A stretch of DNA of 36,322 nt from Betaproteobacteria bacterium SCGC AG-212-J23. Lineage in GTDB: Bacteria > Pseudomonadota > Gammaproteobacteria > Burkholderiales > SG8-39. Of the stretch, positions 1 through 36,322 are shown piece after piece; the stretch's first letter is position 1, and every line of letters begins with the position of its first letter. A program made the position numbers and the translations under genes. Under the pieces are notes generated by a model. It ran no database searches and was not told the DNA's origin. It saw nothing but the letters and a program-made list of their open reading frames with translations. The stretch lies in assembly GCA_001644455.1 (NCBI GenBank), contig LSTF01000034.1, positions 1-36,322 of the forward strand, in the 5' to 3' direction.

Positions 1-1
1 G

Positions 2-484
2 GTGTACGTGGACGGCAAGGAATACCGCTGGGAGGAATGGAAAAAGGTCCGCGACACGTATCAGCCTGAAGCGCCAGCGCCGACAGCCCCTCAGGCTGCG
101 GCACTAGGGCCACGCGCGGCCTCCTGCGTCAGTAGCATCTACTACGACGAATTCCCAAGCGACGACGAGCGCTTCAGGTGCAGTGCCGGTCTCGGCGCGC
201 TGACCCGGGACGAGATCTTGAAGAGCGGCTGGAAGATCGATCTGATCGAGAAGATTCCATCGCCCGCCAGCAGCCCGCAGCAGTCGCCTCGCGGTCTGCC
301 GCTGTCGCTGTACAAGCTCGTGATCTCGCGCGCTGCCGCCGCCTCGCCCGTCGTGCCCGTGCCGCAGCGCGCGGAATCCGCGACTGCGCGCAGGGCGTTG
401 AGGCGGGAGGATTCACTGTGCATGGACGACTGCCTCGGCGCCGGCGGATTGCGTAGCTTCTGCCAGGAGCGGTGCACCAACTAG
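2..484 (+). CDS. hypothetical Cys-rich protein (5' end possibly outside window)
   Basis: I do not recognise this protein. The frame is open from the left edge, and the GTG at base 2 could be an internal codon, so the gene may begin upstream of the window. The visible 160 residues have a charged, Trp-rich start (YVDGKEYRWEEW), a long Ala/Pro-rich middle, and a Cys-rich end. The last 19 residues carry a C-x3-C, nine residues, then another C-x3-C, close to the stop. Such paired C-x3-C motifs can form two disulfides in exported proteins, but no signal peptide is visible here. There is no partner gene close downstream. That it is a gene is moderately supported by its uninterrupted frame; its function is unknown. 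Confidence 0.5.
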   Translation: MYVDGKEYRWEEWKKVRDTYQPEAPAPTAPQAAALGPRAASCVSSIYYDEFPSDDERFRCSAGLGALTRDEILKSGWKIDLIEKIPSPASSPQQSPRGLPLSLYKLVISRAAAASPVVPVPQRAESATARRALRREDSLCMDDCLGAGGLRSFCQERCTN

Positions 485-506
485 CTTACCTCGGGTCGAT
501 CCGCGC

Positions 507-549
507 ACTTGGTGAGTAACTTGGTCAATGCGTTAGCTGGTCACCAAGT
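507..549. repeat. 9-base inverted repeat with a third half-site
   Basis: ACTTGGTGA at 507-515 is the exact reverse complement of TCACCAAGT at 541-549. A near copy of the left arm, ACTTGGTCA, lies between them at 519-527. The first arm begins 22 bases after the stop of the left-edge gene. It could fold as a hairpin with a 25-base loop in RNA, or be a multi-site operator in DNA. There is no T-tract behind it, so a simple intrinsic terminator is unlikely. Confidence 0.45.
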
Positions 550-741
550 CGTCGGCCACTGATTTCACATCCTTAAGGCTGACGATTCGCGATTCCCGGG
601 ACGTCGCGGCGGACTGACCCTACGCCACGCCAATGCATCCACCGGATTTCTTGCCCCATATCTGCCCACTAGTAGCGCTCGGTGGTACGCAACTGTGCAG
701 AGGGCAACGGACGGTCGCCCCTAATTTAAGGACATTGGTAG

Positions 742-767
742 AGGGGCGATAAACCCCTTTTTCTTTT
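742..767 (+). terminator. short GC hairpin plus T-tract in leader of PhyH-type gene
   Basis: AGGGG (742-746), a seven-base loop, and CCCCT (754-758) form a five-pair stem followed by a run of T broken by one C (758-767). The form is that of a small intrinsic terminator or attenuator. It sits only 25 bases upstream of the dioxygenase start at 793, so it may end upstream transcription or act in the leader. The stem is short, so this is tentative. Confidence 0.35.
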
Positions 768-792
768 GCCCCGAATTTGCGAGGATGTTTCC

Positions 793-1620
793 ATGCCGCT
801 CTCGGCCGAACAGGTCGCACAGTACCGCCGCGACGGCTATGTTTGCCCGGTGCCCGTCATGCCCGCCGCGGAGGCCTTGGGGCTACGCAAGCAGCTCGAG
901 GCCTATGAGGCGACACAGGGCGGACAACTCCAGGCGGTGCAGCGAAGCCGCGCTTTCCTGCTCTTCAAGTGGCTGGATGACCTGATCCGCGACCCGCGCG
1001 TGCTCGACCCCGTCGAGCAGCTCATCGGGCCGGACATCCTGTGCTGGAGCACGATCTTCTGGATCAAGGACGCGGGCTCGAAGAGCTTCGTGTCCTGGCA
1101 TCAGGACAACACCTACTGGGGCCTCTCTTCTCGCAACGTGGTCACCGCGTGGTTCGCGATTTCCAGCGCGAGCGTCGAGGCGGGATGCATGAATGTGCTG
1201 CCGGGATCGCACCTCGGCAGCGCGCTGGAACACGAAGACACCTATCACGAGCACAACATGCTCACGCGCGGCCAGGCGATCAAGGCGATCGACGAGTCGC
1301 GGTCCGTCAGCATGCCGCTCGAGGCCGGCGAGATGTCGATTCACAACTACTGCCTGGCGCACGGCTCGGGGCCGAACCTGTCGGGTGACCGGCGCATCGG
1401 CGTGTCGATGCACTTCATGCCGCCGCAGACCAGGCAGGTCGTGGGGAGCTGGGATTGCGCGGCGCTGGTGCGCGGTGAGGATCGGTACCGCAACTTCGTG
1501 CCGACGCCGGTGCCGGCGAAGGACTTCGATCCGGTTGCGGTAGCGTTCCACGCGCAGGCGGCAAAAGCGATGCGCGATGTCCTGTATGCAGGGGCCGAGA
1601 AGAAACTGCAGCGGCTCTGA
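793..1620 (+). CDS. phytanoyl-CoA dioxygenase (PhyH) family protein
   Basis: Fe(II)/2-oxoglutarate-dependent oxygenase of the PhyH family, 275 residues. The iron facial triad is readable: His103 and Asp105 in WHQDNTYWG and the distal His190 in LAHGSGPN, with an Arg-rich GDRRIGV segment downstream that would bind 2-oxoglutarate. Because Asp105 is kept, hydroxylation is more likely than halogenation: SyrB2-type halogenases replace this Asp. The sequence resembles bacterial PhyH proteins of unknown substrate. The ATG at 793 is chosen because a GAGGAT ribosome binding site lies six bases upstream. An in-frame TTG at 766 falls in the leader T-tract and is less likely. It has no same-strand operon partner; its 3' neighbour is a minus-strand lipoprotein gene. 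Substrate and pathway are unknown. Confidence 0.88.
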   Translation: MPLSAEQVAQYRRDGYVCPVPVMPAAEALGLRKQLEAYEATQGGQLQAVQRSRAFLLFKWLDDLIRDPRVLDPVEQLIGPDILCWSTIFWIKDAGSKSFVSWHQDNTYWGLSSRNVVTAWFAISSASVEAGCMNVLPGSHLGSALEHEDTYHEHNMLTRGQAIKAIDESRSVSMPLEAGEMSIHNYCLAHGSGPNLSGDRRIGVSMHFMPPQTRQVVGSWDCAALVRGEDRYRNFVPTPVPAKDFDPVAVAFHAQAAKAMRDVLYAGAEKKLQRL

Positions 1621-1630
1621 CGGAGGGCGG

Positions 1631-1879
1631 TTACATTCTCCCGCCGGTGTTCCACTCGCCGTAGCCGATGCGCCAGCCCTCCATGTATTCGGCCACCGGC
1701 GCCTGAAGGCCGTACGCCGCGCACTGCCGCGCGTACTGATCGACGGCAGGCTGGATGGTGTAGACCCTGGCGTCGATTCGGCCTCGCTCGTACCAGTTGG
1801 TGTCGCGGCACTCCGACTCGGTCATGGGCGCCGCCGCGCAGCCCGCGAGCGCGATGCAGGAAAACAGAATCAATCTCAT
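1631..1879 (-). CDS. small DUF2799-like lipoprotein
   Basis: An 82-residue lipoprotein. A hydrophobic signal peptide ends in the lipobox LAGC, with Cys14 as the predicted lipidation site. The mature part has the W-x-x-R-G-x-x-D-A pattern, spaced cysteines and the Y-x-x-G-W-x-x-G motif near the C-terminus that I associate with DUF2799. The ATG at 1879 is preferred over the longer frame because a strong AGGGAGG ribosome binding site precedes it and the signal peptide starts there. It is the last gene of a minus-strand run of ModA-like binding protein, 68-residue protein and this gene, with a short gap before it. Location in the outer or inner membrane cannot be decided. The family has no known biochemical role. 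Confidence 0.75.
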   Translation of the reverse strand: MRLILFSCIALAGCAAAPMTESECRDTNWYERGRIDARVYTIQPAVDQYARQCAAYGLQAPVAEYMEGWRIGYGEWNTGGRM

Positions 1880-1925
1880 GGAGCCTCCCTCCATGGAACA
1901 GCGGCCCGCGCGAGATATTCCGCGA

Positions 1926-2132
1926 CTAGCGCCCTCTTGCGGTTCCGGCTCGCTTCTCCCCATCGCGCTTCTTGGCGAGGTCGGTAACCCGTTTCAGCTC
2001 GTTGTCCCGGGCGTCCTGCCGCGCCTTCACCTCCAGCGCCTTTTCCGCCTCGGTCGGCGGTTCCCAGTCGAGAAACTTCGGCCGCAGGTTCCGGAAGAAA
2101 TCGCTGGAAGACTCCTTTTTCTTTTGCGTCAT
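1926..2132 (-). CDS. small charged hypothetical protein
   Basis: A 68-residue, very hydrophilic protein with no signal peptide or membrane segment. It begins MTQKKKESSSDFFRNLRP and continues as a Lys/Arg/Glu-rich stretch likely to form a helix or short coiled coil (roughly residues 28-60). The start codon overlaps the stop of the upstream ModA-like gene by four bases (ATGA on the minus strand), which supports coupled translation and argues that it is a real gene. I do not recognise a family. A cytoplasmic location is likely from its composition. Confidence 0.6.
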   Translation of the reverse strand: MTQKKKESSSDFFRNLRPKFLDWEPPTEAEKALEVKARQDARDNELKRVTDLAKKRDGEKRAGTARGR

Positions 2133-2875
2133 TTCGCCCCCTCGAGGCCGTGCTTGCGGATCACCGGCGCGGCAGAAGGCGCGGTGATGAATTTGACGAG
2201 CGCTTTCGCCGCGTCCGCCTGCTTCGCGCCGGCGTGGATGCCGGTCGAGAACATGGTCATGCGCTGCAGGTTGCCGGGCAGCGGGCCGACATAGTCGATG
2301 CCCTGGAAATGCACCAGCTCGCTGATCTGCTGGAAGCCGATTTCGGTGTCGCCGTTGGCGATCAGCGTGCCGACGAACAAGCCCGAGGGCGTCTGCTTCA
2401 GCTTGGGCTTCACCTGCTCGGCGATGCCCATCTTCTCGAACACGCTCAGCATGTAGAGCCCGCTCGGGCCGGTGGAGTAGCCGATCGATTTCGCCGCGAG
2501 CAAGGTTCGCTTGAAGGCCTCCGGCGAGCCGATGTCCGGTTTCGCCGCGCCCTTGCGCACCGCGAGCCCGGTGCCCGACTGAGCGAAGTCGATACGGCTG
2601 CCGGCGACAGCCTTGCCGAGTTGGATCTGCTCGTCGATCGCCGGGGCGGCCATGATGATGAGGTCATAGGGCTCGCCGCTCGCGAGGCGCTTCTGTACGT
2701 TGAGCGTGCCGGTGAAGACCGTCGTCACCTTGTGGCCTGACGCCTTCTCGAACTGCGCCACCAGCTCCGTGTAGGCTTCCTGGGTCGCCTGGGTGGAGAT
2801 GACGTTGATCTCCACGGCGCTGGCCAGCCCGGGCAGCAGGAGGATGGCGGCGAGCGGGATCCAGGGGAGTTTCAT
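2129..2875 (-). CDS. ModA-like periplasmic substrate-binding protein
   Basis: A 248-residue type II periplasmic binding protein of the molybdate-binding (ModA-like) group. A signal peptide (about residues 1-20, ending LASA) precedes a mature protein beginning with a beta strand and a TQATQEAYTELVAQFEKAS segment typical of the family. DLIIMAAPAIDEQ and the GPSGLY region match the usual hinge and ligand-loop areas. The ATG at 2875 is chosen because it starts the signal peptide; the frame extends further upstream without signal character. No modB or modC permease or ATPase is present nearby, so it is an orphan binding protein and the ligand may not be molybdate. It leads a three-gene minus-strand unit and is divergent from the metallo-beta-lactamase-fold gene. 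Confidence 0.8.
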   Translation of the reverse strand: MKLPWIPLAAILLLPGLASAVEINVISTQATQEAYTELVAQFEKASGHKVTTVFTGTLNVQKRLASGEPYDLIIMAAPAIDEQIQLGKAVAGSRIDFAQSGTGLAVRKGAAKPDIGSPEAFKRTLLAAKSIGYSTGPSGLYMLSVFEKMGIAEQVKPKLKQTPSGLFVGTLIANGDTEIGFQQISELVHFQGIDYVGPLPGNLQRMTMFSTGIHAGAKQADAAKALVKFITAPSAAPVIRKHGLEGAK

Positions 2876-2903
2876 AGTGTTGCAGTCTACATTGACCGGA
2901 CCC

Positions 2904-2919
2904 GGGGCAACGGGGCAAC
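2904..2919. repeat. perfect tandem 8-mer in a divergent intergenic region
   Basis: GGGGCAAC occurs twice head to tail in the 73 bases between the divergent ModA-like and metallo-beta-lactamase-fold genes. Tandem sites spaced at 8 bases in a shared promoter region could bind a regulator, but no promoter elements stand out clearly and chance is possible in such GC-rich DNA. Confidence 0.3.
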
Positions 2920-2948
2920 ATCCGCTCCTCAATTCCCCAGGAGGAGTG

Positions 2949-3746
2949 ATGCTGAGAATCCTTGTTCTATCGATTGCCGGCTTCTGCGCGGGCGCGCTAG
3001 CTCAGGCGCCAGCAGAAGTGACGCTGACGCGCCTCGACTGCGGCAACGGCTTCAACGATTCACGCCGCTTTACCGACACCTACGCGTACACCGATCCGAA
3101 AGTCCCCTTCACCTTCAGCTGCTATGTGATCAAGCATGGCTCCGAGTACATGGTGTGGGACACGGGATACCTGCCGGGCTCGACGCCCAACGCCACGAAC
3201 AAGCCGCTGGCCGATCTGCTGAAGCAGATCAACGTCCAGCCCGACCAGGTGAAATACGTCGGCATCAGCCACTTCCATGCCGACCACACCGGCCAGCTCG
3301 CACCGTTCACGAACGCGACGCTGCTGATCGGCAAGGGCGACTGGGACGGCGTCAACGCGCAACCGCCGATGGGCGGCGCGAACGTCGCCGGCTTCAAAGA
3401 ATGGATCGGCGAGAAGCGCAAGGTCGAGGCGCAGAGCGCGGACAAGGACGTGTTCGGCGATGGCAGCGTCGTCATGTTCCGCACGCCCGGCCACACGCCC
3501 GGCCACTCGAGCCTGCTGGTGAGGCTCAAGGACAAGGGGCCGGTGATCCTGGTCGGCGACGCCGTGCACATGCACGAGAACTACGATCACGACGGTGTGC
3601 CCGGCTTCAACTACGACCGCGCCCAGACCCTCGCCTCGATCCAGCGCATCAAGCAGATGCAGAAGAACCTGAAGGCGACGGTCATCATCCAGCACGACCC
3701 GCGCGACATCGGCAAGCTGCCGGCGTTCCCGGCCGCGGCGAAGTAG
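2949..3746 (+). CDS. exported metallo-beta-lactamase-fold hydrolase, AHL-lactonase-like
   Basis: A 265-residue metallo-beta-lactamase-fold hydrolase. A signal peptide (about residues 1-19, ending ALAQ) predicts periplasmic export. The dinuclear metal site is complete: His108-x-His110-x-Asp112-His113 in SHFHADHTGQ, His182 in TPGHTPGH, Asp204 in LVGDAVH and His249 in IIQHDPRD. Length and the HFHADH/VGDAVH context resemble proteins annotated as N-acyl homoserine lactonase family, of which AiiA is the cytoplasmic type enzyme. The start is fixed by an AGGAGG ribosome binding site just before the ATG. It stands alone on this strand, 26 bases from the converging transglycosylase. Lactonase activity is inference; other lactones or esters are possible. 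Confidence 0.85.
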   Translation: MLRILVLSIAGFCAGALAQAPAEVTLTRLDCGNGFNDSRRFTDTYAYTDPKVPFTFSCYVIKHGSEYMVWDTGYLPGSTPNATNKPLADLLKQINVQPDQVKYVGISHFHADHTGQLAPFTNATLLIGKGDWDGVNAQPPMGGANVAGFKEWIGEKRKVEAQSADKDVFGDGSVVMFRTPGHTPGHSSLLVRLKDKGPVILVGDAVHMHENYDHDGVPGFNYDRAQTLASIQRIKQMQKNLKATVIIQHDPRDIGKLPAFPAAAK

Positions 3747-3772
3747 CCGGCCGGTTCAGCGCCGGGCCCGGG

Positions 3773-5527
3773 TCACTGCGAAGCGGAGACGCTCGTTACG
3801 CCGCAGCTCTTCAGGTCGGCCTGGGCGCCGGCGGCGATTCCCTGGTACAGGCCCCAGAGCTGGTTATCGACGCGTTGTTCCCTCGGATGCGGCGGCTTCT
3901 TGAGGAAGCGCCCGACCGCGCGCGGCCCGGCGTTGTAGACCGCGTAGGTTGCGCGCGGCGCGAGTGACGGATCGCCGTTCTTCTCCGCATACGGGATGGC
4001 GTAGTCCTTCATGTAGCGCATCAGGATTTGCGCGCCGGCGCGCGCGTTGTACGCCGTATCCCAGCGCAAGCGCTGCACGTCGTAGAAGCCGCGCCAGACG
4101 ATCTGGTTGATCTGCATGATGCCGATGCTGCCCGACTGCGAGCGCAGGTAGAACGGCTTGCCGGCCTTCACCACGTACTGCCGCCAGCAGCTTTCGATCA
4201 GCGCGGTCGTAGGCACCATGCTCCGGTACATCGTGTCGTACGGCGCGGGGAGAGCGGCACGCTCCAGCTCCGCGGCGGCGGCCTTCAGCAGGACCTGATG
4301 GACGCGCGGCTCGTACAGGGCGAGCTCGTCGCGAGTCGGAATCCAGCGATCGAGCGAGCGCTCGGCGGCATGGGCGGCGCGGATGAAGTAGTCGAGCCAG
4401 CTCGTCTCCACCGGCACATCGACGGACTTCGGCGGCTCCTGCACGTCGAAGAGTCGCTCGAGCTCGGGGTCGACCGACAAGTCGTAGGTGAGCGGGTCGC
4501 CCGTCGCGCCGGGCGCGAGGCTGCGCGCGAGCTGGCGCAGGCCGTCGGCGCTGACCGTGGCGCCGAGTCCGGGCGCGGCGCGATCGAGCGCCACCAGCGC
4601 GTCGCCTGCGTCGATGAACAGCGAATAGCGCGAGTCGCCGAGGATCGTGCGCAGATCTCCCCAGGCCTCGAAGAAGAGCCCGCGCACCGGATCGCCGGTC
4701 GCCGGCTCATCGCCGGAAAGGATGGCGGCCAGGCGGTAGCGGCTGTCGAGGAGCAGGGTGAACAGGCGCTGGCGCAGCTCGGGGTTGTCGTTGTCGCGCG
4801 CGACCTGCTTGATGACGAAGGCGAGGAACGCGTCCCAGGGCTGCAGCGCCTTGTCGAGCGCATCGAGCTCCGCCTCGGTGAGCGGCGCGGCGGACGGGGA
4901 AGGGGCTGTCGCGCCCGAAGCCGTGGAGGCGAGCCACGCGTCCGGGAAGTCGATGGCGATCGGCACGACGATGTGGGTTGCCTCGATACGCGGCTGGAGG
5001 AACTGCACGTCTCCCAGGCCGGGGGCGGCGCTGCGCAATACCGAAAGCAGGGCGCCGCGCGGAGCGCCGAGGTCGTAGCTGAAGCTCTCCAAGCGCGGAT
5101 GCACTTGCTCCCGGGCGAGCTTCCAGACGAGCGGCACGCCCCTGCGACCGCGCGAATCGACCAGGTGCGACTCGACGATGTGCAGCCGCAAGCGTCCAGT
5201 CTCGTCGATTCGCGGCGTGAGGCGCGCGTGCAGCGTGCCTTGCCAGTCGGCGGCGTTCTGGCAGCGGCCGAAGAGCTCGACGCCGAGTGCCGCCGACCCC
5301 GGCGTCGCGAGGCGAAGCTCGCCCTCGGCGGCGCCCAGCGCCGGCGCGTCGAGGTTGAGGAAGCGGCAGGGGCCTTCGCGGTATACCGCGTTCGGCGACG
5401 CGGGCAGTTGCGCGGCTAGCGCCTTCTGCACGACCTCGAGCGGCACGCGTAGCGGAATCTCCAGGCGGCCGGCCCAGGCGGCAGGCGTCACAAAGAGGAG
5501 GCAGAGCAGGAGACGGAGTGCGGACAT
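3773..5527 (-). CDS. lytic transglycosylase with a large N-terminal region
   Basis: A 584-residue exported protein with a C-terminal SLT (lysozyme-like) domain that would cleave the MurNAc-GlcNAc bond of peptidoglycan in the periplasm. The signal peptide is at residues 1-19. The catalytic Glu is about residue 445 in TTALIESCWRQ, followed by SGSIGIMQIN and AVYNAGPRAVGRFL, the usual SLT motifs. The roughly 420-residue N-terminal region is unassigned; part of it looks alpha-helical. The ATG at 5527 is preferred over one at 5566, because the latter lies inside the perfect hairpin at 5561-5597 and would add a hydrophilic stretch before the signal peptide. It follows the beta-barrel gene on the same strand, and the hairpin probably separates them. 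An in-frame extension over the beta-barrel gene is a shadow. Confidence 0.85.
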   Translation of the reverse strand: MSALRLLLCLLFVTPAAWAGRLEIPLRVPLEVVQKALAAQLPASPNAVYREGPCRFLNLDAPALGAAEGELRLATPGSAALGVELFGRCQNAADWQGTLHARLTPRIDETGRLRLHIVESHLVDSRGRRGVPLVWKLAREQVHPRLESFSYDLGAPRGALLSVLRSAAPGLGDVQFLQPRIEATHIVVPIAIDFPDAWLASTASGATAPSPSAAPLTEAELDALDKALQPWDAFLAFVIKQVARDNDNPELRQRLFTLLLDSRYRLAAILSGDEPATGDPVRGLFFEAWGDLRTILGDSRYSLFIDAGDALVALDRAAPGLGATVSADGLRQLARSLAPGATGDPLTYDLSVDPELERLFDVQEPPKSVDVPVETSWLDYFIRAAHAAERSLDRWIPTRDELALYEPRVHQVLLKAAAAELERAALPAPYDTMYRSMVPTTALIESCWRQYVVKAGKPFYLRSQSGSIGIMQINQIVWRGFYDVQRLRWDTAYNARAGAQILMRYMKDYAIPYAEKNGDPSLAPRATYAVYNAGPRAVGRFLKKPPHPREQRVDNQLWGLYQGIAAGAQADLKSCGVTSVSASQ

Positions 5528-5560
5528 GCGTACCGTAGTACGCAGCGATTCGTGTGAAAC

Positions 5561-5597
5561 GTCCATCCGTCCGCGTAGGCATGGCGGACGGATGGAC
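5561..5597 (-). terminator. perfect 14-bp hairpin after the beta-barrel gene
   Basis: GTCCATCCGTCCGC (5561-5574), a nine-base loop and its exact reverse complement (5584-5597) form an unbroken 14-pair stem, starting seven bases beyond the stop of the minus-strand beta-barrel gene. Only a short GTTT follows on the minus strand, so it may be a weak intrinsic terminator or an mRNA 3'-end stabiliser. It decides the start of the transglycosylase, whose upstream ATG would lie within this stem. Confidence 0.65.
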
Positions 5598-5604
5598 AGG
5601 AACT

Positions 5605-6132
5605 TCAGCGGAAGCGGTAGATCACGCCCAGCGAGGCGACGTCCAGGTCGTTCTTGGCGCCGAAACCGCCGCCGCCGAGATCGGTATAGCGTTGCCACTC
5701 GCCCCGCAGGGCGATGTTGCGGGTGAAGCCGTATTCGACACCGAGGCCGTAGGTGAGATCGGTGTTGTTTTCGTTGAAGCCGCCGCCGTGCGAGCGGCCC
5801 ATGTACCCGCCGAGCTTGCCGTAGGCGGAGAGGCGGTCGAAGAGCGGCACGCGGCCGACACCGACCAGCTCCCAGGCGTTCGAATCGACCGTGACGCCGC
5901 CGATCGTCAGGCGCCCGAGGTCGCGGTAGCCGAATTCGGCGCCGAGCCAGCGGTTCGCCTGATAGCCGCCGAACAGGCTCCAGGAGATTTCGCTGTTGTC
6001 GTTCCTGCCGACCGAGCCGCCGCCGTAGACATGCGGCGTGTCGTCCTCGCGCACGGACTGCGCCGCTGCGGGCAAGGCCAGGGCGATCCCGACGGCGAGC
6101 GCGAGCGGTTTCCAGGCGTTCCTCGAGTGCAT
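5605..6132 (-). CDS. outer-membrane beta-barrel protein (opacity/OmpA-barrel type)
   Basis: A 175-residue small outer-membrane protein. The signal peptide spans about residues 1-25 (ending PAAAQ). The mature protein shows alternating-residue amphipathic strands with Gly and aromatic residues and ends in VASLGVIYRFR, the C-terminal aromatic-containing strand used in outer-membrane barrel assembly. Strands such as WSLFGGYQANRWLGAEFGYRD and YGLGVEYGF are typical of eight-stranded opacity or OmpA-like barrels. A GAGGAG ribosome binding site precedes the ATG. A hairpin follows the stop. It has no same-strand upstream partner and is divergent from the EamA exporter. Function (adhesion, structural or porin) cannot be told from sequence alone. 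Confidence 0.82.
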   Translation of the reverse strand: MHSRNAWKPLALAVGIALALPAAAQSVREDDTPHVYGGGSVGRNDNSEISWSLFGGYQANRWLGAEFGYRDLGRLTIGGVTVDSNAWELVGVGRVPLFDRLSAYGKLGGYMGRSHGGGFNENNTDLTYGLGVEYGFTRNIALRGEWQRYTDLGGGGFGAKNDLDVASLGVIYRFR

Positions 6133-6208
6133 GGGACTTCTCCTCTAGGGGATTGGGGATTTCAGCACCGCATTCGCAGGCAACAAATGTTCCCGATAAG
6201 CTCGCAGG

Positions 6209-7108
6209 GTGAATAGCGCTCGCGCCACCGCCTTCGCGCTCCTCGCGGCGGCCAACCTGATGTGGTCGGGGAACTGGATCCTCGGCCGCGCGCTGCGCGA
6301 GGCGTTCGACCCGATCGCGCTCAACTTCTGGCGCTGGCTGGTCGCGCTCGCGCTGCTCGCGCCCTTCGCGCTGCGCGAAGCGATCGCGAAGCGCGCGCTG
6401 ATCCGCCGCCACGCGGGATTGCTCGCGTTTCTCGCCGTCGCGGGCGTGGTCGCGTTCCAGGGCCTGGTCTACCTCGGCCTGGAGAGCACCACCGCGATCA
6501 ACGCGGTGCTGATCAACGCCTCGGCGCCGGCCTTCATCGTCGTCTGCTCGTGGATCGTCGATCGCGAGCGCGCCGGCTGGCGACAGGTCTGCGGCATGCT
6601 GCTCTCGTTCCTCGGCGTGCTGCTGATCGTCTGCCAGGACGAGCCCGAGCGCCTGCTGCAGCTCGAGTTCCATCGCGGCGACGCCTGGATCCTGCTGGCG
6701 ATGCCGATCTGGGGAATCTATTCGGTGCTGGTGAAGCGCTGTCCGCCGGAGCTGCGCGGCGCGGTGCTCACCTTCGTCCTCGCCGCGATCGGCGTCGCGA
6801 TCCTGCTGCCGCTCTATTTCGCCGTCGCGCCGCGCGGGCCGCTGCGCTGGCCGACTGCGTCAGAGGCGGGTTCGGTGCTCTACGTGGCGATCGCCGCGTC
6901 GGTGCTCGCCTTCCTCTGCTGGAACCGCGGCGTCGCGGTGGTCGGCGCGAACGCGGCCGGATTCACGCTGCCGCTGCTGCCGGCATTCGGCACCGTGCTC
7001 GCGATCCTGGTGCTCGGCGAATCGTTCCGCGGCTTCCACGCCACGGGCTTCGCCACCATCCTGGTCGGCGTGCTGCTTGCGACCTGGCGGCCTACTGCTC
7101 GGCCTTGA
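6209..7108 (+). CDS. EamA/DMT-family transporter
   Basis: A 299-residue inner-membrane protein of the drug/metabolite transporter superfamily. About ten hydrophobic segments are visible in two EamA repeats (roughly residues 6-142 and 158-293). Motifs include NLMWSGNWILGRALR in the first helix, FWRWLVALALL, ALNAV-like TTAINAVLINASAPAF, and GESFRGFHATGFATILVGVLL near the end. Members export amino acids, metabolites or toxic compounds by proton antiport, but the substrate is not predictable. The GTG at 6209 is the start that keeps the complete first helix; the GCAGG just before it is too close to be a good ribosome binding site. The last 17 bases overlap the converging Bug-protein gene. Confidence 0.88.
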   Translation: MNSARATAFALLAAANLMWSGNWILGRALREAFDPIALNFWRWLVALALLAPFALREAIAKRALIRRHAGLLAFLAVAGVVAFQGLVYLGLESTTAINAVLINASAPAFIVVCSWIVDRERAGWRQVCGMLLSFLGVLLIVCQDEPERLLQLEFHRGDAWILLAMPIWGIYSVLVKRCPPELRGAVLTFVLAAIGVAILLPLYFAVAPRGPLRWPTASEAGSVLYVAIAASVLAFLCWNRGVAVVGANAAGFTLPLLPAFGTVLAILVLGESFRGFHATGFATILVGVLLATWRPTARP

Positions 7109-8036
7109 TGCCGCTCGCGCGGATGAGCTCGGTCCAGCGCTTCGTCTCGCTGCGCACGAAGTCGCCGAACTGATCGGCGGTGTCTGTGCCGGCTTGCGCG
7201 CCCTGGGCGGCAAGCTTCTCGCTCACGTCGAGCGTGTGCGTCGCGCGGGCAACGTCGTCGCGCAGGGCATCGATCGTCGCCTTGGGCGTGCCTTTCGGCA
7301 CGGCGAAGCCGAACCAGTTGAAGACCAGGTAGTCCGCGCCGCCTTCCCGCGCGGTCGGCACGTCGGGTAGCGCCGGCGAGCGTGAGCTCGAGGAGACGGC
7401 GAGCGGCACGGCCTTGCCGCTGCGGATCGCGCCGAGCGCGGTCGGCGTCGCCGCCACCATCAGGTCGACCTGCCCGCCCTGCAGCGCGGCGCTGACGTCG
7501 CTCATGCCCTTGTACGGGATATGCGCCACGTCGATGCGCGTGTTGTGCAACAGGAGCGCGGCGACGACGTGCGTCACGCTGCCGACGCCGGCCGAGCCGT
7601 AGTTGAGCTTGCCCGGGCGCGCACGAGCTTCCTGGATGAGCGCCGGTAGCGTCTTGATGCCGCTCTGCGTGCTGGCGACGACGACGAACGGCGTCAGCGC
7701 GATCATGGCCGCCGGTACGAGATCGCTCGACACGTCCCAGCCGAGGCGGTCGAACAGGCCCGGCAGCATCGGATAAGTCGCATCGATGAGCGCGATGGTC
7801 GAGCCGTCGGGCGGCGACTTCGCCGCCGCTTCCCAAGCGATGCGCCCGCCGGCGCCGGTGCGGTTCTCGACGACGAAAGTCTTGCCGGTTTGCTCGGTGA
7901 TCTTCTGCGTTGCCATGCGGGTATAGACGTCGCTCGCGCCGCCGGGGGCGAAAGGTACGAGCACGCGGACGGGCTTGGACTGCGCGTAACAGCAGCCCGC
8001 GAGGAGTGCGAGAAGCGTGGCGAGACCGAGGCGCAT
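7092..8036 (-). CDS. Bug/TctC-type tripartite tricarboxylate binding protein
   Basis: A 314-residue periplasmic binding protein of the Bug (TctC) family, which captures carboxylates, amides and related small ligands. The signal peptide has a Cys near its end (LLALLAGCCYAQ), so lipidation is possible. Family motifs are present: VRVLVPFAPGGASD, VVENRTGAGGRIA, LNYGSAGVGS and HIPYKGMSDV. The ATG at 8036 has an AAAGG six bases upstream; the ATG at 8042 overlaps the cupin stop as ATGA and is an alternative adding two residues. It forms a two-gene unit with the upstream cupin. No TctA/TctB membrane partner is in the window. Many such orphans are known in Bordetella and Cupriavidus. Confidence 0.88.
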   Translation of the reverse strand: MRLGLATLLALLAGCCYAQSKPVRVLVPFAPGGASDVYTRMATQKITEQTGKTFVVENRTGAGGRIAWEAAAKSPPDGSTIALIDATYPMLPGLFDRLGWDVSSDLVPAAMIALTPFVVVASTQSGIKTLPALIQEARARPGKLNYGSAGVGSVTHVVAALLLHNTRIDVAHIPYKGMSDVSAALQGGQVDLMVAATPTALGAIRSGKAVPLAVSSSSRSPALPDVPTAREGGADYLVFNWFGFAVPKGTPKATIDALRDDVARATHTLDVSEKLAAQGAQAGTDTADQFGDFVRSETKRWTELIRASGIKAEQ

Positions 8037-8038
8037 GC

Positions 8039-8410
8039 TCATCCTTTCTTGATCAGCGGCCAGGCCGTGACGTCGAAATCGTCGGGCATCGCCACGTGCA
8101 CGAAGCCGCGCGTATCGCGCAACGAGCGGGTGATGTGGCCCTTGCCCTGCGTGTCTTCGGCGAAGATGAGGTCGCCGGGGCGGCAGACGAAGCGCTCGCC
8201 GCCGCTCGACTCGATCTCGAGAATGCCGCTCGTCAGGAAGATGAGCTGCCGGCGCGGCGCGTGGTGCAGGTCCTGCACGAATCCTTCGGCGGTCTCGCGG
8301 AAGAAGAGGGCGCCCGCCTGGAAGCTTGCCGAGGTGGGGCGCGGCCCGCTCATCGGTACTTCGCGAACCTCGATGGCTGATTCGCCCGACGTCTTGCTGT
8401 AGATTCTCAC
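8039..8410 (-). CDS. cupin-domain protein paired with a Bug protein
   Basis: A small cupin of about 123 residues without a signal peptide, hence probably cytoplasmic. The beta-barrel motifs are recognisable: LHHAPRRQLIFLTSGILEIES for motif 1 and CRPGDLIFAEDTQGKGHIT for motif 2. Only some of the metal-binding His/Glu positions are kept, so it may bind a ligand rather than catalyse a reaction. Start choice is uncertain: GTG at 8410 gives MRIYSKTSG, GTG at 8419 adds three residues, and an ATG at 8467 would overlap the divergent lipoprotein gene. It precedes and slightly overlaps the Bug protein, so a role in the same uptake or degradation pathway is inferred. Confidence 0.75.
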   Translation of the reverse strand: MRIYSKTSGESAIEVREVPMSGPRPTSASFQAGALFFRETAEGFVQDLHHAPRRQLIFLTSGILEIESSGGERFVCRPGDLIFAEDTQGKGHITRSLRDTRGFVHVAMPDDFDVTAWPLIKKG

Positions 8411-8445
8411 GATCCGCACGCGAAGCGATGCTACTGTATCCCGCC

Positions 8446-8754
8446 ATGAATGTGCTGCAGGGAACACCGCGAATCGCGGCGCGATTCCTGCTCACCGCGT
8501 TCCTTCTTCTGGCTGGCTGCGCGCCACTGCAGTGGACGCGCCCGGACGCGACGCCCGAGCAGACGCAGGCCGATACAGCCGACTGCCAGCAGCGCGCGTG
8601 GCAGGAATCGAACTTCCGATCGTTCGGCTACGGTCCGGGTTACCGCTGGAGCCGCTATCCCTTCTGGGGCGATCGCTACTACGACGAGACGCGTCTCACG
8701 CGGTTCTGCATGGAGGTGCGCGGTTACAGCCTCGAGGCAGCCCCGAAACAATGA
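8446..8754 (+). CDS. small hypothetical lipoprotein
   Basis: A 102-residue predicted lipoprotein. The N-terminus has basic residues, a hydrophobic core (FLLTAFLLLAGC) and a clear lipobox with Cys25. The mature region is rich in Tyr, Arg and Trp (YGPGYRWSRYPFWGDRYYDE) and has two further cysteines (DCQQRAW and RFCMEVRGY), suggesting one disulfide. The family is unknown to me; short Tyr-rich lipoproteins of this type occur in many betaproteobacteria. An ATG at 8428 in the same frame would add six residues before the signal. It is divergent from the cupin gene, with a shared upstream region of only about 35 bases. Confidence 0.72.
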   Translation: MNVLQGTPRIAARFLLTAFLLLAGCAPLQWTRPDATPEQTQADTADCQQRAWQESNFRSFGYGPGYRWSRYPFWGDRYYDETRLTRFCMEVRGYSLEAAPKQ

Positions 8755-8774
8755 GTCCGGCATAATCGGCAGCC

Positions 8775-8969
8775 TTGGCCCCGACCGACAAGCTGCAGCT
8801 GCCCTTTCGTTGGCAGTTCGTGCCGACGAAGCACGAACGCGACGGCTCCGTGCGCTGGGAGTGGCGCGCCTACACGCAGACCGGCCGGCTCGCCATGCAG
8901 TCGGTCGAGAGCTTCGAGACCCTGACCGAGTGCATCGACGACGCGCGCGTCCAGGGCTACGCAAGCTAG
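8775..8969 (+). CDS. 64-residue hypothetical protein upstream of hybrid kinase
   Basis: A small, soluble protein rich in Trp and Arg (FRWQFVPT, RWEWRAYTQTGR) with an acidic C-terminal helix (TLTECIDDARVQGYAS). The only usable start is TTG at 8775, since a TAA lies in frame four codons earlier and the next Met is residue 41. CATAAT ends nine bases before this TTG, so transcription might start almost at the start codon. The stop is four bases before the GTG of the hybrid kinase, so the two are probably co-translated. I do not know its function; an accessory role in the kinase pathway is possible but unproven. Confidence 0.62.
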   Translation: MAPTDKLQLPFRWQFVPTKHERDGSVRWEWRAYTQTGRLAMQSVESFETLTECIDDARVQGYAS

Positions 8970-8973
8970 GCGC

Positions 8974-10866
8974 GTGATCGATCCCCACCTCTATCAGCTG
9001 ATGATCGAGCAGACCCGCGACTATGCGGTGTTCTTTCTCGACCCCGATGGCCGGATCATGAGCTGGAATCTCGGCGCGCAGCGCATCAAGGGCTACGCCG
9101 CCGAGGAAATCATCGGCCGGCACTTCTCGGTTTTCTATACGCGCGAATCGGTGGACAGCGCCTGGCCGCAGCACGAGCTGAAGATCGCGGCCGCGGAAGG
9201 CCGCTTCGAGGACGAGGGCTGGCGCGTGCGCAAGGACGGCTCGCGCTTCTGGGCGAACGTGATCATCACCGCGCTGCGTGACGAGAACGGGCGGCTGCTC
9301 GGCTTTTCCAAGATGACGCGCGACCTCAGCGACCGGCGGATGCACGAGGAGGCGCTGCGCCAGAGCGAGGAGCGCTTCCGCCTGCTGATCGAGGGCGTCA
9401 CCGACTACGCCATCTACATGCTCGACCCCGAAGGCGGGATCACCAGCTGGAACACCGGCGCGCAACGCATCAAAGGCTACTCGCGCGAAGAGATCATCGG
9501 CAGCCACGTGTCGCGCTTCTACACGCCCGAGGATCTGGAAGCGGGCCGGCCGTGGGAGGAGATCGCCACCGCGCGGCGCACCGGCCGCGCCGAAGTCGAG
9601 GGCTGGCGGGTGAAGAAAACCGGCGAGCGTTTCTGGGCGAGGACGGTCATCAGCTCGCTGCACGATTCCGACGGCCACCTGCGCGGCTTCGCCAAGGTGA
9701 CGCAGGATCTCTCCGAGCGCCGCCACGTCCAGGACCTGGAAAAGGCGGCGCAGAACGTGAACGAGTTCATCGCCACGCTGGCGCACGAGCTGCGCAACCC
9801 GCTGGCGCCGATCCGCAACGCCGTGCACATCATGTCGCAGGTGCCGGCGGGCGACCCGGCGCAGAAGGCGATGCGCGACACGATCGACCGGCAGAGCGCG
9901 CAGCTCTCGCGCATCGTCGAGGACATGATTGACATCGCGCGCATCACCCGCGGCGCGCTTGCGATCGAGCGCAGGCGGCTGGACATCGCCGACGTGGTCC
10001 GCCACGCGGTCGAGACCTCGACGCCGGTGATCCAGGCCGGCGGCCATAGTCTCGAGATCGACCTCGCCGCGGAGCCGACGTTCGTGACCGGCGACTTGCA
10101 GCGCCTCGCGCAGGTGCTGTCGAACATTCTCAACAATGCCGCGCGCTATACCCCTGCCGGGGGCAGCATCGCGGTGCGCGCCCGCGTCGAGGATGGGCAG
10201 GCGGTGGTGCGCGTGCGCGACAGCGGGCGCGGCATCGAGCCCGAAATGATCGATCGCATCTTCGACATGTTCGTCCAGGGCCGCGCGCCACTGCAGCGCG
10301 TCGGCGGCGGCCTGGGCATCGGCCTTGCCCTCGCGCGGCGCATCGCCGAGCTGCACGGCGGGACCGTCGAGGCGCAGAGCGAAGGACCCGGCCGCGGCAG
10401 CGAGTTCACCCTGCGCCTGTCGCTCGCCAAGCCGGAGACCGTGGCCGAAGAGGCGACGCAGCGCCTGGCGAAGAAGGACCACCCGCCCGTGGCGCGGCGG
10501 ATCCTGGTGGTGGACGACAACGCCGATGCTGCGGCGATGCTGGACATGCTGCTGCGCTCGCTGGGCCACGAGACCCGCGTCGCGCACGATGGCTCGGCTG
10601 CATTGAAGGTCGCTCAGGAATTCCGCCCCGACATCGTGTTGCTCGACATCGGCATGCCGGGCCTCGACGGCTACGAGGTCGCGCGGCGCCTGCGCGGCCT
10701 GATGCCCAATCGCCGGTTGCGCATCGTCGCCGTCACGGGCTGGGGCCAGGACGCCGACCGGCAGCGCTCGCGCGAAGCCGGCTTCGACCTGCATCTCGTG
10801 AAGCCGGTGGGCGCGAGCGAGCTGGCGCAGGCGCTCAACGACCGCAACGGCGCGACGCTACACTAG
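8974..10866 (+). CDS. cytoplasmic PAS-PAS hybrid histidine kinase
   Basis: A 630-residue hybrid sensor kinase. Two PAS domains (about 5-120 and 133-250) share near-identical cores (MSWNLGAQRIKGY versus TSWNTGAQRIKGY), indicating duplication. The dimerisation domain carries the phosphorylated His271 in TLAHELRNPLAPI. The ATPase domain has the N box (SNILNNAARYTP, 383-394), G1 (DSGRG, 416-420) and G2 (GGGLGIGLAL, 444-453). A C-terminal receiver (about 507-625) has Asp514/Asp515, the phospho-acceptor Asp558 in VLLDIGMPG and Lys610. No transmembrane segment is present, so it senses an internal cue. The start is GTG, four bases after the 64-residue gene. No response regulator with an output domain is adjacent, so the downstream partner must lie elsewhere. 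It overlaps the converging hydrolase gene by nine bases. Confidence 0.93.
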   Translation: MIDPHLYQLMIEQTRDYAVFFLDPDGRIMSWNLGAQRIKGYAAEEIIGRHFSVFYTRESVDSAWPQHELKIAAAEGRFEDEGWRVRKDGSRFWANVIITALRDENGRLLGFSKMTRDLSDRRMHEEALRQSEERFRLLIEGVTDYAIYMLDPEGGITSWNTGAQRIKGYSREEIIGSHVSRFYTPEDLEAGRPWEEIATARRTGRAEVEGWRVKKTGERFWARTVISSLHDSDGHLRGFAKVTQDLSERRHVQDLEKAAQNVNEFIATLAHELRNPLAPIRNAVHIMSQVPAGDPAQKAMRDTIDRQSAQLSRIVEDMIDIARITRGALAIERRRLDIADVVRHAVETSTPVIQAGGHSLEIDLAAEPTFVTGDLQRLAQVLSNILNNAARYTPAGGSIAVRARVEDGQAVVRVRDSGRGIEPEMIDRIFDMFVQGRAPLQRVGGGLGIGLALARRIAELHGGTVEAQSEGPGRGSEFTLRLSLAKPETVAEEATQRLAKKDHPPVARRILVVDDNADAAAMLDMLLRSLGHETRVAHDGSAALKVAQEFRPDIVLLDIGMPGLDGYEVARRLRGLMPNRRLRIVAVTGWGQDADRQRSREAGFDLHLVKPVGASELAQALNDRNGATLH

Positions 10867-11739
10867 GTTCTGCTTGAAGAACGCCACGGTGCGTTCCCAC
10901 GCGAGCTTCGCCGCCGCCTCGTTGTAGCGCGGCGTCGAGTTGTTGTGGAAGCCGTGCTGCGTGCCGGGATAGACATGGGCCTCGTACGAAGCGCGCGCGG
11001 CCTTCAGCGCCTGCTCGTAGCCCGGCCACATCTCGTTGATGCGCGGGTCGTTCTCCGCGTAATGGATGAGGAGCTTCGCGCGGATCTTCGCCACGCTCGC
11101 GGTGTCCGCCGCGGCGCCGTAGAAGGGCGCGCTCGCCTGCAGATCCTGCCCCATGGTGGCGGCGAGCCAGTTGCTGGTGCCGCCGCCCCAGCAGAATCCG
11201 GTGACGCCGAGCTTGCCGCTCGACGATTTCTGCTCCTTCAGGAAGCGGGCGCTGTTCAGCATGTCGGTGCGCAGCTTCGCCTGGTCGAGTCCCGCCTGCA
11301 GCGTGCGGCCGTCATCGTCGTTACCCGGGTAGCCGCCTGCGGGAAAAAGACCGTCCGGCGCGAGCGCGAGGAAGCCGGCGACCGCCGCTCGGCGCGCGAC
11401 GTCCTCGACATAGGGATTGAGGCCGCGGTTCTCGTGCACCACCAGCACGGCGGGGAAGGGGCCCGCGCCTTTCGGTTGTACCAAATACCCGCGCATCGAA
11501 CCGGAATTTCCGCCCGGCGAGGGATAGGTCACGTACTTCGCCTGGAGGCGCTCGTCGGTGAACGAGATCGTCTGCGCCTGCGCGTAGCGCGGCAGTAGTG
11601 CCTGCGCCATCACGAGGCCGGCGGCGCACAATGCGGCCGAGCGAGCAAGAAATTCGCGCCGATCGATGCGACCATGGCAGTACTCGTCGTAGAGCTCGAA
11701 AACGCGCTGGTCGATCTCCAGCTGGGTGATGGCGTTCAT
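10858..11739 (-). CDS. dienelactone hydrolase family protein with Tat signal
   Basis: A 293-residue alpha/beta hydrolase of the dienelactone hydrolase family. The catalytic triad can be read as Cys183 in GFCWGGG, Asp231 in ENDPRI and His262 in TQHGFH, with Glu103 in VVHENRGL as in this family. The N-terminus has a twin-arginine motif (DRREFLARS, Arg28-Arg29) and a hydrophobic stretch ending RYAQAQ, so it is probably exported folded. It begins with an unusual 25-residue charged leader before the Tat motif. A GGAG ribosome binding site eight bases upstream supports the ATG at 11739. The substrate (a lactone or ester) is unknown. Its start overlaps the divergent transglycosylase start, and its end overlaps the kinase. 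Confidence 0.88.
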   Translation of the reverse strand: MNAITQLEIDQRVFELYDEYCHGRIDRREFLARSAALCAAGLVMAQALLPRYAQAQTISFTDERLQAKYVTYPSPGGNSGSMRGYLVQPKGAGPFPAVLVVHENRGLNPYVEDVARRAAVAGFLALAPDGLFPAGGYPGNDDDGRTLQAGLDQAKLRTDMLNSARFLKEQKSSSGKLGVTGFCWGGGTSNWLAATMGQDLQASAPFYGAAADTASVAKIRAKLLIHYAENDPRINEMWPGYEQALKAARASYEAHVYPGTQHGFHNNSTPRYNEAAAKLAWERTVAFFKQNLV

Positions 11740-12430
11740 GGGCAAAGCTCCATGGTTTCGGAAGAAGAAAGCCTATCTTGTCATGGCCGGCGTGGCCGCG
11801 GGCCTGCTGCTCGTGAACTGGCTGGTGCAGGTGGCGCGCAAGCCCGCGGAGTTGTTCTTTCCCGTCAGCGGTGCGCTGAACAAGACCCCGTCCGAGACCT
11901 GGCGCGAATACGAGCCGATTTTCCGCGCGCATTCCACCGCGGTTATGACACCGGAACTGCTGGCGGCGCTCGCGCAGGTGGAAGGCGCCGGCAACCCTGT
12001 CGCGCGCACCTACTGGCGCTTTCGCTTCACGCACCAGCCGTTCGAGGTGTACCGACCTGCGTCCAGCGCGGTCGGGATGTACCAGATCACCGACGCCCGC
12101 TTTGACGATGCCCGGCGCCTGTGCATCCACCGGCATGTAGCGACCGAAGACTGCTGGTTCAACTTCCTCTACATGCGAACCGTGCCGAGCCATGCGGTCG
12201 AGCTGACTTCGGCCTTTCTCGACCGCGCAGTGCAGCGGCGCAACCTCAAGGGGGCGACGCTGCAGCAGAAGCAGGATCTCGCGGCGCTGATCCACCTGTG
12301 CGGCGAGAGCGTGCGCCCCGGCGCGCGTCGCTGCGGCGACCACGACGCGCAAGCCTACCTGGCGCAGGTGAATGCGATGAAGCGGGTGTTTACGAGGCTT
12401 TCGTCAGGAAAGCCGGAATACTCTTCGTGA
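11738..12430 (+). CDS. membrane-anchored SLT-type transglycosylase
   Basis: A roughly 230-residue protein with one N-terminal hydrophobic segment (about residues 13-31) that acts as an anchor or uncleaved signal, followed by a lysozyme-like fold. The likely catalytic Glu82 is in AALAQVEGAGNP, followed by SSAVGMYQITDARFDDARRLC (Gly113 and Gln116). Several cysteines (RLCIHRH, EDCWFN, HLCGES, RRCGD) could form disulfides in the periplasm. It would cleave peptidoglycan glycan strands. The ATG at 11738 minimises overlap with the divergent hydrolase; an ATG at 11729 or GTG at 11726 are alternatives, and none has a good ribosome binding site. Its last 41 bases lie antisense to the end of the ParA-like gene. 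Confidence 0.78.
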   Translation: MGKAPWFRKKKAYLVMAGVAAGLLLVNWLVQVARKPAELFFPVSGALNKTPSETWREYEPIFRAHSTAVMTPELLAALAQVEGAGNPVARTYWRFRFTHQPFEVYRPASSAVGMYQITDARFDDARRLCIHRHVATEDCWFNFLYMRTVPSHAVELTSAFLDRAVQRRNLKGATLQQKQDLAALIHLCGESVRPGARRCGDHDAQAYLAQVNAMKRVFTRLSSGKPEYSS

Positions 12431-13160
12431 TGACGCGCAGGTCGCCGCGGCCCGGGAGCGAGGCAAGCAGCGACGGACGGGGCTGCGGAATGCGCGGATC
12501 GACCTTGGCTTGCGGCGCTTCGATCCATTCGACGATCGGGACGAGCTGCTGGCGCTCGGCGGCCGACTGCGCGAATTCCATCTCGAACACGCCGGTGCCG
12601 GTCTCGGCGCTCTTCAGGTACACGTCGGAATCCATGACGCGGCCGAGCATCGGCAGGCTGAGCGAGGCGAGGAAACGCTCGAGGGGCGCGTAGACCGGCA
12701 TCGAGCTGCGCACGCGGTTCGCGCAGGCAGCCAGGCGGATGTTGCGCTGGCGGATCATGCCCTTCAGCAGCAGGTCGCGGATGAAGTTGGCCGTCGCGTG
12801 GATGTCGATCGCGGAGGGCGCGACCGGAATCAGGATCGAATGAGCGCGCAGCAGCATTTCGTGCAGCAGCATGCCGGTGGCGCCCGCGGGCGCATCGATA
12901 ATGAGCTGCTCGGTGTTGGGCGGCACATGCATCTGTACCGTGCGCAGGCCGGTCTTTTGCGGCGCGCCGTTCGCGCCGTGGATCTTCGGCGCCTGCAGCG
13001 GGCGAGTGCGCAGCCAGTTCAGGCTCGACCCTTGCGGGTCGTAGTCGAGGATCGTGGTCGGGATGTTCTTGGAGGCGAAGTAGCTGGCGAGGTTGGTGGC
13101 AACAGTGGTCTTCCCCGAACCGCCTTTCGGGTTGATCACCAGCGTGGCATTCGTTCTCAT
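12390..13160 (-). CDS. orphan ParA/MinD-family ATPase
   Basis: A 256-residue P-loop ATPase of the ParA/MinD (SIMIBI) class. The deviant Walker A motif is at residues 11-19 (PKGGSGKTT), with the second Lys at 12. Asp41 in LDYDPQGSSLNW and Asp89 in LIIDAPAG correspond to Walker A' and B. Such ATPases form dimers that move on nucleoid DNA or membranes and position plasmids, chromosomes or large protein assemblies. No parB-like or cargo gene is adjacent, so the cargo is unknown; it is not the usual chromosomal parA, which sits beside parB. The C-terminal 40 residues are Pro-rich and extend past the core fold. Its end is antisense to the transglycosylase end. Confidence 0.85.
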   Translation of the reverse strand: MRTNATLVINPKGGSGKTTVATNLASYFASKNIPTTILDYDPQGSSLNWLRTRPLQAPKIHGANGAPQKTGLRTVQMHVPPNTEQLIIDAPAGATGMLLHEMLLRAHSILIPVAPSAIDIHATANFIRDLLLKGMIRQRNIRLAACANRVRSSMPVYAPLERFLASLSLPMLGRVMDSDVYLKSAETGTGVFEMEFAQSAAERQQLVPIVEWIEAPQAKVDPRIPQPRPSLLASLPGRGDLRVITKSIPAFLTKAS

Positions 13161-13225
13161 TACCCCCGCCCCCCTCGCTTCTCGCTCCCGCCTTCGCAGC
13201 CTACTGCAGAACAGCGGTTTACGGG

Positions 13226-13254
13226 TTGTTAACTACTTCTCGCACTGCTAGTTT
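13226..13254 (+). promoter_or_regulatory. candidate sigma-70-type promoter for YbhE-type lactonase
   Basis: TTGTTA (13226-13231) and TAGTTT (13249-13254) are separated by 17 bases and end 20 bases before the ATG at 13275. The spacing is ideal, though the -10 match is modest. The region is locally A/T-rich within very GC-rich surroundings and lies between divergent genes. Confidence 0.4.
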
Positions 13255-13274
13255 TCCCGCCAGACGGAGGCCGG

Positions 13275-14303
13275 ATGCCGACATACGTATATATCTCGAA
13301 CGCCGAAGACGGCGAGATTGCGACTTACCTCCTGAGCCCGGGCGGAGAGCTCGCGTCCCGTGGCCGGACGAAGGCGGGCGCGCAGGTCATGCCACTGGCG
13401 GTGAGCCCGGATCGCCGGCTTCTCTATGCCGCAGTGCGTTCCAAGCCCTTCTCGGTACACGTTTTTCGCGTCGACCCGGGTTCCGGAGCGCTGAGCCCGC
13501 ACTCGGTCTCGCCGCTGGCCGAAGGCTTTCCCTACTTGTCCGTGGACCGGACCGGCCGGCTCCTTTTCGGGGCGTCATACGGCGGCCACCTGGTCAGCGT
13601 CAACGAGGTGGGCGCCGACGGGACGGTCGCCCCCGAGCCCCGCCAGGTGATCCCGGTGGGTCGTAGTGCCCACGCCATCCTCGCCGACCGGACGAACCGG
13701 TTCGCCTACGTGCCGTGCCTGGGGACCGACCAGATCTTCCCGTTCGCGCTGGACGCGGGAGCGCTGCGCCCTCGACCGCCGGTGCAGATGAAGCCTGGCA
13801 CCGGCCCGCGCCACCTCGCCTTCTCGAACGACAACCGCTTTCTCTTCGTGCTCGGCGAGCTGACGGGGGGCGTGACCACGTTTGCGCTGAAGGAGGGCGT
13901 CCTCGCCGAGACGTCGGGCGCCGCGATGCCGACCAGCCTGCGCCCGGGCGCGCCACGCGGCCCGGATGCGCCGCCGCGCGAGCGCGACAAGGACGTGTGG
14001 GCGGCCGACATCCACCTCACGCCCGACGGCCGATTCCTCTACACCTCGGAGCGCACCAGCTCGACGCTCTGCGCCTTCCGCGTCGACGGGGCGAGCGGCA
14101 GGCTCGAGTGGCTGGGGGCGACACCGACCGAGAAGCAGCCGCGCGGCTTCGCCATCGATCCGGCCGGCAGGTTTCTCGTCGCTTCGGGCGAGAAGTCGAC
14201 GACGGTCTCGGTGCACGCGATCGGCAAGGACGGCTCGCTCGGCGCCGCGCGACAGTTTCCCGGCGGCAAGGGCGGGAACTGGGTTGAAATCGTCTCGTTC
14301 TAG
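13275..14303 (+). CDS. YbhE-type lactonase (6-phosphogluconolactonase family)
   Basis: A 342-residue beta-propeller protein of the cycloisomerase 2 / YbhE-type 6-phosphogluconolactonase family. Repeated blades are visible as recurring motifs: VSPDRRLLYAAVR, SVDRTGRLLFGAS, LADRTNRFAYVP, FSNDNRFLFVLGE, LTPDGRFLYTSER and IDPAGRFLVASGE. The usual Arg and His residues are in TGPRHLAF. In bacteria this family may hydrolyse 6-phosphogluconolactone in the pentose phosphate or Entner-Doudoroff path, but many members act on other lactones. The ATG follows a GGAGG ribosome binding site. There is no signal peptide. The next gene starts 22 bases after its stop, so they may be co-transcribed. Exact substrate is unproven. 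Confidence 0.85.
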   Translation: MPTYVYISNAEDGEIATYLLSPGGELASRGRTKAGAQVMPLAVSPDRRLLYAAVRSKPFSVHVFRVDPGSGALSPHSVSPLAEGFPYLSVDRTGRLLFGASYGGHLVSVNEVGADGTVAPEPRQVIPVGRSAHAILADRTNRFAYVPCLGTDQIFPFALDAGALRPRPPVQMKPGTGPRHLAFSNDNRFLFVLGELTGGVTTFALKEGVLAETSGAAMPTSLRPGAPRGPDAPPRERDKDVWAADIHLTPDGRFLYTSERTSSTLCAFRVDGASGRLEWLGATPTEKQPRGFAIDPAGRFLVASGEKSTTVSVHAIGKDGSLGAARQFPGGKGGNWVEIVSF

Positions 14304-14325
14304 CTATGTTAGGCTTTACGCACGT

Positions 14326-14550
14326 ATGGATGAGGCGATCAAGGGAGCGATTCTCGGCGGGGTGATCGGCGCGGCGCTGGTCGCCCTGGAATACATGATG
14401 CTCAGCAAGGATGCGAAGGAGCGGGCCGTGAAGCTGCACCGCAAGCCCGAGCTCGACGAAGTCGCGCGGCTTCGCATCAAGACCATGACCCGCTTTGCCT
14501 TCGTGCTGCCGCTGCTCTTTGGCGCGGGCTTCTGGCTCATCTGGGGCTGA
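14326..14550 (+). CDS. small two-helix membrane protein
   Basis: A 74-residue protein with two predicted membrane helices: one near the N-terminus (about 6-24, AILGGVIGAALVALEYMML) and one at the C-terminus (about 55-73, FAFVLPLLFGAGFWLIWG). A basic, charged linker of about 30 residues lies between them and probably faces the cytoplasm. I do not recognise a family. The ATG at 14326 is the natural start, as the first helix begins directly after it. It lies 22 bases after the lactonase and eight bases before the probable start of the DOMON-like gene, so it may be part of the same transcription unit. Confidence 0.68.
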   Translation: MDEAIKGAILGGVIGAALVALEYMMLSKDAKERAVKLHRKPELDEVARLRIKTMTRFAFVLPLLFGAGFWLIWG

Positions 14551-14558
14551 GTCGCCCG

Positions 14559-15041
14559 CTGCTGTGTCATCCCGGGTTCCGCAGCAGCGCCGTTCGTAGC
14601 CTGCGGGCCCGAGTGCGGAGGATGCCCTCCGGCGCGCTCGCCGTGAACTTCAAGCTCGACGCCGACCTCGAACGCCTGCAAATTCCCTCGCGCCGGCCGC
14701 GCCGTTTCCGGGACGGTTTGTGGCGGCACACCTGCTTCGAAGTCTTCGTCGCGACGCGCGCACGCGCGTACCAGGAATACAACTTGTCGCCTTCCAGCGA
14801 GTGGGCGAGTTACGCGTTTTCCTCTTATCGGAAACGCGCTGCCGCAACCCCCCTGCCTCCACGCATCAGAGTTCGGCGCAATGGTCTGGACGCGACGATT
14901 GCAGCGAAGGGCCGCTTGAAGATCGGCCTCTGCGCCGTGATCGAGGAAAAGAACGGCTCGCTTTCGTACTGGGCGCTGCGCCATCCGCGCGGCAAGCCGG
15001 ACTTCCACCACCGGCGCGCCTTCGCGCTGGAGCTCGGGTGA
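14559..15041 (+). CDS. DOMON-like domain protein, probable non-ATG start
   Basis: A beta-sandwich protein resembling the DOMON-like group found beside cell-wall genes (named for its association with murB). Readable motifs are LLCHPGF near the start, DGLWRHTCFEVFVATR, YQEYNLSPSSEWASYAF and YWALRHPRGKPDFHH. The HTCFEVF and NLSPSSEWA blocks are the family hallmark as I recall it. The first ATG/GTG/TTG codon in frame is GTG at 14613, but homologues begin about 18 residues earlier, including the LxCHPG segment. That segment is encoded here in frame, with CTG codons at 14559 and 14562 as the only possible starts. Coordinates here use 14559; the conservative start is 14613. The stop overlaps the NamZ start by four bases (GTGA). 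Confidence 0.7.
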   Translation: MLCHPGFRSSAVRSLRARVRRMPSGALAVNFKLDADLERLQIPSRRPRRFRDGLWRHTCFEVFVATRARAYQEYNLSPSSEWASYAFSSYRKRAAATPLPPRIRVRRNGLDATIAAKGRLKIGLCAVIEEKNGSLSYWALRHPRGKPDFHHRRAFALELG

Positions 15042-16243
15042 AGTTCGGCATCGACCGGCTGATCGAGTCGCCCGCGCTGCGCGAGCGGCTCGCCGGCAGG
15101 CGCGTCGCGTTGCTCGCGCACCCGGCTTCGGTGACGCGCGGCCTCGCGCATTCGCTCGATGCGCTGGCCGCGCTGCCGGAGGTGAAGCTCGCGGCGGCAT
15201 TCGGTCCTCAGCACGGCCTGCGCGGCGACAAGCAGGACAACATGATCGAGTCGCCGGACTTCACCGACCCGGCACACGGCATCCCGGTGTTCAGCCTCTA
15301 CGGGAAGGTGCGCCGCCCGAGCGACGCGATGATGGGCGCGTTCGACGTGCTGCTCGTCGACCTGCAGGACGTCGGCTGCCGCGTCTACACCTTCGTCACC
15401 ACGCTGCGTTACGTGCTCGAGGCCGCTGCGCGGCACAAGAAGGCGGTCTGGGTCCTCGACCGGCCCAATCCCGCGGGACGCGAGGTCGAGGGCCTGCTGC
15501 TGCGCCCGGGCTGGGAGAGCTTCGTCGGCGCCGGCGCGCTGCCGATGCGCCACGGCCTGACCCTGGGCGAGCTGGCGCGCTGGTTCGTGCGCTCGCTGAA
15601 GATCGACGTCGAGCTCGAAGTGGTCGAGATGGAGGGCTGGAAGCCCGCGCAGGCGCCGGGCTTCGGCTGGCCGCTCGGCGAGCGTGCCTGGGTGAATCCC
15701 AGCCCGAACGCGCCGAACCTGTGGATGGCGCGCTGCTATGCGGGCACCGTGATGCTCGAAGGCACGACGCTCTCCGAAGGACGCGGCACCACGCGTCCGC
15801 TGGAGCTCTTCGGCGCGCCGAACCTCGATGCCGATCGGCTGTTGAAGCGGATGGCCGAGCTCGCCCCCGACTGGCTGCACGGCTGCACGCTGCGCCCGTG
15901 CTGGTTCGAGCCCACTTTCCACAAGCATGTCGGCAAGCTCTGCAGCGGCCTGCAGATCCATGTCGAGGACGGCGGCTACGATCCCGTCGCGTTCCGTCCC
16001 TGGCGGCTGATGGCGCTCGCGTTCAAGGCGGTGCGCTCGCTGCGGCCCGACTATCCCCTGTGGCGCGATTTCGCGTACGAGTACGAGCAGGGCCGGCTCG
16101 CCATCGACGTCATCAATGGCGGCGAGCGCCTGCGCAAGTGGGTCGACGACGCGGCCGCCCGGCCGGGGGATCTCGATGCCGAGGCGCGTAAGGACGAGCA
16201 GGCCTGGCGCGACGAACGCGAAGGCATGCTGATCTACCGATGA
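15038..16243 (+). CDS. NamZ-type exo-beta-N-acetylmuramidase (DUF1343)
   Basis: A 401-residue protein of the DUF1343 family, whose characterised members (NamZ of Bacillus subtilis and a Tannerella enzyme) remove terminal MurNAc from peptidoglycan fragments. Characteristic segments are LLAHPASVTRG, FGPQHGLRGDKQDNM, PVFSLYG, LLVDLQDVGCRVYTFVTTL, VLDRPNPAGREVEG, PMRHGLTLGELA, WVNPSPNAPNL and LSEGRGTTRPLELFGAP. No signal peptide is visible, so cytoplasmic recycling is more likely than secretion. The GTG start overlaps the stop of the DOMON-like gene, and the TGA overlaps the ATG of the cyclase gene, so all three are probably translated together. This places muropeptide recycling next to a nucleotide second messenger enzyme. 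Confidence 0.9.
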   Translation: MKFGIDRLIESPALRERLAGRRVALLAHPASVTRGLAHSLDALAALPEVKLAAAFGPQHGLRGDKQDNMIESPDFTDPAHGIPVFSLYGKVRRPSDAMMGAFDVLLVDLQDVGCRVYTFVTTLRYVLEAAARHKKAVWVLDRPNPAGREVEGLLLRPGWESFVGAGALPMRHGLTLGELARWFVRSLKIDVELEVVEMEGWKPAQAPGFGWPLGERAWVNPSPNAPNLWMARCYAGTVMLEGTTLSEGRGTTRPLELFGAPNLDADRLLKRMAELAPDWLHGCTLRPCWFEPTFHKHVGKLCSGLQIHVEDGGYDPVAFRPWRLMALAFKAVRSLRPDYPLWRDFAYEYEQGRLAIDVINGGERLRKWVDDAAARPGDLDAEARKDEQAWRDEREGMLIYR

Positions 16244-17781
16244 AGGGCAAGCAGGAAGCCGGGTACGAGATCCGCTTCGAGAAGAATTCCCGCCGGGTCT
16301 GGGTGGAATTCAACTGCGAGGCGGTCGCGGATTCGACGCGGGCGCTGGTCTTGCACGAAACCCGGCTCGCGCCGGTGGTCTATTTCCCGCGCGAGGATGT
16401 GCGCTTCGATCTCTTCGAGAAGACCGCCCACACCACGCATTGCCCGTTCAAGGGCGACGCCAGCTACTGGACCCTGAAGGTCGGCGGCGCGACGTCTGAG
16501 AACGCCGCCTGGTCCTACGACGATCCGTACGACGATGCGGCGCCGCTGCGCGAGCACCTCGCTTTCTATCCGAACCGCGTCGGCGCCATCTACGACGGAG
16601 AGGACGAGGCGCCGCACCTCGCCGCTGCAACGCACGCGCCGAGCATCAGCGGCTGGCTGCTCGCCGAGGCGTGGAAGATCGCCAGCGAAGAGGAGCTGAT
16701 GGACCGCTTCTGCCGCTGCCTGCAGGACGCCGGCGTGCCGATTTCGCGCATGACGATCATCATCCCGGCGCTGCATCCGCAGGTGTTCGCCAACGTGCTC
16801 GTCTGGCGCCACGACAGCGGCGCGAAGACCATCCATGAGCCGTACGACATCCTGCACACGCCGCGCTTCAAGGACAGCCCGTTCGCGCTCATCCTGCGCG
16901 GCGCGGGCGGCGTGCGGCGGCGGATCGAGCGCCCGGAGACGAAGCTCGACTTCCCGGTGGTGCGCGACCTCAAGGCCGAGAACGCCACCGACTACGTCGC
17001 CATGCCGTTCCGCTTCTCGGACGGACAGTTGAACGTGATGTCGATGACGTCGTTCGCGCCGGGCGGTTTTTCCACCGACCACCTCGGCCGCGTGTTCGAG
17101 GTGCTGCCGGGCCTCGCGCGCTTTTTCGAAGTCTTCGCCCAGCGGCGCACCGCGGTGACGCTGCTCAGGACCTATCTCGGCCATCGCACCGGCGAGCGCG
17201 TGCTCGCCGGCCAGGTGCGGCACGGCGACGGCGAGCTCATCCATAGCGTCATCTGGTTCTCCGACCTGCGCGGCTCGACCATGCTCTCCAAGTCGATGGC
17301 GACGGACGCGTATCTCGCGCTCCTCAATCGCTACTTCGACTGCCTGGCGGGCGCGGTGATCGGCAGCGGCGGCGAGGTGCTGCGCTTCATCGGCGACGCG
17401 GTGCTGGCGATCTTCCCGATCACCGGCGCCGATCCGCGCGACGCCTGCCGGCGCGCGGTCGAGGCGGCGAAGGCGGCCTGCCGCTGCGTCGAGGAATCGA
17501 ACCGCGTCCGGCCGGGCGAGGAGCCGGTCCGCTTCGGCGTCGGCCTGCACCTCGGCGACGTGACCTACGGCAACATCGGCGTGCGCGAGCGGCTGGAATT
17601 CACGGTCATCGGCGCATCGGCCAACGAAGCGGCGCGCGTCGAGAGCATGTGCAAGACGCTGGGCGAGTCAGTCGTGATCTCGAGCGCGTTCGCCGCCGCC
17701 CACGAGGCGAAGCTGAAGCCGCTCGGCCGCCACGAGCTGAAGGACGTCGCGGGCAGCCAGGAGCTGTTTACTCTGCCTTAG
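16240..17781 (+). CDS. DUF427-class III nucleotidyl cyclase fusion
   Basis: A 513-residue fusion. Residues about 9-117 match the DUF427 fold (RVWVEFNCEAVADSTRALVLHET, TAHTTHCPFKGDASYW, YPNRVGAI). Residues about 135-300 form a middle region, perhaps GAF-like. Residues about 330-510 are a class III cyclase domain: metal-binding Asp342 (WFSDLRGST) and Asp386 (RFIGDAVLAIF), with Asn462 and Arg466 in GASANEAARVE as transition-state residues. The classical Lys and Asp that select adenine are Arg382 and Ala459 here, so the product (cAMP or cGMP) is uncertain. No membrane segments or signal peptide are seen. The ATG overlaps the NamZ stop as ATGA. The last 14 bases overlap the converging Bug gene. 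DUF427 may bind a small ligand and regulate cyclase activity; this is inference. Confidence 0.88.
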   Translation: MKGKQEAGYEIRFEKNSRRVWVEFNCEAVADSTRALVLHETRLAPVVYFPREDVRFDLFEKTAHTTHCPFKGDASYWTLKVGGATSENAAWSYDDPYDDAAPLREHLAFYPNRVGAIYDGEDEAPHLAAATHAPSISGWLLAEAWKIASEEELMDRFCRCLQDAGVPISRMTIIIPALHPQVFANVLVWRHDSGAKTIHEPYDILHTPRFKDSPFALILRGAGGVRRRIERPETKLDFPVVRDLKAENATDYVAMPFRFSDGQLNVMSMTSFAPGGFSTDHLGRVFEVLPGLARFFEVFAQRRTAVTLLRTYLGHRTGERVLAGQVRHGDGELIHSVIWFSDLRGSTMLSKSMATDAYLALLNRYFDCLAGAVIGSGGEVLRFIGDAVLAIFPITGADPRDACRRAVEAAKAACRCVEESNRVRPGEEPVRFGVGLHLGDVTYGNIGVRERLEFTVIGASANEAARVESMCKTLGESVVISSAFAAAHEAKLKPLGRHELKDVAGSQELFTLP

Positions 17782-18724
17782 CGCCGGTCTCGCGCACGAT
17801 CCGCGACCACTTTTCGCGCTCGGCGCGCAGGAACGTCTCGTATTCCGGCGGCGAGCTGCCGATCACCTCGAACCCCTGGCTCTCGAGAATCTGCCGCACG
17901 TCGGGTGCGCGCATCGCCTTTTGGGTTTCTTTTGAAATGCGCTCGGCAGCGTCCGGAGGTATCCCCGCAGGGCTTAACAAGCCTTGCCACGCTGTTGCAT
18001 CGAAGTAAGCAAAGCCCTGCTCGGCGACCGTCGCGATGTCCGGCGCGAGGGAAGTGCGCTTCGCGCTCGTCACCGCGAGCCCCTTGAGCCTTCCCGAGCG
18101 AATCTGCGGCAGCACCGCAGGCACGATCGCGAACGTGGCCTGGATCTGTCCGGAAAGGAGATCCTGTACCGCCGGCGGGAAACCTTTGTAGGGCACGTGC
18201 ACGAGCGCGATCCTGGCCTGCGACTTGAGCAGCTCCATGGTGAGGTGCGAGGCGCTGCCCGCGCCGACCGAGCCGTAGGAAAGCTTGTCGGGATTGGCGC
18301 GCGCATATTCGACGAACTGCTTCAGGTCGCCCGCCGGTACCGACGGGTGCACGACCAGCACCTGTGGCGCGGCCGCAAGGAGCGAGATCGGTTTCAGGTC
18401 CCGGGCCGGGCTGTACGGCAGATCCTTGTAGAGCGCCTGGTTGACCGCGATCGGGCCGTTGCTGCCAATCAGCAGCGTGTATCCGTCGCGCAGCGCGCGA
18501 GCCACCTCGGCGGTGCCGATGTTGCCGCCGGCGCCGGGCCTGTTGTCGATGATCACCGGCTGGCCCCAGGCTTCGGCGAGCTTCTGCCCGAGGGTGCGGC
18601 CGACGATGTCGGGCGTGGAACCGACGGGGAAGGGCACGATCAGCCGCACCGGCCGCGACGGCCAGGTCTGCGCGTGCGCGAGGCATGCCGCCGCGAGCGC
18701 GATGAGGAATAATGGAATACGCAT
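17768..18724 (-). CDS. Bug/TctC-type binding protein
   Basis: A 318-residue periplasmic binding protein of the Bug family. The signal peptide is about residues 1-18 (ending LAHAQ). Motifs: VRLIVPFPVGSTPD, IIDNRPGAGGNIG, LSYGSVGAGS and HVPYKGFPPAVQDLLSG. The PFPVGSTPD loop differs from the more common PFxxGGxxD, and Ser replaces the second Gly, which could affect the carboxylate-binding loop. It has no adjacent TctA/TctB genes. GAAGG abuts the ATG at 18724, so no well-spaced ribosome binding site is seen. It is divergent from the exported cupin, with 27 bases between starts, so both may be controlled together. Its end overlaps the cyclase end. Confidence 0.9.
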   Translation of the reverse strand: MRIPLFLIALAAACLAHAQTWPSRPVRLIVPFPVGSTPDIVGRTLGQKLAEAWGQPVIIDNRPGAGGNIGTAEVARALRDGYTLLIGSNGPIAVNQALYKDLPYSPARDLKPISLLAAAPQVLVVHPSVPAGDLKQFVEYARANPDKLSYGSVGAGSASHLTMELLKSQARIALVHVPYKGFPPAVQDLLSGQIQATFAIVPAVLPQIRSGRLKGLAVTSAKRTSLAPDIATVAEQGFAYFDATAWQGLLSPAGIPPDAAERISKETQKAMRAPDVRQILESQGFEVIGSSPPEYETFLRAEREKWSRIVRETGAKAE

Positions 18725-18751
18725 CCTTCGATGCTACCAAGGGGAGTCTCC

Positions 18752-19135
18752 ATGAAGAAAATCATCGCCGCGCTCGTCGCCGTCGCCGGCATCGGCACGC
18801 TCGCCGCGCAGCAACCCGGATTCACGCGCAAGCTGTTGCAGGACCAGAACCTCAGCGTTCCCGACCGCCACGCGGTGCAGGCGCTCGCCGAATTCGTGCC
18901 GGGCGGCGCCGCCGGGAAGCACACTCATCCCGGCGAGGAGCTCGGCTATGTCGTCGAGGGCACGCTCGAGCTGCTCATCGACGGACAGCCGCCGCGCACG
19001 GTGAAGGCGGGCGAATCGTTCTTCGTGCCGGCGGGCATGGTGCACGACGGCCGCAACGTCGGCAGCGGGCCGGCGAAGGTTCTCGCCACCTACATCGTCG
19101 AGAAGGGCAAGCCGGTCGCAAGCCCTGCCAAGTAA
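18752..19135 (+). CDS. exported cupin-domain protein
   Basis: A 127-residue protein with a signal peptide (about residues 1-20, MKKIIAALVAVAGIGTLAAQ), hence periplasmic. The cupin fold is clear: AGKHTHPGEELGYVVEGTLELLIDG gives motif 1 with two His and one Glu, and AGESFFVPAGMVHDGRN gives motif 2 with the third His. A full metal site is therefore present. The start is set by a GGGGAG ribosome binding site seven bases upstream of the ATG at 18752. It is divergent from a Bug protein gene and followed by another; a role tied to uptake or oxidation of small aromatic or carboxylate compounds is possible but not shown. Confidence 0.85.
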   Translation: MKKIIAALVAVAGIGTLAAQQPGFTRKLLQDQNLSVPDRHAVQALAEFVPGGAAGKHTHPGEELGYVVEGTLELLIDGQPPRTVKAGESFFVPAGMVHDGRNVGSGPAKVLATYIVEKGKPVASPAK

Positions 19136-19276
19136 TCAGTCGTCGTCGGGCGGCAGCGGCTTCACGCCCGGCGGCGGCTTCTCCTTGCGGCGCTTCCAGC
19201 CGAAGAGAAACATGCCAACCAATCCGCCAATCGCGAGAACAAGAAAAATGATCAGGGAGATGGTGCTGTCGTTCAT
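19136..19276 (-). CDS. 46-residue single-pass membrane protein
   Basis: A short minus-strand frame encoding MNDSTISLIIFLVLAIGGL and onward, with one transmembrane helix (about residues 7-26) followed by a basic, Pro-rich tail (WKRRKEKPPPGVKPLPPDDD) that would face the cytoplasm. The helix then positive tail layout is typical of real small membrane proteins. The stop (19136-19138) touches the end of the cupin gene, and the 5' end overlaps the start of the plus-strand Bug gene by 29 bases. No clear ribosome binding site is visible. It may be a genuine gene or a fortuitous hydrophobic frame. Confidence 0.5.
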   Translation of the reverse strand: MNDSTISLIIFLVLAIGGLVGMFLFGWKRRKEKPPPGVKPLPPDDD

Positions 19277-20198
19277 TGGGGTGCTCGCGCTTCCTGCATG
19301 GGCCGATTATCCCGAGAAATCGGTGCGCATCGTCGTCGGCTTCACGCCCGGCGGCGGCCCGGACATCATCGCCCGCCATCTCGCGCAGGAACTCGGCGCG
19401 ATGTGGAAGCAGCAGGTGATCGTCGAGAACCGGCCGGGGGCGGGCGGCTCGCTCGGCGCGGCGGCGGTTGCGCGCGCCGCGCCGGACGGCTATACGCTGC
19501 TTTCGGTCTCCTCGGCGCACGCCGCGGCGCCGGCGATCTACAGCAAGCTGCCGTACGAAACGAAGGAATTGACCGGGATCACCCTGACCGGGGTCTCCAA
19601 GTACGTCCTGGTCGTTTCCCCTTCGCTCGGCATTACCTCTCTCCAGCAGCTTCTCCGGACGGTGAGGGAAAAGCCCGGCCGCTTCAACTTCTCCTCTGCA
19701 GGGGTCGGCAGCGGCACGCACTTCGCCGCCGAGATCCTCAAGGCGCGGGCGAAGATCGACGTCGTGCACGTGCCCTTCAAGGGCATCCCCGAGGCGCTGT
19801 CGGAGACGGTGACCGGCCGGGTGCAGTTCTTCATGGCGCCGATCGCCAACGCCGTGGGGCCGGTGAAGGACGGCAGGCTGTTGCCGCTCGCCGTCTCGTC
19901 GCGCGAGCGCGACGCGCTATTGCCGCAGGTGCCGACCGTCGCCGAGGCGGGCGTGCCCGACTATGAGTCGACGCTGTGGTTCGGCCTTCTCACTTCCGCG
20001 GCGGTGCCGCGCGCGATCGTCGACAAGGTGAGCGCGGATGTCGGCAAGGTGCTCTCCAGCTCGACGACGCGCGAGCGCTGGCAGCCGATCGGCATCGAGC
20101 CGCGGCCGACCACGCCGGCGGCTTTCGATCAGCTGCTCGCGGAGGAGATCCGGGTTTTTACCGAGATCGCGCGCGGCGCGAACATCCGCGCCGAGTAG
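19248..20198 (+). CDS. Bug/TctC-type binding protein
   Basis: A 316-residue periplasmic binding protein of the Bug family with a signal peptide ending PAWADYPEK. Motifs are well kept: VRIVVGFTPGGGPDIIAR, VIVENRPGAGGSLG, FNFSSAGVGSGTHFAAE and HVPFKGIPEALSE. The start is uncertain: ATG at 19248 gives MIREMVLSF, while ATG at 19260 (MVLSF) sits directly against an AGGGAG that is too close to serve well. The 5' end is antisense to a possible 46-residue gene. It converges on another Bug gene 16 bases away, so two related binding proteins end facing each other without sharing an operon. Ligand unknown. Confidence 0.88.
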   Translation: MIREMVLSFIGVLALPAWADYPEKSVRIVVGFTPGGGPDIIARHLAQELGAMWKQQVIVENRPGAGGSLGAAAVARAAPDGYTLLSVSSAHAAAPAIYSKLPYETKELTGITLTGVSKYVLVVSPSLGITSLQQLLRTVREKPGRFNFSSAGVGSGTHFAAEILKARAKIDVVHVPFKGIPEALSETVTGRVQFFMAPIANAVGPVKDGRLLPLAVSSRERDALLPQVPTVAEAGVPDYESTLWFGLLTSAAVPRAIVDKVSADVGKVLSSSTTRERWQPIGIEPRPTTPAAFDQLLAEEIRVFTEIARGANIRAE

Positions 20199-20214
20199 CG
20201 GGCCGCGCCGCCAG

Positions 20215-21171
20215 TCAGTCGACCTTCGCGCCGGAGGTCTTGACGACCTTCGCCCACTTTTCGACGTCCGCGCGCAGGAACTTGTCGAACGCATCGATCG
20301 ACATGCCCATCGGCTGCGCGCCCTGCTTGCCCCAGGTCTCGCGGACTTCGGCCGTGGCGAGGATCTTGTTGATCTCGACGTTCAGCTTCTCGAGGATCGG
20401 CCTCGGCGTGCCCGCCGGCGCCATCATGCCGAGCCAGATCGTGGTTTCGTACCCGGGCACGCCCGCCTCGGCGACCGTCGGCACGTCGGGCGATACCGGC
20501 GAGCGCTTCGCGCCGGTCGTGCCCAGCGCGCGCACCTTGCCGGCCTTGGCGTTGGCATTCATCGTCGTGATGGCGTCGAACATCATCTGCACCTGGCCGC
20601 CGAGGATGGCGGTGCGCGCCTGGTCGCTGCCCTTGTGCGGCACATGCACGATGTCGACTCCGGCCATCGATTTGAAGAGCTCGCCCGCCATGTGGTACGG
20701 CGTGCCGGTGCCGGAGGACGCGTAGTTGAGCTTGCCGGGGTTCGCCTTGGCGTAGGCGATGAATTCCTTCAGGTTCTGCGCCGGCACCGAGGGATGGATC
20801 ACCATCATCAGGTCCGAGTAATTGATGCCGCTGATCGGCGCGAAATCCTTCATCAGCTCGAACGGTTTTTTCGGCACCAGCGTCTCGTTGACGGTATGCG
20901 TGTTCGACATCACGAGCAGCGTGTACCCGTCGGCGGGCGACTTCGCCACCGCGTCGGTGCCGACGATCGAGCCGGCGCCCGGGCGATCCTCGATCACGAA
21001 CGGATGTCCCAGGGCGTCCTGCAGCTTGGCGGCGATGAACCGTCCGAAAATGTCGGCCGGGCCGCCGACGCCGAAGGGAACGACCACCTTGACCGGCCGC
21101 GCCGGATAGTTTTGCGCCGAAGACGAGAACGACGCGAGCGCGCAAAGCGTTGCGATCAAGCTGCGAAGCAT
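20215..21171 (-). CDS. Bug/TctC-type binding protein divergent from denD-like gene
   Basis: A 318-residue periplasmic binding protein of the Bug family, with a signal peptide ending SFSSSAQ. Motifs: VKVVVPFGVGGPADIF, VIEDRPGAGSIVGTD, LNYASSGTGTPYHMAGE and HVPHKGSDQARTAILGGQ. A strong AGGAGGAG ribosome binding site precedes the ATG at 21171. It is divergent from the dehydrogenase-like gene, with only 30 bases between start codons, so a common regulatory region and a related substrate (for instance a hydroxy-acid) are plausible. No membrane subunits of a tripartite tricarboxylate transporter occur in the window, whereas a full TRAP transporter lies about 3 kb away. Confidence 0.9.
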   Translation of the reverse strand: MLRSLIATLCALASFSSSAQNYPARPVKVVVPFGVGGPADIFGRFIAAKLQDALGHPFVIEDRPGAGSIVGTDAVAKSPADGYTLLVMSNTHTVNETLVPKKPFELMKDFAPISGINYSDLMMVIHPSVPAQNLKEFIAYAKANPGKLNYASSGTGTPYHMAGELFKSMAGVDIVHVPHKGSDQARTAILGGQVQMMFDAITTMNANAKAGKVRALGTTGAKRSPVSPDVPTVAEAGVPGYETTIWLGMMAPAGTPRPILEKLNVEINKILATAEVRETWGKQGAQPMGMSIDAFDKFLRADVEKWAKVVKTSGAKVD

Positions 21172-21185
21172 CCACTCCTCCTATT

Positions 21186-21191
21186 TAGAAT
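21186..21191 (+). promoter_or_regulatory. -10-like TAGAAT ten bases before the denD-like start
   Basis: TAGAAT (21186-21191) lies exactly ten bases before the ATG at 21202. No good -35 is seen, and there is no ribosome binding site between box and start. If it is a -10, the transcript would begin only a few bases before the ATG. The same arrangement occurs at accA. Confidence 0.4.
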
Positions 21192-21201
21192 AGCCGCGTC
21201 C

Positions 21202-22071
21202 ATGAGAATACTCGTCACCGGCGCAGCGGGCTACATCGGTTCCGCCCTGGTTCGCGGCCTCTCCGGACACGAGGTGATTGCCACCGACCAGAGCGGTACC
21301 GGCCTCATCGGCAACCTGGCGTATCCGCCATTCACGCGCTCGTTGATAACGCCGGAAATCGACCTTGTATTCCATCTCGCTTCGCTCGTTTCGGGCGGCG
21401 CCGAGCAGAATTTCGAGCTCGGCACCAAGGTCAACCTCGAAGCGACGCGCGACCTGCTCGAAGCCTGCCGCCTCGCCGGGCACCGGCCGAAGTTCGTCTT
21501 CGCCTCGTCGATCGCCGTCTATGGCGGGCGCATCCCGGATCCGGTCACCGACGACACGCCGCCTTCGCCGCGCCTCTCCTACGGCGCGCAGAAGCTGGTC
21601 GGCGAGATCCTCATCGCCGACTACACGCGCCGCGGTTACCTCGACGGCTGCTCGCTGCGGCTGCCGACGGTGATGGTGCGGCCCGGGAGCGCGAACACTG
21701 CGGTGTCCGGGTGGGCGAGCGCCATCATCCGCGAGCCGCTCGCCGGCCGCGACTATGTCTGCCCGGTACGGCCGGACACGCGGATGGCGTGCATCTCGCT
21801 GCGCCGCGTGGTGGACGCCTTCCTGCGCGCCCAGTCCGTTACCGGCACGTTCCTCCTGCCCGGGATCAGCGTCAGCGCGGAGCAGATGTGGAACGCCGTG
21901 AAGGGCCGCGCCAGGGGAAAGGTCACGTTCGCGCCCGACGAGCGGCTGCAGGCGATCATGGACGCGGTACCGAAGACCACCGTTTCGAACCGCGGCTTCG
22001 CGGGAAGTGCCAGCATCGAGGAAATCGTCGCGGAATATGAAGAAGAAGCTGCCGTCTCGAATCACGGTTGA
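21202..22071 (+). CDS. denD: NAD-dependent epimerase/dehydratase, D-erythronate dehydrogenase-like
   Basis: A 289-residue extended short-chain dehydrogenase. The NAD-binding motif is TGAAGYIGS (Gly7, Gly10, Gly13) and the catalytic Tyr127 and Lys131 are in SYGAQK. The segments FVFASSIAVYGG, SYGAQKLVGEILIADYTRRG, CSLRLPTVMVRPG, ASAIIREPLAGRDYVCPV and the MACISLRRVVDAF region closely resemble D-erythronate dehydrogenase (DenD), which oxidises D-erythronate to 2-oxo-tetronate. The DUF1537 kinase that follows in the known route is not in this window. No ribosome binding site precedes the ATG. Its last 35 bases overlap the ilvD start, an unusually long same-strand overlap. The specific substrate is inferred from resemblance only. 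Confidence 0.82.
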   Translation: MRILVTGAAGYIGSALVRGLSGHEVIATDQSGTGLIGNLAYPPFTRSLITPEIDLVFHLASLVSGGAEQNFELGTKVNLEATRDLLEACRLAGHRPKFVFASSIAVYGGRIPDPVTDDTPPSPRLSYGAQKLVGEILIADYTRRGYLDGCSLRLPTVMVRPGSANTAVSGWASAIIREPLAGRDYVCPVRPDTRMACISLRRVVDAFLRAQSVTGTFLLPGISVSAEQMWNAVKGRARGKVTFAPDERLQAIMDAVPKTTVSNRGFAGSASIEEIVAEYEEEAAVSNHG

Positions 22072-23713
22072 GGGCCTCGACCGCGCACCGCACCGCGCCT
22101 TCCTGGGCGCGCTGGGCGTGAAGCGCGGCGACCTGAAGAAGCCGTTCGTCGGCGTCGCTTCGACCGATGGCCGCGTCACGCCCTGCAACGCGCTCCTCGG
22201 GGCCTTCGCGCGCGAGGCGTGCGAAGGCGTGCGCGACGCCGGCGGCGTGCCGTTCGACTTTGCCTCCATCTCGGTGGCCGACTCGATGTCGATGAACCAC
22301 GGCGGCATGCGCTACTCGCTGGTGTCGCGGGAGATCATCGCCGATGGCGTCGAGGCGGTCGTGCGCGGCCACGCCTACGACGCGCTGGTCTGCTTCGCCG
22401 GCTGCGACAAGACCCTGCCGGGCATGATGATGGCGATGGTGCGCTTGAACGTGCCGTCGGTGTTCGTCTACGGCGGTGCCGCGCTGCCCGGGACCTGGCG
22501 CGGCCGCGACGTCACCGTGCTCGACACTTACGAGGGGGTCGGCGCCGTGCTGGCGGGGAAGATGAAGGAGGGCGAGCTCGCCGAGCTCGAGCAGGCCTGC
22601 CTGCCGACGCTCGGTTCCTGTCCCGGCCAGTTCACCGCCAACACGATGGCGATGGTGGCCGAGACCCTGGGCCTGGCGCCGCCCGGGTCTGCGACGCTTC
22701 CCGCGGTTTCCGCCGGGCGCAACGAAGTCGCTCGAGAAGCGGGAAGAACGGTGATGAAGCTTCTCGAAAAAGGGCCGCTGCCGCGACAGCTTGTGACGAA
22801 GAAAAGCCTGGAGAACGCCGCGGCGGCCGTAGCCGCCACCGGCGGCTCGACGAACGCCGCGCTGCATCTGCCTGCGATCGCGCACGAGGCGGGCATCCGC
22901 TTCACGCTCGACGACTTCGCGCGCGTCGCGAAGCGCACGCCGCTCATTGCCGACCTGCAGCCGGGCGGACGCTATCTCGCCAAGGACCTGCATGCGGTCG
23001 GCGGCGTCTATTCGGTGCTGAAAGCGCTGCTGGCGCACGGTGCTCTCCACGGGGATTGCCTCACACTCAGTGGCGCGACCTTGGAAAGCGCGCTGAAAGG
23101 CCATGCCGGTCCGGACGGATCGGTCGTGCGCAAGGAGCCGATCATGAAAACCGGCGGGCTGGTGGTGCTCAAGGGCAACCTCGCGCCCGATGGCGCGCTG
23201 ATCAAGGTCGCCGGCTTGAAATCGCTCAGCTTCGAAGGCCCGGCGCGCGTCTTCGATTCCGAGGAGGCGTGCCTGGAGGCCGTCAAGAAGCGGAAGTACA
23301 AGGAAGGCGAGGTCCTCGTCATCCGCTACGAAGGACCGAAGGGCGGCCCCGGCATGCGCGAGATGCTCGGCGTGACCGCGCTTCTCTATGGGCAAGGAAT
23401 GGGGGAGAAGGTCGCGCTGCTTACCGACGGACGCTTTTCGGGCGCGACCCGCGGCATGATGATCGGCTACGTCTCGCCCGAGGCGGCCGCGGGAGGGGCG
23501 CTCGCGCTCCTCAGAGACGGCGATCCGATCCGCATCGATGCCGTAAGAGGCATTCTCGAGACGAAGGCCTCTCTGAAGACGAGAAAAGCCGCGCTGCCTA
23601 AGCGCCAAGTGAGCGGCGTGCTAGAGAAGTATGCGGCGCTGGTCGGGCCGGCGAACCTGGGCGCCGTCACGCACAGCGGCGCGCCCAGTAAGCGAACGTC
23701 CCGCGGACGATAG
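22037..23713 (+). CDS. ilvD: IlvD/Edd family dehydratase, probable dihydroxy-acid dehydratase
   Basis: A 558-residue Fe-S dehydratase. It removes water from 2,3-dihydroxy acids to give 2-keto acids, the third step of valine, isoleucine and leucine synthesis. The [2Fe-2S] ligands align with the characterised enzymes: Cys50 (RVTPCN), Cys123 (FAGCDKTLPGM) and Cys195 (GSCPGQFTANTM), with Lys125 the likely carbamylated Mg ligand. The length is canonical for IlvD. Because it overlaps a sugar-acid dehydrogenase gene, a role as sugar-acid dehydratase is an alternative, since members of this family also act on aldonates. The ATG at 22037 starts the conserved MKKKLPSRITVEGLDRAPHR region. Its last 47 bases are antisense to the aldolase end. 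Confidence 0.88.
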   Translation: MKKKLPSRITVEGLDRAPHRAFLGALGVKRGDLKKPFVGVASTDGRVTPCNALLGAFAREACEGVRDAGGVPFDFASISVADSMSMNHGGMRYSLVSREIIADGVEAVVRGHAYDALVCFAGCDKTLPGMMMAMVRLNVPSVFVYGGAALPGTWRGRDVTVLDTYEGVGAVLAGKMKEGELAELEQACLPTLGSCPGQFTANTMAMVAETLGLAPPGSATLPAVSAGRNEVAREAGRTVMKLLEKGPLPRQLVTKKSLENAAAAVAATGGSTNAALHLPAIAHEAGIRFTLDDFARVAKRTPLIADLQPGGRYLAKDLHAVGGVYSVLKALLAHGALHGDCLTLSGATLESALKGHAGPDGSVVRKEPIMKTGGLVVLKGNLAPDGALIKVAGLKSLSFEGPARVFDSEEACLEAVKKRKYKEGEVLVIRYEGPKGGPGMREMLGVTALLYGQGMGEKVALLTDGRFSGATRGMMIGYVSPEAAAGGALALLRDGDPIRIDAVRGILETKASLKTRKAALPKRQVSGVLEKYAALVGPANLGAVTHSGAPSKRTSRGR

Positions 23714-24404
23714 AAGGCTGCAGCAGAAAGTCGCGCGCTTCCTCGGCCAGTTCCGGCTTCACTTCCTTGAATCCACCCGCCGCCATCGCGCGCAGCTGCA
23801 TGCGCGCGGCGCGCTCGAAGAAGACCGCCAGGTAGGTAGCCTCTTCGACCGAATTTCCTGCAGTCAAGAGCCCATGGTTGGCGAGCAGGATGGTCTTCGC
23901 GCTGCCGAGCGCGCCGGAGATGATCCGGCCTTCGTCGTCGGCGACCGGGACGCCCGGCCACTCTGGAAGATGGGCAGTGCCATGCAGCATGGCGCTGTCC
24001 ATGTGGATGGTCTTCAAAGCCTTTCCCGTACTAGCGAGCGCTGAAGCGTGCGGAGCGTGTGTATGCACTATCGCGCTTACGTCCGGGCGCTTGTTGTAGA
24101 CCCACACGTGGAAGCGCACGCCGGGATTCGGCCGGCCGCCCTTCAGGGGCTTCAAGTCTTCGTCGACCAGGACGATGCGCTTCACCGTAGCTTCCTCGAA
24201 GCCATAGCCAAATTGCAGCGTCCAGAAGGTGCCGGGTTTGTCGGCACGCGCCGTGACTTGACCGGCGAGCCCGGATTCGTGGCCTTCCGAAGCGAGTATC
24301 CGGCAGCAGGCTGCGAGCGCCTCCTCTGTAGAAAGAGAATTCTTTTTCAAATCCTCTTCCATCTCCCGGCTCACCCGGTCCATGAAGTGAGCCTTCGATT
24401 TCAT
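23667..24404 (-). CDS. class II aldolase/adducin family protein
   Basis: A 245-residue metal-dependent aldolase of the class II/adducin (AraD-FucA) fold. Two zinc His are in VHTHAPHA and a third in LANHGLLTAG. The Glu-rich VEEATYLAVFFERAARMQL helix is typical. Family members split or rearrange phosphorylated sugars or keto-acids; some pair with D-erythronate-type pathways. The ATG at 24404 overlaps the TRAP large subunit stop as ATGA, so it is co-translated with the transporter and probably acts on what the transporter imports. No signal peptide is seen, so it is cytoplasmic. The precise reaction is unknown. Its end is antisense to the end of ilvD. Confidence 0.88.
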   Translation of the reverse strand: MKSKAHFMDRVSREMEEDLKKNSLSTEEALAACCRILASEGHESGLAGQVTARADKPGTFWTLQFGYGFEEATVKRIVLVDEDLKPLKGGRPNPGVRFHVWVYNKRPDVSAIVHTHAPHASALASTGKALKTIHMDSAMLHGTAHLPEWPGVPVADDEGRIISGALGSAKTILLANHGLLTAGNSVEEATYLAVFFERAARMQLRAMAAGGFKEVKPELAEEARDFLLQPSIVRGTFAYWARRCA

Positions 24405-25825
24405 TTCATGAAGCTCGGCAGCCAGGTGGAGAGGATGGGGAAGGCAACCAGGATCGCCAGGCGCACACAGTCGATGGTCATGAACGGCAGCACGCCGCGG
24501 AAGATGGTGCGTGTCGGCACCTGCGGCAGCAGCGTGTTGAGGACGAACAGGTTCATGCCTACCGGCGGGCTGATCAGGCCGATCTCGACCACCACCACGA
24601 TCAGGATGCCGAAGTAGATCGGGTCGATGCCGAGGTGCACGATCAGCGGGAAGAACACCGGCACCGTCAGCAGGATCATGGAGAGCTCCTCCATCGCCGT
24701 GCCGAGGATCACGTAGATCGCCATGATCACCGCGACCACCATCACCGGGCTGACGTTGAGGCGCGTGACGAAGTTCTTCAGGTCGTCGGGCATGGTGGTG
24801 ATGTTCACGAACTCCGCGAACATCAGCGCGCCGATCAGGATCATGAACAGCATCGCCGTGGTACGCGCGCTCTCGAGCAGCGCGGCGTAGAGCGCGCGCC
24901 AACCGAGCGACTTGCGGGCGAGGGCGAAGATCATCGCGCCGAACGCGCCGACCCCCGCGCCCTCGACCGCGGTGAAGACGCCGCCGTAGATCCCGCCCAT
25001 CACCAGCACGAAGAGCGCGATCACGCTGGTCACGCCCTTGTAGATCAGCGACAGGCCGAAGACCGCCAGCGCGCCAAGCACCGCGGCGTCGTCGGACTCG
25101 AGCCAGCCCATGCTTGCCGAGCCGATCACCGCCACGCCGACCGCGGCGAACCAGCCGAAGCCGTGCAGCGTGTCGAAGCGCTCCTTCCAGGAGAGCCGCT
25201 CGCCGCGCGGCGCGGAGGACGGGTCGCGCCAGACGAAATACTGCACGGCGAGGCAGAGCAGGACGGTGGCGATGATGCCCGGGATGATGCCGGCAGCGAA
25301 CAGCTTGCCGATGCTGGTGCCGGTCATGATCCCGTAGATCACCATGATGGTCGAGGGCGGGATCAGGATGCCGAGCGTGCCGCCGGCGGCGATCGAGCCG
25401 GTGGCGAGCGCGTCGGAGTAGCCGAACTTCTTCATCGACGGGTAGGCGACCTTGGCGAAGGTGGCGGCGGTGGCGATCGACGAGCCGCAGATCGCGCCGA
25501 AGCCGGCGCAGCCGCAGATGGTCGCCATCGCCAGGCCGCCGCGCAGGTGGCCGATGAACGCGTTGGCGGTCTTGAACAGCTCCGACGACATGCCGGCGCG
25601 AGTGACGAAGTTGCCCATCAGGATGAACAGCGGCACCACCGTCAGCGCGTAGTTGCGCCCGGTCTCGTAGATCTTGGTCTGCGCGGTGGCGAACGCCACC
25701 GCCCAGTTCCAGTCGCGCATGTAGGCGTAGCCGACGATGCCGACCACGCCCATCGACAGCGCGATCGGCATGCGCAGGAAGGCGAGCACCAGCATGATCG
25801 CGAGGCCGATCAGCGATTCGGTCAT
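24401..25825 (-). CDS. dctM: TRAP transporter large membrane subunit (DctM)
   Basis: A 474-residue integral membrane protein of the TRAP (DctM) family, the sodium-driven translocation channel for carboxylates and sialic acid-type ligands. About a dozen to fourteen hydrophobic helices are seen. Hallmarks are VVPLFILMGNFVTRAGM, AGGTLGILIPPSTIMVIYG, GGVFTAVEGAGVGAFGAMI and IGLISPPVGMNLFVL. It is longer than the usual roughly 430 residues, with extra membrane-like sequence after about residue 215 (FGWFAAVGVAVIGSASM through GLSLIYKG). It follows the small subunit gene after a few bases and precedes the aldolase with an ATGA overlap. Confidence 0.92.
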   Translation of the reverse strand: MTESLIGLAIMLVLAFLRMPIALSMGVVGIVGYAYMRDWNWAVAFATAQTKIYETGRNYALTVVPLFILMGNFVTRAGMSSELFKTANAFIGHLRGGLAMATICGCAGFGAICGSSIATAATFAKVAYPSMKKFGYSDALATGSIAAGGTLGILIPPSTIMVIYGIMTGTSIGKLFAAGIIPGIIATVLLCLAVQYFVWRDPSSAPRGERLSWKERFDTLHGFGWFAAVGVAVIGSASMGWLESDDAAVLGALAVFGLSLIYKGVTSVIALFVLVMGGIYGGVFTAVEGAGVGAFGAMIFALARKSLGWRALYAALLESARTTAMLFMILIGALMFAEFVNITTMPDDLKNFVTRLNVSPVMVVAVIMAIYVILGTAMEELSMILLTVPVFFPLIVHLGIDPIYFGILIVVVVEIGLISPPVGMNLFVLNTLLPQVPTRTIFRGVLPFMTIDCVRLAILVAFPILSTWLPSFMK

Positions 25826-25829
25826 GCGT

Positions 25830-26321
25830 TCAGGTGGTCGCCTGGTTGGCGCGCTCGGCGCCCGGCACGACCATCTTGAAGAGGTGGACCACGCCGGTGA
25901 GGCCGATCATCAAGGCCATGAAATACACGAACGGGCCGATGGGGACGCGCAGCACGTCCGTGGTGTCGGCATAGCCGGCGATCCGGTTCGCCTTGATCCA
26001 CACCTGCCAGGCGAGGAAGAACATGATCGCCGCGCAGATCGCGTGCATCGCGCGGATCCAGGCGCGCCGCGCGCGGTCGGGCAGGACGCGGTCGATGAAG
26101 TCCATCGTCACGTGCTCGTCGGCGTGCGAGACGAGCGGCAGGCCGGCGAAGATCAGGATCAGCAACCCGAGCTCGGTGAGCTCGAAGGCGCCGCGGATCG
26201 GCCGGTTGAGCAGATAGCGGCCGACGACGTCGAAGAACGTCAGCACCATCATGCAGAAAAGAAGGGCGGACGCCGCGATGCCGAGGACGGCGTCCGCCCG
26301 CTTTTCCCAGACCGGGTTCAC
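25830..26321 (-). CDS. dctQ: TRAP transporter small membrane subunit (DctQ)
   Basis: A 163-residue protein with four hydrophobic helices, typical of the DctQ subunit that joins DctM to form the TRAP permease. Segments: AVLGIAASALLFCMMVLTFFDVVGRYLLNRP (helix 1 with the FDVVGRYLL motif common in DctQ), LTELGLLILIFAGLPLVSHADEHV, IMFFLAWQVWIKA, and YFMALMIGLTGVVHLF. The GTG at 26321 overlaps the binding protein stop (GTGA). The three TRAP subunits are thus present and ordered DctP-DctQ-DctM on the minus strand, followed by the aldolase. Confidence 0.92.
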   Translation of the reverse strand: MNPVWEKRADAVLGIAASALLFCMMVLTFFDVVGRYLLNRPIRGAFELTELGLLILIFAGLPLVSHADEHVTMDFIDRVLPDRARRAWIRAMHAICAAIMFFLAWQVWIKANRIAGYADTTDVLRVPIGPFVYFMALMIGLTGVVHLFKMVVPGAERANQATT

Positions 26322-27337
26322 TTACCCGAAGCTACTTTTTTCAGCTCCTGGTGGAACTCGTCGAGGACCGCCTTCGCGTTGGGCAGCTTGACGCTGGCCT
26401 TCTTGACCCAGTCGTCGATGATCGGGCCGGCGCGCTTCTTCGCCTCGGCCTGCATCGCCGGCGTCGCCGTCGTGATGATGGCGCCGGCGGCCTTCAGCGC
26501 GTCCATGCCGACCTTGTCGGCGCGGTCCCACGACTGGCCGTTGCTCCGCGCGGCGTACTCATACGAGTACTTCTCGATGATCGCCTGGTCGGCCTTGGCA
26601 ATCTTGTTCCACTTGTCCTCGTTCATGAAGAAGCCGAACGCGGAGCTGTACAGGCCTCCCGGGAACACCGTCGCCTGGCCGATCACCTTGTCGAGCTTGA
26701 ACGAGCTGATCGACTCGAACGGGAAGAACACCCCGTCCGCCACGCCCGAGTTGAGCAGCTCGTAGGACTCGGGGGCGGGCTTGACGAACGCCGAGGCGCC
26801 GAGCGCGTTCGCCACCTGCTCGGCGATGCCGCCGCCGGTGCGGATCTTCTGGTTCTTGAAGTCGTCGAGCGACTTGATCGGCTTCTTGGTGAACATCTGG
26901 CCGGGGCCGTGGGTCCAGACGCCGAGCAGCTTGACGCCCTTGTATTCGCCGATCTTCTGGAAATACTTCCAGTGGATGCGCGAGAAGGCGACCGAGTTGA
27001 TCTCGGCAGTCTCGCCCGCGCCCGGCAGCTCGGCCATCAGCGGCAGGATGTGCCGCGCCGGCGTGTAGCTCGCCGTGACATAAGAGAGGTCGACCAGGCC
27101 GTCGCGTACCGCGTCGAAGGTTCCCGGCGCGGCGGCGGGCGCTTTCGGCAACCCGTTGAACTTGACCCGTCCGCCGGTCGCCTTCTCCACCTCGGCGGCC
27201 CAGTTCGCCTGCCAGATCGTGAGATGGTGTGTGGGCGGCACCCAGCTCGAGTAGGTAAGCGTGATTTGCGCGTGCACTGGCGCGACCGCGGCGCCAAAGG
27301 CGAGCGCGGCGAGCACAAGCCGATCGATTCGAACCAT
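26318..27337 (-). CDS. dctP: TRAP transporter periplasmic binding protein (DctP)
   Basis: A 339-residue periplasmic binding protein of the DctP family that delivers ligand to the DctQM permease. A signal peptide covers about residues 1-23 (ending APVHAQ). Typical pieces are TYSSWVPPTHHLTIWQANWA, DGLVDLSYVTASYTPARH, IKSLDDFKNQKIRTGGGIAEQVANALGA and LNSGVADGVFFPFESI; the Arg in QKIRT is the residue that usually binds a ligand carboxylate in this family. The ATG at 27337 has an AGGAGGAG ribosome binding site; the frame extends upstream but without signal-peptide character. It is the first gene of the operon with dctQ, dctM and the aldolase. Confidence 0.92.
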   Translation of the reverse strand: MVRIDRLVLAALAFGAAVAPVHAQITLTYSSWVPPTHHLTIWQANWAAEVEKATGGRVKFNGLPKAPAAAPGTFDAVRDGLVDLSYVTASYTPARHILPLMAELPGAGETAEINSVAFSRIHWKYFQKIGEYKGVKLLGVWTHGPGQMFTKKPIKSLDDFKNQKIRTGGGIAEQVANALGASAFVKPAPESYELLNSGVADGVFFPFESISSFKLDKVIGQATVFPGGLYSSAFGFFMNEDKWNKIAKADQAIIEKYSYEYAARSNGQSWDRADKVGMDALKAAGAIITTATPAMQAEAKKRAGPIIDDWVKKASVKLPNAKAVLDEFHQELKKVASGK

Positions 27338-27359
27338 TAGGGACTCCTCCTCGACCGCA

Positions 27360-27387
27360 ATCATAAATGTTTGCAGGCCGCGTGCAA
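27360..27387 (-). promoter_or_regulatory. candidate sigma-70-type promoter of the TRAP operon
   Basis: On the minus strand TTGCAC (27387-27382) and TATGAT (27365-27360) are separated by 16 bases. The -10 matches consensus at five of six bases, the -35 mainly at TTG. The -10 lies 22 bases upstream of the dctP start, leaving room for its strong ribosome binding site. This is the best promoter match I see in the window. Confidence 0.6.
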
Positions 27388-27416
27388 GAAATTCACGGAG
27401 GCGCGCGCCGGCCGCG

Positions 27417-27445
27417 TTGTGTTTCGATTTCGATTTCGATACGAT
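27417..27445 (+). promoter_or_regulatory. candidate HU-gene promoter with TTTCGA repeats
   Basis: TTGTGT (27417-27422) and TACGAT (27440-27445) are 17 bases apart, and the spacer is made of consecutive TTCGAT units (27423-27440). The -10 end lies 21 bases before the HU ATG, with GGGGAG as ribosome binding site between. Matches to consensus are moderate. It is divergent from the TRAP promoter about 30 bases away, so the two could share control. Confidence 0.45.
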
Positions 27446-27466
27446 GATTCGCAACGGGGAGAGCGC

Positions 27467-27757
27467 ATGCCACACGTCGTCACGAAATCCGATCTGGTGG
27501 AGGTGGCCGCGAAAGCGGGCAACGTGAGCAAGACGGCGGCAGGCGAGGCGGTCAACGCGGTGTTCGACGCCATCGTCAACAACGTCGCCAAAGGCAAGCG
27601 CGTCACCGTGGTCGGCTTCGGCACCTTCCTGCCGCGCAAGCGCAAGGCCCGCGCCGGCCGCAGCCCGCTCAACGGCAAGGAAATCCGCATCGACGCCAAG
27701 ACCATCCCGGCCTTCGCCGCCGGGCAGGGCTTCAAGGAAGCCGTCGGCAAGGACTAG
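27467..27757 (+). CDS. HU-family DNA-binding protein
   Basis: A 96-residue nucleoid-associated protein of the HU/IHF family, which binds and bends DNA as a dimer. Motifs: LVEVAAKAGNVSKTAAGEAVNAVFDAI (dimer helices), VTVVGFGTFLPRKRKARAGR (beta arm start) and GKEIRIDAKTIPAFAAGQGFKEAV. It lacks the usual MNKSEL start, having a MPHVVTKSDL extension of several residues, and the arm-tip Pro region reads IRIDAKTIPAF. The ATG at 27467 is preceded by GGGGAGAG. It may be a paralogue rather than the main HU, since the extended N-terminus differs from standard HupB. Cytoplasmic, on nucleoid. Confidence 0.92.
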   Translation: MPHVVTKSDLVEVAAKAGNVSKTAAGEAVNAVFDAIVNNVAKGKRVTVVGFGTFLPRKRKARAGRSPLNGKEIRIDAKTIPAFAAGQGFKEAVGKD

Positions 27758-27765
27758 CCGGTTCT

Positions 27766-27794
27766 GGAGGTTCCCTCCGCAGTCCCTTGTTTTT
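27766..27794 (+). terminator. weak terminator-like hairpin after the HU gene
   Basis: GGAGG (27766-27770), loop TTC, and CCTCC (27774-27778) form a five-pair stem. A T run (27790-27794) follows only after about eleven bases, so it departs from a canonical intrinsic terminator. It is the only candidate between the HU and HNH genes. Confidence 0.3.
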
Positions 27795-27813
27795 CCGCAG
27801 CTTGGTAGGCAGA

Positions 27814-28425
27814 ATGGTTCGCGAAAGCATGAATCCTGCCAATCGAATGGACAAGCCTCTCATCCTGTCGCTCGACGCGCACGGTGTGCCGCATCGCTGG
27901 ATCAGCTGGCAGCAGGCCTGCTTCTACTACGCCAAGAACCTCGTCGCCTGGACGCTCGGCGACTCGACCTTCACCTACTACGGCGGCGTCTGTCGCGTCA
28001 CCGGCGCGCGCTCCAGCATCACCGCGCATTCGATCATCGCCATCAGGGGCAAGGCGCTGGCCGCCAAGGGCTTCAACCAGGTGCCGCCGCTCAACAACCG
28101 GGAGCTGTTTCGCCGCGACCGGCACATGTGCGCCTACTGCGGCGACGAGCTGAACTACTTTCGCCTGACGCGCGACCACATCACGCCCCTTTCGCGCGGC
28201 GGCCGCGACACCTGGATGAACGTCGTCACCGCCTGCCGGCACTGCAACGGCAGCAAGCGCAACCGGCTGCCGCACGAGTCCGGCATGGAGCTCCTCTACG
28301 CACCGTACGTGCCGAACAAGGCCGAGTACCTGATCCTGACGAACCGCCGCATCCTTTCCGACCAGATGGATTTCCTCAAGCAGCACGTCGCGTCCCACTC
28401 GCGACTGGTCCTCGCTCCTGCCTGA
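27814..28425 (+). CDS. HNH endonuclease family protein
   Basis: A roughly 203-residue protein with a C-terminal HNH nuclease domain. Two CxxC pairs (Cys106/Cys109 in CAYCGDE and Cys141/Cys144 in CRHCNGSK) bind a structural zinc. Asp121-His122 in RLTRDHITPLSRGG and Asn136 in WMNVVTA make up the catalytic H-N core, with downstream basic residues to bind DNA. The N-terminal 100 residues (PLILSLDAHGVPHRWISWQQ) are conserved in proteobacterial homologues as I recall. Starts at 27814, 27829 or 27847 are possible; TAGG six bases upstream favours 27814. Homologues are often chromosomal and not tied to restriction systems. The stop is three bases before the CTG of the next gene. Confidence 0.85.
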   Translation: MVRESMNPANRMDKPLILSLDAHGVPHRWISWQQACFYYAKNLVAWTLGDSTFTYYGGVCRVTGARSSITAHSIIAIRGKALAAKGFNQVPPLNNRELFRRDRHMCAYCGDELNYFRLTRDHITPLSRGGRDTWMNVVTACRHCNGSKRNRLPHESGMELLYAPYVPNKAEYLILTNRRILSDQMDFLKQHVASHSRLVLAPA

Positions 28426-28428
28426 TTT

Positions 28429-29427
28429 CTGGCCGATTTTTGGCGCAATAGCGGTTTCCACCTTCTAGAGCGCGACCCGGCCGGAAAGCTGCGGGTCACG
28501 GAGGATTTCCTGCGGGCCTACTTCCTGCGCCCGGAGCTGCATCCGGTCGAGGAGTCGTGCGACGACGAGCGCCGCATCCATACCGCGCTGATGGAAGATC
28601 CCCGCCGCTCGATCGACGTCGCGCCGATCAAGGACGGAGACGCTCGGCACAACTACGAGGTGATGTTGCGCTTCCGGGACCGGCTGCTCTCGGCCGGCAC
28701 GGTCGAAGGCTGCTACCTGAGCCTGTTTCGCGCGAAGATCGACGTGCCGCCGATGTTCATCGACCAGCTCGCGCACGTCATCCTGCGCAACATCCTCGAC
28801 GGCTGCGACGACCCGCTGCGCCCGCGCGCGGCCGAGATTTTCTTCCGCGAGCAGAAGGCGACGGTCAAGGACGGGCACGCGCTGCTCGCCGACCTCGAGA
28901 CGGTGGAGATGCACGCCTCGGGCAACCGCTACGGCAGCATCGGCCGCCTCATCGTCGAAGCGCAGGGCGACCTGGCGAAGACCGAGCTCGACGTCATTGA
29001 CCGCGCCAACGCCGCGAGCTACTGGGAGCGCGAGTCGCGGCACGACACGGTCATCAGCCTCACCTACGGCCGGGCGGCGCTCGACGCGCTGGCGCGCGTC
29101 ATCGAATCCTGGGTCTGGCACTTCCTGCAGACGAGAGTCCTGGTCAAGCCGATCCGCAAGATTGAGGAGGAGCGCTGGGCCTGGCACATCGGTCTCGACG
29201 CGGAATCGACCGCGATCCTGAACGAGCTCTGGTCCGGCGGCCAGGTGGAGCAGGGCCGCATGCGGCGCATCCTCGCGCTGTTCCATCTGGAGTTCGCCAA
29301 TCCTTCGGTCACGAAGCGCGAGATCGCCGGGCGCCCCGTGTACCTCGCGCTCTCGTGCGACGAAGGCGACGTGGTGCGCATGAAGCCGCAGAACCTGCTT
29401 CTCAACCTGCCGATCCATGAAGCCTGA
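28429..29427 (+). CDS. DUF6352-like protein with probable CTG start
   Basis: A protein of about 332 residues resembling the DUF6352 family as I remember it, with start LADFWRNSGFHLLERD and ERDPAGKLRVTEDFLRAYFLRPE. No function is known. The frame from the upstream TGA (28423-28425) has only two codons (TTT, then CTG) before ADFWRNSGF, and no ATG, GTG or TTG precedes this conserved start. The first Met (28591) would remove the first 54 residues, including the conserved block. CTG at 28429 is therefore the most likely start, with translation coupled to the HNH gene. Downstream, SVTKREIAGRPVYLAL and a C-terminal LLNLPIHEA are seen. No signal peptide or membrane helix. The following gene begins within or just after its end. 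Confidence 0.78.
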   Translation: MADFWRNSGFHLLERDPAGKLRVTEDFLRAYFLRPELHPVEESCDDERRIHTALMEDPRRSIDVAPIKDGDARHNYEVMLRFRDRLLSAGTVEGCYLSLFRAKIDVPPMFIDQLAHVILRNILDGCDDPLRPRAAEIFFREQKATVKDGHALLADLETVEMHASGNRYGSIGRLIVEAQGDLAKTELDVIDRANAASYWERESRHDTVISLTYGRAALDALARVIESWVWHFLQTRVLVKPIRKIEEERWAWHIGLDAESTAILNELWSGGQVEQGRMRRILALFHLEFANPSVTKREIAGRPVYLALSCDEGDVVRMKPQNLLLNLPIHEA

Positions 29428-29437
29428 CCTAGTGGAC

Positions 29438-30049
29438 ATGAAGCCCAACTACTGGGACCGCGCGAAGCGCGCGCTGGCGAAAAAGGACCCGGTGATGGCG
29501 GCCATCATGAAGCGCCATCCCAAGGTGTTCATGATGCGGCGCGGAGAAGCCTTCATGACGCTGGCGAGGGCGATCTGCGGCCAGCAGATCTCGGTCAAAG
29601 CCGCGCAGAGCGTGTGGAACAGGGTGGTTATCTGCCTCGATCAGACAATTACTCCGGATGCGGTCATTGCAAGAGACAGGAAGAAGCTGCGCGCCTGCGG
29701 GCTGTCGGACCGCAAGACCGAGTACATCGCCGACCTCGCGCAGCACTTCGCCGACGGCAAGATCCACGAGCGCAACTGGCCGCAGATGGACGACGAGGCG
29801 ATCATCGCCGAGCTGACCGACGTGCGCGGCATCGGCCGCTGGACGGCCGAGATGTTCCTGATGTTCAACCTGCTGCGACCGGACGTCTTCCCGCTCGACG
29901 ACCTGGGGTTGCAGAAGGCGATGCGCCTTTCCTACCGGAAAAGATCGTTGAAAAGCATGAGAGCGCTCGGCGAGACCTGGCGGCCGTGGCGCACGGTCGC
30001 CAGCTGGTACCTCTGGCGCTCGCTCGACCCCGTGCCGGTAGAATACTGA
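29438..30049 (+). CDS. AlkA-type DNA-3-methyladenine glycosylase
   Basis: A 203-residue helix-hairpin-helix DNA glycosylase that removes alkylated bases from DNA. Motifs are ICGQQISVKAAQSVW near residue 47, the HhH element LTDVRGIGRWTAEMF (about 126-140) and FPLDDLGLQKA with the likely catalytic Asp155. It is shorter than E. coli AlkA because it lacks the N-terminal antiparallel beta domain, as do many bacterial relatives. MKPNYWDRA at 29438 matches family starts; ATG at 29417 would overlap the end of the DUF6352-like gene. It and the HU, HNH and DUF6352-like genes form a same-strand run of DNA-associated genes. Confidence 0.88.
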   Translation: MKPNYWDRAKRALAKKDPVMAAIMKRHPKVFMMRRGEAFMTLARAICGQQISVKAAQSVWNRVVICLDQTITPDAVIARDRKKLRACGLSDRKTEYIADLAQHFADGKIHERNWPQMDDEAIIAELTDVRGIGRWTAEMFLMFNLLRPDVFPLDDLGLQKAMRLSYRKRSLKSMRALGETWRPWRTVASWYLWRSLDPVPVEY

Positions 30050-30079
30050 GACGCAAAAGAAAAGAAGAGGGGCGGCGCG

Positions 30080-31177
30080 ATGAGCGAAGTCCTGTCCGAA
30101 GCGGCGGTCGGGTTGCCGGAGAGGGACGAACGGCAGGCGCTGCGGGTCGCGCGCTTCCTGATGGCGGCCGGCACCGCGCTCCTCGTCTGCATCGCGCTCG
30201 CGGCCTGCGCCTTGCTCGGCCTGCTGCCCTGGCGCGCAGCGCTCGACGCCAGCCTCGGCGTCCTGCTCCTGATCGCGATCTTCTACGCGCTATTCCGCAG
30301 CGGCCTGAACCACCGCTTCACCGATCCCAGCCTGACCGCCGAGCAGGTCGGCGCGGCGATCATTCTCCTCGCCTACATCATGTATCACGCCGGGCCGGCG
30401 CGCGCGGTACTGACGCCGTTCTACCTGGTGGCGATGCTGTTCGGCGTGCTTCGCCTGAGCGTGCAGCGGATGGTGACGCTCGCGATCCTCGCGCTGGTGG
30501 CGCACGCCATCATGCTGCATCTGCTCTACCTGCGCGGTCCCGGCGTGAACCCCCGTACCGCGCTCGCCGAGTTCGTCGTCCTCGCGGTGGTCCTGCCGTG
30601 GTTCGCGGTGATGGGCGGCTACGTCAGCCGGATGCGGGCGCGGCTCGCCGACAGCCACCGGGGGCTGCAGGCCGCGGTCGAGCGGATCGGCGAGCTGGCG
30701 ATCCGCGACGAGCTTACCGGGGTCTACAACCGTCGCTATCTGACCGAGGCGCTGGCGCGCGAGCAGTCGCGCGCCGAGCGCGCGGGCACAGCGTTTGCCG
30801 TGTGCATGATCGACATCGATCACTTCAAATCCATCAACGACCGCTTCGGGCATGCTGCCGGCGATGCCGTGCTGAAGGAATTCGCGCACCTGGTGCCGCC
30901 GGAGTTGCGTGCCGTGGACGTCTACGGGCGATTCGGCGGCGAGGAGTTTCTCCTCATCCTGCCGGGCACCGACACGGCGGGCGCGCAGACCTGCGCGGAG
31001 CGTGTGCGCGCGAAGACCGAGGGGGCGCTCTTTCCAGGCGTGCCGCGCGTAACCGTCACCGTGGGCGTGGCGACCTATGCGATGAAGGAGCCGGTGAGCG
31101 CGCTGCTGGCGCGCGCCGACAAGGCCTTGTACGAAGGCAAGAACGCCGGCAGAAACCGTGTAGTCACAATCGGTTAG
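30080..31177 (+). CDS. membrane diguanylate cyclase (GGDEF)
   Basis: A 365-residue protein with an N-terminal membrane region of about five to six helices (about residues 25-180) followed by a GGDEF domain (about 200-362) that makes cyclic di-GMP. The active site is intact: [16 protein letters not shown] and RFGGEEF (286-290). The RxxD inhibitory site (Arg277-Ala-Val-Asp280) lies exactly five residues before GGEEF, so product feedback inhibition is likely. No periplasmic sensor of known type is visible; the membrane helices may form the sensory input. The ATG has GAGGGG upstream. Its stop overlaps the putative accA promoter box. Confidence 0.92.
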
Positions 31178-31180
31178 AAT
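31175..31180 (+). promoter_or_regulatory. -10-like TAGAAT ten bases before accA start
   Basis: TAGAAT (31175-31180) contains the TAG stop of the diguanylate cyclase and ends ten bases before the accA ATG, exactly as at the denD-like gene. No -35 or ribosome binding site is evident. If active, the accA transcript would start very close to its ATG. Confidence 0.4.
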
Positions 31181-31190
31181 CGCCGCCCGG

Positions 31191-32159
<969 letters not shown>

Positions 32160-33328
32160 GAGAATCGCGGTCGGCCTTTCCGGCGGCATCGATTCGGTCG
32201 TCCTGCTTCACCAGCTGAGGGATCGCGGCGTCTCGGCGATCCACGTCCATCACGGCCTGAGCCCCAACGCGGACGCGTGGGCCGACTTCTGCCGCAAGTT
32301 GTGCAAGAGATGGGGCATCCCGCTCACCGTGCGGCGCGTGAGTGTCCGGAGGGCAGCAAAGGGTCTGGAGGCGGCGGCGCGCGACGCCCGGTACGAGGCC
32401 TTTCGAAAATCTCCTTTTTCCGTCGTCGCACTGGCGCACAACCTCGACGACCAGGCGGAGACGGTGCTGATGAACCTGCTGCGCGGCGCGGGCGTGCGCG
32501 GCGCGAGCGGCATGACCGAGCACGGGCGGCTGGGCGCCAAGACCCTCTGGCGACCGCTGCTCGGGACTTCGCGCCGCGAGATCGAGTCGTATGCCCGTGA
32601 GCACGAATTGCGCTGGATCGAGGACGAAAGCAACAGCAACGAAGCGCTGACACGCAACTTCATCCGGCGCAGCATCGGCCCGCTCCTCGAACAGAAGTTC
32701 CCGCAGTGGAAGCGAAACCTCGCGCGCGCGGCGCGGCACTTCGCGAAGAAGGGTGCGGGGCAGGAAGAGCTGCTGCGCAGCTTCCTCCATTCGCGGGGCC
32801 TCAAGGCGCCGAGCCAGGCGAAGCTCGCGGAGATGCTGAAGCAGCTCGCCGGCGGCGGGGCGCGCACGCTGGTCGAGCACGACGGCGCGCGGCTGCGTTT
32901 GTACCGAAGCAAGGTGCTTCTCGATCCCGAATCGCCGGCGGAGTTTTCCCGCCAGGAATGGAAAGGTGAGCCTCTGCTCAAGCTTCCCGCGCTCGGCGGC
33001 GAGTTGCGCTTTCGCAAGGTACGCGGCAAAGGCATCGCGCTCGAGCACCAGCCCCTGAGCGTCCGCCTTCGCTCCGGCGGCGAGCGTCTCCAGCCCGATT
33101 CTCGCCGTCCCCGCCGCACGCTGAAGAATCTCTTCCAGGAAGCCGGCGTTCCGCCCTGGCAGCGCGAGCGCCTGCCGCTCCTGTTCTGCGGGGACGACCT
33201 CGTTTGGGTTCCCGGCCTCGGCATCGATGCTCGCTTCCAGGCGACGCGTGGAGCGCGCGGCCTCGTTCCGGAGTGGCGCTCGCGTTCGAAGTTCTGACCA
33301 GCGTCTAAGCTATTGTTTTTACGAAATT

Positions 33329-33350
33329 CGCTGGGCCAGCGTGATAGAAT
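33329..33350 (+). promoter_or_regulatory. ndk promoter -10 box with adjacent palindrome
   Basis: CGCTGG, one base, CCAGCG (33329-33341) is a palindrome directly upstream of TAGAAT (33345-33350), a good -10 candidate 32 bases before the ndk ATG. No strong -35 is present at 16-18 bases. The palindrome occupies the spacer position, so a regulator binding there would block or activate transcription. Only the -10 is reasonably supported. Confidence 0.4.
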
Positions 33351-33382
33351 CCGCGCGAACTTTTGCTTATGGAGCCCCGGTA

Positions 33383-33808
33383 ATGGCGGTGGAGCGGACG
33401 CTTTCGATCATCAAGCCTGACGCAGTGAAGAAAAACGCGATCGGACAGATCGTCGCGCGCTTCGAAAAGGCTGGCCTGCGCATCGTCGCGGCGCGCATGA
33501 TGCATCTTTCGCGCAAGGAGGCCGAAGGCTTCTACGCGGTGCACAAGGAGCGGCCGTTCTTCGGCGACCTGGTGAAGTTCATGATCTCGGGGCCGGTGCT
33601 GGTGCAGGTGCTCGAGGGTGACGACGCGGTAGCGAAGAACCGCGAGCTGATGGGCGCTACCGATCCGAAGAAGGCGGCCAAGGGCACGATCCGCGCCGAC
33701 TTCGCCGATTCCATCGATGCCAACGCCGTGCACGGCTCGGACAGCGTCGAGAACGCGCGCACGGAAGTGAGCTACTTCTTCAAGCCGGAGCAGATCTTCA
33801 AACGGTGA
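33383..33808 (+). CDS. ndk: nucleoside diphosphate kinase
   Basis: A 141-residue cytoplasmic enzyme transferring the gamma-phosphate of ATP to NDPs. Family signature [20 protein letters not shown] near the start and NAVHGSDS with the phospho-His117 near the end; [12 protein letters not shown] and [14 protein letters not shown] are the other typical blocks. Length is standard. The ATG at 33383 has GGAG eight bases upstream; the in-frame upstream extension lies over the tilS end and is not real. TAGAAT at 33345-33350 is its probable promoter box. The stop overlaps the rlmN start (GTGA). Confidence 0.97.
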
Positions 33809-34896
33809 AGCGAAACCTCCTCGGACTCGATGCGGCCGGCCTCGCCGGGTTCTTCGCCGAGCTCGGGGAAAAGCCGTTCCGCGCCCGGCAGGTCCTGCAG
33901 TGGGTGCACCAGCGCCGCGAAGGCGAGTTCGCGCGCATGAGCGACCTGGCGAAGGGCCTGCGCGAAAAGCTGGTCGAAAGCGCCTGCATCGCAGCGCCGG
34001 CGATCGTCGGCGATACGCTAGCGTCGGACGGCACGCGCAAGTGGCTGCTCAAGGTCGACGGCGCGAACGCGGTCGAGGCGGTGTTCATTCCCGAGGCGCG
34101 CCGCGCAACGCTCTGCATCTCGAGCCAGGCGGGGTGCGTGCTCGACTGCGCCTTCTGCTCGACCGGCAAGCAGGGCTTCAACCGCAACCTGACGACGGCG
34201 GAGATCGTCGGTCAACTGTGGCTGGCGAAAAAACTTCTTGGCGAGAGCAAAGAAGAAAGAATCATTTCCAACGTGGTGATGATGGGAATGGGCGAGCCGC
34301 TGCTCAACCTGGACAACGTCATCCCGGCGCTGCGGCTGATGCTCGACGACAACGCCTACGGCCTCTCGCGCCGCCGGGTCACCGTCTCGACCTCCGGCGT
34401 GGTTCCGGAAATGGATCGCCTGCGCGACGAGTGTCCGGTGGCGCTCGCGGTCTCGCTCCACGCGCCCAACGATCGCCTGCGCGACCGGCTGGTTCCGGTC
34501 AACCGGCGCTATCCGCTGCGCGAGCTGCTCGCGGCGTGCAACCGCTATCTGGAAAAGGCGCCGCGCGACTTCATCACCTTCGAATACGTAATGCTCGACG
34601 GCGTGAACGACAGCGACACCAACGCGCGCGAGCTCGCCGCGATCGCGAAGCAGGTGCGCTGCAAGTACAACCTCATCCCGTTCAACCCGTTCCCGCAATC
34701 GGGTTTCGCGCGTTCGTCCGACGAGCGTATCCGCCGCTTCGCCAGCATCCTGCAGAGCGCGGGCAGCACCGTCACCGTTCGCAAGACGCGGGGCGACGAC
34801 ATTGCCGCGGCCTGCGGCCAGCTCGCGGGCGACGTCGCCGACCGCACGCGCCGTACCCAGCACAAGGTCGTGGCGGTGAAGGAAGTCCACGCGTGA
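33805..34896 (+). CDS. rlmN: 23S rRNA/tRNA adenine-C2 methyltransferase RlmN
   Basis: A 363-residue radical SAM enzyme that methylates C2 of A2503 in 23S rRNA and A37 of some tRNAs. The [4Fe-4S] motif is Cys111-x3-Cys115-x2-Cys118 ([16 protein letters not shown]). The methyl-carrying C-terminal cysteine is Cys337 in [14 protein letters not shown]. Other hallmarks: [51 protein letters not shown] and [13 protein letters not shown]. The GTG start overlaps the ndk stop, and the TGA overlaps the next GTG, so ndk-rlmN-pilW are translationally linked, as is common in betaproteobacteria. Confidence 0.96.
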
Positions 34897-35669
34897 GGCG
34901 CGCCGCGATCGTGCTCGGCCTGATCGCGCTCGCGGGCTGCGCCACGCACAGCGACGAGCCGACGGTGGAGACCGGCACGATCGTCGGTGAGACGGGCGAC
35001 TCGCGCAGCCGCGCCCGCACCCACACCGACCTCGCCGCCGCGTACTACGCGCGCGGCAGCATGGCGATCGCGCTCGAGGAACTGCGTGTCGCCACCGCCG
35101 CCGACGCCAGCTATCCGCCGGCGCACAGCATGCTGGGGCTGGTGTACATGGAGCTGAAGGAGAACCAGCTCGCCGAGACGAGCTTCGAGCGCGCGCTGCG
35201 GCTTTCACCCACCGACCCGGACATCAACCACAACTACGGCTGGTTCCTGTGCAATACCAGCCGCGAGCAGGACTCGATCAAGTATTTCCTGCAGGCGATC
35301 CGCAATCCGCTCTACGCCGCGCCATGGCGCTCGTATTCGGCGGCGGGGGTGTGCAGCCTCAAGAGCGGCAATGCCAAGGATGCCGACGAATTCTTCCAGC
35401 GCGCGCTGAAGCTCGATCCCGACGATGCGCCGTCGCTCATCAAGCTCGCCGAGATCCGCTACCGGCAGGGCAAGATCGACGAAGCCCGCCGCCTGGTGTC
35501 GCGCTACAACAAGCTCATTGCCCCGAGCGCCGAGTCGCTGTGGCTCGCGCTGCGCATCGAGCGCAGGGCCGGCGAGCGCGTCGCGGAACAGAGCCTTGCC
35601 AACCAGCTGCGCCGGCGCTATCCGGGATCGGACGAGTACCGTGCGCTGCAGCGGGGCCAGTATGACTGA
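34893..35669 (+). CDS. pilW: TPR lipoprotein, type IV pilus biogenesis (PilF/PilW)
   Basis: A 258-residue lipoprotein with a lipobox LAGC (Cys16) and about six tetratricopeptide repeats (roughly residues 45-235), for example [42 protein letters not shown], and [18 protein letters not shown]. PilF/PilW is the outer-membrane pilotin needed for PilQ secretin assembly of type IV pili, and the position between rlmN and rodZ is conserved in proteobacteria. The GTG start overlaps the rlmN stop; the rodZ start lies eight bases before its own stop. Pilus genes themselves are not in the window. Confidence 0.9.
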
Positions 35670-36322
35670 GACGACCGAGGCGACCGTCCCCGCCGCCGTG
35701 CCGCCGTCACCGAGCGGCGTCGGCGCGGAGCTCGCGCGGGCGCGCGAGGAACGCGGCCTGGCGCTGACCGACGTCGCGCAGCAGCTCAAGTTCGCGGCGC
35801 GCCAGCTCGAGGCGCTGGAACAGGAGCGCTTCGAGCAGCTGCCCGGCGGCACCTTCGTGCGCGGCATGGTGCGCGCCTATTCGCGTCTGCTGAAGATCGA
35901 CGCCGAGCCGCTGCTCGGCCGCCTCGCCGATCGCTTCGACGCGCCCGATTCCAACAGCCTTGCCGCGCGTTACAAGCAGCCGGTGCCGTTCTCCGACAAC
36001 GCCCGGCGCTCGACCTTCGTCTACCTCGGCGCTTCGCTCGGCGTGCTGGTCGCCGCCGGCGTGATCGCCTACCAGTGGTACCGCGAGCACAACGGGCGGC
36101 CGGCGCAGGTCGCCGCCGCGCCCGCCTCTGCGTCCAAAGCCGCGCCCGCCGCCCCCGTTCCGGATGAGCCGGTCGTTGTCGCCAAGGCGCCGGAAAAAGT
36201 GCCGGTGGTGAAGGAGAAGGAAAAAGAGAAGGAGAAGGTCGCCCTGCCACCTCAGGAGAAGGTCGTGAAGGAGGCGGCCCTCGTGCAAAAGCCCGTGCCC
36301 GCCGGCGTGCATCGCATCGTTA
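35662..36322 (+). CDS. rodZ: RodZ-like cytoskeletal protein (3' end outside window)
   Basis: The first 220 residues of a RodZ-type protein, which links MreB to the envelope and supports rod shape. An N-terminal helix-turn-helix (about residues 20-90: LARAREERGLALTDVAQQLK, LPGGTFVRGMVRAYSRLLKID) is followed by one membrane helix (about 118-138, FVYLGASLGVLVAAGVIAYQWY). A periplasmic Ala/Pro-rich linker then has a KEKEKEKEK run (about 183-192). The C-terminal DUF4115-type domain is not reached. The start overlaps the pilW stop. The linker length and charge vary between species, so this part is not diagnostic. Confidence 0.92.
   Translation, partial: MTETTEATVPAAVPPSPSGVGAELARAREERGLALTDVAQQLKFAARQLEALEQERFEQLPGGTFVRGMVRAYSRLLKIDAEPLLGRLADRFDAPDSNSLAARYKQPVPFSDNARRSTFVYLGASLGVLVAAGVIAYQWYREHNGRPAQVAAAPASASKAAPAAPVPDEPVVVAKAPEKVPVVKEKEKEKEKVALPPQEKVVKEAALVQKPVPAGVHRIV

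What the first reader, a model, noticed from the sequence alone, without database searches (positions are those of the whole stretch)
16240..17781. DUF427 domain fused to a class III nucleotidyl cyclase
One uninterrupted frame joins a DUF427-like N-terminus (about residues 9-117), an unassigned middle region and a complete class III cyclase catalytic domain. DUF427 is usually a stand-alone domain of unknown function. Its fusion to a second-messenger enzyme suggests that it senses a small ligand. I am not aware of an experimental description of such a fusion.
Basis: partly seen in the sequence, partly recalled or inferred. Interest (0 to 1): 0.62.

Follow-up and report, generated by a model that had tools for sequence, protein, structure and literature searches.

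The report
DUF427-GAF adenylate cyclase protein family
This bacterial gene joins a domain of unknown function to an enzyme of the kind that makes the signal molecule cyclic AMP; the same three-part protein is conserved in distant proteobacteria, so the enzyme could serve as a readout for what the unknown domain senses.

Summary
Window 16240-17781 (+) is one 513-aa frame: DUF427 (residues 22-111, 112.9 bits, cut-off 22.1) and a class III cyclase domain (338-482, 40.3 bits, cut-off 21.9) with metal-binding and transition-state residues intact. The 'unassigned' middle is best read as a very divergent GAF domain, recognised through relatives, not in the window protein itself. It is no artefact: the whole protein occurs in 14 of 98 genomes of the window's family, in two further families of the class, in 22 of 295 genomes of a more distant family and on two Parasedimentitalea plasmids. 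The GAF-cyclase part of 20 fused proteins forms one clade (99/99). DUF427 keeps six residues fixed in stand-alone copies, though five other conserved positions have relaxed; R42 is in 43 of 43 fused and 0 of 32 stand-alone copies. Most likely a soluble cyclic-nucleotide-forming enzyme with DUF427 and GAF-like inputs. Activity and ligand are not shown. Passages of all 8 library papers naming DUF427 describe no such fusion. New variant of a known kind.

The parts
16240..17781 (+). whole gene, DUF427-GAF-like-class III cyclase, 513 aa
16303..16572 (+). DUF427 domain (PF04248), residues 22-111
16363..16365 (+). R42, arginine in 43 of 43 fused DUF427s and 0 of 32 stand-alone ones
16468..16518 (+). 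residues W77 to Y93: residue 77 (variable), W91 and Y93 (invariant), proposed ligand pocket of the beta-tent fold
   Evidence: conservation; spacing compared with CULT and MsrB residues given in PMC4287342 (passage); inference
16642..17139 (+). divergent GAF-like domain, about residues 135-300
   Evidence: by homology:
17251..17685 (+). class III cyclase catalytic domain (PF00211), residues 338-482
17263..17265 (+). D342, first metal-binding aspartate (role recalled)
   Evidence: 43 of 43 fused
17383..17385 (+). R382, place of the base-selecting lysine (role recalled); R in 10 and K in 33 of 43 fused
17395..17397 (+). D386, second metal-binding aspartate (role recalled)
   Evidence: 43 of 43 fused
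17602..17604 (+). T455, second base-selecting position (role recalled)
   Evidence: T in 41 of 43 fused
17623..17637 (+). N462 to R466: N462 and R466, transition-state residues (roles recalled)
   Evidence: 42 and 43 of 43 fused
15029..16243 (+). upstream NamZ gene (exo-beta-N-acetylmuramidase); its stop overlaps the ATG of the cyclase gene by 4 bases (ATGA); start codon not determined
   Evidence: not a shared neighbour in the 13 other loci compared

Best explanation
A soluble, dimeric class III adenylate cyclase of the proteobacterial GAF-cyclase family that gained an N-terminal DUF427 domain, probably once. DUF427 and the GAF-like domain act as input domains: a cytoplasmic ligand (unknown) bound by DUF427 shifts the DUF427-GAF arrangement, the change passes through the stretch before the catalytic domain, and cAMP output changes; cAMP is read by cNMP-binding proteins. 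Shown: the architecture, its conservation in several distant proteobacterial families, intact catalytic residues, retained core signature of DUF427, purifying selection. Inferred: activity, product, dimer, ligand binding, direction of the effect.
For: Both domains above curated cut-offs. D342, D386, R466 in 43 of 43 and N462 in 42 of 43 fused proteins (one of the 43, L170, matches only to residue 394). Six DUF427 residues, E40, Y48, C68, G72, W91, Y93, are in 43 of 43 fused and 32 of 32 stand-alone copies. dN/dS of DUF427 0.13-0.24 in six pairs, against 0.03-0.36 for GAF and 0.07-0.24 for cyclase. 20 fused proteins are one clade, 99/99, in a tree of 58 built without DUF427, with no unfused row inside it. 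The family's middle domain is GAF-related. The window's genome has 4 class III cyclase matches and 12 cNMP-binding matches, 11 of them over the cut-off. In genus g2 the gene lies about 1.1 kb from a divergent Ser/Thr kinase gene, with a cNMP-binding domain over the cut-off in 3 of 4 scanned. No clear transmembrane stretch: highest 19-residue Kyte-Doolittle mean 1.42.
Against: No ligand, structure or activity is known. Five positions nearly or fully fixed in stand-alone DUF427s have relaxed in the fused ones: L59 (32 of 32 alone, 18 of 43 fused), K71 (32 of 32; 35 of 43, else R), P96 (31 of 32; 27 of 43), A108 (29 of 32; 14 of 43), Y110 (31 of 32; 14 of 43), so the function may differ from that of stand-alone copies. 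In the two alphaproteobacterial-type pairs DUF427 is the least conserved part (48 and 84% identity against 62-95% for the others). The base-selecting lysine is arginine here (R in 10 of 43 fused; R in 10 of 38 unfused), so ATP as substrate is not certain. Gene neighbours differ between groups. GAF is not detectable in the window protein directly. The DUF427 tree alone needs 2 changes (one clade not rejected, p 0.226). AlphaFold2 models were unusable.
Confidence: 0.57

Rival explanations
1. DUF427 is an interaction, dimerisation or targeting domain: it docks the cyclase to a partner protein or stabilises the dimer, without binding a small molecule.
For: R42 is in 43 of 43 fused and 0 of 32 stand-alone DUF427s, as an interdomain contact would be. 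MSS4, another beta-tent protein, acts on a Rab GTPase (PMC4287342 passage).
Against: Six strictly kept residues are the same in stand-alone DUF427s that have no cyclase attached, which points to a function inside DUF427 itself.
Confidence: 0.22
2. DUF427 is an enzyme (it carries an invariant Cys68 and a Lys or Arg at 71) and the fusion couples a chemical step to cAMP formation.
For: C68 in 43 of 43 fused and 32 of 32 stand-alone; K71 in 32 of 32 stand-alone, K or R in 43 of 43 fused. Pfam's short name NTP_transf_9 suggests a transferase.
Against: No activity is known; the name alone is no test; residue 71 is R in 8 of 43 fused.
Confidence: 0.12
3. DUF427 is a passenger with no part in regulation.
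For: GAF-cyclase relatives exist without it: 36 of 398 phylum-sample genomes have a core match and no fused copy among the up to three candidates scored per genome. Five DUF427 positions have relaxed in the fused set.
Against: DUF427 is under purifying selection, keeps six fixed residues, and no unfused protein falls inside the fused clade in the 58-row tree (the fused rows were chosen for having DUF427, so their having it is no evidence).
Confidence: 0.08
4. Assembly artefact or two genes read as one.
For: None found.
Against: Same one-frame architecture in many separate assemblies, two of them complete plasmids.
Confidence: 0.01

Closest known systems
Proteobacterial GAF-cyclase family (annotated adenylate/guanylate cyclase domain-containing protein; e.g. 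Sinorhizobium plasmid copies)
   Same: Middle and catalytic parts align over about residues 136-513 at 30-45% identity
   Different: No DUF427 at the N-terminus
DUF427 / PF04248 stand-alone proteins, solved example 3djm
   Same: Six fixed residues shared; 3djm matches at E 1.5e-18 by sequence
   Different: No cyclase attached; none of 32 has R42; L59, K71, P96, A108, Y110 more strictly kept
WP_127751513.1 and WP_270919704.1, Parasedimentitalea plasmids, annotated only as DUF427 domain-containing protein
   Same: Whole architecture, 40% identity over 98-99% of the protein
   Different: Other gene neighbours (chemotaxis genes)
CULT domain of cereblon and MsrB (beta-tent fold)
   Same: Fold shared by 3DJM according to PMC4287342 (passages); spacing of residues 77, 91, 93 equals CULT W85-W99-Y101 and MsrB R97-H111-F113
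   Different: No zinc site in DUF427 (passage); no profile similarity to MsrB

Membership tests
Class III nucleotidyl cyclase | Guanylate_cyc profile above curated cut-off | tested here: met
   40.3 against 21.9 bits
Class III nucleotidyl cyclase | two metal-binding Asp, and Asn plus Arg of the transition state (roles recalled) | tested here: met
   D342, D386, N462, R466
Class III nucleotidyl cyclase | base-selecting Lys and Asp/Thr pair of adenylate cyclases (recalled) | tested here: inconclusive
   R382 and T455; K in 33 and R in 10 of 43 fused
Class III nucleotidyl cyclase | cyclic nucleotide formation as a dimer | not testable with these tools
   needs purified protein
DUF427 (PF04248) | profile above curated cut-off | tested here: met
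   112.9 against 22.1 bits
DUF427 (PF04248) | residues fixed in 32 of 32 stand-alone copies | tested here: inconclusive
   E40, Y48, C68, G72, W91, Y93 kept in 43 of 43 fused; L59 and K71 not always; the window has F59 and K71
DUF427 (PF04248) | beta-tent fold | tested here: inconclusive
   models pLDDT 36.0 and 32.8; sequence match to 3djm only
GAF domain | profile match of this protein | tested here: not met
   no match at E 1 for the window middle
GAF domain | homologues aligned over the same region match GAF | tested here: met
   18 of 57 match GAF_2, best 2e-7; (relation to the cut-off not shown there)
CULT/MsrB-type beta-tent binding site | zinc-binding cysteine pairs | not tested
   reported absent from DUF427 in PMC4287342 (passage)
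CULT/MsrB-type beta-tent binding site | detectable profile similarity | tested here: not met
   hhalign to 21 MsrB sequences: probability 0.05% and, with trimmed columns, 0.07-0.08%; control of fused against stand-alone DUF427 gave 100%, E 1.4e-50

The most novel reading that the evidence does not exclude
DUF427 is a small-molecule receptor domain of the beta-tent fold whose pocket is the site formed by residue 77 (mostly W, R, Y or F) with W91 and Y93, placed like the ligand cage of CULT (W85-W99-Y101) and the substrate site of MsrB (R97-H111-F113); in this family it drives a cyclase, so cAMP output would reveal the first DUF427 ligand.
Probability: 0.25. Interest if true: 0.72.

Novelty: new variant of a known kind. 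Interest (0 to 1): 0.5.

Why it matters
DUF427 is widespread and has a solved structure (3djm), but no function was found for it in the passages read. A natural fusion to an enzyme with an easy readout makes its function directly testable: cAMP production can be screened against metabolites, and an arginine present in 43 of 43 fused and 0 of 32 stand-alone copies gives a precise mutation to test coupling. It also adds an input domain to the class III cyclases that I did not find described.

Tried and rejected

Sequence link of the middle region to a solved structure: none (best E 0.11, Why2). Rejected as chance.

Operon logic: NamZ overlaps the window gene but is not next to the gene in the 13 other loci compared, so a peptidoglycan signal was not adopted. 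In the alphaproteobacterial-type set two small genes lie upstream on the same strand; the nearer one ends within 0.7 kb of the fused frame in 17 of 20 loci. It has hydrophobic stretches (by eye) and a weak match to a winged helix (E 1.9e-4 and 1.7e-4 in two copies, under the cut-off). Whether the two genes occur there without the fused gene was not tested.

DUF427 neighbours on plasmids (three regions read) showed no common partner.

MsrB comparison: 30 loci fetched; a motif filter kept 21. The first hhalign run used badly chosen columns (178 for a 122-aa domain) and was repeated with trimmed columns and a control; both found no similarity.

A viral scan for DUF427 found no relative; a scan for the GAF region could not be run.

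Literature: PMC6316151 and PMC13304343 were false leads; their passages concern DUF4278 and DUF4279. PMC11952752 appears to have DUF427 as a slip for DUF247. The word-start search gave 21 papers, the whole-word search 8.

Rows left out of counts: L046_D, a broken DUF427 frame; L038, with undetermined residues, from the 57 middles. L170 is counted among the 43 although its match ends at residue 394. Two of the 22 fused genomes had no locus and are not among the 43.

Full report
What is there. The frame at 16240-17781 (+) encodes 513 residues. DUF427 covers 22-111 and a class III cyclase domain 338-482, both over Pfam's cut-offs; NCBIfam has no model for the whole protein (only a lipase/cyclase at E 0.0082, 14.9 bits against a cut-off of 800). 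The ATG overlaps the stop of an upstream NamZ gene by four bases.

Is it chance or artefact? No. With the DUF427 part as query, 14 of 98 genomes of the window's family carry it in a frame of 521 aa or more. These stand apart from the other DUF427 matches there by E-value (4.1e-38 or better against 2.5e-30 or worse) and frame length (521 or more against 382 or less), though not by identity (48-100% against up to 53%). Matches over the whole protein were confirmed for the 13 besides the window. A 399-genome sample of the order gave matches spanning residues 5-328 in three genomes only, all of the window's family. The class sample (369 genomes, up to four candidates scored in each) gave two more families, G745 and G576; the phylum sample (398, up to three candidates in each) two more genomes, G904 and G946. 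Following these up: 22 of 295 genomes in the family of G904, 6 of 23 in that of G745, one matched only to model position 401, 1 of 2 in that of G576. Two Parasedimentitalea plasmids carry it at 40% identity and are annotated only as DUF427 domain-containing protein. Identity to the window protein, by blastp, runs from 38 to 66% over the fused proteins collected. The family of G904 groups with Parasedimentitalea (Alphaproteobacteria) at 100/100, so I call that set alphaproteobacterial-type.

Where it came from. The GAF-like plus cyclase core exists without DUF427 in many genomes (36 of 398 in the phylum sample had core matches and no fused copy among those scored) and on Rhizobium and Sinorhizobium plasmids. 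In a tree of 58 proteins built from residue 135 onward, the 20 fused ones form one clade (99/99, in 99% of bootstrap trees). The 23 fused proteins found later were not put in that tree. A tree of DUF427 alone (20 fused, 32 stand-alone) is weaker: two changes, one clade in 4% of bootstrap trees, but one clade not rejected (p 0.226). One fusion followed by spread or loss is the simplest reading; it is not proved.

The middle region. In an alignment of 57 middles (19 fused, 38 unfused), 18 match GAF_2 and 7 GAF at E up to 1. The window's own middle gives no match. Nine fused middles scanned singly gave one weak GAF_2 hit (E 0.071), and an unfused sister gave E 0.0011, both under the cut-off. I take it as a divergent GAF domain by homology.

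Catalytic state. D342, D386 and R466 are in 43 of 43 and N462 in 42 of 43 fused proteins. The position where adenylate cyclases have a base-binding lysine is arginine in the window protein and in 10 of 43 fused, lysine in 33; T455 is T in 41 of 43. So an active enzyme is likely and ATP the likelier substrate, but specificity is open. Roles of these residues are recalled knowledge.

DUF427 in the fusion. E40, Y48, C68, G72, W91 and Y93 are in 43 of 43 fused and 32 of 32 stand-alone copies. Against this, five positions that are nearly or fully fixed in stand-alone copies vary in the fused ones: L59, K71, P96, A108, Y110. P69 and A74 are fixed in the fused set only (43 of 43 against 23 and 22 of 32), and R42 separates the sets: 43 of 43 against 0 of 32. 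The 32 stand-alone copies were brought in by searches with this protein or its alignment and do not sample all of DUF427. dN/dS is 0.13-0.24 for DUF427 in six pairs, 0.03-0.36 for GAF, 0.07-0.24 for cyclase; a seventh pair was saturated. In both alphaproteobacterial-type pairs DUF427 is the least conserved part.

Possible pocket. PMC4287342 (passages) puts DUF427 in the beta-tent fold without a zinc site and without significant sequence similarity to the others, and lists ligand-site residues of CULT (W79, W85, W99, Y101) and MsrB (the last three at R97, H111, F113). DUF427 has W91 and Y93 invariant; residue 77, fourteen places before W91, is W in 21 and R in 14 of 43 fused (others Q, L, H, N) and Y 17, W 8, F 6, S 1 of 32 stand-alone. 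The spacing 0/+14/+16 is the same. The place of CULT's W79 would be residue 71, which is K or R. This is suggestive only: profile comparison with 21 MsrB sequences found nothing in two set-ups, while a control worked, and no usable model could be made.

Surroundings and readers of the signal. The window's genome, 60% complete, has 4 class III cyclase matches and 12 cNMP-binding matches, 11 over the cut-off. In the genus g2, 5 of 5 genomes held have the fusion and a kinase gene divergent from it; Pfam finds the kinase domain in 4 of 4 scanned and the cNMP-binding domain over the cut-off in 3, the fourth being cut by its contig end; the fifth was placed by similarity alone. A sixth locus (L069) has a kinase without a detected cNMP domain. 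In the alphaproteobacterial-type set other genes lie beside it. So the gene has different neighbours in different groups.

What is in print. The library holds 8 papers with the whole word DUF427. I read the passages that name it in all 8 (PMC4287342, PMC5307852, PMC3388012, PMC3037901, PMC11206017, PMC2602986, PMC11952752, PMC9104312), not the whole papers; none describes a fusion to a cyclase. Three papers hold DUF427 at the start of a word together with cyclase; passages of all three were read and the words are unrelated in each. Subscription journals are mostly not held.

Verdict. A real, conserved architecture that I did not find described: a class III cyclase with DUF427 and GAF-like inputs. 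A new variant of a known kind. Its value is that it makes the function of DUF427 testable.

Noticed in passing
L032:6610-9228 (+), G010:C391: Beside the fused cyclase lies one 872-aa frame with Rieske, VanA_C, Fer2 and class III cyclase domains: an oxygenase-like protein fused to a cyclase.
   Followed up: no
L037:11292-12454, L038:11265-12560, L070:10305-11600, L071:10613-11662, L072:1-1158: Ser/Thr protein kinase divergent from the fused cyclase in genus g2; a C-terminal cNMP-binding domain is over the cut-off in L037, L038 and L070.
   Followed up: partly
L171, L173, L174, L176, L177, L179-L188, L114, L115: Two overlapping small genes of unknown function (about 97 and 233 aa in Parasedimentitalea) upstream of the fused gene on the same strand; the nearer lies within 0.7 kb in 17 of 20 loci.
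   Followed up: partly
L170 (G1485:C1), match ends at window residue 394: A fused copy in a single-contig genome whose match lacks the C-terminal part of the cyclase domain.
   Followed up: partly
G016:C19:11240-12255 (L082): An unfused GAF-cyclase relative split over two frames, perhaps a frameshift.
   Followed up: no
G017:C22, G001:C195, G237:C325: Two DUF427 matches side by side, probably tandem domains in one frame.
   Followed up: no
window 17768-18724 and 20215-21171 (-): Two TctC-type solute receptor genes downstream of the cyclase gene.
   Followed up: no
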